A stretch of DNA of 64,000 bases from Halovenus carboxidivorans (GCF_009831575.1 NZ_WUUT01000001.1:767345-831344); one strand, 5' to 3'; numbered from the stretch's first letter, positions 1 through 64,000 are shown. Made by a program: numbers and translations. Notes: generated by a model not told the origin, from the letters alone.

Positions 1-1
1 C

Positions 2-667
2 CACACCCGCCGGAACTTCCGGCGGGAGATCGACGCCGACCTCGTGGAGTACAACGTCACCGAGGGGGACTTCCCCGAGGGGTTCGGGTTCGACGCCTGC
101 GTGGTGACTGGCTCGCGAGCCTCGGTCTACTGGGACGAGCCGTGGATCGGCGACCTCGAACGGTGGGTCGGCGAGGCGATCGAGACGGGAATGCCCGCTC
201 TCGGGGTCTGTTTCGGCCACCAACTTCTGGCTGACGTTCTCGGCGGCAGCGTCGCCGACATGGGCGAGTACGAGATCGGCTACCGCGAGATCGAACACAG
301 CGGCGACTCCCTGCTCTTCGAGGGGATCGACGAGCGGTTTACCGCCTTCACGACTCACTCCGATTACGTCGAACGGCTGCCGCCGGGCGCGGAGTTGCTG
401 GCGGAAAACGACTACGGCGTGCACGCCTTCCGAGACGGCCAAGTCTTCGCCGTCCAGTTCCACCCCGAGTACGACATGCGGACTGCCCGGAAGATCACGG
501 AGGGCAAAGAGCAACTCTCCGAGCAACGCCGCGAGCGCATCCTCGACGGGATCACCGAGGAGAACTACGCCGCCGCCTGCCGAACGAAGGCGCTGTTCGA
601 GAACTTCACACAGTTCGTCCGCCGGCACCGCGAGACCGCCGACGCGGCGGGTGCCGCCGGCGACTGA
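2..667 (+). CDS. Class I glutamine amidotransferase (5' end outside window)
   Basis: A GATase1 domain of the GMP-synthase-glutaminase-like family, which would release ammonia from glutamine. The nucleophile elbow GVCFGHQ has its Cys at bases 209-211, and the catalytic His-Glu pair lies in QFHPEYD near base 461. The frame is open to the left edge and the upstream codons already look like the family's N-terminus (NFRREIDADL), so the GTG at 44 is internal and the true start lies outside the window. No synthetase domain follows, so this is a stand-alone amidotransferase of unknown acceptor substrate, common in haloarchaea. Confidence 0.85.
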   Translation, partial: HTRRNFRREIDADLVEYNVTEGDFPEGFGFDACVVTGSRASVYWDEPWIGDLERWVGEAIETGMPALGVCFGHQLLADVLGGSVADMGEYEIGYREIEHSGDSLLFEGIDERFTAFTTHSDYVERLPPGAELLAENDYGVHAFRDGQVFAVQFHPEYDMRTARKITEGKEQLSEQRRERILDGITEENYAAACRTKALFENFTQFVRRHRETADAAGAAGD

Positions 668-676
668 CAGCGGCAG

Positions 677-1687
677 TTACTCGGTGCGGTCCGGTGCGAG
701 CGCTTCCATCGTCTGTTTGATCTCGTCGACGTCCGCGCTGCGGGGGTAAGAGGTGTAGACGGCGTCGACGCCGTCGATGGATTCGTACTCCGCGAGCTGT
801 TCGCGCGCCTCCTCGGGCGTCCCCGCGACGCTCATATGCGGCAGGAGGTTCTCCTCGACGAGTTGCTGTGCGTGCTCCCGGTCGCCGTCCTGCCAGGCGT
901 CGTGAATCGTGTGCGCGAGCTCTTCGTAGCCCTGTCGGGCGAGGCTGTCCCGGTAGTAGGTTCCCATCCCACCGATGTAGAAGGCGACGTGCTGGGTGAC
1001 CATGTCGCGGGCGTGCTCGCTGTCCTCCAGGGCACAGCAGGTCACCGAGACGGTCGTCCGGAACTCCTCGGGGTCGCGGTCGCCGAGTTCGAGACCGCGT
1101 TCGAGGTCCTCCATCCGGTCGGCCAGGCCGTCGTGGGTGAACGTCGTCGCGTGCCAGCCGTCGGCGAAGCGACCGCACATCTCGACGGCCTTCGGCCCCA
1201 GTCCCGCGGCGTCGACTTTCGGCAGCGTCTCGGGCAGGTCACAGCGGAGCCGGAACCCGTCGAGATCGAAGTACTCGCCGTCGTAGGAGACCTCCTCGCC
1301 CGACAGCACCTGCTTGATGATCTCGACGGTCTCGCGGGTCCGCCGGAGCGGGTTCCCGAAGTCGACGCCGTGCCAGTTCTCGATCACGATGGGGCCGCTG
1401 GGGCCGACGCCCAGGCGGAACCGACCGTCGCTGGCCTCCTGCAGTGTCACGGCGGTCTGACCCAGCAGCGAGGGCGACCGGGAGTAGGCGTTGAGGATGC
1501 TCGTCCCGAGACCGATCTCGTCGGTCCGGTGGGCGGCCGTCGCGAGCAGCGTCACGGCGTCGCGGCCCCACGTCTCGGGTGCCCAGGCCGTATCGTAGCC
1601 GAGCTCCTCGGCGAACTCGATCTGCTCGACCATCGCGTCTAAGGACGGCTGTGCGCCGACGGAGAGAAACACATCTCGCTCTGTCAT
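677..1687 (-). CDS. LLM-class (F420-type) flavin/deazaflavin oxidoreductase
   Basis: A 336-residue luciferase-like TIM-barrel protein resembling F420-dependent methylenetetrahydromethanopterin-reductase relatives; haloarchaea carry several, and this one looks like the NP1902A type. Visible marks are the N-terminal strand with GYDTAWAPETWGRDA, the IGLGTSI strand and the GVGPSGP turn that binds the cofactor phosphate. The substrate is not predictable. It is convergent with the amidotransferase, with 9 bases between stops. The ATG at 1687 has an AAGGAGGTGG Shine-Dalgarno just upstream. Confidence 0.8.
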   Translation of the reverse strand: MTERDVFLSVGAQPSLDAMVEQIEFAEELGYDTAWAPETWGRDAVTLLATAAHRTDEIGLGTSILNAYSRSPSLLGQTAVTLQEASDGRFRLGVGPSGPIVIENWHGVDFGNPLRRTRETVEIIKQVLSGEEVSYDGEYFDLDGFRLRCDLPETLPKVDAAGLGPKAVEMCGRFADGWHATTFTHDGLADRMEDLERGLELGDRDPEEFRTTVSVTCCALEDSEHARDMVTQHVAFYIGGMGTYYRDSLARQGYEELAHTIHDAWQDGDREHAQQLVEENLLPHMSVAGTPEEAREQLAEYESIDGVDAVYTSYPRSADVDEIKQTMEALAPDRTE

Positions 1688-1688
1688 A

Positions 1689-1716
1689 CCACCTCCTTAC
1701 GAGGCCCGATATATAG
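1689..1716 (-). promoter_or_regulatory. Promoter and ribosome binding site of the LLM oxidoreductase
   Basis: A TATATAT element at 1709-1716 is centred about 26 bases before the ATG at 1687, the spacing of a leaderless haloarchaeal promoter. A near-perfect anti-16S match (AAGGAGGTGG) also lies at about 1689-1698. Both cannot be fully used by one transcript, so there may be a second upstream start. Confidence 0.5.
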
Positions 1717-1762
1717 TAGTAGTCACACTGTCCCGGGGCAATCTCCCCGTCCGCTCCCGGCA

Positions 1763-3982
1763 CTACTGCGTCGGGACGACTCGTCCCCGGTCGCGGACGT
1801 ATTCGGGGAAGTCCTCGTAGACCGGCGCCGCGGTGACCGTCTCGGAGTCACCGACGACGATTGCCTTGCGCCGCGCCCGGGTCAGCGCGACGTTGAACCG
1901 CCGCGGTTCGTCGAGGAACCCGACCGACCCGCGGTCGTTCGAGCGCACCAGTGACACGAGGACGACCTCCTTTTCGCGGCCCTGAAAGCCGTCTACGGTG
2001 TCGACTTCGAGATCCGCGGTTGCCGACAGCCGCGCGTCGAGTTCGTCCTCGATCAGGTCGGTCTGGTCGTCGTACGGCGAGATGACCGCGATCTCCGCCG
2101 GGTCGATTCCGGTCTCGACGTACGCGGCGACGAGGTCGGCGACCAGGCTCGCCTCGCCCGGGTTCTCCCGGGATGTCGAGTCGGCCCGCTGGCGTTCGGG
2201 GGCGTCTCCCTGGGTGTCGACGTAGACCAGCGGCGCCGCGGGATCGACGATCGGTTCGTACTCGGGGGACACCTCGGTGTCGAGATCGGGGAGCGTGTGT
2301 TCGGCCACCGATTCGTCTGCCCGAATCTGTCCGTCGTAGAACCGCTCGCTGGAGAAGCCCATGATCCGCTCGTGCATCCGGTACTGCGTCCGCAGCACCG
2401 ACCGGCAGTCGTACTGGTCGGCCAGCCGCTCGAACAGCGTCTCCGACAACCCCTCTCTCGCGGCTCGCTCGCTCTGGACCGTCGGCGGGAGCTGTCTGTG
2501 ATCTCCCGCCATGATGACCCGCCGCGACCGAACGATGGGGATGAGACAGGACGGCTCGGTCGCCTGCGTCGCCTCGTCGATAACGAGCGTGTCGAATCGC
2601 CGGTCGGCGAGCACGTCGGAGCCGGCCGTCGAGTTGGTCGCACAGACCACCTCGGCCGCGTCGAGGATCTCTTCGATCGCCTGATTCTCGAGTTCGTCGG
2701 CCCGCTCGAACAACTCGTCGGCCTCGGCCTGCAGATCGAGCCACGACGCCATCTCCTCGATCCTCTCCGGCGGGACGCCCCGCGAACCGCGGCCCTGGTC
2801 GGCCAGTTCTCTGATTCGCTCGTCGGAGAGGCCGCGCCGCCACCGGCCCGAAGGCGCCGTGAGATACTCCTGCTGGTCGAGCAACTCGAACGCCTCCTCG
2901 CGACAGTCCCGCGAGCGCTGGTAGGTCTCGGAGTCTTCGAGCAGGCTGTCGAGCGTCCGGTCCCGCAGCGCCGGCGTCACCCGTGCGGGGTTGCCCACGC
3001 GAACGACGTCGACGCCTTTCTCGTGCAGGCGCTCGACGAGGTTGTCGACGGCCGTGTTCGACGGTGCCGTCGCCAGCACCGAGTCGCCGCGCTCGACCGA
3101 CTGCCGGATCGCCTCGATCGCCGTCGTCGTCTTGCCGGTTCCCGGCGGGCCGTGGATGAGATGGAGGTCGTCCGTTGCGAGCGCCCGCCTGACGGCCATC
3201 TGCTGGGACTGGTTCAGGCTGTCGTCGACCTCCCTGTCGACCGGCGCGAGATCGTCCGGCTCTTCGAGGCCGACGATCACGTCCCGCAGGTCGGCGAGTG
3301 CCCCCTCCGCGGTCGGGAGCGACTCGAGTGCGTCGAGCATCCGCTGGAAGGTGATGTCGTTGGCGTACAGGTCCATCCGGAGGCCGGTCCCCGAGAGAAA
3401 CCCGGGGGGGCGCTGGTCGAACGCGACCGTGACCGAGTAGTTGGTAACCTGCGTGACCGTCCCCGTCGGGTTGTCGTCGCGAGTCGGGTCCTGCTTCGAG
3501 AGCATGACCAGATCGCCGACGCTGATCGACGTCTCCGGGAGGGGTTCGCCGGAGTGACTTCTGGTGAATTTCATCTCGTAACCGGCGAGACTCTCGCCTT
3601 CTTCCCGGCCGGAGAGTCGCGTAATCGCCCGGCCGGCCTCTTCGCGCTCGCGCGCCGACAGGGTCCGGATCTCGCGCTCGTGGCGTTCGATCTCGGCCTG
3701 TCGCTCGCGTTCGACCAGCCCGGAGTACTCCTCGACGTACTCCCGGACGGCGCGGGTTCGCTCGTCGAGCACCGCGAGTTCGACCTCGGAGCGACCGATC
3801 CGGCCGCCGTCCAGGTGGTCGATCACCCGTTCCGCGCCGTCCCCGACCTCGACGACCGCCTCCGACCCGTCGACCTCGATCTCACCGATCGCGTCGGGGT
3901 CGACGCCGCCTTCGTTGACGAACGCACCGACGATGTCGCCCGGTCCTTCCGAGCCGAGTCCGCGGATCACCAACTCGGTCAT
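1763..3982 (-). CDS. UPF1/IGHMBP2-like superfamily 1 helicase with DbpA-like N-terminal domain
   Basis: A 739-residue SF1B DNA/RNA helicase. Walker [11 protein letters not shown] is at about residues 278-287, motif II is VIDEATQAT, and the C-terminal RecA domain shows [11 protein letters not shown] and [10 protein letters not shown] (motifs V and VI). Residues 1-72 ([12 protein letters not shown], then [15 protein letters not shown]) resemble the DbpA RNA-binding fold normally found at the C-terminus of DEAD-box helicases, which suggests an RNA or RNA-DNA hybrid substrate. A charged helical linker (about 75-125) precedes the barrel domain typical of UPF1-like proteins. The start at 3982 is the first ATG. 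The helicase call is firm; the N-terminal domain is inferred by eye. Confidence 0.88.
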
Positions 3983-4034
3983 ATGCGGGGCTATTCCGTT
4001 TACTCACTTCAGCACTACGGGTGCGCTCGGGGAG

Positions 4035-4832
4035 TCACTCTACCCGTTTGTGCAGTTCCCCCTTGATCGCGAGGGTGTCGAAACTGTGATCGGGGCGGAT
4101 GTTGACGAAATCCAGGAATCCTTCCGCGGAGACGAGCACGTCGCTGTCGTAGTACTCCGCCGCCACGCTGACGGTCGGCCCGGCCCCGATGATCGGTTCC
4201 AGCGCGGCGAGCGCGCAGGCGATATCGTAGGCTCGGGCGTCCGCGATGCCGTCGGCGTCGACCTTCGTCGCGTCGATAAAATACAGCTCTCCGTCGGCGA
4301 CGAGCACGTTTTCGGCACGGAGGTCGCCGTGGACGAGTTCCGCCTCGTGCATACGCGCAAGCGCACCGAACAGTTCCGGGGCGAACGATTCGACGGTTTC
4401 GGGGGCCAGTTCGTCAAGCGTCTGGAAGTCGGGCAGATATTCGAGCACCACGATCCCGTAGCCCTCGTGCTCGAACGCTTCCAGCGGCTCGGGGACGTTG
4501 ACGCCCAGCTCGCGCATCTTTCGGGTCGATTCGAGTTCGTGTTCCGCCATCGCGGACGGCGTCCCGAACCGCTGGAAGAACCCCTCCGAACCGCTGGCGA
4601 ACACCCCGACGTTTCGACCGGTGGTCAACAGCCCGTGAACGAGGGTATTTTGCCCGCTGATAATCTTGATGAAGAACTGCTCGTTGACGACCGCCGGGGT
4701 CGAAAGCCAGTTGTCGGCGTCGAGTAGACGAACACACTCGAAGGACTCGCCGTGGCGGTCGGCGGTTTCCTCGCCGACGGATTCGAGTTGCTCGTCGGGC
4801 ACGTTCCCCCTGAGCAGGTCGCGGATTGCCAT
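4035..4832 (-). CDS. RIO/Bud32-like protein kinase
   Basis: A 265-residue atypical kinase. The putative ATP lysine is K56 (FFIKII), the catalytic loop is HGDLRAENVL (D170, N175), and the metal-binding Asp is D187 in FIDATK, as in RIO and Bud32 kinases where IDA/IDF replaces DFG. The N-lobe carries a glycine-poor loop around residues 75-90 (FASGSEGFFQRFG). No activation segment or substrate-binding lobe is seen, as expected for the family. Substrate unknown; it stands alone rather than fused to Kae1, so it is not the KEOPS kinase in its usual haloarchaeal form. Confidence 0.75.
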   Translation of the reverse strand: MAIRDLLRGNVPDEQLESVGEETADRHGESFECVRLLDADNWLSTPAVVNEQFFIKIISGQNTLVHGLLTTGRNVGVFASGSEGFFQRFGTPSAMAEHELESTRKMRELGVNVPEPLEAFEHEGYGIVVLEYLPDFQTLDELAPETVESFAPELFGALARMHEAELVHGDLRAENVLVADGELYFIDATKVDADGIADARAYDIACALAALEPIIGAGPTVSVAAEYYDSDVLVSAEGFLDFVNIRPDHSFDTLAIKGELHKRVE

Positions 4833-4856
4833 CTACTGGTGAATTCACTCTCACCG

Positions 4857-4866
4857 TGTATATAGC
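4857..4866 (-). promoter_or_regulatory. TATA box of the RIO-like kinase gene
   Basis: GTATATAGC on the plus strand (reverse CTATATAC) is centred about 29 bases before the ATG at 4832, leaving a leader of only a few bases. Confidence 0.5.
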
Positions 4867-5033
4867 TGCGGGGCCACCCCGTCGCCGATCAGCAACTCCG
4901 GACGGATCCGGCCGGGCGGCTCACCGCTCCGCGAACCACCTCGATCTCGGCCCGCGTCGGCTCGCCTAATCCGGCGAAAATCAGATCTGATACCCGTCCA
5001 GCATACTTATTTCCCTTGGTGCCGTACGTACCG

Positions 5034-5053
5034 ACGGAGCCAGTTGGCTCCGT
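5034..5053. repeat. 20-base inverted repeat in divergent intergenic region
   Basis: ACGGAGCCA and its exact reverse complement TGGCTCCGT are separated by GT. It lies in the 370-base gap between the divergent kinase (start 4832) and HalX (start about 5203) genes. It could be an operator or the first stem of a small RNA, since a TATA-like TACTTATTT lies about 25 bases to its left. The rest of the gap up to about 4980 shows nothing I recognise; a 64-codon minus-strand reading frame there has no coding character. Confidence 0.6.
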
Positions 5054-5065
5054 AGTGTCACACGC

Positions 5066-5082
5066 TGGGGGTCCTACCCCCA
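5066..5082. repeat. Second perfect hairpin (7-bp stem, 3-base loop), followed by CTTTTCCCC
   Basis: TGGGGGT-CCT-ACCCCCA forms a stable GC stem followed on the plus strand by CTTTTCCCC. No annotated gene ends here, so it is not an obvious gene terminator. Together with the inverted repeat 13 bases upstream it could be a short structured RNA. Confidence 0.55.
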
Positions 5083-5161
5083 CTTTTCCCCTGTGCAGTC
5101 TGGTAGTGACATCTCAGTTCTTATTGTTCAAGCATACAGTACTATTGGAAATTTCGTACGA

Positions 5162-5173
5162 GTATAATAAGTA
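5162..5173 (+). promoter_or_regulatory. Promoter of the HalX response regulator
   Basis: GTATAATAAGTA within an AT-rich run (5160-5180) is centred about 36 bases before the ATG at 5203, giving a predicted leader of roughly 7-10 bases. Confidence 0.5.
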
Positions 5174-5202
5174 ATAATAGATTAGCAACCTACTGCTTGA
5201 TG

Positions 5203-5775
5203 ATGACCGATTCTGGTATCCTGATCGTCGACGACGAACCAGAGGTGGTGGACACGTACAGGCAACATCTGGCCGACACCTACACTGTTCGCACCGCCCA
5301 GTCAGGCGAGGAAGCACTGGCGCTTCTGGATGACACAATTGATATTGTATTACTTGATCGGCGGATGCCGGGAATGAGCGGCGACGAGGTTCTCGAACGA
5401 GTTCGCGAACGATCGATCGACTGTCGGGTCGTGATGGTGACAGCCGTCGATCCGGATATCGATATTGTCACGATGGAGTTTGACGAGTACCTCGTTAAAC
5501 CGGTGTCAGGAGACGACCTACGGGAAACAGTCGAACGGTTACGAAGACGAACCCAGTTGGACGCTCAAATCCAGCGGATCGTCGAACTTGGCTCGAAACT
5601 GGCGACGCTTGAGGCTAAACTGGAGTACGAACAACTCGAACAGAGCGAGCGGTACGACGAATTGCGCGAGGAATTCAACCGCCTCAGAGAGGACACGAAG
5701 CTCGACGATATCGACGATCCCTATCTCGAAGCGACCGTCGAAAACATCGAAGCTCTCCTGCCGGACCGGCTGTAG
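5203..5775 (+). CDS. HalX-domain response regulator
   Basis: A CheY-like receiver followed by a HalX domain, the common haloarchaeal layout; 190 residues from ATG 5203. In-frame starts also lie at 5197 (TTG) and 5200 (ATG). The acidic pair D10-D11, phosphoacceptor D52 (VLLDRRMPG) and conserved lysine (LVKP, near residue 99) are intact, so it should be phosphorylatable. The C-terminal 80 residues are helical and coiled-coil-like with no obvious DNA-binding motif. No histidine kinase is in the window. It precedes the secreted-protein/rhomboid pair and may regulate the accessory block (inference). Confidence 0.9.
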   Translation: MTDSGILIVDDEPEVVDTYRQHLADTYTVRTAQSGEEALALLDDTIDIVLLDRRMPGMSGDEVLERVRERSIDCRVVMVTAVDPDIDIVTMEFDEYLVKPVSGDDLRETVERLRRRTQLDAQIQRIVELGSKLATLEAKLEYEQLEQSERYDELREEFNRLREDTKLDDIDDPYLEATVENIEALLPDRL

Positions 5776-5860
5776 TGGGGGTCTGGGGCTCCCAGAGACG
5801 GATCAGGGAACCTAATACTAACTCGATCGGCGGTGACTCTTCGCGAAGGGCCGTCTGAGT

Positions 5861-6847
5861 ATGAGGCGATCCGCACTCGTGATCTGCGTCTCTTTCAGCC
5901 TTTGTTTACTGCTGTTTCCGACGGCGGGCACCCCGGCGGCACAACGGGCGACGACGGATGACGTTCGTCTCTCTCAGACTGGAGTCCACGACGGGGTTTA
6001 TACCAGCTACACCACTGATGGACAGCTTCGCGTCGACATTGGGTCGGAGGGACACGGCCTCAATGATGACGCGATTGTTACGTTCGACCGTCTCATAGAG
6101 TTAACATACACTGGATCGGGCTCCGCGACGGTCTGGTTGGAGACTCCCGTTTCTGATGGGTACTTCTATCGTAGCTCGGATCCCGAAGACCGGGTCGACA
6201 GTAGGGCTGCTGGCGTGACCCTCACGAGCGGTGAAAGCGTGCTACTCGGACTCCGTCTCGATACGACCGAAATCGACTCTGAACTTGAACAGATCGGTGG
6301 GTTCCAGGTCGTGATCAGCATCTCTGAGGCTCGGACAGATAACCCGGGGGAGGTTCCTGCTGATACAGGAGGCTCCGCTGACGACCCTGAGACCGGTTCG
6401 GGTGATACCAGCGGGACAGATTCCAACGAAACAGACTCCGACAATACCGAGTCCGACAAGAGAGATTCTGGCGAAACAGACTCCGGGGACTCGGGTTCCG
6501 GGAGCGCCAATAACGCAAATGAGACTCCGCCGGAACCTGTTGAGGACGATCGGAATGCGACTGTTGGGATAATAACACAAGTTCCATTTGCGGGCGTTTC
6601 AAACGCTATCGCTTTAGACCTCGGTGATAGCGCGGACGACCACAGCCCGGGCGACAACGGTTCCGAATCGGTCGTGACCGGAGCGGAAACTGGATCTGTA
6701 ACCGCACCCGGGACAACTCCGGAGACCGTTCAGACCACGCTTGGCAGTATTAGGTGGGTTCTGCTTCTAGTCTCGGGACTGGTCTGCGGCGCGGTGGGAG
6801 CGGCACTGGTGCGACTTTTCTTCAATATGGAATTTAAAAAATACTGA
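5861..6847 (+). CDS. Secreted single-pass (type I) membrane protein, Ser/Asp/Thr-rich stalk
   Basis: 328 residues: a Sec-type signal peptide (about 1-27, ending TAGTPAAQ), an extracellular beta-rich domain to about 165, resembling the short secreted proteins downstream (a strand, FDRLIELTYTGSGSATVWLE-like, near residues 75-95), then a Ser/Asp/Thr/Glu/Gly-rich stalk (about 165-225), and a C-terminal membrane helix rich in small residues (SGLVCGAVGAALV) with a short FKKY-type tail. There is no PGF-CTERM signal, so it is not an archaeosortase substrate. Its stop is 6 bases before the rhomboid start, so the pair is co-transcribed. Function unknown. Confidence 0.7.
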   Translation: MRRSALVICVSFSLCLLLFPTAGTPAAQRATTDDVRLSQTGVHDGVYTSYTTDGQLRVDIGSEGHGLNDDAIVTFDRLIELTYTGSGSATVWLETPVSDGYFYRSSDPEDRVDSRAAGVTLTSGESVLLGLRLDTTEIDSELEQIGGFQVVISISEARTDNPGEVPADTGGSADDPETGSGDTSGTDSNETDSDNTESDKRDSGETDSGDSGSGSANNANETPPEPVEDDRNATVGIITQVPFAGVSNAIALDLGDSADDHSPGDNGSESVVTGAETGSVTAPGTTPETVQTTLGSIRWVLLLVSGLVCGAVGAALVRLFFNMEFKKY

Positions 6848-6853
6848 TAATAT

Positions 6854-7699
6854 ATGGCTAAAGTGAGTTCAGCCATCGACGACGGTGGATTTTGGCACGC
6901 GGTGGCAGCGGCGAGTCACCTGGCCGATATTGCGGCAATCATCTCGATCCCACTGTTTCTTGTCGGAATCTTCTTCCTTCCGCCCTCGATTCGGGAATCG
7001 TTCGTCTTCGAAACAGCTAACCCGACTGTTCAGGCAGCATATGGCTCACACTTCGTCCACCGACAGCAGTTCCACCTTCTTGGAAACCTCTCAGTGTATC
7101 TTCTCGTCGTACCGATTACTTATCTGCTCTGTCTCCTCGGCGGTCGTCGACAACTGTTCTGGATTACTTTCACGGTGTTACTCACGCTCTTCCCGATTGT
7201 CCTTTCGGTGATGCAACTTCTTTTTCCGCGTCATCGCAGTATCTTGGGATTTTCGGGGATCAACGCGGGATTTTTCGGGTTCCTCTGTGTCGCGTGGGTT
7301 TTATACGCCGGACAACGGTTCATTGGGTCCACCAGTATCCGGTATGCCCCAGCGATCCCACTCCTGTTGACCGGTGTCATCGCACTGATCACCCTTCCGG
7401 ACAGGGCGTGGCGCTTGGAGATTGCTGCCGCGTCGATCATGCTCGGCTCACTGTATGTCTTACTTTGGATAACAAACACCGAGAACCTGTCAAACAACCG
7501 AATACGCGCGGGGCTTACCCGGTTCGGATTCGCTGAACTCGCCGGAGCCGGGTTCGGGCTGCTCGTCTCGTATCCGTTCGTCGGGTTCCGATCAGTTGTT
7601 ACTGCCCGTTCGGGGGTGCTTGACGTGTATATTCACTTACTCGGCTACTCGCTGGCGTTCATTGTGGTCTTCGTGTACGTCACGGTTGTTGAGCAGTAA
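6854..7699 (+). CDS. Rhomboid-family intramembrane serine protease
   Basis: A 281-residue protein with about 7 membrane helices. It has the rhomboid fingerprint: H69-x4-H74-x3-N78 (HRQQFHLLGN) in the second helix, GFSG with nucleophile S134, and H261 in HLLGYSLA of the last helix, matching the GlpG arrangement of H145/H150/N154, S201 and H254. The catalytic dyad therefore appears intact. Overall similarity to bacterial rhomboids is low, so automated annotation may leave it hypothetical. It follows the single-pass protein by 6 bases, making that protein a candidate substrate (inference). It is convergent with the DUF7344 gene, one base apart. Confidence 0.72.
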   Translation: MAKVSSAIDDGGFWHAVAAASHLADIAAIISIPLFLVGIFFLPPSIRESFVFETANPTVQAAYGSHFVHRQQFHLLGNLSVYLLVVPITYLLCLLGGRRQLFWITFTVLLTLFPIVLSVMQLLFPRHRSILGFSGINAGFFGFLCVAWVLYAGQRFIGSTSIRYAPAIPLLLTGVIALITLPDRAWRLEIAAASIMLGSLYVLLWITNTENLSNNRIRAGLTRFGFAELAGAGFGLLVSYPFVGFRSVVTARSGVLDVYIHLLGYSLAFIVVFVYVTVVEQ

Positions 7700-7700
7700 C

Positions 7701-8303
7701 TCAGCCACTCGCGCCGGGGGGTTCGTCGTTCGCACCCAACCGCATCTCAGTTCTGCTGATATATAGATGCGCCAGCGACGTGGCCAGAAATGTCGTCGCG
7801 ACGAACACTGCTATCTCGACCCCAGACAGTACGCTAACTACCGGGAGTTCGAGCGCGACAAATCCGACTACGGCGATGTTCACGAGTGCGAGTGCAGTGT
7901 AAAAAAGACTCCACGGGACCTCTCGTCCGCTGACGACTTCCATATACACCTCAACCTCTTCGGCTGCAGGCCCGATGGCCACCGTCCCTTCCCGGTCGTC
8001 GAAATCCACGACACCCATCTCATCCATCCGGGGCAGGTGGACCTGCTGGAGGGACGTATAAACTCGTTTACGTTGGTCGTAGGATATCTCTTCTCGTGGA
8101 ATCTCGTTCTCCCACGCCGCGACCTGTTCGGCCAACTCTCCCAGTTCGATCCCGTCTTCGGCCTGTTGGAGGCGATGAAGCGTAAATCGACGCCGGTGAT
8201 TGCTCAGTAGCTCGAAACACTCGTCGTGTGTCATCGTCTCGTCTTCGCCGGAGCGGGTGGCAGGATCTTGGGTGATACTCATCCTCCTGTACATGTCTGA
8301 CAT
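7701..8303 (-). CDS. DUF7344-type winged-helix protein with two membrane helices
   Basis: 200 residues. An N-terminal winged helix-turn-helix (about 24-110: ECFELLSNHRRRFTLHRL, then LAEQVAAWEN and QVHLPRMDEMGVVDFD) is followed by two membrane helices (about 130-175). This architecture is a haloarchaeal family of membrane-tethered putative transcription regulators often found near secreted-protein genes. The first ATG (8303) is used; the internal ATG seven codons later is less likely because a GGAGG runs directly into it. Confidence 0.8.
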   Translation of the reverse strand: MSDMYRRMSITQDPATRSGEDETMTHDECFELLSNHRRRFTLHRLQQAEDGIELGELAEQVAAWENEIPREEISYDQRKRVYTSLQQVHLPRMDEMGVVDFDDREGTVAIGPAAEEVEVYMEVVSGREVPWSLFYTALALVNIAVVGFVALELPVVSVLSGVEIAVFVATTFLATSLAHLYISRTEMRLGANDEPPGASG

Positions 8304-8518
8304 CGGTCGTCTGTAGCATAAATCAATCTAGTAATATCAAAATCATAAATGAAAATCACACGAATTAGTGTACGTGTAGTTATTATACAAACAAACAACC
8401 GCAACACGAAATATATTGTAATAAAAATATAAATATAATGCAACAGAGCGTTACCGAATTATATCTGTTAGCTGTTGCTAACATTCGTGTAAACTCACCC
8501 GAAAATCTCTTGCGTTCG

Positions 8519-8883
8519 TCAGGGGTACACAGGTGCCAACACGTCCGCGAGCTTCCCCCCGTTCGCGGTCGCGTTGATCGTCACTGTCTGACCGTGAGTA
8601 CAGAACTGCCGGACCTACCGAGCGGGTTGACGACGGGTTCGACGTCGACGCGTGCGACAACGCCGAGTTCGACTGCGGCGGTATCGATCCCACCGTCAAC
8701 CTGTGGCTGGCGCTGTCCCTCTCGAGGGGTTGGCTTCCCTACGTTGCTATTGAACTCTGCGAGACTGATCGCACGCGCATCGTCGCCGCTACCCAGTCAC
8801 GATCCGAGCACCGATGCACCGCTTGCCGCCGCCGCCCCGAGGCCGATGATGTAACGTCGTCGTTTCGTAGGCTCGAGTCCCAC
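8519..8883 (-). pseudogene. Broken secreted-protein gene (remnant of the short-secreted-protein family)
   Basis: Reading from GTG 8883 gives an N-terminus like those of the two upstream genes (KRRRYIIGLGAAAASGASVLGS), then an in-frame TGA at 8799-8797 exactly where the paralogues read GSGAF. The frame continues as sensible protein (AEFNSNVGKPTPREGQ, VDGGIDTAAVELGVVA) to about 8590, where a one-base shift is needed to reach NATANGGKLADVLAPVYP and the final TGA at 8519. At least two lesions are therefore present. It lies 20 bases after the stop of the 9446-8904 gene, as the third gene of that operon. Confidence 0.65.
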
Positions 8884-8903
8884 GTGAGGCCGACCCGGTC
8901 AAC

Positions 8904-9446
8904 TCAATCCCGATTCCCGCCAACACGCTCGGCGACGATCGTCAGTTCTTCCTCGAACTCGCCGGGATCAGAACCGTGCGTATCGATCTGCAGTCCGACC
9001 GCGATGCTGTCGCCGACCCCGAGTGCGGGTGGATCCTCGCGGAGAACGCCGCTGTCGGTAACAAGTGCGAGGTCGGCGAAGGCGTCGCCGTCGTAGGTGC
9101 TCGACAGCGTGACCGGTTGCGTGCCTTGATTGTGGACTTCCAGGAGGTCGTGGAACTCGTAGACGGAGTCGAGTCCGACGCCACCGGCCGCGGAGTTTTC
9201 GCCGTTGTCGTCGCCCGGAATCTCGAATTCGACTTGACGACCGTTGGTGGACGACCGTCCGGTGGCCTCTCCGTCGATGCCCTCTTTGACGAGTGGCTCC
9301 ATCCGGAGAAACGCCCGGTCGTCGTCCGCGACGGAGATAGAGATCTTTCGCTCGGCGCTGACGCTGGTGAACGCGCCGGACCCGAGTATCGATACGGCAC
9401 CGACTGTCGCTGCCCCAGCGCCGATGATGAGTTGTCGTCGGTTCAT
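8904..9446 (-). CDS. DUF1102-like secreted protein
   Basis: A 180-residue exported protein. The N-terminus (NRRQLIIGAGAATVG) combines a twin arginine and a short hydrophobic stretch, then GSGAFTSVSAERKISISVADDD, the family's typical boundary between signal and mature domain. The mature part is a small beta-sandwich-like domain including VHNQGTQPVTLS and ending in a strand (EELTIVAE). No membrane helix follows, so it is released or assembled at the surface. A signal peptidase of the SipW/ER type lies 2.2 kb away and is a plausible processing enzyme. Confidence 0.75.
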   Translation of the reverse strand: MNRRQLIIGAGAATVGAVSILGSGAFTSVSAERKISISVADDDRAFLRMEPLVKEGIDGEATGRSSTNGRQVEFEIPGDDNGENSAAGGVGLDSVYEFHDLLEVHNQGTQPVTLSSTYDGDAFADLALVTDSGVLREDPPALGVGDSIAVGLQIDTHGSDPGEFEEELTIVAERVGGNRD

Positions 9447-9517
9447 GGATGTCTCCGTATTTGTCGATCAGTCCCTCCGTGTGTAGGACAGGAGCTGATT
9501 GTGTCGATTACTGGGAG

Positions 9518-10204
9518 TCACTCTCCCTGTCCATCGTAACTACTGGGGACGACGGTCGCATCAGCGACGAGTTGGATCGTCTCGGACACGCTCACATCCG
9601 AGTCGGCAGTGTTGACGTATATGCCGAAATCGAAGGACTCGCCAGCTTCCAGCACGAACTCCTCTGTGGCGTCAGCAGTTCCCTGTTCCGCATCGGAGAC
9701 ATACGCACTGTACTCGTACGGAGGGTTGCTAAACACCCCAGTCAGGGAGATCTGATCGTCTTCGACACCGCCACTGATTCCGGAAGTGTTCACATAGTCG
9801 CCGTTCGGTCGGTTGGACGCCTGTGGGTCAATTCCGAAGCCATCGGAGGTCGTCGGATTCTCAATGGAGGAGGGGTCGACGTACACGACCACAGGCTGAG
9901 TTCCCTGGTTTCGAACCTTGAAAATGTCGTTGATTTGGGTTGTCGAGTTCCTGTTCACGCCGGTACCCTCGACGCCCGCATCACTGTCGAGATTGATTGT
10001 AACTGCACCGCTACCAGCATTGCTAGCGTACGCTTGATTCGTCGAATTTGACGGATCCAGTGCCAGGAATGCATCGTTGTCTGCCGCCGTGGAGACGGAC
10101 ACCGTGCGATCCGCTTGCACGCTGGTGAATGCGCCGCTTCCCAATGCAGCCGCCCCGCCGGCGGCGAGCGATCCTGCGCCGATCAAGAACTTGCGTCGTT
10201 CCAT
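9518..10204 (-). CDS. DUF1102-like secreted protein (second copy)
   Basis: 228 residues from ATG 10204, which has GGTGA 9 bases upstream; a GTG at 10216 is in frame but less likely. The signal region ERRKFLIGAGSLAAGGAAA leads to GSGAFTSVQADRTVSVS, clearly paralogous to the next gene down. The mature domain is longer, Asn/Ser/Gly-rich, with VRNQGTQPVVVYV matching VHNQGTQPVTLS in its paralogue, and ends in a strand (ETIQLVADATVV). A likely extracellular structural protein; no catalytic residues are evident. The three-gene run (this one, its paralogue, the broken copy) reads leftward. Confidence 0.75.
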   Translation of the reverse strand: MERRKFLIGAGSLAAGGAAALGSGAFTSVQADRTVSVSTAADNDAFLALDPSNSTNQAYASNAGSGAVTINLDSDAGVEGTGVNRNSTTQINDIFKVRNQGTQPVVVYVDPSSIENPTTSDGFGIDPQASNRPNGDYVNTSGISGGVEDDQISLTGVFSNPPYEYSAYVSDAEQGTADATEEFVLEAGESFDFGIYVNTADSDVSVSETIQLVADATVVPSSYDGQGE

Positions 10205-10212
10205 AGTTGTCG

Positions 10213-10431
10213 TCACCGTTGTTTGTTCGCCGCGTGCCAGCCCGCGTCACCAGCACCGGCGAACCCAACTCCACCTATACCCTCTACCCCAATTGTATCA
10301 ATCCACCTGAACAAATCCGGAGCGATATCCGTACCTGCCTGAACGCGCACAGTCTCCCACTGAGACGTCACAGGCACCCATAGAGTATGTCCGAACGGTT
10401 CTGCCGTCAAGTTCAGGCCACCTATGAACAT
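10213..10431 (-). CDS. Possible small leaderless gene upstream of the DUF1102 operon
   Basis: A 72-codon frame starts with ATG at 10431, about 35 bases after the TATA-like AAGTATAAAC on the plus strand (TTTATACTT on the minus strand), and its TGA ends 8 bases before the DUF1102 start at 10204. The position suggests a first cistron; the product (rich in Gly, with PFGHTLWVPVTSQWE) resembles nothing I know. Third-position GC is clearly lower than in flanking genes, so it may be only a transcribed leader. Confidence 0.3.
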   Translation of the reverse strand: MFIGGLNLTAEPFGHTLWVPVTSQWETVRVQAGTDIAPDLFRWIDTIGVEGIGGVGFAGAGDAGWHAANKQR

Positions 10432-10461
10432 CCGCTCGGAAGGACGGCGATAGAGTAGTAC

Positions 10462-10471
10462 AAGTATAAAC
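10462..10471 (-). promoter_or_regulatory. TATA box for the leftward DUF1102 operon
   Basis: AAGTATAAAC (minus strand GTTTATACTT) is the best leftward TATA in the 10.2-10.9 kb gap. It would place transcription start near 10440, giving either a 230-base leader to the DUF1102 gene or a short leader to the small frame at 10431. Confidence 0.45.
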
Positions 10472-10880
10472 TCTCCGTGAGCGTGTCAAGGGGGGACTGA
10501 ATCCGGACAGGCACTCAGGTGGTCTCCAGTGGCTTGTCCCCACGACAGAAGTACTGCGGGACGTTCTTGAATATCTGACCTCCCCTGAACGACGATCTCC
10601 GAACTCAATCCCTCAATATATATAAGAAATTTTGAAATTCGCCTGAATGAATTGGATATGCCAATAAACCAAGACAGCTACTGTATGGCCAGAATATAGG
10701 AACATAAAAAACACTTTCAATCAGCCCTGGTAAGATATTCGAAATTTTATGTATGTGGCTGCGAAGAGTCGTGCAAATTTATGTACGGTCGTGCTATCAG
10801 ACTCAGACGTGGTAGCCCGACTGCACTGGGTCCACATCCGAAATCACACGGCGAGTCACTCAACACAGTAATCTGATCGC
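10472..10880. other. AT-rich divergent intergenic region
   Basis: Non-coding gap between the leftward DUF1102 operon and the rightward gene at 10881. It is much richer in A/T than its surroundings (about 10610-10790), with TATATAAGAAATTTTGAAATT near 10617 and AAATTTATGTACGG near 10775, the latter a possible rightward promoter leaving a leader near 80 bases. No convincing coding frame, tRNA or hairpin is seen. Confidence 0.5.
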
Positions 10881-11618
10881 ATGAATCCCCTTCGCATGTC
10901 GAGTGTCGTGCTCGTGGTCATCGCGGGAGTGCTGTTACTCTCCGGTACGTTCGGGTTCACCGCGACGACAGCCGACCGCGGTATCTCGGTCGCCGTCGCC
11001 AACGACAGCAAAGCGTTCATCGGATACGAAGCGCACGAACCGGAAGGTGTGAGGGCAGGTCAGGGGGTCGACATTATTGAAATAAAAAACCGATTCGCTC
11101 AGAATATCAGCGTGACGCATGTAAGACTGTCCGTGTCCGAGGAGGGCATCAACCTCACAGATCCGTCGACTCCGGAGAGGGTTGAGCCGGGTCACTCCGC
11201 AACAATTGAGGCGGAAGTTGCCTCCTGTGACCGCGGAGCCAGCGGAACTGTGACCGCGGAAGTCACAGTAAAGGGTGAGGATGTGAGTGCGACACTGGCC
11301 GACGGCGACAGCGAGGGTGTCGAACGGTCGTTCACTGTGACGTGTGCCGAACGCGACTCCCAGAGTGGCGGCGAACTGATTAAGTATTCCGGAAACGGTG
11401 GTGCTCAGCTAAAGACGGACGTGAGTCGAAATGCGACGGTCACATTCGTGGATAGAGACGGGAACCAAAGGAGTCAGTCCGGGAGCTTCCGACCCAACAT
11501 GAATCTTAAAAACCAACTCGATGAACATGCAAGCAGCCAGAACACGATTGTCTGTGTCGAAATCGACAGCGATCAGTATCCGAATCCGAACCTCAATAAC
11601 CCCTGCCCAGACAAATAG
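10881..11618 (+). CDS. Secreted protein of the same short-secreted-protein family
   Basis: 245 residues. The N-terminal hydrophobic helix (about 5-28, VVLVVIAGVLLLSG) ends in GTFGFTATTADRGISVAVANDS, the same signal/mature boundary pattern as the leftward DUF1102-like genes. The mature domain has an Ig-like beta pattern (VDIIEIKNRFAQNISVTHVRL) and two Cys (in ASCDRG and VTCAER) that could pair, plus a C-terminal region with further Cys. It is 63 bases before the signal peptidase gene and co-directional, which suggests it is a substrate. Confidence 0.7.
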   Translation: MNPLRMSSVVLVVIAGVLLLSGTFGFTATTADRGISVAVANDSKAFIGYEAHEPEGVRAGQGVDIIEIKNRFAQNISVTHVRLSVSEEGINLTDPSTPERVEPGHSATIEAEVASCDRGASGTVTAEVTVKGEDVSATLADGDSEGVERSFTVTCAERDSQSGGELIKYSGNGGAQLKTDVSRNATVTFVDRDGNQRSQSGSFRPNMNLKNQLDEHASSQNTIVCVEIDSDQYPNPNLNNPCPDK

Positions 11619-11681
11619 ACTGCCTCACGTTATGATCGCTGACTCAGGTGACACTGTTGGCTCGAGGAACTCACCTCTGAC

Positions 11682-12806
11682 TTGATGAAAATTCGACACG
11701 CTCTCTGGGTTGCCGCTCAGATCATACTCGTTGTCGTTGTTCTCGCGCTGTTAGTCGGTCAGTTTCTCGGCCAACCGGTCCTGCTGAGTTACGTCACGAC
11801 CGACAGCATGGAGCCAACAATTGACGTGGGTGACGGCTTTATCGCAGTCCCGCCGGAACTGGCCGGCGACGTGAGCGAGGGCGATGTCATCGTCTTCGAG
11901 GCCGAGGAGATCCAGGGCGGCGGGCTGACGACCCACCGGGTCGTTGACGAGACCGAGGAGGGGTACATCACGCGGGGCGACAACAACCCCTTCACCGATC
12001 AGGACGCCGACGAACCCCCCGTTTCTGAGACACAGATCCGTGCCGTCGCGTGGCAACCCGGCGGTTCTGTGCTGACGATCCCGTTTCTCGGGACGGCGGT
12101 GATGTGGCTCCAGTCGACGATTAACTCGGTTCAACTCCGACTCGCCCAGGCGCTCGGGACGCGCGCCCTGCTCGGGACACAGGGTATTGCCTACCTCATG
12201 CTCGGGGTTTCTGTCGTGCTGTACGTGGCTGCAGGTCGGTTCGAGTCCGACAAGAACCGGGAGCGAGATCTGAGTCGGGAAACGGGAACCAGTTCGCACA
12301 AATTTGTGGCCCTCCTGACGCTAATCGTCGTCGCCGGCGTCACGGCGGCGATGGTCGTTCCTGCGGAGTCACAGGAGTTCGGTATCGTCAGCGCGGAGTT
12401 CGAGAGCGATTCGCCGACGGTCATCGAGCAGGGAACAAATGAGTCGTTCAATTACTCCGTGCGGAATACTGGCGTCCTCCCTACCGTTGTCTTTCTCGAA
12501 CCGGCCGGCACACGAATCGATACAGAACCGCGACAGATCAATCTCGACGGCCGATCGGCCGCGAACGCGACAGTGACGATTTCTGCACCGGAGGAAACCG
12601 GTTCGTATCGCGCATTCGTCCAGCAGTACCGCTATCTTGGCGTTCTCCCCTCGCCAGTTCTCGAGCAACTGTACCGAATCCATCCGTGGGTTCCGATTGT
12701 CGTCATCGATGCCGTTGTCGCAGTCCCGTTCTACTTGATCGGCATCCGGTTGCTCGGCGGAAGTAGATTTAGAGATCGATCCCGGTCACGAGGGTCGTGG
12801 TGGTGA
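11682..12806 (+). CDS. SipW/ER-type signal peptidase I with C-terminal membrane domain
   Basis: 374 residues. After a first membrane helix (about 8-30) come the nucleophile S42 (TTDSMEPTI) and H85 (GLTTHRV), so it is a Ser-His peptidase of the SipW/eukaryotic SEC11 class rather than Ser-Lys, followed by the box E-like YITRGDNNPF with D100. Beyond residue 130 the protein extends past a typical archaeal signal peptidase: a helix (about 165-183), a second (about 205-222), an extracellular Ig-like domain (about 230-315) and a final helix (about 335-355). Such extended forms are usual beside DUF5305 genes. Probable role: cleaving signal peptides of the secreted proteins here. Confidence 0.85.
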   Translation: MMKIRHALWVAAQIILVVVVLALLVGQFLGQPVLLSYVTTDSMEPTIDVGDGFIAVPPELAGDVSEGDVIVFEAEEIQGGGLTTHRVVDETEEGYITRGDNNPFTDQDADEPPVSETQIRAVAWQPGGSVLTIPFLGTAVMWLQSTINSVQLRLAQALGTRALLGTQGIAYLMLGVSVVLYVAAGRFESDKNRERDLSRETGTSSHKFVALLTLIVVAGVTAAMVVPAESQEFGIVSAEFESDSPTVIEQGTNESFNYSVRNTGVLPTVVFLEPAGTRIDTEPRQINLDGRSAANATVTISAPEETGSYRAFVQQYRYLGVLPSPVLEQLYRIHPWVPIVVIDAVVAVPFYLIGIRLLGGSRFRDRSRSRGSWW

Positions 12807-12842
12807 TAAACATGAACTCAAATTGTGCTACACAGGATCGTA

Positions 12843-12850
12843 GAGGTGAT
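12843..12850 (+). promoter_or_regulatory. Shine-Dalgarno that decides the DUF5305 start
   Basis: GAGGTGAT matches the anti-16S complement (GGAGGTGATC) and lies 7 bases before the ATG at 12858, favouring that start over the in-frame GTG 12825 and ATG 12849. Confidence 0.6.
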
Positions 12851-12857
12851 GGGACCG

Positions 12858-14009
12858 ATGAATAAGTGGCTCGGACAGCTACGTCTTCGCCTTCACGACA
12901 ATACGACAGCGTTCGTCGTTGCTCTTACAGTTCTCGTCCTTGCCGGCGGTGCCGTAACGTACAGCACGCACATCAGTCCCGGGACTGAAATCGAACAGCG
13001 AGAGACGGCGACGTGGAGTTCGACTGCGATGTATACGCACGAGGCTACGGTCCAAACTGAGACGCCGGTCTTCACCGAGAATCAGACCTTGTCGGACCGC
13101 AGTGTCTATCTGCGGTCGGTTGCTCCCGAACTCGACGGGCGCTTTGTATACGGCTATCAGGCATCCGAAAGCGGAACACTCTCGGCAAATGCCACGGTCA
13201 CACTCGTGACCCGCTCGGTCAACGAAGAGGTAGAACTCTGGCGCGAGGAGCGCCAGTTGGCGACGGGGGTCGAGCAGTCACTCGGCCCCGGTGAGGAGTT
13301 TGTCGTCCCGTTCACAATCAACATGACCGAACAGCAGCAGCGGGTGGCCAGCATCGAGAATCAACTTGGCGGCACGCCGGGCGAGACGGAGTTCACTGTT
13401 CGGACACGTCTTACCCTCACAGGTGAACGGAACGGTGCCCCAGTCGAACAGACGAGCACGTATACGTTTTCTATCGACACCAATGGCCAAACCTACAGTG
13501 TCACGGGTGCCACGCCCGAACGAGCGGACGGCGAACAGACCGAACAGTACCGCGTGACTGCGAGTTACGGTCCGATCCGCTCGGTCGGTGGACCGGTCCT
13601 ACTCGCGGGTTCACTGCTCTGTCTCGTCGGCTTTGCCGTGCTGCACCTAACTGGGTCGCTGGCACTCTCTGACGTTGAGCGGGAGTGGCTTGCGTTCCGC
13701 TCCGACGCTCAGACCTTCGATGAGTGGATCACACGCGGAACGCTCTCTGTGGACGAGACCGTTACGAGACGGATCGACGTTGATTCACTGGAGGGATTAG
13801 TCGACGTAGCAATCGATAGCAACCGTCGAGTCATTCTCGACGAGTCCCGCGGTCTCTTTGTCGTTCTGCTCGAGGAAACTGTTTATCAGTACGATCCGCC
13901 GAGCTTTCCGGGTGACGGTCAACTCGCCGCGCCAGGGACTCCGACGAGTACGGCACCTGATGACAGGGCAGACGGCCCCGACGAAGACAATGACAACGAG
14001 GCGACGTAA
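12858..14009 (+). CDS. DUF5305 membrane protein, signal-peptidase partner
   Basis: 383 residues from ATG 12858. A membrane helix (about 17-35) is followed by a large extracellular beta-rich domain (to about 240), a second helix (about 245-268, VGGPVLLAGSLLCLVGFAVL) and a cytoplasmic tail beginning LSDVEREWLAFRSDAQTFDEWITRG, as expected for DUF5305 proteins, which regularly follow SipW-type signal peptidases in haloarchaea. Molecular function is unknown. The gene begins 51 bases after the peptidase stop, so the two are one operon. Confidence 0.85.
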   Translation: MNKWLGQLRLRLHDNTTAFVVALTVLVLAGGAVTYSTHISPGTEIEQRETATWSSTAMYTHEATVQTETPVFTENQTLSDRSVYLRSVAPELDGRFVYGYQASESGTLSANATVTLVTRSVNEEVELWREERQLATGVEQSLGPGEEFVVPFTINMTEQQQRVASIENQLGGTPGETEFTVRTRLTLTGERNGAPVEQTSTYTFSIDTNGQTYSVTGATPERADGEQTEQYRVTASYGPIRSVGGPVLLAGSLLCLVGFAVLHLTGSLALSDVEREWLAFRSDAQTFDEWITRGTLSVDETVTRRIDVDSLEGLVDVAIDSNRRVILDESRGLFVVLLEETVYQYDPPSFPGDGQLAAPGTPTSTAPDDRADGPDEDNDNEAT

Positions 14010-14012
14010 CGA

Positions 14013-14699
14013 TCACTCCTCCCAGTAGAACCTCGGCGCGAGCGTGAGATAGGCCAGCGCCGCGATCAACAGCACCCGGGGGAAGACCCGCCGGAGGGCC
14101 GTCGGTGCGACGATTGCGCCCATCTGGACGACGCCCATCGCGAGGGCGTCCCGGGCGGCGAGTTTCGGATACGGGACCGGAGCGACCATCAGCACCGAGA
14201 GGACGACAGTCGCCGCCAGAAGTCCCGGAACCAGCGTCAGTCCGGCGAGATACGCCGCAGCGAGAATGGAGGAGGCGAGCGTGTTCTGGATTCCGGGCCT
14301 GTTCTCGTCCTCACCGACGTAGACGGTGTACAGCGCCGTCCGGACCAGCGAGAAGACGACGAACAGCGCGGCGACGCCCGCGGCGGCGGCGAAAAGCGGT
14401 GGCTCGGAGCCGAGCGGCCCCCACACGTCGTTCGCGGCGACGAACACGAACAGCCCGGGGGCGGTGCCGAACGAAACGATGTCGGCCATCGAGTCGAGAT
14501 ACGGGCCGACCGCAGTGCCGCCGCGCGTGCGGGCGATGATGCCGTCCAGTCCGTCGGCGACAGCCGCGAGCAGGATGAGTTGTGCGACGAGTCGTACCTC
14601 GCCCAGCGCCGCCGCGGCCATCGCCACCATCCCGACCGCCGCGTTCGCCAGCGTCATCACGTCGGCCAACCCGAGTCGGTCGGCCACCCGAAGGGACAT
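14013..14699 (-). CDS. pssA: Archaetidylserine synthase (CDP-alcohol phosphatidyltransferase)
   Basis: 228 residues from ATG 14699. It transfers archaetidyl from CDP-archaeol to L-serine at the membrane. The signature DGLDGIIAR with G and paired Asp in GPYLDSMAD gives D-x2-DG-x2-AR-x8-G-x3-D-x3-D with every residue present; six or so membrane helices follow. In haloarchaea this enzyme is tied to the ArtA archaeosortase protein-sorting system. The frame stays open further upstream, but that part is antisense to the glycerate kinase gene. It is divergent from glycerate kinase and convergent with DUF5305, whose stop is 3 bases away. Confidence 0.88.
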   Translation of the reverse strand: MSLRVADRLGLADVMTLANAAVGMVAMAAAALGEVRLVAQLILLAAVADGLDGIIARTRGGTAVGPYLDSMADIVSFGTAPGLFVFVAANDVWGPLGSEPPLFAAAAGVAALFVVFSLVRTALYTVYVGEDENRPGIQNTLASSILAAAYLAGLTLVPGLLAATVVLSVLMVAPVPYPKLAARDALAMGVVQMGAIVAPTALRRVFPRVLLIAALAYLTLAPRFYWEE

Positions 14700-14787
14700 A
14701 TCCACACCGTCGAACAGGGGGTACAAGAAGGACGCGATTCCCCTGTCCGAACGCGACACTGATGTGTCCCCGCTGCGACGGTCCTGT

Positions 14788-16110
14788 ATGATCTCGAACC
14801 GAGCCACACTCGTTCGCTCCCCCCGCCACGACGACGCCTGCCGAGCCATCGTCGCCGGGATCGATGCGGCCCACCCCCGTCGGGTTATCGAGGAGTCGCT
14901 GTCCGTCGACGACGGCGTGCTCGGGATCGACGGGACCGAGCACCCGCTCGCGGAGTACAGCGAGGTGCTCGTCCTCGGGGGCGGAAACGCCGCCGGAACG
15001 GCCGCCGCCGCGCTCGAATCCCGTCTCGGTGATCGACTCGACGGCGGCGTCGTCGTCACGGACGACCCCGCCGAGACCGACACAGTCGAGACCGTCGAGG
15101 GGACGCATCCCCTCCCTTCCGAGGCGAACGTCGCGGGAACCGAGCGCCTCCTCGACCGCGCCGAGGCCGCGGGACCGGAGACGCTCGCGCTCGTCGTCGT
15201 CACCGGCGGCGGGAGCGCGCTCCTCGCGAACCCCGCCGAGGGTATCGACCTGGAAGCCTACCGAGACCTCACGGACGACCTCATCGCCTCCGGAGCGACG
15301 ATCGACGAGATCAACGCCGTCCGCAAGCATCTCTCGGCGATCAAGGGCGGTCGACTCGCGCGAACGCTCGATCCCGCGACGACGGTCGGACTGCTGTTCA
15401 GCGACGTGGTCGGCAACCGGACGGACGTGATCGCGAGCGGTCCCATCAGCCCGGACGAGACGACGTACGCGGACGCCCTCGACGTCATCGACCGGTACGA
15501 CATAACGATCCCCGAGGAGATCGAAGGGGCTCTCGCCGCGGGCGAACGGGGCGAACGCGCGGAGACGCCTGGCCCGGACGATCCGGTCTTCGAGGGCACC
15601 GAGACACACATTCTCGCGGACAACCGGACTGCGCTCGACGCGGCGGCCGACTCGCTTCGCGAGGACGGGTACCGGCCGGTGATTCTCGCCGCCGGGATCG
15701 AAGGGGAAGCCCAGGAGGTGGGCGGCGTTCACGGCGCTATCGGGACGCAGTGTCTCGCGAGCGGCGAGCCGTTCGAACCGCCGGTCGCGATGCTCTCGGG
15801 CGGCGAGACGACCGTCACCGTCTCCGGGGACGGCACCGGCGGTCCCAACCAGGAGTTCACGCTCGCCGCGGCGCGCGCTCTCGACTCGGGTGTGGTCGCC
15901 GCCGTCGACACCGACGGGATCGACGGGCCGACCGACGCCGCGGGTGCGATCCTCGATTCGGAGGCACTCGACGGGGACGGCACCGCACAGGCCGCACTCG
16001 ACGCGAACGACGTGTCCCCGTATCTCGACGACCGCGATGCCCTCGTCGAAACCGGCCCGACCGGAACGAACGTCAACGACCTCCGGATCGTCCTCGTCGG
16101 TGAGCCCTGA
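14788..16110 (+). CDS. Glycerate 2-kinase (DUF4147/MOFRL family)
   Basis: A 440-residue GckA/GarK-II-type kinase that phosphorylates D-glycerate to 2-phosphoglycerate with ATP. The N-terminal DUF4147 half has VLGGGNAAGTAAAALE and VVTGGGSALL, the catalytic-site INAVRKHLSAIKGGRLA, and VGLLFSDVVGNRTDVIASGP. The C-terminal MOFRL half has MLSGGETTVTVSG and GTGGPNQEF, ending TGPTGTNVNDLRIVL. The ATG at 14788 gives the usual family length. The reading frame extends upstream, but that part is antisense to pssA. Confidence 0.9.
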   Translation: MISNRATLVRSPRHDDACRAIVAGIDAAHPRRVIEESLSVDDGVLGIDGTEHPLAEYSEVLVLGGGNAAGTAAAALESRLGDRLDGGVVVTDDPAETDTVETVEGTHPLPSEANVAGTERLLDRAEAAGPETLALVVVTGGGSALLANPAEGIDLEAYRDLTDDLIASGATIDEINAVRKHLSAIKGGRLARTLDPATTVGLLFSDVVGNRTDVIASGPISPDETTYADALDVIDRYDITIPEEIEGALAAGERGERAETPGPDDPVFEGTETHILADNRTALDAAADSLREDGYRPVILAAGIEGEAQEVGGVHGAIGTQCLASGEPFEPPVAMLSGGETTVTVSGDGTGGPNQEFTLAAARALDSGVVAAVDTDGIDGPTDAAGAILDSEALDGDGTAQAALDANDVSPYLDDRDALVETGPTGTNVNDLRIVLVGEP

Positions 16111-16162
16111 GCTTCGAGGGGAATGCAGTCGATTTTTACCTGCCGGTCGTGAATCTCTCAGT

Positions 16163-16342
16163 ATGAGTTTCGAGAAAGGAGACGAGGTCATCCTCCACGA
16201 CGAGCACAGCGAGTACGACGGCGAGACCGGCGAGATCACCCGCGTCTCGGAGACGATGTTCGGCGACGAGAACTACACGATCAGTTTCGAGGACGGCCAG
16301 GAGGCGGGCATCCCCGAGGACAACCTCGAACCGGCCGAGTGA
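16163..16342 (+). CDS. Small SH3-like (KOW/DUF1918-like) protein
   Basis: 59 residues, very acidic. The sequence FEKGDEVILHDEHSEYDGETGEI followed by FGDENYTISFEDGQEAGIPEDNL (residue runs near 3-25 and 33-55) looks like a five-stranded SH3/KOW barrel. A GATTTTTACC element centred near 16136 is 27 bases before ATG 16163, so it is probably leaderless and leads the operon with the RNA-binding protein and Rnp3. A nucleic-acid or ribosome-associated role is possible but unproven. Confidence 0.65.
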   Translation: MSFEKGDEVILHDEHSEYDGETGEITRVSETMFGDENYTISFEDGQEAGIPEDNLEPAE

Positions 16343-16348
16343 GACGCG

Positions 16349-16780
16349 ATGTCTTCGATCCCGCTTCACTACATCGATCTCCGTGCGTTCTGTTACGTGA
16401 CCGAGGAGGAGGAGCGGGTCGAAGACGCCCTGCGGCTGTTTCTCCCCGAGGAGTTCGAGATCGAACGCGCCGGCTCCGAGGGCCACTACGGGGATCCGAT
16501 CCTGGTTCTCTCCGCGCGGGTCGAGAGCACGGACGGGATGCGGACCGTCCTGGACGCGCTGGGGGAGTTAGCCGACGAGCAGTTCGCCCGGGTCGTCGAC
16601 GAACTCGACGAGCGCGTCAACGAGAACTGCGCGTTTTTCCTCACGCTGGATAAACAGGCGGCGTTCAACGGCGCGGTCGAACTCGGCGACGGGATCACCT
16701 TCCGCGGCAAGGTCGAGGCCTACCCGGCCAAGAAGGAATCGGCGGTCGAAAACGTCGAGGGACTGCTGGCGGAGCTGTGA
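16349..16780 (+). CDS. RNA-binding protein, exosome-associated family (COG1325)
   Basis: 143 residues with the family's opening (IPLHYIDLRAFCYVTEEEERV), a central ARVESTDGMRTVLDALGEL, and the closing FRGKVEAYPAKKESAVENV. This archaeal family is encoded with RNase P and exosome genes and is predicted to bind RNA. It begins 6 bases after the small SH3-like gene, and its stop overlaps the Rnp3 start by one base (TGATG), so translation is likely coupled. Confidence 0.85.
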   Translation: MSSIPLHYIDLRAFCYVTEEEERVEDALRLFLPEEFEIERAGSEGHYGDPILVLSARVESTDGMRTVLDALGELADEQFARVVDELDERVNENCAFFLTLDKQAAFNGAVELGDGITFRGKVEAYPAKKESAVENVEGLLAEL

Positions 16781-17475
16781 TGTACGAGGCCGTCCACGCC
16801 CGTCCGGACGGGCAGAGCACGGTCGCCCGCCTGGCGCTGACCGCGAGCGAGTACGGCTTCGACGGTCTGGTCGTCCGCAATCACGGCGACGAACCCGCCT
16901 CGTACAGCCCCGGCGAGGTCGCTGACACCTACGATATCGACATCGTTGCCGGCGTGGAGATTCGCGTCGACGACCCGTCCCGGGCGAGCGGTTTCGTCAG
17001 TTCACACCGCGAACACCAGCGCATCGTCGCGGTCCACGGCGGCAACCCGGAGATCAACCGCTTCGCGGTCGAGCAGCCACAGGTCGACGTGCTCGCTCAC
17101 CCGATGATCGACGACGGGGATTTCAACCACGTCCTCGCGAAAGAGGCCGCCAGAAACGCCGTCCGGATCGAGTTCAACCTGGCGGGGGTGCTTCGCGCGT
17201 CCGGCGGGACGCGCGTCAGGCGGCTCCGGAACCTGCGGAAACTCCGCGAAATCGTCACCGAGTACGACGCGCCGTACGTGGTCAGCGCCGACCCGTTCTC
17301 ACACCTCCAGCTCCGGGCCCCCCGCGAACTGTCTGCCGTCGGCGAGGTAATCGGCTTCGACGCCAAGCAGATCGAACGCGGACTCGCGGAGTGGGGTCGA
17401 CTCGCAGAGCGCAACCGCCAGCGACAGTCCGAGGCGTTCGTCGAACCGGGCGTCCGCCGTCTCGACGACGAGTGA
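16780..17475 (+). CDS. rnp3: RNase P protein component 3 (p30 homologue)
   Basis: A 231-residue TIM-barrel protein of archaeal RNase P, which trims the 5' leader of pre-tRNA with the RNase P RNA. The N-terminus [22 protein letters not shown], the DIVAGVEIR strand, and [28 protein letters not shown] and [19 protein letters not shown] are family landmarks. ATG 16780 overlaps the preceding stop; the GTG three bases earlier is not needed. Confidence 0.92.
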
Positions 17476-17493
17476 GCAGGCGTCGGGAGCAGA

Positions 17494-17501
17494 ATACTTT
17501 A
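17494..17501 (+). promoter_or_regulatory. TATA box of gshA
   Basis: ATACTTTA is centred about 25 bases before the GTG at 17522, which supports that GTG as the leaderless start over the ATG at 17534. Confidence 0.5.
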
Positions 17502-17521
17502 GCCCGGCGGCGCACAACCGA

Positions 17522-18619
17522 GTGACAGAACAGATGGACCGCGGTGACGCCGAGCATTTCAATCGGATGGGGACACTCGGGATCGAGGAGGAGTTTTTCG
17601 TCGTCGACGACGCGGGTCGGCCGACCGCCGGCACCGACGAACTCGTCTACGAGTCGACGCCGCCGGAGATTCTCGACGGCCGACTCGATCACGAACTGTT
17701 CAAGTTCGTCATCGAGACACAGACGCCGTTGATCGAGGACATCGACGACGCGGCGGAGAACCTGCTGGCCGTCCGGGACGCGCTGATCGAGCACGCCGAC
17801 AGCGAGGGCTTTCAGATCGCCGCGGCGGGACTGCACCCGCTCGCGCGCTGGCGCGAACTCGAACACGCCGAGAAGCCGCGTTACAAGTCACAGCTCGACC
17901 GAATCCAGTATCCACAGCACCGGAACACGACCGCCGGACTGCACGTCCACGTCGGCGTCGACGACGCGGACAAGGCTGTCTGGGTGGCCAACGAGATCCG
18001 CTGGTATCTGCCGCCGCTGCTCGCGCTGTCGGCCAACTCGCCGTACTGGAACGGCTTCGACACCGGGCTACACTCCGCCCGTGCGAAGATCTTCGAGGGG
18101 CTTCCCAACACGGGGATGCCGACTACCTTCGACTCCTACGACGACTTCGACCGCTTCGAGCGCCGGATGCTCGAATCCGGATCGATCGAGGACCGGGGCG
18201 AACTCTGGTACGACGTGCGGCCACACTCCGCACACGGGACCGTCGAGGTACGGACCCCCGACGGCCAACACGACCCCGAGACGGTGCTCGCCTTCGTCGA
18301 GTACATCCACGCGCTCGTCGTCGACCTCTGTGAGCGCTACGAGGACGGCGAGACGGGCTACCGCCACCGACGTGAGATCCTCGACGAGAACAAGTGGCGC
18401 GCGATCCGTCACGGTCACGACGCCTCCTTCATCGACCGCGACGGCGAGGCGACTCTCTCTCTCGGGGAGTTCGTCGAGACCGAATCCGACCGTCTCGGCG
18501 TGAACGGCCTCGGAGACATCTACGAGGCCGAAAGCGGCGCGGACCGACAGCGTCGACTCCGAGAGGAGGAAGGCGCCGACGCGCTCTGTACCGCGCTGTT
18601 GCTCGAAGGCTCAGGCTGA
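17522..18619 (+). CDS. gshA: Glutamate-cysteine ligase
   Basis: 365 residues of the GCS2/YbdK-like family; in haloarchaea it makes gamma-glutamylcysteine, the main low-molecular-weight thiol there. [11 protein letters not shown] (metal/ATP-binding Glu cluster), [15 protein letters not shown] and [11 protein letters not shown] are the family signatures, and [17 protein letters not shown] carries conserved Arg residues. The start is the GTG at 17522, chosen from promoter spacing. The last 9 bases overlap the convergent GAF gene. Confidence 0.9.
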
Positions 18620-19513
18620 GGCTTCCCGCCTCTGTGGATCGTGGATCCGGTCGAGCGCCGTCCCGGCGTGGGAGACGAGCAGTTCCAGCAGTTGCTGGTC
18701 CTCCTCGTCGAATCCGCCGGTCCCGGCGGGCGCGAGCAGGACGACGCCGCTGCCGTCGTGGGCAGTGACGAGCATCGAGAGCAGAGGTCCGTCCATCGGG
18801 GAGTCCTCGCGGACCACGGCGCTGGCCTGCTCCTGCTCGGTCGCCTCCCGCGCCAGGTCGATCAACGTCTCGTCGTCGGCGCCGATGATCGTGCTGTCGA
18901 TCACGGACCCCTCCTCGTCGACGGCGACCAGCGCCGTCTCGGTGAGGCCGAGCAGCGTCTGGATCGCCTCGATACAGAGCGCACTGACCTCGTCGACCGA
19001 GCGGGCGCGGTTCAGTTCGCGGCCGTAGTTGTTGATGTCGGCGGCCTTCCCCGCGAAGGCCTCGATCCGGTCGCGTTCGCGTTCGAGTTCGCGCTGTCGC
19101 AGTCGGCTCTGTGCGTCGTAGATGCCGACCAGCACCCCGACCACCGCGCCGACGGTGACGAGATTCATGGTGATGTACTGTCCCTGTGCGAGCGTATCCA
19201 GCGTGACCTGCTGGCTAAAGAGGATCAGCGCCGCAATCGAGGCGAAAATGACCGTCCCCCCCGCCCCCCAGGAGAGGATCCGGAACAGATCCGGCTCGAA
19301 CCCCTCCTGGTCGGTCAGCCAGTAGCCGACGTAGACCAGGCTCAGCCCGATCAGCGCGAACGGCATCGTCTCGAACGCGAAGACGATCACCAGCTCTGAC
19401 TGCGAGAGCCCGGTCAACTCCGAGAGCTGCTGGCCGCCCTGGACGAGTTGGATCGCCCCGAGAACCAACCCGACGACTGTGATACCCCACCCGCAGGCGT
19501 CACGGCGTTGCAT
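18611..19513 (-). CDS. Membrane-anchored GAF-domain sensor protein
   Basis: 300 residues: four predicted membrane helices (about 10-28, 42-65, 80-100, 113-132), a charged coiled linker ([17 protein letters not shown]) and a C-terminal GAF domain (about 165-295). No histidine kinase, GGDEF or DNA-binding domain follows, so output must be through a partner. The ligand is not predictable. It reads leftward and is convergent with gshA. Confidence 0.7.
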
Positions 19514-19568
19514 TGGTAGTGTAAGGCTACTGCCCGGTCTTCAAACTATTTGACGCCAGCTGGTACGT

Positions 19569-21620
19569 TCACTCGATGTCGGGGGCCGGGACGCCCTCGT
19601 CGTCGCCCCCGTCGAGGTCGTACTCCTCGCGGAGCTGTCGGATGCGGTCACGGATGTCGGCCGCGAGCTCGAATTCGAGGTTGTCGGCGGCCTCCTCCAT
19701 CCGCTGTTCGAGTTCCTCGATCGCTCGGGCGGCCTCGTCGGCGTCTGACGGCTCCATCGACGCCGCGTCTCCGGTGTCGGTCTCGGTGCCGGGGAGGTTG
19801 GTCTCGCCGATCTCCTTGTCGATGGTCGTCGGCTCGTGGCCGTGTTTCTCGTTGAACTCACGCTGGATGCGCCGGCGACGTCTGGTCTCCTCGATTGCGG
19901 ACTCCATCGCCGCGCTCGGCTCGTCGGCGTACAGCACCACCTTGCCGTTGACGTTTCGGGCCGCCCGCCCCATCGTCTGGACGAGCATCGTCTCCGACCG
20001 CAGGAATCCCTCCTGGTCGGCGTCGAGAATACCCACGAGAGACACTTCCGGAATGTCCAACCCCTCGCGGAGCAGGTTGATCCCGACGATGGCGTCGATT
20101 TCGCCCAGCCGGAGGCTCCGGATCAGCTCGTGGCGTTCGAGCGTGTCGGTCTCGTCGTGCATGTACTCCACGTCGATGCCGGCCTCGGTGAGATACTCCG
20201 TCAGATCCTCGGCCATGCGTTTGGTGAGCGTCGTGACGAGCGCGCGCTCGTCCTCGGGCAGGTTCTCCAGCCGCTCGATGATATCGGAGACCTGTCCCTC
20301 GACGTCGGCGACCTCGATTTCGGGATCGACGAGGTAGGTCGGCCGGACGATCTGTTCGACGATCTGGTCGGACTCCTCGCGTTCGTATTCGCCCGGCGTC
20401 GCGGAGACGTACAGCGTCTGGTCGGTCTTCGCCTCGAACTCCTCGAAGGTGAGCGGGCGGTTGTCGAAGGCGGTCGGGAGCCGAAAGCCGTTCTCGACGA
20501 GTGACTCCTTGCGGGATTTGTCCCCCTCGAACTGCCCGCGGATCTGTGGGATCGTCTGGTGGGATTCGTCGACGACGGTGAGGAAATCGTCGGGGAAGTA
20601 ATCCAGCAGTGTGAACGGCGCTTCCCCAGTCTCGCGGTCGGAGAGATGCACCGAGTAGTTCTCGATGCCCGAGCAGTAGCCGGTCTCTTTGAGCATTTCG
20701 AGGTCGAAGGTGGTCCGCTCCTCGATGCGCTGGGCGGCGACCAGATCGCCCTTGCGCTCGAAGTAGCTGATCCGCTCTTCGAGCAGATCCTCGATTTCCT
20801 CGATGGCCTGTTCGAGTCGCTGTTCCGGGATCGAGTAGTGCTCCGCCGGGTGGATGAGCGTCGCTGGCTCCTCGCTTACGATCTCCCCCTCCAGCGGGTC
20901 GACCTTCCGGAGGCGGTCGATCTCGTCACCCCAGAGTTCGACCCGAACGGCGTAGCGTCCGTACATCGGGTAGATCTCGACCGTATCGCCGCGGACGCGG
21001 AAGGTGCCCTGGGTGAAGTCCACGTCGTTGCGCTCGTAGTTCAGATCGACCAGTCGGCCGAGTAGCTCCTCGCGGTCGATCCGCTGACCCTGTTCGAGGC
21101 GCAGGGCCATGTCGACGTAGTTCTGCGGATCACCGAGCCCGTAGATCGCGGAGACGGAGGCGACGACGATCACGTCGTCGCGGGTCAGAAGCGACCGAGT
21201 CGCGGAGTGACGCAGGCGGTCGATTTCCTCGTTGATCGAGGCGTCTTTCTCGATGTACTTGTCGGTCTGCTCGACGTAGGCCTCGGGCTGGTAGTAGTCG
21301 TAGTAGGAGACGAAATATTCTACTGCATTATCCGGGAACAGCTCCCGGAACTCCTCGTACAACTGCGCGGCCAGCGTCTTGTTGTGGGCGATCACCAGCG
21401 TCGGTTTCTGTATCTCCTCCAAGACCCAGGAGACGGTGTTGGTCTTTCCCGACCCCGTGACGCCGAGCAGGGTCTGTTTGTCCATGCCCTGCTCGAAGCC
21501 GTCGACGAGCGCCTCGATGGCCTCGGGCTGGTCGCCCGCCGGCTCGAACGGCGCGTCGACCCGAAAACTGCTTTCGGCGTCTGGTCGATCCGGCGACAGC
21601 GGACCCCCTGTGTCGGACAT
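19569..21620 (-). CDS. uvrB: Excinuclease ABC subunit B
   Basis: 683 residues, full length. It is the damage-verifying helicase-like subunit of nucleotide excision repair. Walker A is GVTGSGKT near residue 53, the beta-hairpin is [11 protein letters not shown], motif II is [11 protein letters not shown], motif V is [17 protein letters not shown] and motif VI is QTMGRAARN. The C-terminal UVR motif ([19 protein letters not shown]) that contacts UvrC is present. uvrA and uvrC are not in the window. Confidence 0.97.
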
Positions 21621-21690
21621 TACCTGCTAGTACGTCCCGACGCACTTCACGGATGCGCTTTTTCGGCGGTGCCGAGGCCGCTCGAAAGGC

Positions 21691-22356
21691 CTACTCGTTC
21701 GATTGCTCAGAGCCCCGCGTGTCGCCACCATCACGAGACCAGCCACACCGCTGGCACTCCTCGACGCCTACGACCAAGGTCAGCCCGCAGTTCGGACAGG
21801 ACTCCGAGTCGGCCCCGCCCTCGTCCGCCCGAGCGGAGTCCCGCCGACGGGCCCGTTCGTACCCGAACAGACTCCCGAGTGCGAGCAGCACCGCGAGACC
21901 GCCTCCGGCAGCCGATACCAGGACACTCAGAACCCCGAACCGATCTCTCTCTCGCGCCGTCAGTTCGTAACACTGTGACTCGTACTGGATCTCGTTCGTG
22001 CGGCTGACATCACTCTGCAGTTCGAACTCGGCGGGGTGGCTCCGTGTCGTGTACGCCCCATCGGCCTGGAGCGCCGACCGGAAGACCTCCCGGCCCTCCG
22101 GTGATAGTTCGCTGAACGGGGTCCCGGTCTGGTTTCCCGCACACGCATCGACGCTGTACTCGATCTGTTCGCCCTCCAGATGGAGTGCTCCGGCACCGAG
22201 GACGGTCGTCAGCCCGACGAGCAGACTCACAACGAGCAGTAGGTGCGGACCAGTCGGCGTGTCCTCAGACGAGACGTAGACCACGACGGCCCCGCTGACG
22301 AGCACGAACAGACCGGTGACGACCAGCAGTAGCTCGAACGACGACAGCGAGACCAT
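21691..22356 (-). CDS. Membrane protein with C-terminal zinc ribbon
   Basis: 221 residues from ATG 22356. Two N-terminal helices (about 5-27 and 38-58), an extracellular loop with two Cys (DACAG and SQCYEL), a third helix (about 138-160), then a cytoplasmic tail ending in a zinc ribbon with CPNCG and CQRCG (C-x2-C, about 8 residues, C-x2-C). Family not recognised. The convergent gene to its left is more than 60 bases away. Confidence 0.6.
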   Translation of the reverse strand: MVSLSSFELLLVVTGLFVLVSGAVVVYVSSEDTPTGPHLLLVVSLLVGLTTVLGAGALHLEGEQIEYSVDACAGNQTGTPFSELSPEGREVFRSALQADGAYTTRSHPAEFELQSDVSRTNEIQYESQCYELTARERDRFGVLSVLVSAAGGGLAVLLALGSLFGYERARRRDSARADEGGADSESCPNCGLTLVVGVEECQRCGWSRDGGDTRGSEQSNE

Positions 22357-22473
22357 ACCGAGACGATTTCTCGATTCTGGAATAAGTTTTCTGCCACCGC
22401 CGTACCGTTTGCCACCGCGGTCGGAACCCAGGTCGACACGCACTTTTTTGTCGGTCTCGCTCGCAGACGTGGT

Positions 22474-23286
22474 ATGTCACTCGATGACGCACCGGCGACC
22501 GCGATGTACCGACGGCGGGCGGAGACGCTCACTCGCGAGGCCGGCAGCGGCCCCGAACTGCTCTGTGCCCACGGCACGCTGATGGATCGGACGATGTTCG
22601 ACCCGCAGATCGACGGCCTCTCCGACGAGTATCGCGTCGCCGCCTACAACCTCCGGGCGCGGACCGAACGCGCCTACGAACCCTACGACCTCTTCGACCT
22701 CGTCGAGGACTGCCGAGCGACAATCGACGCTCTCGACATGGACGAGCCAGTCGTCGCCGGCATGTCGATGGGCGGGTTCATGGCGATCCGGCTGGCGATG
22801 GAGTATCCCGAGGAAATCTCCGGTATCGTCCTGATCGACTCCACCTCCCGACCGCACCCCGAGGAGGACATCGAACTCTACCAGGGGATGATCGACCGGG
22901 GACGCGAGGACGACCACATGGCGACGAGCATGGCCGAGACGGTGACTCACTTCCTGTTCGGCGAGACGACCCGTGAGGAGAACCCGGAACTCGTCCAGTC
23001 CTGGATGGAACGGTGGGAGACCTACTCCGGCGAGGCGGTCTACCAAGAGGTCAGTTCGTGGCTCGAACGGCCCGACGTGACCGACCAACTCGCTGGCGTC
23101 GACGTGCCGGCGCTGGTCGTCCACGGCGAGGAGGACGAATCGATCCCGTTCGAGCGGGCGGAGCCGACAGTCGACGCCCTCGACGCCGAGCAGGCACTCA
23201 TCCCCGAAGCGGGTCACTCCTCGAACGTCGAACGACCGGCGGCAGTCAACGACGCGATCCGCGAGTTCCTGGCCGACGTGTACTGA
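22474..23286 (+). CDS. Alpha/beta hydrolase
   Basis: A 270-residue alpha/beta-fold hydrolase. The oxyanion strand is LLCAHGTLMD, the nucleophile elbow GMSMGG (Ser near residue 93), the acid is the Asp in HGEEDESIP, and the catalytic His is in PEAGHSSNVERP. A lid region lies between about 130 and 200. Substrate unknown. A T-rich ACTTTTTTG centred 27 bases before ATG 22474 suggests leaderless expression. Confidence 0.85.
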   Translation: MSLDDAPATAMYRRRAETLTREAGSGPELLCAHGTLMDRTMFDPQIDGLSDEYRVAAYNLRARTERAYEPYDLFDLVEDCRATIDALDMDEPVVAGMSMGGFMAIRLAMEYPEEISGIVLIDSTSRPHPEEDIELYQGMIDRGREDDHMATSMAETVTHFLFGETTREENPELVQSWMERWETYSGEAVYQEVSSWLERPDVTDQLAGVDVPALVVHGEEDESIPFERAEPTVDALDAEQALIPEAGHSSNVERPAAVNDAIREFLADVY

Positions 23287-23340
23287 CCGCCGAACGCAAG
23301 CGGGCCACTCATACTCGTCGACGCCGTAGCACCGATACCT

Positions 23341-23727
23341 ATGCCAATCGACCTGACCCGACGACGGCTGTTACAGTCTCTCGGAACGGGAGCGCTCGTC
23401 GGGGTCGCGGGTTGTACCGGCGAAGCGATCGAGGGTGAAGTTCGGGCCGAGGCGGTCTACATCGAGCCGGACAAACTCGATTCGCCGGTCGAGGGGACAG
23501 TCACGGCGACCGTTCTCGTCGCAAACCACGGCATTCCCGCCGATCTCAAAATCACCGTCGAAGCGGTGAATCTGGATGCCGATCCGGACAACCCGGAAGC
23601 AGCGATCACCCAAACCGCCTCGATCGTCCGGTCGTTCGACCGACAGGAACAGCGGGAGGTGACGGTCGATATCGAGCCCGGACCACTGGCCGACGGGCTG
23701 CTCGCGGATGCTGGTGCCGCCAACTAG
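23341..23727 (+). CDS. Tat-exported lipoprotein, small beta domain
   Basis: 128 residues. The signal has a twin-arginine run (TRRRLLQSLG) and a lipobox (GVAGC, Cys near 27), so a lipid-anchored cell-surface protein exported folded. The remaining 100 residues form a beta-rich domain (EGTVTATVLVANHG, then REVTVDIEPG) of CARDB-like character. Function unknown. Its last 4 bases overlap the convergent TFB gene. Confidence 0.7.
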   Translation: MPIDLTRRRLLQSLGTGALVGVAGCTGEAIEGEVRAEAVYIEPDKLDSPVEGTVTATVLVANHGIPADLKITVEAVNLDADPDNPEAAITQTASIVRSFDRQEQREVTVDIEPGPLADGLLADAGAAN

Positions 23728-24701
23728 AGCCCGGGGACGTTCTCCTCGGCCTCGAGCAGTTCGTGATAGCGGTTCCGGATCGTCACTTCGGAGATGTTCG
23801 CGACCTCGCTGACCTCGCTTTGGGTGACCTTCTCGTTGGTCAACAGCGAGGCGGCGTAGACCGCAGCGGCGGCCAGTCCGACCGGGGACTTGCCGGAGTG
23901 GACGCCCTGTTCTTTGGCGTTTTGCAGGAGCTGTCGGGCGCGGCGCTCGACCTCTTCCGAGAGTTCGAGGTCCGAGACGAACCGGGGGACGTAGCTCTCG
24001 GGGTCGGCGGGTTTGATCTCCAGGCTCAACTCCCGGACGACGTAGCGGTAGGTTCGGGCGATCTCGTCTTTGTCGACCCGTGACACCGTCGTCAGTTCGT
24101 CCAGCGAGCGGGGAGTTCCCGCCTTCCGGGCGGCGGCGTACAGCGAGGCGGTCGCGACGCCTTCGATGGAGCGGCCGGGCAGTAGATCCTCTTCGAGCGC
24201 TCGTCGGTAGATGACGCTCGCGGTCTCGCGGACGTTCTCCGGGAGCCCCAGCGCGGAGGCCATCCGGTCGATCTCGCCCAGCGCCTGCTTGAGATTCCGT
24301 TCCTTGGAGTCACGGGTCCGGAACCGCTCGTTCCAGGTCCGGAGCCGCTGCATCTTCTCGCGCTGGCGACTCGACAGCGCGTTGCCGTAGGCGTCTTTGT
24401 CCTGCCAGCCGATGTTCGTCGACAGTCCCTTGTCGTGCATCATATTCGTCGTCGGAGCACCGACGCGGGACTTCTCGTCTTTCTCCTTGGCGTCGAACGC
24501 CCGCCACTCCGGGCCGGGGTCGATCTCGTCTTCCTCGACGACAAGTCCGCAGTCCTCACAGACGGTCTCGCCGTGTTCGGCGTCCGACGCGAGGTTGCCA
24601 CCACACTCCGGGCAGACGAGCGTCTCGTCGTCTGTTTCCTGTTCTTCAGTCTCCTCGCGCTCGCTCTCGCGCGCGTATCGTCTTGTTGTCGTGTCAGTCA
24701 T
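23724..24701 (-). CDS. tfb: Transcription initiation factor TFB
   Basis: 325 residues from ATG 24701. It is the archaeal TFIIB that bridges TBP-TATA and RNA polymerase. The N-terminal zinc ribbon is CPECGGN and CEDCGLV, followed by the B-finger region (GPEWRAFDAKEKDEKSRVG), and two cyclin folds (about 125-215 and 220-310). The C-terminal helix-turn-helix that reads the BRE is near SEVANISEVTIRNRYHEL. Haloarchaea have several TFBs, so the number cannot be assigned. A TATA-like GTTTAAGT lies near 24784 on the minus strand. Confidence 0.95.
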   Translation of the reverse strand: MTDTTTRRYARESEREETEEQETDDETLVCPECGGNLASDAEHGETVCEDCGLVVEEDEIDPGPEWRAFDAKEKDEKSRVGAPTTNMMHDKGLSTNIGWQDKDAYGNALSSRQREKMQRLRTWNERFRTRDSKERNLKQALGEIDRMASALGLPENVRETASVIYRRALEEDLLPGRSIEGVATASLYAAARKAGTPRSLDELTTVSRVDKDEIARTYRYVVRELSLEIKPADPESYVPRFVSDLELSEEVERRARQLLQNAKEQGVHSGKSPVGLAAAAVYAASLLTNEKVTQSEVSEVANISEVTIRNRYHELLEAEENVPGL

Positions 24702-25045
24702 GTTGGTCTCTGCTGGTGAAGGGATTACACGGAAAACGTCCAGCGGTATCCAGCGGTACATTTATGTTGGTCGCCAAGCAACTTAAACCCTTCCCTGAAA
24801 ACTGCGCCCGTGTGATGGGGTGTGTTCACACTCGCTGTTGTCCTGTGGAGGCGTCCCGGCTCACCGGGGACGTGTTCCTGTTCTATCACACCGGCCCTAT
24901 CACCGTTCGTTTCTCGGTGACGGCTGTAGGTTCCGCGGTAATTATATAGAAATATATACCGGAGTATAGGCCAATATAGTACACACCGAAAAGCCGGACA
25001 TATATTACCAAAGATATTAACGGAGAGGGGAATATTTGTGGATGA
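24702..25045. promoter_or_regulatory. Divergent TFB/phnD intergenic region
   Basis: A 344-base gap with regulatory signals for both genes. A tandem pair CCAGCGGTAT/CCAGCGGTAC lies at about 24740-24759, 40-60 bases before TFB. Its TATA-like box is near 24784. Towards phnD there are three AT-rich elements: ATTATATAGAAATATATACC at 24941-24960, ACATATATTA at 24999-25008 and AAGATATTAA near 25011. The high TATA density suggests a strongly regulated phn promoter. No gene is seen. Confidence 0.5.
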
Positions 25046-26014
25046 ATGTCCGAACAAAACCTGCAGTCTAGCCAGTCGAGACGCAAATTCCTTGTAACGG
25101 CGGGCGCAGTCGGTGCCACGTTCGCGGCCGGTTGTACCGGCGGCGGCAGTGACCAGGCGTTCGGAGATGGGACAGTGGACTTCAACGTCTCCCCGAGCGT
25201 TGCACAGGAGAACCTCGAAGCGCAGTACACGCCGGTTCAGGAGTATCTCTCGAACGAACTGGACGCCGACGCGGAGATGCAGTTGGCGAACAACTACAGC
25301 GCCGTCATCCAGGCGCTGGGCTCGGGTACGTCGGACGTTGCCGAGACGGGGCCGTTCGCGGCCGCGCTCGGCGCGGAATCCGACAGAGCTGAAATCGTCC
25401 TCCAGCGCCAGGGCTACGGCTCCTGGACGTACATGAGCGGGATCGCGGTCCGACGGGACAGCGACATCGATGAGCTGTCCGATCTGGAAGGCGAGACGAT
25501 CGCCTTCGCGGACCCGCTGTCGACCAGCGGTGCGCTGTTCCCGCTGTACGGCCTCTCGAACGACGGCGGTCTCGATATCGGCAACCTTCCGACCGGCGAC
25601 GGAAGCGGCGCGGACTTCACGCCGAACTTCGCCGGGTCGCACCCGGCCTCCTACGAGACGATGGCCAACGGTCAGGCTGCCGCGGCCGGTATCGGCGGTT
25701 TCGTCCAGGGGCTGAAAGAGGGCGCGGACACCAACCCCTGGGGCGAGACCGCCGAGTGGCTCTGGACCCGGGAAGGGCTGCCGCGAGCGCCGATCGTCGT
25801 CAGTCCGGAACTGTCCGAGGAGAACAAAAACGCCGTCGTCGACGCGTTCCTCAACGCCCCGGACGACATCTACTGGGGTGTCGACGGCGAGGAGGGAACC
25901 GACGACGACCTCTGGTTCAACGCCGTTCGTGAAGCAGGTGTCGAGAAGTACCAGCCTGTGATCGATGCGGCGAACGAACTCGGCGTCGGCACGGATATCT
26001 TCCAGCAGAACTGA
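25046..26014 (+). CDS. phnD: PhnD-type substrate-binding lipoprotein of an ABC importer
   Basis: 322 residues. A Tat-type signal (SQSRRKFLVTAGAVGA) and lipobox (AAGC, Cys near 29) give a lipid-anchored binding protein. The domain is the PhnD/phosphonate-phosphite-phosphate family: VDFNVSPSVAQEN, then TSDVAETGPFA, then LEGETIAFADPLSTSGALFPLY and NGQAAAAGIGGFV. It leads the phnDCE operon; phnC follows after 6 bases. No C-P lyase genes are present in the window, so the transported oxyanion (phosphate, phosphonate or phosphite) cannot be settled. Confidence 0.88.
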   Translation: MSEQNLQSSQSRRKFLVTAGAVGATFAAGCTGGGSDQAFGDGTVDFNVSPSVAQENLEAQYTPVQEYLSNELDADAEMQLANNYSAVIQALGSGTSDVAETGPFAAALGAESDRAEIVLQRQGYGSWTYMSGIAVRRDSDIDELSDLEGETIAFADPLSTSGALFPLYGLSNDGGLDIGNLPTGDGSGADFTPNFAGSHPASYETMANGQAAAAGIGGFVQGLKEGADTNPWGETAEWLWTREGLPRAPIVVSPELSEENKNAVVDAFLNAPDDIYWGVDGEEGTDDDLWFNAVREAGVEKYQPVIDAANELGVGTDIFQQN

Positions 26015-26020
26015 CTCCCC

Positions 26021-26872
26021 ATGTCGAAGGTCTCATTCGACGGCGTCCGGAAAGTGTACAACGAGGAGACAGTCGCTCTCGACGGGATCGACTGTACGAT
26101 CGAGGACGGCGAGTTCGTCGTCCTGCTCGGCCCCTCCGGCGCCGGCAAGTCGACGCTGCTCCGTGTCCTCAACGGGCTGACGATGCCGACGGAGGGCGAG
26201 GTGACAATCGACGGCGAACCGGTCCAGGGGGAGCGCGAGGACGTGGCGATGGTCTTCCAGATGCACTATCTCGTCGAGAGCATGAGCGCGTTCAAGAACG
26301 CGCTGACCGGTGGCCTCTCACGGGAAGGTCTCGGCCGCAGCCTCCTGACCCTGTACGACCGCGAGGAGAAGATGGCGGCGCTCGACGCACTCGATACCGT
26401 CGGACTCCTCGACGAGGCCGAGCAGCGCGCGGGGTCGATGTCCGGCGGACAGAAACAGCGAGTCGGGATCGCTCGCGCACTGGTCCAGGAGCCGGAACTC
26501 CTTCTCGCCGACGAACCGGTGTCGAGTCTCGACCCCAAGGCCGCCCGCGACGTGATGCGGTACATGAAAACCGCCAGCGAGGAGCGCGGGCTGACCACAG
26601 TCGCCAGCCTGCATCAGGTCGACATCGCCCGCAAGTTCGGCGATCGGTTCCTCGGCGTCCGCGACGGTGAACTCATCTTCGACGGGACGCGTGACGAACT
26701 GACGATGGACGTGTTCGACCGGATCTACTACGGCGAGGAGGGCGCCAGCGACCGGTCCGAGCGTGACTCCGAGCGGCTGGCGGCTCCGACCCGCACGTCG
26801 AGCGACTCCGAGGAGGCTACGGAGAATCCTGAGACGCCAACACAACCGACATCGTCGGGTGGGAATCCATGA
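26021..26872 (+). CDS. phnC: PhnC-type ABC transporter ATP-binding protein
   Basis: A 283-residue ATPase energising the importer. Walker A GPSGAGKST is near residues 37-45, the Q-loop is VFQMHYL, the signature MSGGQKQR precedes VGIARAL, Walker B is LLLADEPVSSLD, and the H-loop is ASLHQVD. The last 35 residues form an acidic Ser/Thr/Pro tail not seen in bacterial PhnC. It overlaps the permease start by 4 bases. Confidence 0.93.
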   Translation: MSKVSFDGVRKVYNEETVALDGIDCTIEDGEFVVLLGPSGAGKSTLLRVLNGLTMPTEGEVTIDGEPVQGEREDVAMVFQMHYLVESMSAFKNALTGGLSREGLGRSLLTLYDREEKMAALDALDTVGLLDEAEQRAGSMSGGQKQRVGIARALVQEPELLLADEPVSSLDPKAARDVMRYMKTASEERGLTTVASLHQVDIARKFGDRFLGVRDGELIFDGTRDELTMDVFDRIYYGEEGASDRSERDSERLAAPTRTSSDSEEATENPETPTQPTSSGGNP

Positions 26873-27891
26873 GCAACGTCGAACCGGATGAGTCCTCTTA
26901 CGAGGAGAAGTACAATCTCCTGCGCCGACGGCGGCTGTTCAGACAGATCTCGAGTCTGTTGCTTCTGTTCGGCATCGTCGCACTGACTGTCCTCGGGCTC
27001 CGGTACATCGAGTTCAACCCCGGTGATCTCTGGCGCCAGCGGGGCGCGTTCACGCAGTTCCTCGGGAACTTCTTCCCGCCGAACTTCCGTGAGTTCACGC
27101 TGTACACCAAGCAAAACGACATCAACGGGCCGAAGGCGATCACCCGGAGCTTCCGGAACTTCGGTGCGCCAATCGTCGAGACGCTGACCAGCGACCAGCC
27201 AGCAGCGCAGACGACGCTGGTCCGGATGAGTCTCGTGACGCTGATCCTCGGCTTTACTGGGACGGTCATCGGATTCCCGCTCGCCCTGCTCTTCGGGGTG
27301 CTGGGCTCCGAGCGCGTGACGCCGTTCCCGTTCAACTTCATCTTCCGAGGGACGATGAGCGCCATCCGCTCCATCCCGGCGCTCGTCTGGATTTTCATCT
27401 ACATCCCGCTGGCGGGGATCAACCCGGTGGGTGCCGTCCTCGCAATCTCGACCGACACGGTCGGCAACATGGGACGGCTGTTCACAGACGAACTCGAAGA
27501 GATCGAAGAGGGGCCGATCGAGGCGATCAAATCGACCGGCGCGTCCAGAACCCAGGTCGTGACCTTCGGCATGCTCAGCCAGGTCTCGACGTCGTTCATC
27601 GCTTGGGCGCTGTACGTCCTCGAGATCAACGTCCGGATCGCAATCGGACTCGGCGTCGTCGGTGCGGGCGGAATCGGGCGCTACATCACTCTCCGGAAGG
27701 ACCTGTTCGCCTACCAGGAGATGGCCGCCGGGATCGTGATGGTGTTTTTCATCGTCATCTCCGTCGAGATCATCTCCTCGCGGATCCGGGCGCGACTCCG
27801 CCCGAGCGAACACGACTCCCGGGGCCTGCTCGAAGTCATCAAAGGGCTCGGCGACGTGAACCGCTGGCTGGGTCGCGAGCCGAAAAACTGA
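26869..27891 (+). CDS. phnE: PhnE-type ABC transporter permease
   Basis: A 340-residue membrane permease. The first helix is at about 28-48; the core shows 5 more helices including SLVTLILGFTGTVIGFPLALL. The EAA loop that docks to PhnC is EAIKSTGASRTQVVTFGML. It has an extended region between the first helix and the core (about 50-110) containing KQNDINGPKAITRSFRN. Only one permease is present, so it should work as a homodimer. Confidence 0.92.
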   Translation: MSNVEPDESSYEEKYNLLRRRRLFRQISSLLLLFGIVALTVLGLRYIEFNPGDLWRQRGAFTQFLGNFFPPNFREFTLYTKQNDINGPKAITRSFRNFGAPIVETLTSDQPAAQTTLVRMSLVTLILGFTGTVIGFPLALLFGVLGSERVTPFPFNFIFRGTMSAIRSIPALVWIFIYIPLAGINPVGAVLAISTDTVGNMGRLFTDELEEIEEGPIEAIKSTGASRTQVVTFGMLSQVSTSFIAWALYVLEINVRIAIGLGVVGAGGIGRYITLRKDLFAYQEMAAGIVMVFFIVISVEIISSRIRARLRPSEHDSRGLLEVIKGLGDVNRWLGREPKN

Positions 27892-27996
27892 GGGCCCGTC
27901 GTTTATATAGCCGTACGTTCGGTTCCCTCGGCTGTCGAGGAACATGTTGCTCTCCTAGAAGGTTCTTTGTGTCTCCGATCCGTAGCCGCGATACCG

Positions 27997-28173
27997 ATGG
28001 ATCAGTCACCAGTCGTCTGTCCCGGCTGTGCTGGCGAACTCTCGGAGACGGAGATCCGCCGGACGCCCCAGTTCATCGCGGACACGTACTTCTGTGGCCG
28101 TTGTGGACAACAGTTCGCTGATCCGGACGCCGACGGCGAAGTCCGACCGAGACGGCGGGCCCTCCGGCTCTAA
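27997..28173 (+). CDS. Small zinc-ribbon protein
   Basis: 58 residues from ATG 27997. Paired CPGC and CGRC (C-x2-C, about 26 residues, C-x2-C) form a single zinc ribbon; the tail is basic (RPRRRALRL), unusual among acidic haloarchaeal proteins and suggesting nucleic-acid contact. A possible TATA (GTTTATATAG, about 27900-27911) is about 90 bases upstream. Its last 4 bases overlap the convergent phosphatase gene. Confidence 0.6.
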   Translation: MDQSPVVCPGCAGELSETEIRRTPQFIADTYFCGRCGQQFADPDADGEVRPRRRALRL

Positions 28174-28979
28174 TTGCCGGGTTCGGCCGCCGCGTCGATT
28201 TCTCTGGCAGCGGCGAGAACGTCCTCGTGGATCCGCCCGTTCGAGGCGACCAGCCCTCGGGCTTCGGGTTGCCACGCGTTCCCGTCGATGTCCGTCACGG
28301 TTCCGCCGGCCCACTCGACCATCGCGGCACCGGCGACGCTGTCCCACGGCTCGGCGACGCGGTTCGTAATCACGCCGTCGAGCGCGCCCGTCGCGACCAT
28401 CGAGAGCGCGGCCTGTGCACAGCCAATACGTCGGAGATCACCGAACCGGTGGACGATCCCGCTCGTCGCCGCCGCGAACTCCTCACGGCGGTCGAAATCC
28501 CACCAGATCGTCGGCGCGACCGTACACCGTTCGGGGTCAGTTCGGTCGCTGACGGTCACTCGATCCCCGTTTCTGTCTACCCCGGCCGCTGTTCCGACGT
28601 ACCGATCCCCGACGGCCGGACAGAAATTCGCCGCGGCGACCGCCTCGCCGTCGCGGAGACAGGCGACGCTGGTCGCCCACCGGCGGTTTCCTCGCACGTA
28701 GTTGTTCGTTCCGTCGATCGGATCGATCACCCAGACGATCCCCTCCTCGGAGAGGTGTCCGTAGCTGTCTCCCTCTTCTCCGCAGACCGTCGCGTTCGGG
28801 GTCGCCTCCCGGATCCGGTCGACGACCGCCGCCTGTGCGTCCCGGTCCGCCTGCGTGACGACATCGGTCTTGCCGTCTTTGTACTGTACGTCGAGCTCTG
28901 TCCGAAATCGGTCGGCCGCGACCGCGGCGCCCGCCGCCGCACTCGCCTCCGCGACGCGGGCCAGTTCAGGGCTGTCCAT
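28170..28979 (-). CDS. Inositol monophosphatase-family phosphatase
   Basis: A 269-residue Li+-sensitive Mg2+ phosphatase fold. Metal-binding residues are in GEEGDSYG, WVIDPIDGTNNY (D-P-I-D-G-T) and EPWDSVAGAAMVEWAGG. Possible substrates are inositol-1-phosphate, fructose-1,6-bisphosphate or 3'-phosphoadenosine phosphate, which the sequence does not separate. No phosphonate or nucleotide-specific motif is seen. Confidence 0.88.
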   Translation of the reverse strand: MDSPELARVAEASAAAGAAVAADRFRTELDVQYKDGKTDVVTQADRDAQAAVVDRIREATPNATVCGEEGDSYGHLSEEGIVWVIDPIDGTNNYVRGNRRWATSVACLRDGEAVAAANFCPAVGDRYVGTAAGVDRNGDRVTVSDRTDPERCTVAPTIWWDFDRREEFAAATSGIVHRFGDLRRIGCAQAALSMVATGALDGVITNRVAEPWDSVAGAAMVEWAGGTVTDIDGNAWQPEARGLVASNGRIHEDVLAAAREIDAAAEPGN

Positions 28980-29067
28980 CGTATCGTCGCTCGGAGCGGC
29001 CGGGGCTTAACCGTGGTGCTCGACCGGCTTCGAAACGCTTACTGACCGGAGTACCGTCTGCTCGCTC

Positions 29068-29346
29068 ATGAGCGACTCTCCCGTCGATCCGGACGAGGTC
29101 GAACACATCGCCGGCCTCGCCCGCGTCGAGTTGAGTGCCGAGGAGCGCGAGCGCTTCGCCGACCAGTTCGGCGAGATCCTCTCGGCGTTCGAGGCGCTGG
29201 ACGAGGTCCCCGAAACCGACAGCGAGCCCGAGTTGACCAACGTCATGCGCCCCGACGAGGTCAGGGACAGTCTCGATCAGGCCGAGGCGCTGCGTAACGC
29301 CGAGGAAACTGAAGACGGCAAGTTCAAAGGCCCGCGAGTCTCCTGA
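29068..29346 (+). CDS. gatC: Glu-tRNA(Gln)/Asp-tRNA(Asn) amidotransferase subunit C
   Basis: 92 residues with the family core VDPDEVEHIAGLARVELS near the N-terminus and LTNVMRPDEVRDSL towards the end. It stabilises GatA-GatB. The stop is 2 bases before the gatA ATG, so the two are one operon; gatB is not in the window, as is common in haloarchaea. Confidence 0.93.
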   Translation: MSDSPVDPDEVEHIAGLARVELSAEERERFADQFGEILSAFEALDEVPETDSEPELTNVMRPDEVRDSLDQAEALRNAEETEDGKFKGPRVS

Positions 29347-29348
29347 GC

Positions 29349-30626
29349 ATGTCCGAGAACATCTACATCACAGAGACGACAATCGAGGGCGACGAGGACG
29401 GCCCGCTCGCCGGCAGGACCGTCGCGGTCAAGGACAACATCTCGACGGAGGGAGTCCGAACTACCTGCGGGTCCGCCATGCTCGAGGAGTACGTCCCGCC
29501 GTACGACGGGACGGTCATCGAGCGCCTGAAGGCGGCCGGCGCGACCATCCCCGGCAAGACGAACATGGACGAGTTCGGGATGGGGACGACCACCGAGACC
29601 TCCGCCTTCGGGTCGACGGACAACCCCGCCGCTCCGGGCCACGTCCCGGGCGGCTCCTCCGGCGGTTCCGCGGCCGCCGTCGCCGCCGGCGAGGCAGATC
29701 TGGCGCTGGGGACCGACACCGGCGGCTCGGTCCGCTGTCCCGCCGCCTTCTGTGGGGTCGTCGGCATCAAACCCACCTACGGACTCGTCTCCCGGTACGG
29801 CCTGATCGCGTACGCGAACTCGCTGGAACAGATCGGTCCGCTCGCGCCGTCAGTCGAGGAAGCCGCCGAGTTGCTCGAAGTGATCGCCGGCCCCGACGAA
29901 CGCGACGGGACGACCCGGGACGCGACCGACCACGGAAGCGACTACGAGTACGCCGAGGCCGCCGACGGCGACGTCGACGGACTCGAAATCGGCGTCCCCA
30001 CGGAACTGCTCGACGGGGCCGACGACCGCGTCGTCGACCAGTTCTGGAACGCCATCGACGACCTCGAAGCACGGGGGGCGAGCTACCACGAGGTCAGCCT
30101 CCCGAGCCTCGAACACGCAGTCGAGGCGTACTACGTCATCGCGATGAGCGAGGCCTCGTCGAACCTGGCGCGGTTCGACGGCGTTCGGTACGGCACCTCC
30201 GGCGGCTACGACGGCAACTGGAACGAGGCCTTCGCCGCGGCCCGCGAGGAGGGCTTCGGTGAGGAGGTCAAACGCCGCATCCTGCTCGGGACCTACGCGC
30301 TCTCGGCGGGCTATCACGACAAATACTACAAGAAGGCTCAGGACGCTCGTGCGTGGATCCAGCAGGACTTCGACGAGGCGCTGTCCGAGGCCGACGTACT
30401 CGCCTCGCCGACGATGCCGGTGACACCCTTCGAACTCGGCGAGAGTCTAGACGACCCGATGAAGATGTATCTCGCCGACGCGAACACGACGCCGGTCAAC
30501 CTCGCCAACCTCCCCGCTATCTCCGTCCCGGTCGGTGACGACCCGGGGCTACCGGTCGGCCTCCAACTGGTCGGACCGGCCTTCGGCGAGAAGCGACTCA
30601 TCCGCGCCGGCAGCGCCCTCGCCTGA
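29349..30626 (+). CDS. gatA: Glu-tRNA(Gln)/Asp-tRNA(Asn) amidotransferase subunit A
   Basis: 425 residues; an amidase-signature glutaminase supplying ammonia to misacylated Glu-tRNA(Gln) or Asp-tRNA(Asn). The Ser-cisSer-Lys triad is present: K28 in TVAVKDN, the cis-Ser in GGSSGGSAAA, and the nucleophile in LGTDTGGSVR. The C-terminal PTMPVTPFELGE and NLANLPAISVPVG are normal. It is shorter than bacterial GatA (about 480), as in other haloarchaea. Confidence 0.95.
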   Translation: MSENIYITETTIEGDEDGPLAGRTVAVKDNISTEGVRTTCGSAMLEEYVPPYDGTVIERLKAAGATIPGKTNMDEFGMGTTTETSAFGSTDNPAAPGHVPGGSSGGSAAAVAAGEADLALGTDTGGSVRCPAAFCGVVGIKPTYGLVSRYGLIAYANSLEQIGPLAPSVEEAAELLEVIAGPDERDGTTRDATDHGSDYEYAEAADGDVDGLEIGVPTELLDGADDRVVDQFWNAIDDLEARGASYHEVSLPSLEHAVEAYYVIAMSEASSNLARFDGVRYGTSGGYDGNWNEAFAAAREEGFGEEVKRRILLGTYALSAGYHDKYYKKAQDARAWIQQDFDEALSEADVLASPTMPVTPFELGESLDDPMKMYLADANTTPVNLANLPAISVPVGDDPGLPVGLQLVGPAFGEKRLIRAGSALA

Positions 30627-30712
30627 CACCTACACTGTTAGTGTCGATCCGCTGTTTTCGCCCAACGCTGTTAGGTAGAAGGTCGAAGCGACTGGCCGAC
30701 GAATCTATTGGT

Positions 30713-31087
30713 ATGTCACGATCACAGCAGACGCCCTTCGAGTACAGTTTCGAGACGCGCGGCGATGTTCTCGTGTTGGATCTCACCGACTGGTCGGGCG
30801 GGACCGAGGCGATGGACGAGGCCGAAGCCGACTGGCTCTCGAAGGCCGGTCGGGCACACATCACTGCCACGGTCACGGAGTTCAGCCCGGAGACGACCCT
30901 CGGCCGGGAGACTCAGGACCACCTCGCCAGGGCGTGGAGCGAGAACGCCCGCGAGGCGAACGTCGAGAAACTGGCGTTCGTCTCCGAGGGGATCAAGGCC
31001 CGTGCGGTCAGCGCCAACCTCGACGTTCCCCAGGAGATCAAGACGTTCAAATCCGTCGAGGAAGCCGTCGAGTGGGCGCGTGAGTGA
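30713..31087 (+). CDS. Hypothetical protein, SpoIIAA/STAS-like fold
   Basis: 124 residues from ATG 30713. The alternating strands and helices (GDVLVLDLTDWSGG, AHITATVTEFSPE, VEKLAFVSEG) and the closing FKSVEEAVEWARE are typical of SpoIIAA-like/STAS folds. No kinase or sigma-factor partner lies nearby. Assignment is by fold pattern only. Confidence 0.55.
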   Translation: MSRSQQTPFEYSFETRGDVLVLDLTDWSGGTEAMDEAEADWLSKAGRAHITATVTEFSPETTLGRETQDHLARAWSENAREANVEKLAFVSEGIKARAVSANLDVPQEIKTFKSVEEAVEWARE

Positions 31088-31098
31088 ACCCGAGACAG

Positions 31099-31926
31099 CT
31101 ACTCCGTCTCGTTAGCAGTCTCGTTCCCGGATTCTGTCGTCGTTTTTTGCTGTCCTCGTCTGCCGTGTTCCGCCGCTGACCCCTGACTCGCTTCCTCCGG
31201 GGCGGCCGTCGACTGATCCTCGGGTGAGTGCCGCTCCCGGTGCTGTGGACCGTCCGGCTGCTGTCCGCTCTGCTCTCTCTCGCGGGGACGCCGTCGCCCC
31301 GCGTCCTGCCGTGGCCGCTCGTCCCGTCGCTGGCGTTGGCGTCTGTCGGGCTGGTTCTGGGGTCGGCCGGCCGACGGCCGCGTGGGTTCGCCTCCCGCCG
31401 AACCGGTCGACTGCGGCCCGTCGAGTTGCTGTGCGCCGCCCGAACGCCCCGTCTCGGTGTGGCCGAGATAACAGCCGAGACACTGGAGTAGCCCGCTGCC
31501 GACCGCCAGGTACACCCCCGGTCCCGTGCTGGCGACGGCCGCCACGTCCGGCTTGATCCAGTCGCTGTACATCCAGACCGGATCGGTGACGTAGGCCACT
31601 CCGAGACCGAGCGCAGCGACGCCGCTGGCCCCGGCGAACGCGAGGACGAGGGGGTCCCACGGTTCGGTCACGATCAGCCCCGTCGCGACGAGTCCGACGC
31701 CCGCGAGGACGACCCAGTCGACGCGGTCGATCCCCAGTATCTCCTCGCTGGTCGTCTCCTCGCCGAAGGCGGTGAGTCCCGCGGCCTCCTCCGCGGGATC
31801 GCTGACCGGAATCGGCTCCGAGGCGACGATCCACGGCAGTAGCCCGCTCACGAGCAACAGGGCCACGCCGACCCCGAAGGCGAGTTCCGCCCGGCCGGGG
31901 GACGCCGCAGCGAGCACGCCACTCAT
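31099..31926 (-). CDS. Four-helix membrane protein with low-complexity tail
   Basis: 275 residues from ATG 31926. Four hydrophobic helices (about 16-35, 72-92, 97-118, 130-155) are followed by about 105 residues rich in Gln, Arg, Gly, Pro, Ser and Glu with no Cys or catalytic pattern. The tail is basic in the middle and acidic at the end. Haloarchaea-restricted in appearance; function unknown. Confidence 0.55.
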   Translation of the reverse strand: MSGVLAAASPGRAELAFGVGVALLLVSGLLPWIVASEPIPVSDPAEEAAGLTAFGEETTSEEILGIDRVDWVVLAGVGLVATGLIVTEPWDPLVLAFAGASGVAALGLGVAYVTDPVWMYSDWIKPDVAAVASTGPGVYLAVGSGLLQCLGCYLGHTETGRSGGAQQLDGPQSTGSAGGEPTRPSAGRPQNQPDRRQRQRRDERPRQDAGRRRPREREQSGQQPDGPQHRERHSPEDQSTAAPEEASQGSAAEHGRRGQQKTTTESGNETANETE

Positions 31927-32078
31927 GTCAGCTATGTTTCTCCCGTCCGCACTAAAACGTCCGGTTCGGGCCGGTCGTCGGCCGAGAGAGTCGACCCCAG
32001 CGACCGACAGTGTATTTGCCTTCGCTCCGTTAGACTGTCTCCAACGGGCCATGTACGGGAATCCGAGGCGGTCCCGGG

Positions 32079-34547
32079 GTGGTTTCGGTGACAGGTGAAC
32101 AGGTGTGTACGCTCTGTGACCTGCCGCTCTCGGAGACCGCCGTCGAGAACGACGCCGGCGAACAGTTCTGCTGTCGGGGCTGTCGCGAGATCAAGGCGAC
32201 CCTCGAAGACCGGGACGATCTCTCGGCGGACGCCGACCCGGCCGATATCGAGGCCGAACTCGACAGTGAAGACCGCGACGTGCCAGACGACTACGAGACG
32301 ACGTTTCTGAGTGTCGGCGGGATGCACTGTGCGACCTGTGAGACGTTCATCGAGTCCCAGGCGGTCGCTCACGACGACGTTGCCGACGCGGACGCGAGCT
32401 ACATCACCGACGCCGTGCGCGTCGACCACGACCCCGACGCGATCGACGAGTCGGGGCTGCGCGAACTGCTGAGCGGGCTGGGGTATCAGGCCTACAGCCG
32501 TGACGACCCGCTGGCGGAACGTCGCGCCGAAGAGGAGAGTCTCACGCGGCTGGTCGTCGGCGTCACCTTCGGCATGGCGATTATGATGACTTACGTGGCG
32601 TTGATCTACCCGCTGTACTTCGGCGGGCTGTGGTATCCCGACCAGCAGGCGGCGTTTCTCCGGGAGATGCTCGCCGGCACCTCGGCCAGCTACCCCTTCC
32701 TCGTGATGGGACTGCTGACCGGCATCGTGTTGGTCTACACCGGCGGGCCGATACTGAAAGGGGCGTACGTCAGCCTCCGGACCCGCCAGCCGAACATGGA
32801 CCTGCTCATCGCCGTCGCGGCGACGAGCGCCTGGCTGTACAGCACTATCGCCATCTTCGTCGAGAGCGGCATTCCGAGCCTGTACTACGACGTGACGCTG
32901 ACGGTGATTCTGGTCGTCACCGCCGGCGGCTACTACGAGAACCAGATCAAACAGACAGCCAACGAGCGCCTCGCCGGTCTCACCGAAGCGCAGGTCGACG
33001 AGGCACACCGCTACGAGGGCGACGGCTCGACGACGACTGTCCCGGTCGACGACCTCGACGCCGGCGAGGAGATTCTCGTCAGGGAGGGCGAACGGGTTCC
33101 CGTCGACGGCGACGTAGTCGACGGCGAGGGAACGGTCGACGAGGCGGTCGTCACCGGCGAGTCGCTTCCAGTCGGCAAGACCCCCGGCGACGAAGTCGTC
33201 GGTGGCTCGCTGTTGCAGGACGGCTCGCTGGTCGTCGAGGTCGGCGAGGGCGCCGACAGCAGTATCGACCGACTTACCGACATGGTCTGGGACCTCCAGA
33301 GCGCCAACCACGGGATCCAGCAACTCGCCGACCGACTGGCGACGATTTTCGTCCCGCTCGTGTTGACGCTCGCCGTGGTCGTCGGTGTCGTCCACTTCCT
33401 CCTCGGGGCCAGCCTCTCGACGACCGTGTTGACGGCGCTGACGGTGATGATCGTCTCCTGTCCCTGCGCGCTCGGGCTGGCGACGCCGCTCGCCATCGCA
33501 TCGAGCGTTCGGGAGGCGCTCGAACGGAGCATCGTCGTCTTCGACGAGACGATCTTCGAGCGACTGCAGGACGTCGAGGTGGTTATCTTCGACAAGACCG
33601 GCACGCTGACCACCGGCGATATGGAGGTGCTCGACGCCGACGGACCGACGGACCTGTTCGAGCAGGCCGCGCTGCTGGAAACCCACTCCTCGCACCCCGT
33701 CGCGGCGGCAATCGCCGACCGGTTCGGACCGGACGCGGCAACCGACGGCGGTGTCACCGAATCCGCAGAGGCCGACGGTGAGCCGACGCTGGACACACCG
33801 GATCCGATGGAGAGCCGCGTCACGGAGTTTCAGAGCTACGCGACGGGCGTCGGGGGGACCGTCGACGGCGCAGCACTGCTCGTCGGGACGGTCGATCTGT
33901 TCACGGAACAGGGGTGGACGGTTCCCGACGAGATCGAATCCCGTGCGGAGGAGGCCACGGCCGCCGGAAACGCGCCGGTCGTCGTCGGTCGTGACGGCAC
34001 TGCCGAGGGCGTCGCTGTCGTCGGTGACCAGCCCCGCGAGGACTGGGAAGCAGTCGTCGAGATGCTCGACGACCGCGGTATCGAAGTCGCCGTCCTGACC
34101 GGCGACAGCGAGCAGGCCAGTGCGACGTTTGCGGCTCATCCGGCCGTCGACGAGGTGTTCGCTGGCGTGCCGCCGGAGGCGAAAGCCGAGACAGTCCGGC
34201 GTTACGGGGCCGGCAGACAGACCGTGATGGTCGGCGACGGCACCAACGACGCGCCCGCGCTGGCGACGGCCGACCTCGGTATCGCGCTCGGTAGCGGGAC
34301 GGCCCTCGCCGCGGACGCCGCAGACGTCGCTATCGTCGACGACTCGCTGTCCTCGCTGGAGACTGTCTTCGATCTCGCCGCGGCGGCGAACTCGCGGGTC
34401 AAACAGAACATCGGGTGGGCGTTCTGTTACAACGCGGTGGCGATTCCGCTGGCCATCACGACCGTGCTCAACCCGCTGTTCGCCGCGCTCGCGATGGCGG
34501 CGTCGAGCCTGCTCGTCGTCACGAACTCCTCGCGGTCGCTGCTGTAG
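32079..34547 (+). CDS. Cu(+)-type P1B ATPase with FixI-like N-terminal metal-binding domain
   Basis: 822 residues. An N-terminal Cys-rich module (C10-x2-C13, then C31-C32-x2-C35) matches the domain of FixI/CcoI-type copper ATPases, followed by an HMA domain (GGMHCATC, C84 and C87). Eight helices carry the transport motif C461-P-C463. The actuator TGES is in VTGESLPVGK, the phosphorylated Asp is D505 in DKTGT, and the hinge GDGTNDAPA is intact. Likely a Cu+ exporter, possibly feeding oxidase assembly as FixI does. No cytochrome-oxidase gene is nearby. Start GTG 32079, with an alternative GTG at 32088. Confidence 0.92.
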   Translation: MVSVTGEQVCTLCDLPLSETAVENDAGEQFCCRGCREIKATLEDRDDLSADADPADIEAELDSEDRDVPDDYETTFLSVGGMHCATCETFIESQAVAHDDVADADASYITDAVRVDHDPDAIDESGLRELLSGLGYQAYSRDDPLAERRAEEESLTRLVVGVTFGMAIMMTYVALIYPLYFGGLWYPDQQAAFLREMLAGTSASYPFLVMGLLTGIVLVYTGGPILKGAYVSLRTRQPNMDLLIAVAATSAWLYSTIAIFVESGIPSLYYDVTLTVILVVTAGGYYENQIKQTANERLAGLTEAQVDEAHRYEGDGSTTTVPVDDLDAGEEILVREGERVPVDGDVVDGEGTVDEAVVTGESLPVGKTPGDEVVGGSLLQDGSLVVEVGEGADSSIDRLTDMVWDLQSANHGIQQLADRLATIFVPLVLTLAVVVGVVHFLLGASLSTTVLTALTVMIVSCPCALGLATPLAIASSVREALERSIVVFDETIFERLQDVEVVIFDKTGTLTTGDMEVLDADGPTDLFEQAALLETHSSHPVAAAIADRFGPDAATDGGVTESAEADGEPTLDTPDPMESRVTEFQSYATGVGGTVDGAALLVGTVDLFTEQGWTVPDEIESRAEEATAAGNAPVVVGRDGTAEGVAVVGDQPREDWEAVVEMLDDRGIEVAVLTGDSEQASATFAAHPAVDEVFAGVPPEAKAETVRRYGAGRQTVMVGDGTNDAPALATADLGIALGSGTALAADAADVAIVDDSLSSLETVFDLAAAANSRVKQNIGWAFCYNAVAIPLAITTVLNPLFAALAMAASSLLVVTNSSRSLL

Positions 34548-34596
34548 CGTGCCGGAAGACAGATACTTCCCCCGGTGGTAGACACGACCGACTCGA

Positions 34597-35748
34597 ATGA
34601 CCGACGGGATCGCCCTGTGTTGTCCGCGCTGTGACTGGCAGACCGAACCCGGCCGCAGGTCCCGCTGTCCCTCCCACCCCGACCGACAACTCGAACTCGA
34701 CTACGATATCGGAGCCGTCCGTGAGCGATTCGATCCGGCGACGCAATCGCGGTCGGACCTCTGGCGGTACGACCCCCTGCTTCCCGTCGAGGCCGACCCG
34801 GTCACCCTCGGGGAGGGCTGGACCGAGTTGGCCGAGGCCCCGACGACCGGGAACGCGCTCGGGGTCGATCTCGGGCTGAAACTCGAAGGCGCGAACCCGA
34901 CCGGAGCCGCGAAAGACCGCGGCAGCGCGGTGGTCGCGACACACGCCCGCGAACGCGACGCCGGCCGGATCGTCTGTGCGTCGACGGGCAACGCCGCCGC
35001 GTCGGTCGCTGCGTACGCCGCGCGGGCCAGCCTCGATTGCTCGCTGTTCGTTCCCGAACGACTCCCGGACGCGAAGGCGGTCCAGCCGCTGGTCTACGAC
35101 GCGGACCTCGTCACCGTCTCGGGCGGGTACGCCGACGCGTACCAGCGGTGCCGGGCGTCGGCCAGCGAACCCGCTACCGTGGACCGAAGTGCCGGCGCGA
35201 GTCCGTACACCCCGGCCGGCGCACAGACGCTCGGATTCGAACTCGCCGAACAGGCGCCCCGAGCCGACTGGATCGCCGTCTCGATGGGCAACGGCGGCAC
35301 GCTCGCGGACATCTGGCGCGGTCTCGATCTGTTCTCCCGGGCCGGCTATCTCGCCGATCCGCCCCGTCTGCTCGGTGTGCAGGCCGCGGGCTGTCCGACG
35401 ATTCACGACCGCCTCCATGGCTCGGAGTCGGGAGCCGAGCAGCCGCCGGGGACCTGTGCCGACAGCATCGACGTCGACGACCCGCACCGGGCCGAGGACG
35501 CTCGGACGGCGCTCGAGGAGAGCAACGGAGCGACGATCACGGTCAGTGACCCGTCGATTCGAGACGCACTCGGCGACCTGGGTGCCGGCGAAGGCGTCTT
35601 CGTCGAACCCGCCGGAGCGGCCGCGGTCGCGGGCATCGAAACGGCGCTCGAACGCGGACTCGTCGACTCGGGCGAGCGCGTCGTCGCTGTCCTGACCGGG
35701 GACGGACTGAAGGATACCGCGACCGCACTGGACGCCGTCGGCACCTGA
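34597..35748 (+). CDS. Threonine-synthase-like PLP-dependent enzyme
   Basis: 383 residues of the fold-type II PLP family. The N-terminus has Cys residues (CCPRCDW, then CPSHP) like the zinc-ribbon start of archaeal threonine synthases. The Schiff-base lysine is in NPTGAAKDRG (usual: NPTGSFKDRG), the phosphate-binding loop is STGNAAASVAAYAA, and the C-terminal VAVLTGDGLKD is standard. The SF to AA change at the PLP lysine motif is mild but noticeable, so it may be a paralogue rather than the main thrC. Confidence 0.85.
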   Translation: MTDGIALCCPRCDWQTEPGRRSRCPSHPDRQLELDYDIGAVRERFDPATQSRSDLWRYDPLLPVEADPVTLGEGWTELAEAPTTGNALGVDLGLKLEGANPTGAAKDRGSAVVATHARERDAGRIVCASTGNAAASVAAYAARASLDCSLFVPERLPDAKAVQPLVYDADLVTVSGGYADAYQRCRASASEPATVDRSAGASPYTPAGAQTLGFELAEQAPRADWIAVSMGNGGTLADIWRGLDLFSRAGYLADPPRLLGVQAAGCPTIHDRLHGSESGAEQPPGTCADSIDVDDPHRAEDARTALEESNGATITVSDPSIRDALGDLGAGEGVFVEPAGAAAVAGIETALERGLVDSGERVVAVLTGDGLKDTATALDAVGT

Positions 35749-36393
35749 CTACCCCTCGATTTCTCGTGCCACCCGGAACCGGGCAACCGTGACGACGACC
35801 CCGATGACCGTCACGAGCAGTTCCAGCCCCGATCCGAACAGGGGAAACACCCGTTCCGGTGGTCCGCCGTCGGCGGGTTCGGCCGGGTCGACACCCGTGG
35901 TGACCTCCGTCTCCGTACTCGTCCCGACCGGCTCGAAGAGCAGAAATCCCTCTCCGGAGTCACGGAACGTCTGGACGAGTCCCCGCTGGTTCGATAGCTC
36001 CATCTCGCCGCGGAGCGTGTAGAACTGGTCGTGAAACGGCCAGAAGAGATTCGCCACGCCGTCGGTGAGATCGAGCGCGACGTGGCCGAGGCCGTAACAG
36101 AGGATAGCGACCCACGCGACCCGAACACCCCACCCGCCCCAGCGGGACCGGAGCAGTGACTCCTCGCGGACGTGTACGTCGACGTACCACAGCAGTCCGG
36201 CCGCCACCGGGATGGTCAGGTTGTGCAGGGAGGTCCGGTGCCCGGCCGTCGAGACGAGTGCGATGAACGAATCGAGATCCGGAATCGCCACGGCGACGAC
36301 GAGAACGAGCAGCGCCCGTTCGTCGAAGGCCGAACCGAGCAGGGCGGCGCCGATCAGTCCCGCGACGGCGGCGTGGACAATCGTCGATGGCAT
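35749..36393 (-). CDS. Membrane-bound metal-dependent hydrolase (YdjM/DUF457 family)
   Basis: 214 residues with about 5 membrane helices. Conserved metal-ligand candidates are the first His (MPSTIVHAAV), the Asp pair in IPDLDSF, H52 onwards (GHRTSLHNLTIPV) and the late GHVALDLTDGV. The family is predicted to be a membrane hydrolase of unknown substrate. Convergent with the threonine-synthase-like gene, whose stop is adjacent. Confidence 0.75.
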   Translation of the reverse strand: MPSTIVHAAVAGLIGAALLGSAFDERALLVLVVAVAIPDLDSFIALVSTAGHRTSLHNLTIPVAAGLLWYVDVHVREESLLRSRWGGWGVRVAWVAILCYGLGHVALDLTDGVANLFWPFHDQFYTLRGEMELSNQRGLVQTFRDSGEGFLLFEPVGTSTETEVTTGVDPAEPADGGPPERVFPLFGSGLELLVTVIGVVVTVARFRVAREIEG

Positions 36394-36496
36394 CTGTCAC
36401 AGTTCGGTGCCCGATCACCGTAATCTCTCGGGTCTCCGAGAACCTGTCGGCAGGATGACGCCACAAATTTAAGGTGTCGCCACGCCACTCCGACAT

Positions 36497-36802
36497 ATGG
36501 ACCACAACAGCCAGCCACAGGAGATTACGACCCTCGTGGGCCGGGAAGTGTACACGAACAACGGCGTCTATCTCGGCGAAGTCGAGGATCTGCGTCTGGA
36601 TCTCGACGCCGAGAGCGTCACCGGCCTCGCGCTGCACGAACTCAACCGGGAGCTGTTTCGAGAGGAATCGGCGAGCGCCCGCGGGGTCATCGTCCCGTAT
36701 CGCTGGGTGCAGGCGGTCGGGGACGTCGTCATCGTCAACGACATCGCCGAGCGTATCCAGCGCTCGAAAACCGACGAGGACGAAGAGGAAGTGACCGCCT
36801 GA
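36497..36802 (+). CDS. PRC-barrel protein, possibly CdpB-like
   Basis: A 101-residue stand-alone PRC barrel (GREVYTNNGVYLGEVEDLRLD, then GVIVPYRWVQAVGDVVIV). Size and form match the haloarchaeal CdpB1/CdpB2 cell-division proteins that bind SepF; other small PRC-barrel proteins exist, so the link is inferred. An AAATTTAAGG box centred about 27 bases before ATG 36497 suggests a leaderless mRNA. Its stop abuts the convergent DHH gene with no gap. Confidence 0.75.
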   Translation: MDHNSQPQEITTLVGREVYTNNGVYLGEVEDLRLDLDAESVTGLALHELNRELFREESASARGVIVPYRWVQAVGDVVIVNDIAERIQRSKTDEDEEEVTA

Positions 36803-38227
36803 TTAGTTGCCGTTCGAGCTATCGCTCGAATCGACGCCCATCGACTCGAACAGTTTCTTTTTCACCGCTTCCTCGGTCAGTTCCAGCAGCGTCTCGCGGT
36901 TGTCCTCGCTCACCTCGATCCCGGTGAAGATACCCAGCGGGATCTCGACGCTCGCCTCCGTCGAGTGGCCCTTGCTCTCGCCGATGGAGTCGAAGGCATC
37001 CTCCAGAATGCGTCCGATATCCATCCGAATATCCTTCGAGCGGGCGGCGAGATAGATGCTGTCGTCTGCGATTGCGAACACGGCCGTCGTCGTGATGCCT
37101 TCGAGGTTGAGGAGGTGTTGTGCCGCCTGCGAGAGGGCGTCTCTGTCGCGGACGAAACCGGCGTTCGAGACCAGATGTGACCCCTCGACCTCGCGGTTGC
37201 GGATCGCCTCGGCCAACACGTCGAGCGTCTCCGCCGACATCGAGGGCGACTCCACCTGTTCGAGCGTGTCGTGGTCGGCGAAGGGGTAGAGGTAGGCGGC
37301 AGCGGTCAGATCTGCGGGCGTGGTGTCCCGCTTGAAATCGAGCGTCTCGGCCCGAATCCCGTACAGCAGCGCCGTCGCGACCTCCTGCTCCAGGGTGAGG
37401 TCGAGTTCCTGGATGTACTTCGTCATGATCGTCGAGGTCGAGGAGACGTTCGGCCGGACATCGCTGAAGGCGGCGTCGTGCTCGTGCTCCTGTTCGTAGT
37501 GGTCGACGATGATGTCGATCTGCTGGTCCTCGTCGGGTTCGCCGCCTTTGGCGTGGTCGACGATCGCGATCGTGTCGTAGGCCGCCTCGTCGATCGTCTC
37601 TCCGGAGACGAGTTCGATCCCGAGCAGGTTGACGAACGCGCGGTTCTCCTGGTGGCCGATCTCGCCCTCGTAGATGATGTCGGCCTCGACGTCCCGGCTC
37701 TCAGCGAGGGCTTTCAGCGCCGCGGCGCTGGCGATGGAGTCGGGATCGGGGCTGCGGTGAATTCGGATCGCGAGTTTACCGTCGGTCTCGTCGATCACCT
37801 CCGCCAACTTTCGGGTCTTGTACTCCAGTTCGCCGGTCTCCAGCGCCCGGAGTGCGGAGTTTGCGATGACGGCGGAGGGATTGATGACGACATCCGCCCC
37901 GGCCTCGGTGAGCGCGTCGCTCGAAACCGGATCCGACGCCCGTGCGACGATGAAGTGGTCGTTCTCCCGCGCACGGATGTTCTCGATCGCCGCCGTGTTC
38001 GCCTCGACATCTGAGGAGAGAATCAAGATCACGTCACGGTCGGAGACGGCGTCAGCGACCTCGACTTCCCGGATATCGCCCTGCCGTGCGTCGAGGTCCT
38101 GATCGCGAAGCGCCTCGACACGCCCGTCGTCAGAATCGATGATGAGGACGTCCTTCCCCTCATCGACCAGTTCCTCGGCGACGGCGTGTCCGACGCTCCC
38201 GCAGCCTAAGATCGCGTACGTCGACAT
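36803..38227 (-). CDS. TrkA-N/DHH-family phosphoesterase
   Basis: 474 residues from ATG 38227; in-frame ATGs at 38236 and 38254 are possible, and 38254 suits a leaderless start from the TATA at 38281-38290. An N-terminal Rossmann TrkA-N/RCK domain (ILGCGSVGHAVAEEL, with DSDD at the ribose site) is fused to a DHH phosphoesterase (RIHRSPDPDSIASA, then AIVDHAKGG and IIVDHYEQE) and a DHHA1-like end. The DHH motif reads DHY here, losing one metal-ligand His, so catalysis might differ. Likely a nucleotide-sensing nucleotidase or nuclease. Confidence 0.85.
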   Translation of the reverse strand: MSTYAILGCGSVGHAVAEELVDEGKDVLIIDSDDGRVEALRDQDLDARQGDIREVEVADAVSDRDVILILSSDVEANTAAIENIRARENDHFIVARASDPVSSDALTEAGADVVINPSAVIANSALRALETGELEYKTRKLAEVIDETDGKLAIRIHRSPDPDSIASAAALKALAESRDVEADIIYEGEIGHQENRAFVNLLGIELVSGETIDEAAYDTIAIVDHAKGGEPDEDQQIDIIVDHYEQEHEHDAAFSDVRPNVSSTSTIMTKYIQELDLTLEQEVATALLYGIRAETLDFKRDTTPADLTAAAYLYPFADHDTLEQVESPSMSAETLDVLAEAIRNREVEGSHLVSNAGFVRDRDALSQAAQHLLNLEGITTTAVFAIADDSIYLAARSKDIRMDIGRILEDAFDSIGESKGHSTEASVEIPLGIFTGIEVSEDNRETLLELTEEAVKKKLFESMGVDSSDSSNGN

Positions 38228-38280
38228 CGACGTCATCGTGATACCGGTGCCCATCAGTATGGGCGTTTCGAGCGGCAAGC

Positions 38281-38290
38281 TATATAATAT
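38281..38290 (-). promoter_or_regulatory. TATA box of the TrkA-N/DHH gene
   Basis: TATATAATAT centred about 31 bases from the ATG at 38254 and 58 from 38227. The remaining 260 bases up to the next gene (38551) hold AT-rich stretches (TTAAAAAATAACAAATTTTTT, about 38503-38523) likely belonging to the rightward promoter; I see no gene there. Confidence 0.5.
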
Positions 38291-38550
38291 CCGGGTTCCG
38301 CGTGCGGGATACGCCGTGGTTCTCGTGTCCTACCGGGGCAGCGTTGGGGTTCTCTGTCGCCGCTTACCGTGATCTCGAACGTCTCACACCCGACGAAACA
38401 TGAAAACCACAGCGCAGATTCTATCACGGAATCTTCTCCCACTGTCCCCCGATTTGCGGACATCGTATCCGCGTATTTTACTTTGCACTGCCGTAATCTC
38501 TTCTTAAAAAATAACAAATTTTTTACCATCTGCTACAGCACGTACTGTTG

Positions 38551-39333
38551 ATGTCAGGGAACTCCGGCGACAACGGCAACGGCGAGGACGGACAACCACA
38601 GGGCGGTCAGCCGTCCGGCGGCCAGCCGAACGGTACCCAGCCGCCACAGGACGGACACCAGCCCCAGGACGGCCGGCCTCCACAGGGGGGACAGCAGCCG
38701 GGTGGACAACCACCACAGGGGGGCCAACCGCCGCAGGGACAGCAACCACAGGGGCAGCCACCGCAAGGACAGCCACCGCAAGGACAGCCGCCACAGGGCC
38801 AACCACGGCAGCGGGGACGGTCCGCCGGACGGTCGGCTCTCGATGACGTGACCGAGACTCTCCAGCAACCGTCGGTCAAGAAGCATCTCGAGTTCATCGT
38901 GGGCATTTTCGTCACCGTCGGCGTCGGGTTCGGACTCAGTTTTTTCCTGCTGGCGTCGCTGCTGCCGACAGGCAGCCAGGCGGCCGCGGGCGGCAGTGGA
39001 TCCGGATTTATCACCGCCTTCGGTCTGTTCTTCGGCCTCTTTCTCACTCCGCTCGTCGCGACGCTCACCGGGATCATCACCGGACTCGAAATCGAGGAGG
39101 AGCCCCGCTCGGCCGCGCTCACCGGGGCCGTCGGGGGATTCGTCGGCTACATCGTGTTCCTGTTTATCGTCTTCGTCTTCTCGTCGCTCGTCTCGTCTGG
39201 CGGCGGCGGGACCGGCAACCTCGGCGAGATTCTCGGCCCGGCAATCGGTTGGGGTATCGGTGTCGCCGTCGCGGGTGCGGCATCGGCGTTTCTCGCTCGC
39301 AAGCTCCGACTCGGTGGTCTCAACGTCGTCTGA
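38551..39333 (+). CDS. Membrane protein with long Pro/Gln/Gly-rich N-terminus
   Basis: 260 residues from ATG 38551. Residues 1-95 are disordered and highly repetitive (units such as GQPPQ and GQQPQ), followed by about 4 helices: 115-140, 155-180, 190-215 and 228-250, with Gly-rich loops. The tail is cytoplasmic and short. The N-terminus lacks a signal peptide, so it is cytoplasmic or at the inner face. Repeats may form a scaffold or condensate; no family recognised. Confidence 0.65.
   Translation: MSGNSGDNGNGEDGQPQGGQPSGGQPNGTQPPQDGHQPQDGRPPQGGQQPGGQPPQGGQPPQGQQPQGQPPQGQPPQGQPPQGQPRQRGRSAGRSALDDVTETLQQPSVKKHLEFIVGIFVTVGVGFGLSFFLLASLLPTGSQAAAGGSGSGFITAFGLFFGLFLTPLVATLTGIITGLEIEEEPRSAALTGAVGGFVGYIVFLFIVFVFSSLVSSGGGGTGNLGEILGPAIGWGIGVAVAGAASAFLARKLRLGGLNVV
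38600..38815 (+). repeat. Imperfect GQPPQ-coding tandem repeat
   Basis: About 20 degenerate copies of a 12-15 base unit (CCACAGGGACAG and variants) encode Gly-Gln-Pro-Pro-Gln. Unit phase is kept in frame, but copies differ at the third codon position, so the tract has diverged rather than recently expanded, except three nearly identical units around 38760-38795. Confidence 0.75.
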
Positions 39334-39347
39334 GCGAGCAAACGTAA

Positions 39348-39356
39348 CGTATTTGC
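39348..39356 (+). promoter_or_regulatory. TATA-like box of the tRNA-Lys gene
   Basis: CGTATTTGC about 30 bases before the mature 5' end of the tRNA. Confidence 0.4.
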
Positions 39357-39381
39357 CTCCACACCCGAATCGGGAAACGTA

Positions 39382-39455
39382 GGGCCGGTAGCTCAGTTTG
39401 GCAGAGCGACGGACTCTTAATCCGTCGGTCGCGTGTTCAAATCGCGCCCGGCCCG
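39382..39455 (+). tRNA. tRNA-Lys (anticodon CTT)
   Basis: 74 bases. Acceptor stem GGGCCGG pairs with CCGGCCC, discriminator G, anticodon loop CTCTTAA with CTT reading AAG, T arm around GTTCAAATC. No intron. CCA is not encoded. Confidence 0.95.
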
Positions 39456-39613
39456 TGTACCGAACCGCCGAGCGACGCGTGGCGTGAACGGAGTGAACGC
39501 TACGGTGGCGAGCGACGAAGTCGCGAGCAGCGAGGTGGTGAGGGAACTGGCAGGCACGATTTGAACGCAGGGAGGTCGCGCGCAGCGAAGCGAGCACGTC
39601 CGACCGTGTGTTA

Positions 39614-39632
39614 CAAATCGCGCCCGGCCCGT
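39614..39632 (+). repeat. Duplicated 3' end of tRNA-Lys (possible attachment-site remnant)
   Basis: CAAATCGCGCCCGGCCCGT repeats exactly the tRNA's 3' part (39438-39456), 176 bases downstream. The spacer contains GAGCGACGAAGTCGCGAGCAGCGAG-type repeats and an inverted GTTCAAATC T-loop copy at 39558-39566. Typical of repeated insertion and loss at a tRNA att site. Confidence 0.7.
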
Positions 39633-39689
39633 ACCCACATTTCTCCGGAGACGACCCAGCGTGAACCGCAGTACTGGAACACTTCCCTG

Positions 39690-39917
39690 CTACTCCCGCT
39701 CGTACTCCGATGCGATTCGCTGGAGCGCGTCTGCAATCGCCTCGACGGCGACGAGAAACCGCCAGGTCACATAGACGGCTCCGAACAGCACCGCCGGGAG
39801 AATCCCCAACAGCGCCTGTCCGGCAATGAGAAGCGAGTACAGAAAGAGACCGACACAGATCAGCGCGACCACGAGTATCCACTCCCGGGACATCGATGCG
39901 GGTGACCACTCCGACAT
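39690..39917 (-). CDS. Small two-helix membrane protein
   Basis: 75 residues. Two hydrophobic helices (about 13-32 and 38-58) and an acidic C-terminus (IADALQRIASEYERE). No family recognised. It is transcribed leftward toward the tRNA. Confidence 0.5.
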   Translation of the reverse strand: MSEWSPASMSREWILVVALICVGLFLYSLLIAGQALLGILPAVLFGAVYVTWRFLVAVEAIADALQRIASEYERE

Positions 39918-40052
39918 AAAAATTCATTCGAGAAACATCCAAAAGAAACTTGCGGATCTTCGGGTCGACCTCTCAGTTCCCTCGATTCTCGGCTTTTCGA
40001 CCCATCCCGGACGGGCCGGCAGGAGCGGACTCGATCTGCTCGAAACACGGAG

Positions 40053-40760
40053 TCACTCCGTCTCGGAGTCGACACTTTGTGCGCCGAGATAGAGCCCGAC
40101 GATGCCAAACAGCGTCGAGATGACCGCCATGGTGACCGGGGCGACCAGGCTCGGACTCGCAGTGACGCTGACCTCGACGCCCTCGCGTTGGGCCGTCGAG
40201 ACGGCCCTGAACAGGAACGTCCCGAACAGCGCGAGCGGGACGTACCCCGTCGGAACGCCGAGCCCGATCCGGACGATATCCCGGCTCACCGACAACTGTG
40301 CCGTCCGCGCGAGCGCGTACCCGCCAGCGGTCAGCAGCGCGACGGGGACGAGTTGGTAGACGATGCTCGGAATCTGTGTCGCCGCCGCCGTGAGGAGATT
40401 GACGGCCTCCGGAGCAGTCTGGGTCTGGGCCTGGCCCGCGGCGGCGCCGCCCGACACCCGTGGCGTGATCACCGTCTCGGCGAAATGAGCGTTGTAGAAG
40501 ACCCAGCCGACGAATTCGAGTGTCGTCGGCTCCGGCCGTGGGAAGCCGACGAGCTGGGTCCGCTGGAAGATCCCTGACCCACCGATCAGGCTCTCACTCG
40601 TCGACTGCGGATCGAGTCCACCGTCGAGGAGGACGAACAGATAGGTGAGCGCGAACCCGAGCAGATAGCTGCCTCCACCGACGACGACAGCACCGACGAC
40701 CGGTGCATCCTGTACGTACCGGCGGACACCTCCGAGGCGACTCCCGGCGTGCTCAGACAT
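40053..40760 (-). CDS. Multi-pass membrane protein, haloarchaeal hypothetical
   Basis: 235 residues with about five helices (about 20-45, 128-150, 168-190, 205-225 and a shorter one). The central loop (about 50-125) is rich in Gly, Ala, Gln and Thr. No catalytic motif. Commonly annotated only as a transporter-like haloarchaeal protein. Confidence 0.55.
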   Translation of the reverse strand: MSEHAGSRLGGVRRYVQDAPVVGAVVVGGGSYLLGFALTYLFVLLDGGLDPQSTSESLIGGSGIFQRTQLVGFPRPEPTTLEFVGWVFYNAHFAETVITPRVSGGAAAGQAQTQTAPEAVNLLTAAATQIPSIVYQLVPVALLTAGGYALARTAQLSVSRDIVRIGLGVPTGYVPLALFGTFLFRAVSTAQREGVEVSVTASPSLVAPVTMAVISTLFGIVGLYLGAQSVDSETE

Positions 40761-40901
40761 ACGTGTTCACTCACCGGATCAGCCTCATAAGCGTACTGTA
40801 TCGACTCCCGTAATGTTGATCCCCGAGCCGTGCAAACGCCGAGACGGCTTGTCGAGCACAGCCCGAATCCGGGACGAGCCGACGAGTGAGCTGATCGGCG
40901 T

Positions 40902-41762
40902 ATGAGTTCCGAAACCGCCTCTCGACCCGGAACGCTCGCCAAGACGGCGCTTTTGACACTCGTCCACTCGAATCTCCTCATTTCGCTGTCGGCGACCTCC
41001 GTCGCCGTGAGCACAATCGTCCTGGCCGACCTCCGTCTCGAACCGATTCCGCTGTTTATCGTCTTCGCCGTCACGCTCTTCGTCTATTCGTTCAATCGTC
41101 TGACAGACCGCGCCGAGGACGAACGCAACGTTCCGGGTCGGGCGTCGTTCGTCGAACGCTACGGGAGAGTCCTCCTCGCGGCGGGTATTCTCCTCTATGC
41201 GGCCGCCACCGTGACCGCAATCGTCACCGGTATCCCGGGAGCGCCGGCGATGATCGTTCCCCTCGCCGTGGCGGTGTTGTACTCCGTGTTCGGCGTCAAA
41301 CGAATTCTATTGGTCAAGAACCTCCTCGTCGGCCTCTCCTGGGGTATGATCCCCCTCGGAGTCGGCGTCTACTACGAGGCGCTGTTCACCGTCGATATCC
41401 TCTTTCTGTTCGCGTTCGTGACGACAGCGCTGACAATCGCGGCCGTCGTTTTCGACATCAAGGATATCGAGGGCGACCGCGAGGAGGGAATCCGAACCGT
41501 CCCTCTCGTCGTCGGCGTCGCGCGGACGCGGCACCTGGCCGCCGCCGCGAGCGCCCTCTTGGGAGTGGTCGTCGTCAGCGCCGTCGCTGTCGGTCTCGTC
41601 CACCCGCAGTATCTCCTGCTGGTCGGCTACACCACCTACATGACCGGCTACAGTCTCACCGCCCGGGTCGACCGGACGCCCCTGTTTTACGGCCTCGTGA
41701 TCGACAGCGAACAGATCCTCCTCGCGGCCGGAGTGCTCTGCACCGAACTGCTGCTCTCGTAG
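40902..41762 (+). CDS. UbiA-family prenyltransferase
   Basis: 286 residues, 8-9 membrane helices. The two Asp-rich motifs binding Mg-prenyl diphosphate are NRLTDRAED (N-x3-D-x3-D) and DIKDIEGDREEGIRTVP. The aromatic or lipid acceptor is not predictable (menaquinone, archaeol or a carotenoid-linked pathway). Precedes the PrsW-like gene by 47 bases. Confidence 0.85.
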   Translation: MSSETASRPGTLAKTALLTLVHSNLLISLSATSVAVSTIVLADLRLEPIPLFIVFAVTLFVYSFNRLTDRAEDERNVPGRASFVERYGRVLLAAGILLYAAATVTAIVTGIPGAPAMIVPLAVAVLYSVFGVKRILLVKNLLVGLSWGMIPLGVGVYYEALFTVDILFLFAFVTTALTIAAVVFDIKDIEGDREEGIRTVPLVVGVARTRHLAAAASALLGVVVVSAVAVGLVHPQYLLLVGYTTYMTGYSLTARVDRTPLFYGLVIDSEQILLAAGVLCTELLLS

Positions 41763-41809
41763 CGGATCGGGAGGAACTTTCTACAGGGAGCGGGTCGTAG
41801 CCGTAGGCG

Positions 41810-42970
41810 ATGACGCCGCCGGGCACCGACGAGGGTGACGAACAGCGAGGCGAGACACCGGGGCCGCAGCGAGAGCGTGCGGACGGACGCTCCGGCCTCC
41901 ACGAGGGCGAGCGGGTGCCGCCGGAGGGCGAACCGCACCGATCCGGCCTGAACGAGCGCCCGCCACGGCACCGCGGCCCGTCCGAGAACGTCGGCCGGAG
42001 TTCGGAGCCGCGAGATCCCGTACAGGAGTCGTTTGCGGGACAGGTCGACCTCTACGAGATTGCGACCTGGGAGGTCCGCTCGCCGCTCGACCGATTCGCC
42101 GTTCGGCTCACGAACGCTCTGGAGACGAGCAAACGCGCTCTCCTGTTGAGCGTCGCTATCGGACTGTTCGTCGTACAGGTCGCCGCAGCCGGTGCCCTCG
42201 TCGTCCAGGCCCCGATTCTCGGCTGGCTAGCTGGAATTTCGGCCGCTCCCGCTCTCGTCCTCGCAGGGTACTTCTGGTACGGAGATCCGACGACGCGGGA
42301 GCCGTTCGTCGGCCTGGCCGTGACGTTTCTGCTGGCTGTCGCCTTCGCGAGCATCGCGGGCGTCGTCAACAGCATCGCACAGCCGTTTTTCCAACTGTTC
42401 GGTGTCGTCGGCGTCACGCTGTTTTACTTTCTCATCGTCGGACCGATCGAGGAGACGGTCAAGTGGCTGGCGGTTCGGATCTACGCCTACCGGACGGACG
42501 TGTTCCGGACCGTCGTCGACGGGGTCGTCTACGGCGCGATGGCCGGGGTCGGCTTCGCCGCCATCGAGAATCTGCTGTACATCCTGATGTTCTCCGTCGA
42601 GACGACGACGGCCGGACTCGCCGTCCAGCAGGAGCGGGCGATCGCAATCGCGACACAGCGGGCGTTCGTCGGTCCGGGTCACGTGATCTTCTCGGCGTGG
42701 GCCGGCTTCTACCTCGGACTGGCGAAGTTCAACCGGGGCAAACGGGGACCGATCGTGGTCAAGGGGCTCCTGATCGCGGCGTTTATTCACGCCCTGTACA
42801 ACACCCTCGTCACCAACCTCCCGCTCTCGCTGCTGACTTTCATCGCCTTCCTGGTCGTCTACCACGGGTTCTGGTTCGCGCTCCTGTACCGAAAGATCCG
42901 CCTGTATCGCTCGCTGTACAGACAGCGCCCGAACCGCTCCCCGGGGCCACCCGACCGACAATCGCGGTAG
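41810..42970 (+). CDS. PrsW-family intramembrane metalloprotease
   Basis: 386 residues. An N-terminal disordered, charged segment (about 1-80) is followed by 8 helices. The family motifs PIEETVK (EE-x2-K), GFAAIENLLY, GPGHVIFSAWAG and FIHALYN supply the metal-binding Glu and His residues. PrsW cleaves RsiW in Bacillus; here no anti-sigma partner is visible and the substrate is unknown. Confidence 0.88.
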   Translation: MTPPGTDEGDEQRGETPGPQRERADGRSGLHEGERVPPEGEPHRSGLNERPPRHRGPSENVGRSSEPRDPVQESFAGQVDLYEIATWEVRSPLDRFAVRLTNALETSKRALLLSVAIGLFVVQVAAAGALVVQAPILGWLAGISAAPALVLAGYFWYGDPTTREPFVGLAVTFLLAVAFASIAGVVNSIAQPFFQLFGVVGVTLFYFLIVGPIEETVKWLAVRIYAYRTDVFRTVVDGVVYGAMAGVGFAAIENLLYILMFSVETTTAGLAVQQERAIAIATQRAFVGPGHVIFSAWAGFYLGLAKFNRGKRGPIVVKGLLIAAFIHALYNTLVTNLPLSLLTFIAFLVVYHGFWFALLYRKIRLYRSLYRQRPNRSPGPPDRQSR

Positions 42971-42991
42971 CGACCGGCCTCTCCGGCCGTC

Positions 42992-44296
42992 TCACCGAAC
43001 GACCCGCCGCAACTGCGTCTCGAACAGGCTCGCGAACCGGCAAGCGGCGTCGTCGTCGAGGCAGTCTCGCATGTGCCGCAACACGAGGGACATCTCGTCT
43101 CCGACGGTCACGACACCGATGCTCACCGGCGTCGGCTTCCAGGAGGGCGGGGAGAACCAGAGTGTCGCGGCCGCTCCGGTCCCCTCGAACTCCGGGACAC
43201 GGCCGAGATTCGAGAGCATCACCGTGTCCACCAATCCCTCCCCCGGCCCGCGCAAGAGTTCGGGTGAGCGCCGTTTCACCCCGACCGGCGTCAGGGCGGG
43301 AACGAGATTGAGCGACTCCAGAAAGCCGGCGGCGCTGCCCTCTCGTCTGACCGACGCCGTCTGCTCGGCGACGTGTTCGACCGCGGTCTCCGGGTTCTCA
43401 CGGTGTCGAGAGCGCGTCGTGATACTCTCGAACAGCGTGTACATGCCGAAGCGCTCGTAGAACCACTCCGGGGGTCGGAGGTTGACCGGCATCAGGAGGC
43501 TGATCTTTCCCGAGGCGCTGTCGTGGTCGGCGTTTCAGGCGGCCACAGTCAGGTGCGCTGCGGCGACGAGCAGGTCGTTGACCGAGACATCTTCCGGTCG
43601 GTTCGCGAGCAGGGACTCGAATAGCCCCTCCTCGACGGTTCGGTGGACGAACCCCCATCCCGACTTGCCGGGGGTCGTGTCGGCCGCCACCCGGGCGGGC
43701 CGGTCGAACAACTTCCCGAGATGGCTCGTCGCGGCGCTGAGCAACGACACTCGCTCCGCGGGTCCGCTGGCTCGGCTCTCCTCGATCAGCGCCCTCGACT
43801 CCCCGAACGACACGGATCGCTCCGTCTGCACCTGCCCGCGGTAGGCCTGACAGACGGTCCGAAGAAACCGAACCGCTCCCACTCCATCCGCCGGGACGTG
43901 GCTCGTTGCGAGACAGAGTCGGTCGCCGCCGTCCGCTCCTCCCCCGCGTACCACGAGCACGCGAAACGGCGGTGCCTCGCTCAGATCGAACGGTTCACCG
44001 TAGAACGTCCGCCGTGCGTCGGTGATCCCGGTATCACCCTCACACTCGGTGATCGGCACCGCATCAACTTCTCCTGGGAGTTCCCAGATGTAGTCGGTAT
44101 CGAGCGCGCTCGCGGGTCGTTTGCGCGCCCGTGCGAGCGGGTGACGGTCACAGGCAGTGCGGACGGACGATTCGAGTCGCTCGGTGTCTATCACCTCGCT
44201 CGTTTCGAGTTCGAGTTGGATGTTCCACGGCGTGAACGTCTGTTCGAGGTTGTAGACGGCCTCTTCGAGGACCGTGAAGGGGACGGTTCGGGGCAT
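42992..44296 (-). pseudogene. Condensation/acyltransferase-domain gene interrupted by an in-frame TGA
   Basis: Reading from 44296, 253 residues run up to a TGA at 43537-43535, then the same frame continues with NADHDSASGKISLL into MPVNLRPPEWFYERFG and ends at 42992; total 434 codons, a normal length for the condensation/WES-like acyltransferase fold. The HHxxxDG-type motif is SHVPADG. The TGA sits at the position of a likely Trp (TGG), so one base change restores the frame. Either a recent nonsense mutation or a sequencing error; a truncated product is also possible. Confidence 0.8.
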
Positions 44297-44369
44297 GGTC
44301 AGTGTGCTCTACGCCGTTGGTTAGTCTCCGGACTGACGCATAGCCTCTGTGGCGGACATACCCGGTGTT

Positions 44370-44747
44370 TCATCCGATTAGTTCGTCGAGTTTGTCGAGG
44401 TACTCCGGTCGCGGCACCTGGTACAGCTCCCGGTACTCGATGTCTCCGGCCACGAATCGCTCTGCGAGCCGTCGCGCCCCGGTTGCGGCGGCTTCTCGGC
44501 CCTCGTAGCGCTGTTCGTCGGCCGTTACGTCCGGTTCGAGATACAGTTGCACGTACCACGGCGCATCGGGAGCCGGCGTGTTCCACCCCGGCTTCCGACT
44601 CGGTTTGCCCTGTCGGATGTGAATCGTCGGCAGACAGGGTGCCGGGTACGCGTCGCTGTTGAACACGTCCGGTCGGTAGGTCAAAATCACCTTCCGGGGC
44701 TCCTCGTTCCAGACCGTCCACCCCTCGGGAAACTCCTCGAACTCCAT
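44370..44747 (-). CDS. DUF5820-like haloarchaeal protein
   Basis: A 125-residue protein with Trp/Pro/Tyr-rich N-terminus (EGWTVWNEEPRKVILTYRPD), a central PWYVQLYLEPDV and an acidic helical C-terminus. The family occurs across haloarchaea with no known role. Confidence 0.7.
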   Translation of the reverse strand: MEFEEFPEGWTVWNEEPRKVILTYRPDVFNSDAYPAPCLPTIHIRQGKPSRKPGWNTPAPDAPWYVQLYLEPDVTADEQRYEGREAAATGARRLAERFVAGDIEYRELYQVPRPEYLDKLDELIG

Positions 44748-45160
44748 ACTCCCGGTTCGGCCCCGACCGCTATGTCACTTGCTTCAGCCGCCGAACTTAA
44801 AAACCGCGCTGCGGGGCGCTCGCGCCCTCCGTTCGGACACGGGTCTCGTCCCGAGGTTTTCGGATCCGACACTCCCGGACCCGTCCCCCGACATCTCCCG
44901 GACGGCATACAGATTTATATACATAGAGCACTCGTATAATAAATAGTATCGGTAGTCATCCACACACACAATCACCGACACCTGCTGATTGTTGGCTGGC
45001 TTCCGTATGGTATGGATATGCATGTCGAAACCGCCACTGAACATCGGCCGCGCGCCGCAGTCGCCCGACGGGTGGCTCCGGTCTGGGGACGGGATCGATC
45101 CCGCTCGACCCGCTCGCGCACCGTGCCGACTCGCCAGCACGCCAACGCTGAGGACCCATC
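44748..45160 (+). promoter_or_regulatory. prkA operon leader and promoter
   Basis: A 413-base gap. Two TATA-like elements, ATTTATATAC (44913-44922) and GTATAATAAA (44934-44943), would start transcripts near 44940 and 44965, leaving an unusual leader of about 200 bases. A 50-codon frame from ATG 45012 ends at TGA 45162-45164, overlapping the prkA ATG; it is Arg-rich and unlike haloarchaeal proteins, so only a weak leader-peptide candidate. Confidence 0.45.
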
Positions 45161-47230
45161 ATGAGTAAACAGAACACCCTCGAATCACTGAGCCAGGAGT
45201 ACCGCGACACCATCCCAAGCGACCTACGACGAACCCACTCCTTCGACTGGTACCTTGAGGAGTTACAGTCGGACCCGAAAATCGCCCGTAGCGCTCACCA
45301 GCGCATCGCGGACATGTTCGACTTCTACGGGACCGAGTACGACGAGGACAAGGGGGTCGTCGAGTACAAACTCGCCTCCGAGGATCCGCTGGACGACGGG
45401 GAGAACACCTTCTACGGCCGCGTGATCCACGAGGCGATCCACGAGTTCGTCAACAAGGTCAAATCCGGCGCCCGGGGACTCGGTCCCGAGCGGCGAATCC
45501 TCCTGCTTCTCGGCCCGGTCGGATCGGGGAAATCCGACTTCGACTCGCAGGTCCGGAAGTACTTCGAGGATTACACGACCCGCGACGAGGGGCGGATGTA
45601 CACCTTCCGCTGGACGAACCTCTGTGACATCATCGAGGACCAGGACCCGGCCGACGACGTGGTTCGATCGCCGATGAACCAGGATCCCATCGTCCTGCTG
45701 CCGGAGAAACAGCGCAAATCTGTCATCAAGCAGATGAACGAGAACCTCGACGCTCCCTACACCATCCGCAACGAGCAGGCGCTGGACCCCGCCAGCGAGT
45801 TCTACATGGACGAACTGCTCGCGTACTACGACGACGACCTCCAGGCTGTCCTGGAGAACCACGTCGAGGTCGTCCGCCTGCTCGCCGACGAGAACAAACG
45901 CCAGGCGATCGAGACCTTCGAGCCCAAAGACAAGAAAAACCAGGACGAGACCGAACTGACCGGCGACGTCAACTACTCGAAGATCGCGGTCTACGGGGAA
46001 TCGGACCCGCGTGCGTTCGACTACTCGGGCGCGTTCTGTAACGCGAACCGCGGCGTCTTCTCCGGGGAGGAGCTACTCAAGCTCCAGCGGGAGTTCCTCT
46101 ATGACTTCCTGCACGCCACCCAGGAGCAGACGATCAAGCCGAAGAACAACCCCCGGATCGACATCGATCAGGTGATCGTCGGCCGGACGAACATGCCGGA
46201 GTACCGCGACAAGAAAGGCGACGAGAAGATGGAGGCCTTTAACGACCGGACCAAGCGGATCGACTTCCCGTACGTCCTCTCCTACGAGAACGAGGCCGAG
46301 ATCTACCGCAAGATGCTCCGCAACGCCGACCTCCCGGACATCCAGGTCGAACCGCACACCCTGGAGATGGCGGGGCTGTTCGGCGTGCTCACCCGGATCG
46401 AGGAGCCCGACGCCAGCAGTATCGACCTCGTCCAGAAGGCCAAAGCCTACAACGGCGAGATCGACGAGACCGACGATATCGACGTGAAGAAACTGCAGGA
46501 GGAGGCCGCCGAGAAGGTCGAGATCGGCGAGGGGATGACCGGCGTCTCCCCGCGTTTCGTCGGCGACGAGATTGCCGAGGCGATCATGGACTCGATGCAC
46601 CGCAGCCGCAACTTCCTCTCGCCGCTGACGACGTTCAACCACCTCGAGGACAACCTCGAAAACCACGGCTCGATCTCCGACGAGATGTTCGAGACCTACT
46701 ACCGCTATCTCGAACTGGTCCGCGAGGAGTACAAGGAGCGGGCCATCGAGGACGTCCGGCACGCGCTGGCGTACGACCTCGACGAGATCCAGCGCCAGGG
46801 CGAGAAGTACATGGACCACGTCATGGCCTACATCGACGACGACACCGTCGAGGACGAGATCACCGGCCGCGAACAGGAGCCGGACGAGCAGTTCCTGCGC
46901 AGCGTCGAGGAGAAGCTCAATCTGCCGGAGGACCGGAAAGACGACTTCCGCCAGGAGGTCGCCAACTGGGTCTCCCGGCGCGCACGCGAGGGCGAGACGT
47001 TCGATCCGCAGGACAACGACCGTCTCCGCCGCGCGCTGGAGCGGAAACTGTGGGAGGACAAGAAACACAACATCAACTTCTCGGCGCTGGTTTCCAGCGG
47101 CGAGATGGACGACGACGAGCGCAACGAGTGGATCGACGCGCTCATGGAGCAGGGCTACTCCGAGGAGGGCGCGAAGGAAGTCCTCGAGTTCGCCGGCGCC
47201 GAGGTCGCAAAGAGCGAAATGGAGGACTGA
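45161..47230 (+). CDS. prkA: PrkA-type serine protein kinase/AAA protein (first copy)
   Basis: 689 residues. The N-terminal AAA domain has Walker A GPVGSGKS (about 118-125) and the PrkA-family Arg/Glu-rich core; the C-terminal half carries the PrkA kinase-like domain. E. coli YeaG and B. subtilis PrkA are homologues that act in starvation or nitrogen-stress responses. It opens the four-gene operon and overlaps the next ATG by one base (TGATG). Confidence 0.93.
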   Translation: MSKQNTLESLSQEYRDTIPSDLRRTHSFDWYLEELQSDPKIARSAHQRIADMFDFYGTEYDEDKGVVEYKLASEDPLDDGENTFYGRVIHEAIHEFVNKVKSGARGLGPERRILLLLGPVGSGKSDFDSQVRKYFEDYTTRDEGRMYTFRWTNLCDIIEDQDPADDVVRSPMNQDPIVLLPEKQRKSVIKQMNENLDAPYTIRNEQALDPASEFYMDELLAYYDDDLQAVLENHVEVVRLLADENKRQAIETFEPKDKKNQDETELTGDVNYSKIAVYGESDPRAFDYSGAFCNANRGVFSGEELLKLQREFLYDFLHATQEQTIKPKNNPRIDIDQVIVGRTNMPEYRDKKGDEKMEAFNDRTKRIDFPYVLSYENEAEIYRKMLRNADLPDIQVEPHTLEMAGLFGVLTRIEEPDASSIDLVQKAKAYNGEIDETDDIDVKKLQEEAAEKVEIGEGMTGVSPRFVGDEIAEAIMDSMHRSRNFLSPLTTFNHLEDNLENHGSISDEMFETYYRYLELVREEYKERAIEDVRHALAYDLDEIQRQGEKYMDHVMAYIDDDTVEDEITGREQEPDEQFLRSVEEKLNLPEDRKDDFRQEVANWVSRRAREGETFDPQDNDRLRRALERKLWEDKKHNINFSALVSSGEMDDDERNEWIDALMEQGYSEEGAKEVLEFAGAEVAKSEMED

Positions 47231-49509
47231 TGAGTTCCGACGAGTACATCGAGGCGGCCAACCGCGAACTCGACGAGGCCTACCAGCACCCGATGAGCCT
47301 CGGCGAGTACGTCGCACACCTGCTCGACCACCCGCAGCAGGCGGCCCACGCCTCGAAGTATCTGCTCAACGCCATCGAACACGCCGGCACACGGACGGTC
47401 ATCGAAGAGGGCGAGGAGAAGGAGCGGTATCGCTTCTTCGACGATCCGTGGAACGACGGCGAACACGCGATTCTCGGCAACACGGAGGTACTCAACCGCT
47501 TCGTCGACGATCTGCGATCGATCGCCGCCGGCCGGGGCAAAGACGAGAAGATCCTCTGGCTGGACGGGCCGACCGCCACGGGCAAGTCCGAACTGAAACG
47601 GTGTCTAATCAACGGCCTCCGCGAGTACTCGAAAACCGAGGCCGGTCGGCGGTATACCATGGAGTGGAACATCGCCGGCGTGAGCGACCAGCCGGGGCTG
47701 ACCTACGGCGACGAGGTCTCCGCCGACGAGGACGACTGGTACGAGAGCCCGGTGCAGTCACACCCGCTGTCGGTGTTTCCCGAGGAGGTCCGTGCGGAGT
47801 TGCTCGAGGAACTCAACGAGCGACTGGACGACCACATCCCGATCCGGATGGAGGCGGAGATGGACCCGTTCTGTCGGGAAGCGTACGACTACCTCGAAGA
47901 GCAGTACCGCCGAGATGGCGTTGCCGATCTGTTCTCGGCGGTCACGTCGCCGAGCCACCTCCGAATCAAAAACTTCGTCGTCGATGTCGGCCACGGCATC
48001 GGCGTCCTCCACAGCGAGGACGACGGCTCGCCCAAAGAGCGGCTGGTCGGATCGTGGATGGCCGGGATGTTGCGGGAGCTGGACTCGCGAGGACGCAAGA
48101 ACCCCCAGGCGTTTTCCTACGACGGCGTGCTCTCGCAGGGCAACGGCCTCGTGACCATCGTCGAGGACGCCGCCCAGCACGCGGATCTGCTCCAGAAACT
48201 GCTGAACGTGCCCGACGAGAGCCGCGTCAAACTCGACAAGGGGATCGGGATGGATGTCGACACGCAGTTGATCGTCATCTCGAATCCCGATCTGGAGGAC
48301 CAACTGAACCAACACGCCGACAGGAACGGGACCGACCCGCTGAAGGCGCTGAAACGCCGGCTTGACAAACACCAGTTCACCTACCTGACGAACCTCTCGC
48401 TGGAAGCGGAGCTGTTGCGCCGCGAACTGACCGACGAGACGACCGTCTGGGACGCCAACAGCTGGGATCAGCTCGAGGAGTGGATCCGCGAACCGATCAC
48501 CATCAGCGTCCGGGACAGCTCCGGAACCGTCACCGAGCGCGAACTCGCACCCCACGCCATCGAGGGAGCGGCGCTGTACGCCGTGGTTTCGCGGCTCGAC
48601 GCCTCGGATCTCCCCGAGGACCTCCAGCTGACCGACAAGGCGCTGCTGTTCGACCGTGGGTACCTGCGCGACGGCGACGAACGGATCGACATCGAGGAGT
48701 TCGAGTTCGACGACGAGGCCAGCGACGGCGAACACGGCATCCCGGTCACGTACACCCGAGACATCATCGCTGACCTGCTCCACGAGGAGTCAGACCGGTT
48801 CGACGAGGAGCTACCGGTCGAGCGGGTGATTATGCCCCGGGATCTGATCAACGCGATGGCCGAACGGCTCACGGACGCCCCCGTGTTCTCGAACACCGAG
48901 GCCGCGGAGTTCGAGGAGCGGGTCGCGTCGGTGAAAAACTACATCTTCAGCCAGCAGGAGGAGGACGTGCTCGATGCGATGATGCGCGACAAGCGCGTCG
49001 ACGAGCAGACTGTCGAGGAGTACGTCGAACACGTCTACGCGTGGGCGGAAGGCGAACGGATCGAGAACGACCGCGGCGAACTGGTCGAGCCGGATCTGCT
49101 GAAGATGAAAGTCTTCGAGATCGAACATCTCGGCCGGTTCAACGAGGACAACTACACCGGAAACAACCCACACGAGGAGGTCCAGACCTTCCGCGAGGAG
49201 AAGATCATCACGGCGCTGAACCGCCACGCGTGGCGCCACCGCGACGAGGAGTTCCGGGTCTCGGACGTCAATCCCAAGGAGATCCCGGTCATCAAGTCGG
49301 TGCTCGGTACCCACGACTGGGAGGACATCAAACGCACCTTCGAGGACTTCGACCCGCGGCAGTGGGACAACCCGCCGAGCGGCACCGAAACCGCGGACAT
49401 CAAACGAGAGACGATCCAGAACATGCAAGAACTCTTCGAGTACAGCGAGGCCTCGGCCGAACTGACCAGCCGGTACGTCATGAGCCAGGTGAGCTACAGA
49501 TGGGACTGA
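47230..49509 (+). CDS. PrkA-type serine protein kinase/AAA protein (second copy)
   Basis: 759 residues from ATG 47230. Walker A reads GPTATGKS (113-120), slightly different from copy one. The PrkA core has been kept (ITVTRELAPHAIEG-like segment and VERVIMPRDLIN), but the middle is longer and more divergent. A paired PrkA is a haloarchaeal arrangement and suggests a heteromeric complex (inference). yeaH follows 13 bases later. Confidence 0.9.
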   Translation: MSSDEYIEAANRELDEAYQHPMSLGEYVAHLLDHPQQAAHASKYLLNAIEHAGTRTVIEEGEEKERYRFFDDPWNDGEHAILGNTEVLNRFVDDLRSIAAGRGKDEKILWLDGPTATGKSELKRCLINGLREYSKTEAGRRYTMEWNIAGVSDQPGLTYGDEVSADEDDWYESPVQSHPLSVFPEEVRAELLEELNERLDDHIPIRMEAEMDPFCREAYDYLEEQYRRDGVADLFSAVTSPSHLRIKNFVVDVGHGIGVLHSEDDGSPKERLVGSWMAGMLRELDSRGRKNPQAFSYDGVLSQGNGLVTIVEDAAQHADLLQKLLNVPDESRVKLDKGIGMDVDTQLIVISNPDLEDQLNQHADRNGTDPLKALKRRLDKHQFTYLTNLSLEAELLRRELTDETTVWDANSWDQLEEWIREPITISVRDSSGTVTERELAPHAIEGAALYAVVSRLDASDLPEDLQLTDKALLFDRGYLRDGDERIDIEEFEFDDEASDGEHGIPVTYTRDIIADLLHEESDRFDEELPVERVIMPRDLINAMAERLTDAPVFSNTEAAEFEERVASVKNYIFSQQEEDVLDAMMRDKRVDEQTVEEYVEHVYAWAEGERIENDRGELVEPDLLKMKVFEIEHLGRFNEDNYTGNNPHEEVQTFREEKIITALNRHAWRHRDEEFRVSDVNPKEIPVIKSVLGTHDWEDIKRTFEDFDPRQWDNPPSGTETADIKRETIQNMQELFEYSEASAELTSRYVMSQVSYRWD

Positions 49510-49522
49510 CCGGAGGTGAACG

Positions 49523-50845
49523 ATGGGGCTGAGAGACGACATCGAACGGTACAAGGAGGTCGGCGAGAACCGCCGTCAGGACCTCTCGGAGTTCATCCAG
49601 TACGGCGACCTCGGACAGAGCCGCCGCGACGAGGTCCGGATCCCGATCAAGATCATCGACCTCCCGGAGTTCGAGTACGACCGGCGCGACATGGGCGGCG
49701 TCGGGCAGGGCGAGGACGGGACGCCACAGCCGGGCGATCCGGTCGGTGACCCCGAACCCGGCGACGAGGACGGCGAGGACGGCGACCCCGGCGAGGAGGG
49801 CGGCGAGCACGAGTACTACGAGATGGATCCGGAGGAGTTCGCCCAGGAACTCGACGAGCAACTCGGACTCGACCTCGATCCGAAGGGCAAGAAGGTCGTC
49901 GAGGAGAAGGAGGGCGATTACACCGACCTCACGCGCACCGGGCCGACCGGGACCCTCGATTTCGAGCGGCTGTTCAAGAAGGGGCTGAAGCGAAAGCTCG
50001 CGATGGATTTCGACGAGGAGTACGTCCGGGCGGCGCTGCGGATCGACGGCTGGGGTCCCGCCAGGGTCTTCGAGTGGGCCCGCAGCCAGGAGAATCTGCC
50101 CGTCTCGCGGGCGTGGATCGAGAACGCCTACGAGGAACTGCCGCGGGACGAACGCGGCATCTACGCCGACTTGGAGGAGATGGAGGAGGAGGTCGAGCGG
50201 TCGAGCACAGCACAGCGGATCCGCCGGGACGGCGTCGACGAGGTGCCCTTCCGCCGGGAGGACGAGCGATATCGCTATCCCGAGATCATCGAGGAACGCG
50301 AGAAGAACGTCGTCGTCGTCAACATCCGAGACGTGTCGGGCAGTATGCGCCAGAAGAAACGCGAACTCGTCGAGCGGACGTTCACGCCGCTGGACTGGTA
50401 CCTCCAGGGGAAATACGACAACGCGGAGTTCGTCTACATCGCCCACGACGCAGACGCGTGGGAGGTCGACCGCGAGGAGTTCTTCGGGATCCGGTCCGGC
50501 GGTGGCACCCGGATCTCGAGCGCGTACGAACTGGCCGCGGAGATCCTCGACGAGGAGTTCCCGTTCAGCGACTGGAACCGGTACGTCTTCGCGGCGGGCG
50601 ACTCGGAGAACTCCAGCAACGACACCGAGGAGAAGGTCATCCCGCTGATGGAGGAGATCGACGCCAACCTCCACGCCTACGTCGAGACACAGCCCTCGGG
50701 CAACGCGATCAACGCGACCCACGCCGAGGAGGTTCAGCAACACTTCGGGGACAGCGACGACGTCGCGGTCGCCTACGTCTCCAGCCCCGAGGACGTGACC
50801 GACGCGATTTACGAGATTCTCAGCACGGAGGAGAACAATGAGTGA
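49523..50845 (+). CDS. yeaH: YeaH/YhbH-family (DUF444) protein
   Basis: 440 residues. An acidic, Gly/Asp/Glu-rich linker (about 62-95) precedes a VWA-like fold; the metal-ion site is DVSGS (from residue 270), in NIRDVSGSM. In bacteria YeaH is the partner of PrkA/YeaG. Overlaps the spoVR start by 8 bases. Confidence 0.9.
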
Positions 50846-52859
50846 CTCAGAGGACACCACCCCGATCACCGCACCGGACGACATCGAGATGCAGCGCGAG
50901 GCCGAACGGCTCGAAGGTCCGGTCCGGGAGGCCGCGGCGCTGGCGAAGAAACTCGGCCTCGACCCGTATCCGGTCAACTACTGGATCGTCGATTACGACG
51001 AGATGAACGAACTGATCGCCTACGGGGGGTTCCAGCAGCGGTACCCTCACTGGCGGTGGGGGATGACCTACGACCGCCAGCAGAAACAGGGCCAGTTCCT
51101 CGGCGGCAAGGCCTTCGAGATCGTCAACAACGACAACCCGGCGCATGCCTTCCTGCAGATCTCGAACTCCCTGGCCGACCAGAAGGCGGTGATTACCCAC
51201 GTCGAAGCCCACTCCGATTTCTTCGCGAACAACGAGTGGTTCGGGATGTTCACCGACGACCCCGACGCCGCCGCCCGACTCGCCCGCCACGGTGAGACCA
51301 TCGAGGAGTACATGCAGGACACCGACATCGAGCGCGCGGAGGTCGAGAAGTGGATCGATCACATCCTCTGTCTGGAGGACAACATCGACCAACACCAGCC
51401 GTACACGCCGCTCAGCCCCGACGACGAGAGTTCCGACCTCGACACCGAGGAGGTGGCCGACGAGCTTGGCGACCTGGAACTCTCCGAGGAGGTCCGCCAG
51501 GAGGTCTTCGACGACGAGTGGCTCGAAGCCCGCCGCGAGGACGACGACGCGAGCACGTTCCCGGAGGAGCCGGAACGGGATATCCTCGCCTTCCTGCGCA
51601 AACACGGCAGACAGTACGACCCCGACGCCGAGAAGGCCGTCGAGATGGAGGAGTGGCAGAAAGAGATCCTCGAAATCCTCCGCACGGAGGCGTACTACTT
51701 CGCCCCCCAGAAGATGACGAAGGTGATGAACGAGGGGTGGGCGAGCTACTGGGAGTCGCTGATGATGGCCGACGAGAACTTCGCGGACGGCAACGAGTTC
51801 ATCACCTACGCGGATCACATGTCCAAAGTGCTGGGCTCGGGCGGGCTGAACCCCTACAGTCTGGGGCTGCAGCTCTGGAAGTTCGTCGAGAACACCGCGA
51901 ATCGCCGCCACGTCGTCGAGGAACTGCTCTGCATCGAGGGGATCACCTGGCGGAACTTCCACGATACCGTCGACTTCGAGGCCGTGCTCTCGGTGCTCGA
52001 ACCGGACGACCTCGTCGCCTCCGTCGACCCCGACGAGCTCGACGCCATCGACCCGTCGGACCCGCGCATCGACGCCGAGGCCCTCGAGGCCGCCCGCGAC
52101 GGTGAGATCGACCTCGACGCCTACCCCTGGAAGATATTCACCTACGAGGGCATGTGCGAGCGACACTACTCGCTGACCAAACCCGAGAACCGCGGGTTCA
52201 TCTCCCGGATCTCGATGGAGGAGTTGGAACAGATCTCGCGGTACATGTTCGACGACTCCAAGTACGAGAGCATCGAGGAGGCGCTGTCCGAGGTCGATTA
52301 CTCGGTCGGCTGGGACCGTATGCGGGAGATCCGCGAGAGCCACAACGACGTCACCTTCCTCGACGAGTTCCTCACCCAGGAGTTCGTCGATGAACACAAC
52401 TACTTCACCTACGAGTACATGCAGTCCTCTGGGGATTACCGGGCGACCTCGACGGACTACCAGGACGTGAAAAAGAAGTTGATGTTGCAGTTCACCAACT
52501 TCGGGAAGCCGACCATCGTCGTCTCCGACGGCAACTACCGCAACCGGAACGAACTGCTGCTCGAACACCGATACAACGGGGTGTCGCTGGACCTCGAACA
52601 GGCCAAAGACACCCTCGAACGCGTCTTCGAGCTATGGGGTCGGCCGGTCGCGCTGCGGACCATCGTCAAGGAGTACGACGACCACGACCTCGAAGTCGCT
52701 CGCCGCCGGGACCGCGAACCCGAACCGACCGAACAGGGGCTGGAGATCCGGTACAACGGCAAGGAGTTCAGGCGGGAAGACCTGGAGTGGGCCGAGGTCG
52801 AACACTTGGCCGCCACCGACATCGACTACGACACCAAGCCCGAAGAGTGGCTGGCCTGA
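50838..52859 (+). CDS. spoVR: SpoVR-family protein
   Basis: 673 residues. Landmarks include [29 protein letters not shown], and the conserved EGWASYWES ([10 protein letters not shown]) with Glu and His. E. coli YcgB and B. subtilis SpoVR are homologues; the biochemical role is unknown. An acidic insert (about 200-255, [21 protein letters not shown]) is a haloarchaeal addition. Last gene of the operon. Confidence 0.93.
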
Positions 52860-52898
52860 GCCGACGGACCTTTTCCGGTCTCGGTCCTCGGAGTCGGT

Positions 52899-53279
52899 AT
52901 GGAGCGTTTCGAGGTCGACACCGAGCAACGCCTCTCGGTCATCGACATCACCGACAGGGTCGCCGAACGGATCCCGCCGGACGCGACCGGAACCGCGACC
53001 GTCTTCGTCGAACACACGACGGCGGGAGTCACGGTCAACGAGGCCGAATCGCGGCTCCTCGAGGATTTCGAGGCCGCGCTGTCGGAACTGGTCGGGGACT
53101 CGGGCTGGAAGCACGACCAGATCGACGACAACGCCGACTCGCACGTCCGGTCGCTGCTCGTCGGTCCCGACGTGACCGTCCCGGTCGTCGACGGGTCGCT
53201 GCGGTTGGGGCGCTGGCAGTCTGTGTTGTTCGTCGAGTGTGACGGGCCGCGGACCCGGAGCGTTCGCGTCGTGGCCTGA
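52899..53279 (+). CDS. YjbQ/UPF0047-family protein (secondary thiamine-phosphate synthase)
   Basis: A 126-residue trimer-forming beta-helix-like protein. The conserved VFVEHTTAGVTVNE carries the active-site His, with HVRSLLVGPDVTVPV and GRWQSVLFVECDGPRTR. Bacterial YjbQ can replace ThiE weakly; the true role is uncertain. Confidence 0.88.
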   Translation: MERFEVDTEQRLSVIDITDRVAERIPPDATGTATVFVEHTTAGVTVNEAESRLLEDFEAALSELVGDSGWKHDQIDDNADSHVRSLLVGPDVTVPVVDGSLRLGRWQSVLFVECDGPRTRSVRVVA

Positions 53280-53326
53280 ACCAGGAACCGAACCGCTCAT
53301 TTATTCGGGGGGTGTATGAGTCGGCA

Positions 53327-53527
53327 ATGGTAGAGCCACCGTCGCCAGGGCTGTTGGATTACGCCGCAGTCGGATCTGCCGTCGCGGCGCTCGTCTTCGC
53401 GTACGTTATCTACCCGAACACCATCGTCCAATACAGCGCGTGGTTGGTGGTGTTCACGATCTGGATGGCGTGGTTCGTCTACTACGGCACCAAGTGGATG
53501 TACGGCGTCGAGGGCGACCCGTCCTGA
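53327..53527 (+). CDS. Small two-helix membrane protein A
   Basis: 66 residues from ATG 53327; CATTTATTC centred about 25 bases upstream fits a leaderless start. Two helices (about 10-28 and 34-54) with FAYVIYPN between them. It is paralogous to the next gene (FAYFIYPT). Function unknown. Confidence 0.65.
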   Translation: MVEPPSPGLLDYAAVGSAVAALVFAYVIYPNTIVQYSAWLVVFTIWMAWFVYYGTKWMYGVEGDPS

Positions 53528-53584
53528 TCCGGTGAGGACAGGCCGAGTCGCTACGCATAAACCGCCCCCAGCCGTAGCCTTGGT

Positions 53585-53782
53585 ATGCCCGGATGGTTCG
53601 AGCCGAACCGCTACGACCTCGCCGTCGTTCTCACCTCGGTTGCGCTCGTGATCTTCGCGTACTTCATCTACCCGACCGAACTGGCCCGCGTCTCCGCCTG
53701 GGCGACGATTTTCTTCATGCAGGTCTGCTGGGTTGGGTACCTCGCCTACCGGTGGACCTGGGACGAGGAGCCACAGGTGTGA
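53585..53782 (+). CDS. Small two-helix membrane protein B
   Basis: 65 residues with its own TATA-like GCATAAACC 27 bases before the ATG. Layout matches its neighbour A: an acidic start, helix, F-A-Y-x-IYP, second helix with W-x3-F, and acidic end. Tandem duplication is likely. Its stop abuts the convergent phosphotransacetylase-like gene. Confidence 0.65.
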   Translation: MPGWFEPNRYDLAVVLTSVALVIFAYFIYPTELARVSAWATIFFMQVCWVGYLAYRWTWDEEPQV

Positions 53783-54844
53783 TCAGCCGTCCAGCAGCGA
53801 CTCGGCGGTGACGCTCTCTTCGAGTAACTCGACCATCCGTTCGACAGCCTCGGGAGTCCGCGTTCGACCCGACCCGAGCACCGACTCCGTCCGGTCGATC
53901 GTCGTCCGCGTGTCCGACTGGACGAGAATGATCGGGACGTCCTCGCTTGTCGCCTTTCCGATGACCGCCTCGGAGGGCCGGTAGCCCCCGGTCAGGATCA
54001 CACAGCGGACTCCGCTGGCCTGTACCGCCGCAGTCTGGATGTCCGACCGATCACCGCCGGTGATAACCGCGGCGTTGCGGGTGCGACGGAGTTGTCCGAG
54101 CGCGCCCGACCCGCTCATCGCGCCGACGAGAAACCGCTCGATCCGTCCGTCCATCGACGCCTCCGGGGTCAGTAGCTCCCCGCCGATCCCGTCCGCGAGC
54201 TCTCGGACAGTGATGCTCCCCAACTGCTCGTCGTGCGGGATCGCGCCGTAACTGTCGACTCCTCTCCCGTCGAGGAAGGCCATCGCGTCCTCGACGAGTT
54301 CGTCGTACCGATCCGGAGAGACGTCGTTGAAGAGGACGCCGGCGAACCGGTCCTCGTACTCCTCGCTCGCGGCGAGTACCTCGTCGACATCGCCGGCCTC
54401 GCTGTACCCGCTGAGTAGCAGGACGTCGGCGTCGAGTAGCTCGGCAATCTCCGCGTCCGTCAGATCGACGGTGCCGCCCGTCCAGCGGAACGTCGACCCT
54501 TCGAGCAGCATGAGGTCCGTCCCTTCGGCCAACCCCTCGAAGTTCTCCTCGATGTCCGACCGGAGCTGATCGGGGTCGGCCCGCCCGCGGATCGCCTCCT
54601 GGACGAACGTCGGCGAGTAGACGACGGGTTCGAGCTGGTGCATTCCCGCGTCGAGACCCAGCACCTCGCGGGCGAGCATCGGGTCCTCGTCGCGTGTCTT
54701 CCCGACGACGCTCTCCAGATTCGTCCCTTTCGGCTTCATGTAGCCGACTGTCTGGCCCCGCCGTTGGGCCAACCGACCGAGCGCGACGGTGATTGCTGTC
54801 TTCCCTGTCCCTCCGGTTGTCGACGTGACGAGTAATCGTGTCAT
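53783..54844 (-). CDS. P-loop/DRTGG phosphotransacetylase-like protein
   Basis: 353 residues. The N-terminal BioD-like P-loop domain (TSTTGGTGKTAITVALG, then LLLEGSTFRWTGGTVDL) is joined to a DRTGG domain (about 205-320). The phosphotransacetylase catalytic domain itself is missing, so the family name should not be read as activity. It overlaps the synthetase gene by 4 bases and is translated after it, so it may regulate or chaperone that enzyme. Confidence 0.85.
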   Translation of the reverse strand: MTRLLVTSTTGGTGKTAITVALGRLAQRRGQTVGYMKPKGTNLESVVGKTRDEDPMLAREVLGLDAGMHQLEPVVYSPTFVQEAIRGRADPDQLRSDIEENFEGLAEGTDLMLLEGSTFRWTGGTVDLTDAEIAELLDADVLLLSGYSEAGDVDEVLAASEEYEDRFAGVLFNDVSPDRYDELVEDAMAFLDGRGVDSYGAIPHDEQLGSITVRELADGIGGELLTPEASMDGRIERFLVGAMSGSGALGQLRRTRNAAVITGGDRSDIQTAAVQASGVRCVILTGGYRPSEAVIGKATSEDVPIILVQSDTRTTIDRTESVLGSGRTRTPEAVERMVELLEESVTAESLLDG

Positions 54845-56937
54845 AGTTTCTCCTGGTCCAGTGTGAGCCGCAGGTCGACCGCTGTCGCTCCCTCGGGCTG
54901 TGCGACGACGGGGTTGATATCGAGTTCGGTGATCGCCGGGAAGTCGGTCACGAGCTGTGAGACCCGCTGAATCGTCTCGACCAGCGCCGCCCTGTCCGCC
55001 GGTGTCCGGCCCCGAGCGCCCGACAGCAGCGGCGCCGATTTGATCTCACCGAGCATCGCACGCGCCTCTGACCCGGCGACCGGGGCGACCCGGAAGGCGG
55101 TGTCCTCCATCACCTCGACGAAGATGCCGCCGAGTCCGAACATGACCAGCGGGCCGAACTGCGGGTCCCGAGAGACGCCGATGATCGTCTCCGTTCCCTC
55201 GTCGAGATCCACCATCTCCTGGATCTGGACGCCGACGATGGAGCCGTCCGGCTGGTAGTTCCGCGCCCGGACGACGATGTCCTCGTAGGTGTCGCGGACG
55301 GCCTCCTGTGGGACGCCGACCTCGACGCCGCCGATGTCTGATTTGTGGCTGATGTCCGGGCTGACGATCTTCATGACGACCTCACCCCCGATCTCTCGGG
55401 CGACGCGCTCCGCGTCTCCCGGGCTGTCGACGACCTCGCCCTGTGGCGTCGAGATGCCGTACGCGTCGAGCAGATCCATCGACTCGACGCCGAGGTGCGT
55501 GCGCCCGCGCTCGACCGCCGAGGTGAGAATCTCCCGCGCCCGGTCGTACTCCACGTCGAACGTCGTCGGCTCGACGGGGTCGTGGTCCCGAATCGCCGCG
55601 TACTCCCGGAGCGCGTCCAGACTCCGGACCGCTCTGGCTGGATCGAAGTAGGTGGGAATCCCGGCCTCCCGCAGCGTCGCCGCGGCCGCGTCGGTCCCGG
55701 ACCCGCCCATCAGCGTCGCGGCGACCGGCGTGGCGTACTCCGCCTGCAGGCGAACCGTTTCATCGGCGAGCGCCTCGAAGGATAGCGTTGCCGTGGGGCA
55801 GGCGAGCACGACCGCCATCCCGACTCCCGGATCAGACAGGGCGATCTCGATGGCCGTCGCGAACCGCTCGACATCGGCGTCACCGATCACGTCCACCGGG
55901 TTGAAGATGTTCGCCTCGCTCGGCAGCGCCTCGGAGAGGCGGTCTAACGTCTCGTCCTCGAACTCCGCGAGCCGTAGCGCCGCGTCGCCGACGGCGTCGG
56001 TCGTCATCACGCCAGGGCCGCCCGCGTTGGTGACGATAGCGACGCCGTCGCCGTCCGGGAGTGGCTGTCCGTCGAGAATCGAGGCGAAATCGAACAACTC
56101 CTGAACGGTATCGACGCGGAGGACGCCCGCCTGCTTGAATCCGGCTTCGTAGGCCTCGTCGCTGCCGGCGATGGCCCCGGTGTGCGAGGCCGCGGCCGAG
56201 GCTCCGGCCTCCGTTCGGCCGGACTTCACGGTGACAATCGGCGTCTCCCGTGTCACCTCCCGCGCGGCTTCGATGAACTCCCGGCCGTCGGCCACGTCTT
56301 CGAGATAGCCGAGGATCACGTCTGTCTCCGGGTCGTCGCCCCACTCGCGGACGAAATCCGACTCGTCGAGGACGGCCTTGTTCCCCAGCGAGACGATGTC
56401 GCGGAAGCCGATCTCGCGGTCGCCGGCCCAGTCCAGCACGGCCGTGATGAAAGCGCCGGACTGGCTCATGAAGGAGATTGTCCCCGGCGTCGCCGTCCGC
56501 GGGCCGAAGGTGGCGTTCATCCCGACGCCGGTGCTCATCACCCCCAGCGAGTTCGGCCCGACGACGTTGAGGTCGTGCTCTGTCGCAATCTCGACGAGTT
56601 CTGCCTCCCGCGCGGAGCCGTCGCTTCCCGCTTCGCTGAACCCGGCCGTGACGACGACGACGTTCTCGATGCCCGCCCGGGCGGCGTCGCGCACGACATC
56701 GACCGCGACGGTAGCGGGGACGACGACGATTGCCACGTCGACGTTTTCGAGGTCAGTCAACGAGTCGTGACAGTCCAGGCCGAGTACCTCCTCCTGGTTC
56801 GGGTTGACGGCGACGGTCTCTCCCTCGAACTCCGCGAGCAGGTTGCTGGTTATCGCGTATCCGACGGTCCCGGTCTCCTCGGAGGCGCCGACGACCGCGA
56901 CCCGTTGCGGAGCGAACAGCGTGGATAGCTCACCCAT
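54841..56937 (-). CDS. acd: ADP-forming acetyl/acyl-CoA synthetase
   Basis: 698 residues, alpha and beta parts fused. It makes acetate (or other acid) plus ATP from acyl-CoA, ADP and phosphate in archaea. The CoA-binding domain has VVGASEETGTVGYAI, the active-site His is in SHTGAIAGS, and the C-terminal ATP-grasp half has VVMKIVSPDISHKSDIGGV and TELDINPVV. Starts: ATG 56937 is preferred; a GTG one codon earlier exists. Confidence 0.92.
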   Translation of the reverse strand: MGELSTLFAPQRVAVVGASEETGTVGYAITSNLLAEFEGETVAVNPNQEEVLGLDCHDSLTDLENVDVAIVVVPATVAVDVVRDAARAGIENVVVVTAGFSEAGSDGSAREAELVEIATEHDLNVVGPNSLGVMSTGVGMNATFGPRTATPGTISFMSQSGAFITAVLDWAGDREIGFRDIVSLGNKAVLDESDFVREWGDDPETDVILGYLEDVADGREFIEAAREVTRETPIVTVKSGRTEAGASAAASHTGAIAGSDEAYEAGFKQAGVLRVDTVQELFDFASILDGQPLPDGDGVAIVTNAGGPGVMTTDAVGDAALRLAEFEDETLDRLSEALPSEANIFNPVDVIGDADVERFATAIEIALSDPGVGMAVVLACPTATLSFEALADETVRLQAEYATPVAATLMGGSGTDAAAATLREAGIPTYFDPARAVRSLDALREYAAIRDHDPVEPTTFDVEYDRAREILTSAVERGRTHLGVESMDLLDAYGISTPQGEVVDSPGDAERVAREIGGEVVMKIVSPDISHKSDIGGVEVGVPQEAVRDTYEDIVVRARNYQPDGSIVGVQIQEMVDLDEGTETIIGVSRDPQFGPLVMFGLGGIFVEVMEDTAFRVAPVAGSEARAMLGEIKSAPLLSGARGRTPADRAALVETIQRVSQLVTDFPAITELDINPVVAQPEGATAVDLRLTLDQEKL

Positions 56938-57080
56938 CACCCGGGGCTTCGACCGGCCGCCGATTATATGTTCGGCTCGTTTTCATTTCCGCCGCGTTCC
57001 CTCGGCTCCTCTGCGAGACGGCCCGACCGTTTCCTTTCTCTCGACCGACAAATAAATCTCCGTTCGGGCCAAGTACAGCT

Positions 57081-58019
57081 ATGTTCGGGTTCGACCGCCC
57101 TCCGGAGGAACAGGCGAAGGTGGCAGACGCAGACTGTTCCGATCTGACTGTTCTCGTGACCGGATCGACCAGCGGCATCGGGCGCGTTGGGGCCCGTTCG
57201 CTGGGCCGACTCGGCGCGCACGTGATCGTTCACGGCCGCGACACCGAGGCCGGCAGGGAGGCCGTCGACGAAATCGACGCCACCGACGGCACCGCGGAGT
57301 TCATTCGCGCGGACTTCACAGACCCCGACGAGATTTCTGCACTCGCTGACGGCGTTCGCGAGTCCGTGGACCGCCTCGACGTTCTCTGTAACAACGCCGG
57401 CGGGCTCTTCCAGACGACCGAGCCGACCGAACTGGGCGTCGACCCGGCCTTTCAGGTCAACCACCTCGCACCGTACCAGTTGACGGCCGAGCTTCTGGAC
57501 ACGCTCGGTCCGGGGAGCCGCGTCGTCACCACCTCTTCGCTCGCCCACCGCGGGACGACGTTGAATCTCGACGAACTGCTGGCGGTGACGGGGCTGTCGA
57601 CGGTGGCCGCCTACTGTCGCTCGAAACTGGCGAACGTCCAGTTCGCGGCCGAACTGGCCCGCCGCCTCGCGGCCGCGGACAGAGCGGTCACCTCCAACTC
57701 CTTCCATCCGGGCGTGATCCCCGGCAGCGAGTTCGGCCGGGCGTTTCCCGGCGTCAGCACGGAGCTGTGGCAGTTGTTCGATCAGTCGCCGTTCACCGAG
57801 TCCGTCGAGGAGGGCGCCGCGACGATGGTCTATCTCGCCGTCTCCGAGGACGTGGCCGAGACGACGGGTGCGTACTTCGCGCGCCGCCGCGAACACAGAC
57901 CCTCCGCCGCCGCCCGCGACCGCGAGACACAGCGCAGACTCTGGGAACGCAGCGCACAGATTCTCGGGATCGAAGAGCCGCTCGCGGCGTACGCCGACGC
58001 TGCCGGGCCCTCACGGTAG
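57081..58019 (+). CDS. Short-chain dehydrogenase/reductase
   Basis: A 312-residue classical or extended SDR, close to the retinol-dehydrogenase-like/WW-domain oxidoreductase type. TGSTSGIG (cofactor), NNAGG, the S in TTSSLAH and the Y-x3-K pair (YCRSK) are all present. AAATAAAT centred 27 bases before the ATG supports a leaderless start. Substrate unknown. Confidence 0.88.
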   Translation: MFGFDRPPEEQAKVADADCSDLTVLVTGSTSGIGRVGARSLGRLGAHVIVHGRDTEAGREAVDEIDATDGTAEFIRADFTDPDEISALADGVRESVDRLDVLCNNAGGLFQTTEPTELGVDPAFQVNHLAPYQLTAELLDTLGPGSRVVTTSSLAHRGTTLNLDELLAVTGLSTVAAYCRSKLANVQFAAELARRLAAADRAVTSNSFHPGVIPGSEFGRAFPGVSTELWQLFDQSPFTESVEEGAATMVYLAVSEDVAETTGAYFARRREHRPSAAARDRETQRRLWERSAQILGIEEPLAAYADAAGPSR

Positions 58020-58073
58020 CTCGGCATATCACCGGCGTCGTGGCCGTTCGAAAAAAGCGCTATCGAGTAGCCG

Positions 58074-60755
58074 TCACTCGGTCGTCCCGCCGTCGGCCGC
58101 AGCGGTCTCGCCGGCGGGGGCGGACTCCTCCTCGGCGTCTTCCGGGAAGTATCCCGACGGACCGAAGTACCGCGTCCAGAGGACCAAAAGCGAGGGCAGG
58201 ATCAGAACGCTCGCGAGGAACGCGTAGATGATCGTCAGCCCGGTGATGATCCCGAACTGCTGGAGCACCGGCAGGATCGCGAAGACGAGGGTTCCGAATC
58301 CGCCGACGGTCGTCGCCGCGCTCCCGAGCAGCGCCCCGCCGGTCCCGGTGACGGTCGTCTCCATGGCGTCCCAGACGTTGCCCTGTCTCCGGAGTTCGAG
58401 TTCGTACCGCGAGCTCACGTGGATGCTGTAGGCGATTCCCAGTCCGATCGTCAGCGAGGTGATCGTCCCGGTCAGCGCGTTGAACGGGATGTCGAGCAGC
58501 CACATCGACCCGAGGATCCAACTCACCGAGAACACCACGGGCAACAGCGTGACGACGCCCAGCGACGCCTGGCTTCCGGTCAGCCGATACGCGAGTGCCA
58601 GGAAGATGAACACCGCCACGAGGGTGATGATCAGCCCCTGGATCACCGTATCGAGCAGGGCCTGCTCGGTCTCGTACTGGATGATCCGCTGTCCGGTCGC
58701 GGACACGTCGAGTTCACCGTTGCTGTTGTCTTCGATGGTCTCCGCCGTCTCGCGGAGATCACTGGTGATCTCCGACCCCGACGCGCTGCTTTTCAGCGCG
58801 ACGGTCAGCCGGACGGCCTCGTACTCGCCGGCGTCGTTGCGGTAGATGACCTCCGAGGCGCTCGGGTTCAACTCCAGTAGCTGTCCGTACAGCGCGGAGA
58901 CGTTCTCCTTCGGCACCAGTGTCGCTATCTCCTGAGGCGAGGGGTTCTGTGCGCCCGAGGACGCGACGAAGTTCGCCGTGAAGTTGCTCCGCGGATTCTC
59001 GGCGGCGGTCCGCTGCATGACCGTCAGCGGCGACTGGATGTCGGGTTCGCCGTTCGCGAGTTTGAACGTCGTCTCCCGCTGTTCGAGGTCGGTCGCCGCC
59101 TCGTTGAGTCTCACGAGCGTCTGCTCGTTCGTGACGTTGCCGCGTATCAGCAGTTCCCCGTTGTTGGTCTCCTGCTGGAAGTTCGACGAGATGAACTCCA
59201 GATCCTCCTTGGCCTGGTACTCGCCGGGTGCGAACGGCTCAGGCAGGCTCTGTGTCCACTCCGGCGGACTGTCGGCGAGGAAATCCTCCTGCTGGAAACT
59301 GGTATCGATCTGTGTCGCCCCAGCAGCGCCGCCGATTGTCAGAAGCAGCGTTACCGCGACGACGCCGACCGGGAACCGTCGGGCGGCGGTGGCACCGCTC
59401 GCGAGCAGTCGCGAGAAGACCGAGCCGCCGGTCCCGAAGGCCCGTTTCTGCCGGTCGAGTCCGTACGATTCGAGCACGGTATCGATCTCGATTTTCAGCG
59501 CCGGAATCAACGCCCCGAAGATGAGCAGCGCCGCGACGACACCGAAGGCGCTGACGATACCGAAATCACGGAGCGGGCCGATGGGGCTGGTCAGATTTGC
59601 CAGGAAGCCGATTGCCGCCGTCGCGGTCACCCAGACCAGCGCCGCCCCGACGCCGCCGAGGGCGACCGCCATCGACCGCCTGATGCTCTCGTCGTCGCTG
59701 TTGGTGCGCTGCTCGCGGTGGCGCATGAAGACGTGAATCGCGTAGTCGATAGACAGCCCGATCAACAGCACCGGCACTGACAGGAGCAGTTGGTTGAACG
59801 CGACGCCGGTCCAGCCCATGAAGCCGAAGGTCCAGATCAACACGGCGAAGATGCCAACCACGCCGAGGATGATATCCAGCAGATCACGATAGGCGACCGC
59901 CAGTGCGAGCACGACGAACAACAGCGCCATCGGACCGACGATAGCACCGCTGTCCTCTAGCGACTGGTCGATCTCCTGGAAGATGACCCCGGCACCGAAG
60001 ACCGTGTACTCCTGGTCGCGGTCCTCGGCCAGATCCCGTATCTCTAGCTGGGCGTCCGTGACGTTGCTCGCGAACCCGTTCGGTGAGTTGACGGCGCCGC
60101 CGAAGGTCTGCTGGCGAACGATTGTCACGCGGGCCGAGGCCGTCGTCGACCCCGGTTCGTAGCTGTTCGCCATCAGCGATAGCGCCTGGGAGTTGCTCCC
60201 CTCCCGGAGCACCCCTCTCTCGCCGGTCAGCAGGTCCTCGAGCGTCCACGGACTGTCGTCGATGCGCTCGATTGCGGCAATCTGCTCCTCGATGGCCGGC
60301 GGTTGCCGCTGTGCCTGCCGGCGCTGCTGGTCGCCTCCAGACTGCCCGCCGGCCTGCTGGCGGGCGCGCGCCTCGCGCTGGAGCTGTGCCTGTGCGACGA
60401 CGTTCTCGACGCCGAAGATCGGATTCTCGGCGACCAGCGTCTCGTTTATCGACTCCCTCCGGAGAATCTCCTGCTGGAGTTGCAGCGAGTCGATCAGCGC
60501 CTCCTGCGTGAGCACGTTCTCGCCGCGCTGGACGATCTGTACGGTCGTCGTGTTACTGCCGCTCTGGAAGTTCGTCTCGATGTAGCTGCTCGCCTCCTGA
60601 GCGTCGGATTCGGTCTCGAACTGGCCCGTGCTGGAGTCCTGCTCGACCATCCCTGCCCCGACGCCGATCCCGGCCGTCAGGAGCAGCATCACGACGATAA
60701 TTGTCTTGCTGTACGTCGTCAGTACGTCGGCAACGCGCTGGGGAAGATCGCTCAC
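58074..60755 (-). CDS. MMPL/RND-superfamily membrane exporter
   Basis: 893 residues starting at GTG 60755. Two repeated halves: an N-terminal helix, an external domain (about 40-255) and a six-helix bundle with GLSIDYAIHVFMRHRE, then a second helix (about 470), external domain (about 490-690) and a bundle with GLGIAYSIHVSSRYE. These match MMPL transport motifs. The first external domain has a Gln-rich stretch (RQQAGGQSGGDQQRRQAQ). Substrate possibly lipid or pigment; unproven. Confidence 0.85.
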   Translation of the reverse strand: MSDLPQRVADVLTTYSKTIIVVMLLLTAGIGVGAGMVEQDSSTGQFETESDAQEASSYIETNFQSGSNTTTVQIVQRGENVLTQEALIDSLQLQQEILRRESINETLVAENPIFGVENVVAQAQLQREARARQQAGGQSGGDQQRRQAQRQPPAIEEQIAAIERIDDSPWTLEDLLTGERGVLREGSNSQALSLMANSYEPGSTTASARVTIVRQQTFGGAVNSPNGFASNVTDAQLEIRDLAEDRDQEYTVFGAGVIFQEIDQSLEDSGAIVGPMALLFVVLALAVAYRDLLDIILGVVGIFAVLIWTFGFMGWTGVAFNQLLLSVPVLLIGLSIDYAIHVFMRHREQRTNSDDESIRRSMAVALGGVGAALVWVTATAAIGFLANLTSPIGPLRDFGIVSAFGVVAALLIFGALIPALKIEIDTVLESYGLDRQKRAFGTGGSVFSRLLASGATAARRFPVGVVAVTLLLTIGGAAGATQIDTSFQQEDFLADSPPEWTQSLPEPFAPGEYQAKEDLEFISSNFQQETNNGELLIRGNVTNEQTLVRLNEAATDLEQRETTFKLANGEPDIQSPLTVMQRTAAENPRSNFTANFVASSGAQNPSPQEIATLVPKENVSALYGQLLELNPSASEVIYRNDAGEYEAVRLTVALKSSASGSEITSDLRETAETIEDNSNGELDVSATGQRIIQYETEQALLDTVIQGLIITLVAVFIFLALAYRLTGSQASLGVVTLLPVVFSVSWILGSMWLLDIPFNALTGTITSLTIGLGIAYSIHVSSRYELELRRQGNVWDAMETTVTGTGGALLGSAATTVGGFGTLVFAILPVLQQFGIITGLTIIYAFLASVLILPSLLVLWTRYFGPSGYFPEDAEEESAPAGETAAADGGTTE

Positions 60756-60963
60756 GGTTGCCCTCCGTAGACACTGCCGGCACTCTCTCTCATTCTGTCA
60801 TTCGATGACTCGTGTTGTCCGCCTAAATATCTGTTGTTAATGTCCTACTTACAGCGTTTCAGACTCCGAGAGGCCGTTTCGGTTCCGGTAAATATCGGCG
60901 GATTCAGGCAGTGAGGCGGCGGTTGACGGGACACTTTTGCCGGCGGCCCGCGTGTGGTGGGGT

Positions 60964-61845
60964 GTGACCGAGACAGTTCGCGCGAACGGCATCGAGTTCG
61001 GGTATCACCGCCGCGGCGATGGAGACCGACTGGCGCTTTGCCTCCACGGGTTTCCAGACGACGCGCGCTCGCTGGCCCCGATCACCGAGCGACTCGCAGC
61101 CGAGGGATTCACGACCGTCTCGCCGTATCTCCGTGGCTACGGGCCGACAGATCCGGCTCCCGACGGTGACTACTCCGCCGGCGCGCTCGGACGGGACGCG
61201 CTCGCACTCGCCGAGGCGATGCTCGAACGGGAGGGCTGTTCGGAAGCGGTCCTGATCGGCCACGACTGGGGGGCCGTCGCCGGCTACGCGGCGGCCCGGC
61301 AGGACCCGGAGCGGTTCTCTCACCTCGTGACCATGGCGGTCCCGCCGGGGTTTTCCGCCGAGTTGCTGCGCTCGCCGCGGCAACTGCTTCGGAGCTGGTA
61401 CGTCTGGCTGTTCCAGTTCCCCGGCGTTGCCGAGCGCGTCCTCGCGGCCGAGGAGTTCGCCCTGATCGAGCAGTTGTGGCGGCTCTGGAGTCCCGGCTGG
61501 CAGTACGACGAGGACCATCTCGCCGGAGTGATCGAGACGTTCCAGACCGACGGCACCCCCGAGGCCGCCTTGCAGTACTACCGGCAGTTCGTCAATCCGA
61601 CGGTCAAAGATCTCGCCCGCAACGGCCCGCCCAGTCGCGATTCGCTCCCGTCTATCGACGTTCCGGGGCTGGTGATCGCCGGCGAGCGCGACGGCTGTGT
61701 CGGCGCTGAACTCTTCGAGGACGCCGACACGCTGTTCACTGCGGACTGCCGGGTGCTCAAGATCCGGGAGGCGGGCCATTTCATGCACCGAGAACGACCC
61801 GCCGTCGTCGGCGAGGAGATCATCTCGTTTCTCGGAGCGGACTGA
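60964..61845 (+). CDS. Epoxide-hydrolase-like alpha/beta hydrolase
   Basis: 293 residues from GTG 60964. The oxyanion motif is HGFPDDA, the nucleophile is an Asp in GHDWGAVAGY, and the His is in AGHFMHRERP. An Asp nucleophile points to epoxide hydrolase or haloalkane-dehalogenase chemistry rather than esterase. A cap with W and Y residues is present (about 150-200). Substrate unknown. Confidence 0.85.
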   Translation: MTETVRANGIEFGYHRRGDGDRLALCLHGFPDDARSLAPITERLAAEGFTTVSPYLRGYGPTDPAPDGDYSAGALGRDALALAEAMLEREGCSEAVLIGHDWGAVAGYAAARQDPERFSHLVTMAVPPGFSAELLRSPRQLLRSWYVWLFQFPGVAERVLAAEEFALIEQLWRLWSPGWQYDEDHLAGVIETFQTDGTPEAALQYYRQFVNPTVKDLARNGPPSRDSLPSIDVPGLVIAGERDGCVGAELFEDADTLFTADCRVLKIREAGHFMHRERPAVVGEEIISFLGAD

Positions 61846-61855
61846 CCGCCCCACA

Positions 61856-62029
61856 TCACCGCTTCGCTTCGGTGTCGACGACCAACTCCGCGGGCACCGT
61901 GAGCCACGCGGTCGGGGGGACGGTCCCCGCCGGATCGCGGTCCTCGACCAGCGTCACTGTCCCGGAATCCTCGTCGGCCATCAGTTCGAGACTCCGTTCG
62001 GTCCGGTTCGGGGAGGGCGCTGTGGACAT
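61856..62029 (-). CDS. Small DUF7511-type protein
   Basis: 57 residues from ATG 62029. A single domain of beta character (SGTVTLVEDRD and AWLTVPAELVVD). Known only from haloarchaea. Convergent with the hydrolase gene. Confidence 0.55.
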   Translation of the reverse strand: MSTAPSPNRTERSLELMADEDSGTVTLVEDRDPAGTVPPTAWLTVPAELVVDTEAKR

Positions 62030-62189
62030 TGTATCTGTGTCTTCGCCCACCAACATCGTATAACGACGTGCTAGGAGTGCAGACGGAGGCCACTACGATA
62101 TCTAGCTACCACGACCTGCCACTCGGTACGACACCAAATACCACATGACCGACCGACGAGACAGATCTACGACCCGGCGGGTCGCGGAG

Positions 62190-62561
62190 CTATTCGCAAT
62201 TCTCGCTTTCTTCGCGTATCCACGCGGCCAACTCCTCGCCCGGGACGAAGCCGTCGTCTCTCCGCGCCACCGGTTCTCCGTCGACGAACAGCACCAGAAG
62301 CGGGACGCGCCGAACGTCGAATCGCTCGATCAACGGCGGATCGTCCCTGGGGTTGACGAAGCCGATGTCGATTCCGAGTTCCCGTCCGACGTTGCCGACC
62401 ACCGGCTCCATGCTCTGACAGAGGCCACAACCGTTCGTGTAGAACTCGACGAGTGCGGTCTCCGCGCCTGCAACGAACTCGTCTAACTCACTCTCGTCCG
62501 CGAGTTGTGCTGGCCGGTGCTGATCCGTCGCAGGGGTCGTATCGGCGTCTGCGGTTGTCAT
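62190..62561 (-). CDS. Thioredoxin-family protein with CGLC active site
   Basis: 123 residues. The fold is shown by ETALVEFYTNGCGLCQSMEP, RRVPLLVLFVDGEPV (cis-Pro after V) and a final helix. The active site is CGLC instead of CGPC, so it is probably a reducing or regulatory paralogue. A 45-residue N-terminal extension lacks a signal peptide, so it is cytoplasmic. Confidence 0.8.
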   Translation of the reverse strand: MTTADADTTPATDQHRPAQLADESELDEFVAGAETALVEFYTNGCGLCQSMEPVVGNVGRELGIDIGFVNPRDDPPLIERFDVRRVPLLVLFVDGEPVARRDDGFVPGEELAAWIREESENCE

Positions 62562-62640
62562 ACCCGTTTTTGTCGCTGCGGGCGTCTAAACGCTTCGTCG
62601 GGGGACAACTGTCTTGCTGACCGAGCACGAAGCAACCACA

Positions 62641-63117
62641 ATGAGCGACGACAGCGGCGACCTCTCGCCGGCGGAACTGGCCGAGTACTGCAGGACGCAG
62701 GCGGGGCTGCTCGCGGGCCGTACGGAGACTATCGCCGCCGAGACCGACGAGCTACTGGACGAGATCGACGAGGACATCGCGGTCATGCGCGACCGACTGG
62801 AGGGTGAGCCAGGCGATTCCGACGCGTCCGCTGACTCCTCGCGGACGGACGAAACAGCCGACGCCGCCGCCGAACTGGAGCAACTGGAAGCCGATATCGA
62901 GCAGCGACAGGCTGTCGCCGAGGCGAACCGGGCACGGATGGCGGCCATCCGGGACCTCTCCGAGAACTACGCCGAGCTCGCGGCCGACCTCGACACTGTC
63001 GACGGCGAACAGGAGGCACTCGAACGGATCGTCGCGTTCGAGCAAGAGCACGACGCGTCCGCCTACTTCGACGACCGCCAGACGCTACTCGAAGCCGTCG
63101 CGGAATCGAACAGCTAG
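62641..63117 (+). CDS. Acidic coiled-coil protein
   Basis: 158 residues, almost all helix; coiled coils at about 15-60 and 82-135, separated by an Asp/Ser/Glu-rich linker. No signal peptide, no membrane helix. Haloarchaea have such proteins of unknown role. Confidence 0.6.
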   Translation: MSDDSGDLSPAELAEYCRTQAGLLAGRTETIAAETDELLDEIDEDIAVMRDRLEGEPGDSDASADSSRTDETADAAAELEQLEADIEQRQAVAEANRARMAAIRDLSENYAELAADLDTVDGEQEALERIVAFEQEHDASAYFDDRQTLLEAVAESNS

Positions 63118-63136
63118 CTGTCGGGGTGTTCAACCG

Positions 63137-63337
63137 TCAGTGGTCGTGTTCGTGCCATCCGACCTGCGGTGCGAAGTGCAACCTGTGGTCCGTCCCGTCT
63201 GTCGTGACGATTATCGTGTCGATTCCCTCGGTGGGGCTCTCTTCTGTCTCTACCTGTTCGAAGGTATCGCTCCCGCGCAGTTCGTCGACTTCACTCGACG
63301 TGAGTGGTCGGTTCGGAAGGACATCACTCAGTGCCAT
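63137..63337 (-). CDS. Small hypothetical protein
   Basis: 66 residues from ATG 63337. Contains FEQVETEESPTEGIDTIIVTTDG and a C-terminal His cluster (GWHEHDH), which may bind a metal. Convergent with the coiled-coil gene. Upstream codons stay open but the ATG at 63337 fits haloarchaeal composition best. Confidence 0.55.
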   Translation of the reverse strand: MALSDVLPNRPLTSSEVDELRGSDTFEQVETEESPTEGIDTIIVTTDGTDHRLHFAPQVGWHEHDH

Positions 63338-63457
63338 GCCCACGGGTACGCCCCGCCGGATATATCCGTGGTCCGGTTCGCTCTCCGTTTTCCGGCTACC
63401 GACGCTGCAAACCGGTGTCGACCCCGGCACCGAGTACGTCGCAGTGTCCGATCGCCG

Positions 63458-63694
63458 CTACGGTTTCCAGTCGATTTCGATCCTGACGGTCTCACGACTC
63501 CCGCGGAATCGGGATTGCTTCTCGACGACATCGATCCGGTAACTCACCGTCTCTGACGGCGTGAGTACAACGTTCTTGTTGCCGACGCGGACTTTCATCT
63601 CTTCGCCGGACCGCAGTTCCTCCGCCAGGTCGGTCAGTCGCTCGGCGACGGCAGCCCTGTCCATCCGCTCGGCGTTTGTCGTTTGATCCGCCAT
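63458..63694 (-). CDS. amphi-Trp domain protein
   Basis: 78 residues. The pattern VAERLTDLAEELRSGEEMKV, then SYRIDVVEK and the closing VRIEIDWKP (terminal Trp) defines the amphi-Trp family, a small haloarchaeal group of unknown function. Confidence 0.8.
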   Translation of the reverse strand: MADQTTNAERMDRAAVAERLTDLAEELRSGEEMKVRVGNKNVVLTPSETVSYRIDVVEKQSRFRGSRETVRIEIDWKP

Positions 63695-63829
63695 ACACGT
63701 TCAATGGGATAACCAGTGGTTGTTATGATGGGCTTACGTCACCCCGCTCCACCGTTCCCGCCGATTGTCGCCATCAGCGGCGCCCATCGGGAGTGATGCC
63801 TTTTTATCCGCTATCGAGTTAGCCTCGGC

Positions 63830-64000
63830 ATGGATCCGATCCAGGTGCTTCAGGACGGCGCAGTTCGTGTCTCGGAGGCGACGTACGCGGTCTGCCGAAC
63901 CGACCACAGCCATCCAGCGGCGTTCGCGACGATCCGGGACGAGACCGAGACCACGCTCATCATCGAAGAGAGCGAGGTCGGGAGCCTCGACGCCGAGACC
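63830..64000 (+). CDS. 5' end of a protein with ACT-like start (truncated by window edge)
   Basis: 57 residues visible (VLQDGAVRVSEATYAVCRT, then AFATIRDETETTLIIEESEVG). The alternating strands resemble the small ACT-domain (CASTOR-like) family, but this is by appearance only. A TTTTTATCC element centred 26 bases before ATG 63830 suggests a leaderless start. Confidence 0.4.
   Translation, partial: MDPIQVLQDGAVRVSEATYAVCRTDHSHPAAFATIRDETETTLIIEESEVGSLDAET

Follow-up and report, generated by a model that had tools for sequence, protein, structure and literature searches.

The 64,000-nucleotide stretch of Halovenus carboxidivorans DNA analyzed here (the window) contains a locus of a divergent tafi type which very probably makes a Tat-fimbria. 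Tat-fimbriae (Taf) are a thin haloarchaeal surface fibre, described as late as 2025 (Galeva et al. 2025, iScience 28:111793, as cited in PMC12687288). The locus spans positions 5203-14009 and comprises nine intact genes, all as long as their relatives, and one broken gene. An earlier note made from the sequence had described this region as a haloarchaeal matrix-fibre or surface-protein export locus, and all genes that it named are open. The export of a surface fibre with the help of a SipW-type peptidase is supported by relatives of the subunit in PDB 9P0A, by donor-strand folds of the 7UEG and 7PNB kind and by conserved gene linkage, but the fibre in question is a Tat-fimbria, and the TasA/biofilm matrix is an analogy. 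The earlier reading also gave the rhomboid and TafF no role.

The candidate main subunit is TafE-like fimbrial subunit 1 (TafE1; 9518-10204, minus strand, 228 aa). It matches the TafE model NF052522 (2.3e-22) and, as a single sequence, PDB 9P0A, the Tafi pilus of Natrinema sp. J7-2 (E 3.8e-15); a profile built from 56 relatives matches the same entry at E 4.5e-34. TafE1 and 9P0A are homologous over 183 residues and agree in signal and boundary. TafE-like subunit 2 (8904-9446, minus strand, 180 aa; alignment A1) matches NF052522 at 1.5e-15, and the remnant of a third TafE-like gene can be read from the sequence at 8797-8883 (minus strand) as a Tat signal, MGLEPTKRRRYIIGLGAAAASGASVLGS, followed by a stop. 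A divergent intergenic region (10205-10880), partly AT-rich and presumably used for promoters or control, separates TafE1 from a TafC-like secreted protein (10881-11618, plus strand, 245 aa), whose match to TafC (NF052521, 3.6e-16) covers the N-terminal 150 residues. The TafE and TafC families align at 98.4% by hhalign. The TafF-like secreted protein (5861-6847, plus strand) consists of an N-terminal signal, a beta domain, an acidic linker and a single C-terminal TM segment, and its C-terminal end reads TTLGSIRW, then the TM segment, then basic residues. This protein itself gave no score against the TafF model NF052523; it belongs, at 21-28% identity, to a family (A3) in which 9 of the 20 members match that model (best 1.8e-50), and the A3 and TafE profiles align with 99.6% probability. 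Its branch in the tree is very long, at 2.07 changes per column.

None of the proteins of the locus reached the curated NCBIfam Taf cut-offs. Since the TafE and TafC homology is clear but below the equivalog cut-offs, these proteins are referred to as tafi-like and not as TafE proper. The genome yielded no TafA equivalog; only signal regions matched (31-34 bits against a cut-off of 190). The secreted proteins had previously been assigned to DUF1102. This identity was rejected as sub-threshold, because PF06510 matched one protein at 18.5 bits (cut-off 22.2) and none of the others, and a DUF1102 search of the genome at 1e-3 returned nothing; the relevant families are TafE, TafC, and TafF.

A structure prediction with a search for TasA/AbpA-like folds had been proposed as a check of the earlier reading and was carried out on TafE1. 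Four filament proteins, namely FimA, 9P0A, the Sulfolobus thread 7PNB, and the Pyrobaculum bundling pilus 7UEG, appeared in the top ten. FimA, 7PNB, and 7UEG are established donor-strand filaments (PMC9674648), and we infer that 9P0A, for which no publication was found in a literature search, is one as well. Donor-strand filaments were recovered, but by weak matches (best E 1.8e-3, TM 0.34-0.46) to a mediocre model (pLDDT 71). Because this model is only moderately confident, it is the sequence match to 9P0A that carries the argument. These results also bear on the proposal that the locus encodes a matrix fibre like TasA/CalY of biofilms, which would depend on Sec for export and on SipW for cleavage. 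The proximity of a SipW-type peptidase to short beta-rich secreted proteins and the appearance of the TasA-like bundling pilus 7UEG in the fold search would agree with it. However, the main subunits bear Tat rather than Sec signals, their sequence homology is to Tafi, and no Pfam, NCBIfam, or PDB sequence match to TasA/CalY or Peptidase_M73 was obtained, which makes such a fibre improbable.

Both TafE-like subunits carry a twin-arginine (RR) signal, MERRKFLIGAG in TafE1 and MNRRQLIIGAG in subunit 2, followed by the boundary GSGA/FTSV. The RR signal, which the earlier note overlooked, is also present in the broken copy, which stops after 28 codons, just before the boundary. The TafC-like protein has a Sec-type signal without RR, and the TafF-like protein also has no RR. 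A GSGAFTSVxADR-like boundary had been attributed to the secreted proteins in common; the exact form GSGAFTSV.A.R is restricted to the two minus-strand proteins, the TafC-like protein has a related one (SGTFGFTATTADR), and no GSGAF-like boundary was found in the TafF-like protein. When the search profile covered the mature domain alone, an upstream RR motif was still present in about 180 of the 209 distinct relatives, and 128 of these 180 contain an exact GxGAF; the relatives without RR, as far as such exceptions were seen or listed, are mostly TafF. The RR and GAF motifs are also invariant in alignment A1, by construction, and this is uninformative because its members were picked with that motif. 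The mature-domain profile is the fairer test, though it was built from A1 members too. Moreover, only 188 of the 215 residues of the 9P0A chain are in the model; if the 27 missing residues are N-terminal, the mature protein starts at the Phe of GTGA/F. The boundary G-[ST]-G-A-F-T-S-V-x-A-x-R is best read as a putative SipW-type site between Ala and Phe, at which cleavage would free the donor strand.

The SipW/Sec11-type signal peptidase (11682-12806, plus strand) scores above the cut-off of the archaeal/SipW-type model TIGR02228 (66 bits) and below that of the SipW equivalog NF046067 (41 vs 190 bits). It aligns with human SEC11A across the catalytic region and is fused to an extracytoplasmic domain and further TM segments. 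It had been noticed to have Ser42 and His85 instead of a Ser/Lys pair, and this proved correct: both residues lie within the aligned SEC11A motifs and are invariant in 30 homologues, as are Asp100 and Asp106. The next gene encodes a DUF5305 membrane protein (12825-14009, plus strand; PF17231, 6.8e-56), with a predicted layout of TM segment, beta-sandwich ectodomain, TM segment, and cytoplasmic domain (AF2, pLDDT 88); its fold search returned generic Ig/arrestin-like matches only, which are uninformative on function. Pfam and NCBIfam searches also confirmed the two regulators reported earlier, a HalX-type response regulator (5203-5775, plus strand) with a receiver (PF00072, 6e-21) and a HalX domain (PF08663, 1.1e-8), and a putative regulator of the DUF7344 family (7701-8303, minus strand; PF24035, 3.3e-31), which is probably of the winged-helix type with C-terminal TM segments.

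The same gene company was observed across Halobacteria. Of 294 genomes, 222 encode both a TafE relative and the SipW-type peptidase, whereas only one partner is present in 13 (TafE alone in 3, the peptidase alone in 10) and neither in 59; peptidase homologues are found in 232 genomes altogether. Among 40 loci examined around SipW, DUF5305 is nearby in 36 (immediately downstream on the same strand in 32 of the 40), DUF7344 lies within 10 kb in 36, and TafE, TafC, and the rhomboid are found in 35, 22, and 15, respectively. All 16 loci over the NCBI Taf cut-offs contain SipW, TafE, and DUF7344, and 10 of them contain DUF5305. True tafi loci hold SipW, DUF5305, DUF7344, TafC, TafE, and TafF together with a TafA over the cut-off, and the window shares all of these but TafA. 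The linkage of DUF1102, DUF5305, and SipW anticipated by the earlier note is thus upheld in that SipW, DUF5305, and DUF7344 are linked to taf genes, but DUF1102 is not the family concerned.

The usual order of genes is tafC, DUF7344 / tafE(1-4), tafF, rhomboid, peptidase, DUF5305. In the window, the order of these genes is permuted and HalX-TafF-rhomboid forms a block of its own; the same block occurs in SHR40 (same genus) and in Halovenus rubra. The HalX gene directly precedes the TafF-rhomboid pair in both and is a genus-level partner of the pair. The different gene order might also be taken to mean that the locus is a decaying remnant which has lost its function, and the same could be said of the truncated third TafE, the degenerate TafF tail with its very long branch, and the low GC3. 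On the other hand, all nine other genes are open and match their relatives in length, and the catalytic residues of both the peptidase and the rhomboid are intact; we regard such decay as very improbable.

With respect to composition, the description of the locus as a lower-GC island is accurate (GC3 of 0.59-0.74 inside vs 0.82-0.88 in the flanks), but this is not evidence of transfer. Both flanks recur in SHR40, on the left a kinase followed by HalX-TafF-rhomboid and on the right SipW-DUF5305-PssA-GlyK, and the GC3 of the SHR40 genes for SipW, DUF5305, HalX, and the rhomboid hardly differs from that of the flanks. In addition, TafE genes are low in GC3 throughout the class (mean 0.62, vs 0.83 for SipW). 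In view of these common flanks and the generally low GC3 of TafE, a foreign island was rejected as unproven.

The rhomboid intramembrane protease (6854-7699, plus strand), of a tafi-type family, is intact as previously described: Ser134 (the GxSG serine) and His261 in TM6 are invariant in 22 family members, and H69, H74, and N78 are conserved. Matches to the rhombosortase model TIGR03902 were obtained for 20 of the 22 members, all below the cut-off (17 vs 84 bits), and PF01694 is matched by 12 of the 22, the window copy not being one of them; the rhomboid profile had no matches in the PDB. Rhombosortase proper was rejected since the TIGR03902 cut-off was not reached, and the sequences point instead to a distinct haloarchaeal family that is weakly like rhombosortase. 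A scan of 84,980 genomes for this family yielded 70 loci, of which 67 had enough room for the upstream test. A tafF-like gene lies directly upstream of the rhomboid in 53 of these 67, and the peptidase lies directly downstream in 48 of the 70. As further rhomboids and another signal peptidase are encoded elsewhere in the genome, the rhomboid and the peptidase of the locus look dedicated.

Many TafF proteins end in a tripartite tail, defined by pattern only, in which a short G[FIL][GDE] motif is followed by a helix and then by basic residues. This tail was detected in 55 of 65 TafF proteins with a linked rhomboid vs 2 of 18 without (raw Fisher p 1e-8). In a tree built on the N-terminal domain of TafF, rhomboid linkage changed at least 5 times. 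The lineage-corrected test could draw on only about five contrasts that were independent and supported (2.9 in favour and 0.3 against, on average) and was not significant (median p 0.25). Because the independent contrasts are too few, the co-variation of rhomboid and tail is kept as suggestive only. Plain PGF-CTERM was rejected for the TafF tails, since none of those bearing the motif contains PGF; the families listed for TafF include neither PGF-CTERM nor GlyGly-CTERM (TIGR03501). In some Halorubrum loci, the genes upstream of the rhomboid encode very long proteins (1,300-1,900 residues), whose tail, EPAGL[GD], is similar.

The rhomboid probably trims or anchors one fibre protein, and its pairing with the TafF tail suggests a rhombosortase-like sorting step; the window's non-matching TafF tail and the family's score far below the rhombosortase cut-off speak against it. 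It is possible, at somewhat less than an even chance, that a rhombosortase-like system with one main partner operates in many haloarchaeal tafi loci. In such a system, the dedicated rhomboid would recognize TafF by its G[FIL][GDE]-TM-basic tail, and a donor-strand fimbria exported via Tat would in this way be terminated, anchored, or released. About as likely is that the rhomboid has a general role in membrane quality or regulation and stands there by chance, with the TafF tails either left unprocessed or handled by archaeosortase A. The tails are somewhat PGF-CTERM-like, the degenerate tail in the window (TTLGSIRW...) lacks the motif, and the lineage-corrected test offers few contrasts, all of which would be compatible with a chance neighbour; the position of most testable rhomboids directly behind tafF, the absence of PGF and of listed CTERM families, and the presence of other rhomboids in the genome speak against it.

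From these data, a pathway can be proposed for the Tat-fimbria. The TafE-like subunits would fold in the cytoplasm and, given their RR motif, be exported by Tat. The dedicated SipW-type peptidase would then cleave them at the putative site G-[ST]-G-A/F-T-S-V, and the freed N-terminus F-T-S-V-x-A-x-R-x-V-x-V would act as a donor strand, inserting into the neighbouring subunit to complete its beta-sandwich. Such an exchange occurs in FimA, TasA, and AbpA and, judging by homology, in the solved Tafi pilus. The TafC- and TafF-like proteins would be minor subunits, and TafF, anchored in the membrane at its C-terminus, is a candidate base protein. Linkage and the tail pattern in relatives suggest that the rhomboid may cut TafF at the tail or close to it, so that the fimbria is released or re-anchored. 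DUF5305 could be a membrane partner of the peptidase and perhaps an assembly platform, and DUF7344 and HalX might, by their family types, regulate the gene set.

The analysis shows that divergent tafi-like loci, with a gene set that is fixed, occur widely among Halobacteria, and it points to the SipW-type peptidase, DUF5305, and DUF7344 as standing parts of the tafi system. Two unnamed families, DUF5305 and DUF7344, gain a functional hypothesis, an exact cleavage site is predicted, and the rhomboid-TafF pair offers a testable step in the anchoring or release of a fimbria. If the rhombosortase-like sorting of TafF is true, it would represent an archaeal C-terminal sorting system distinct from archaeosortase.

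Compared with known systems, the locus resembles the Tat-fimbriae, for which NCBIfam has the families TafA/TafC/TafE/TafF, in its TafE-, TafC-, and TafF-like subunits, its Tat signals, and the linked SipW-type peptidase, DUF5305, and DUF7344. It differs from them in Taf proteins below the curated cut-offs, in the lack of a TafA equivalog, and in its two TafE-like genes with a broken third and a rhomboid; in addition, its TafF has a single-TM tail, whereas TafF proteins over the cut-off have a longer C-terminal anchor. The subunit of the Natrinema sp. J7-2 Tafi pilus (9P0A) is homologous, but the identity is about 20% in the fold alignment. Bacillus subtilis TasA-SipW-TapA and Pyrobaculum AbpA (7UEG) share with the window a donor-strand fibre subunit and, in the case of Bacillus, an adjacent gene for a SipW peptidase, whereas the window has Tat signals and other accessory genes, and no sequence match was found. 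The rhombosortase/GlyGly-CTERM system of Proteobacteria (TIGR03902/TIGR03501; PMC3237569) is similar in that a rhomboid adjoins a protein with a Gly-motif, a TM helix, and a basic tail; however, the TafF tail is not GlyGly-CTERM by HMM, and the rhomboid of the window belongs to an archaeal family that scores far below the rhombosortase cut-off and is tied mainly to one operon partner.

Sister TafF proteins, members of the TafF-like secreted family at related loci, form a natural contrast pair for the absence and presence of the rhomboid. The TafF protein of locus L108, in which the rhomboid is absent, has a hydrophobic C-terminal anchor that is longer than in its sister proteins, whereas those of L109, L120 and L121, all three of which contain a rhomboid, end in an AGFG-helix tail. 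Proteins of 1,300-1,900 aa with EPAGL[GD] tails were found upstream of the tafi-type rhomboid at Halorubrum and related loci (L157, L164, L165 and L196), in some cases alongside an additional protein of ~510-550 aa with a similar tail. It is possible that these EPAGL[GD]-tailed proteins are additional rhomboid substrates.

In the window, the third TafE-like gene (8797-8883, minus strand) is interrupted by a stop immediately ahead of the GSGAF boundary, and its Tat signal remains legible. The TafE-like proteins of another locus (L097, 5135-7948) have lost the twin-arginine motif and retained the GAF boundary; their export may have changed from Tat to Sec.

The left neighbour of the window's locus encodes a RIO/Bud32-like small kinase (4035-4832, minus strand), which likewise lies left of the HalX-TafF-rhomboid block in the same-genus genome SHR40. 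Within the single genome of Halovenus rubra (L074, L129 and L111), DUF5305 adjoins a second rhomboid copy, and a TafE locus passing the curated NCBIfam cut-off occurs together with the divergent variant.
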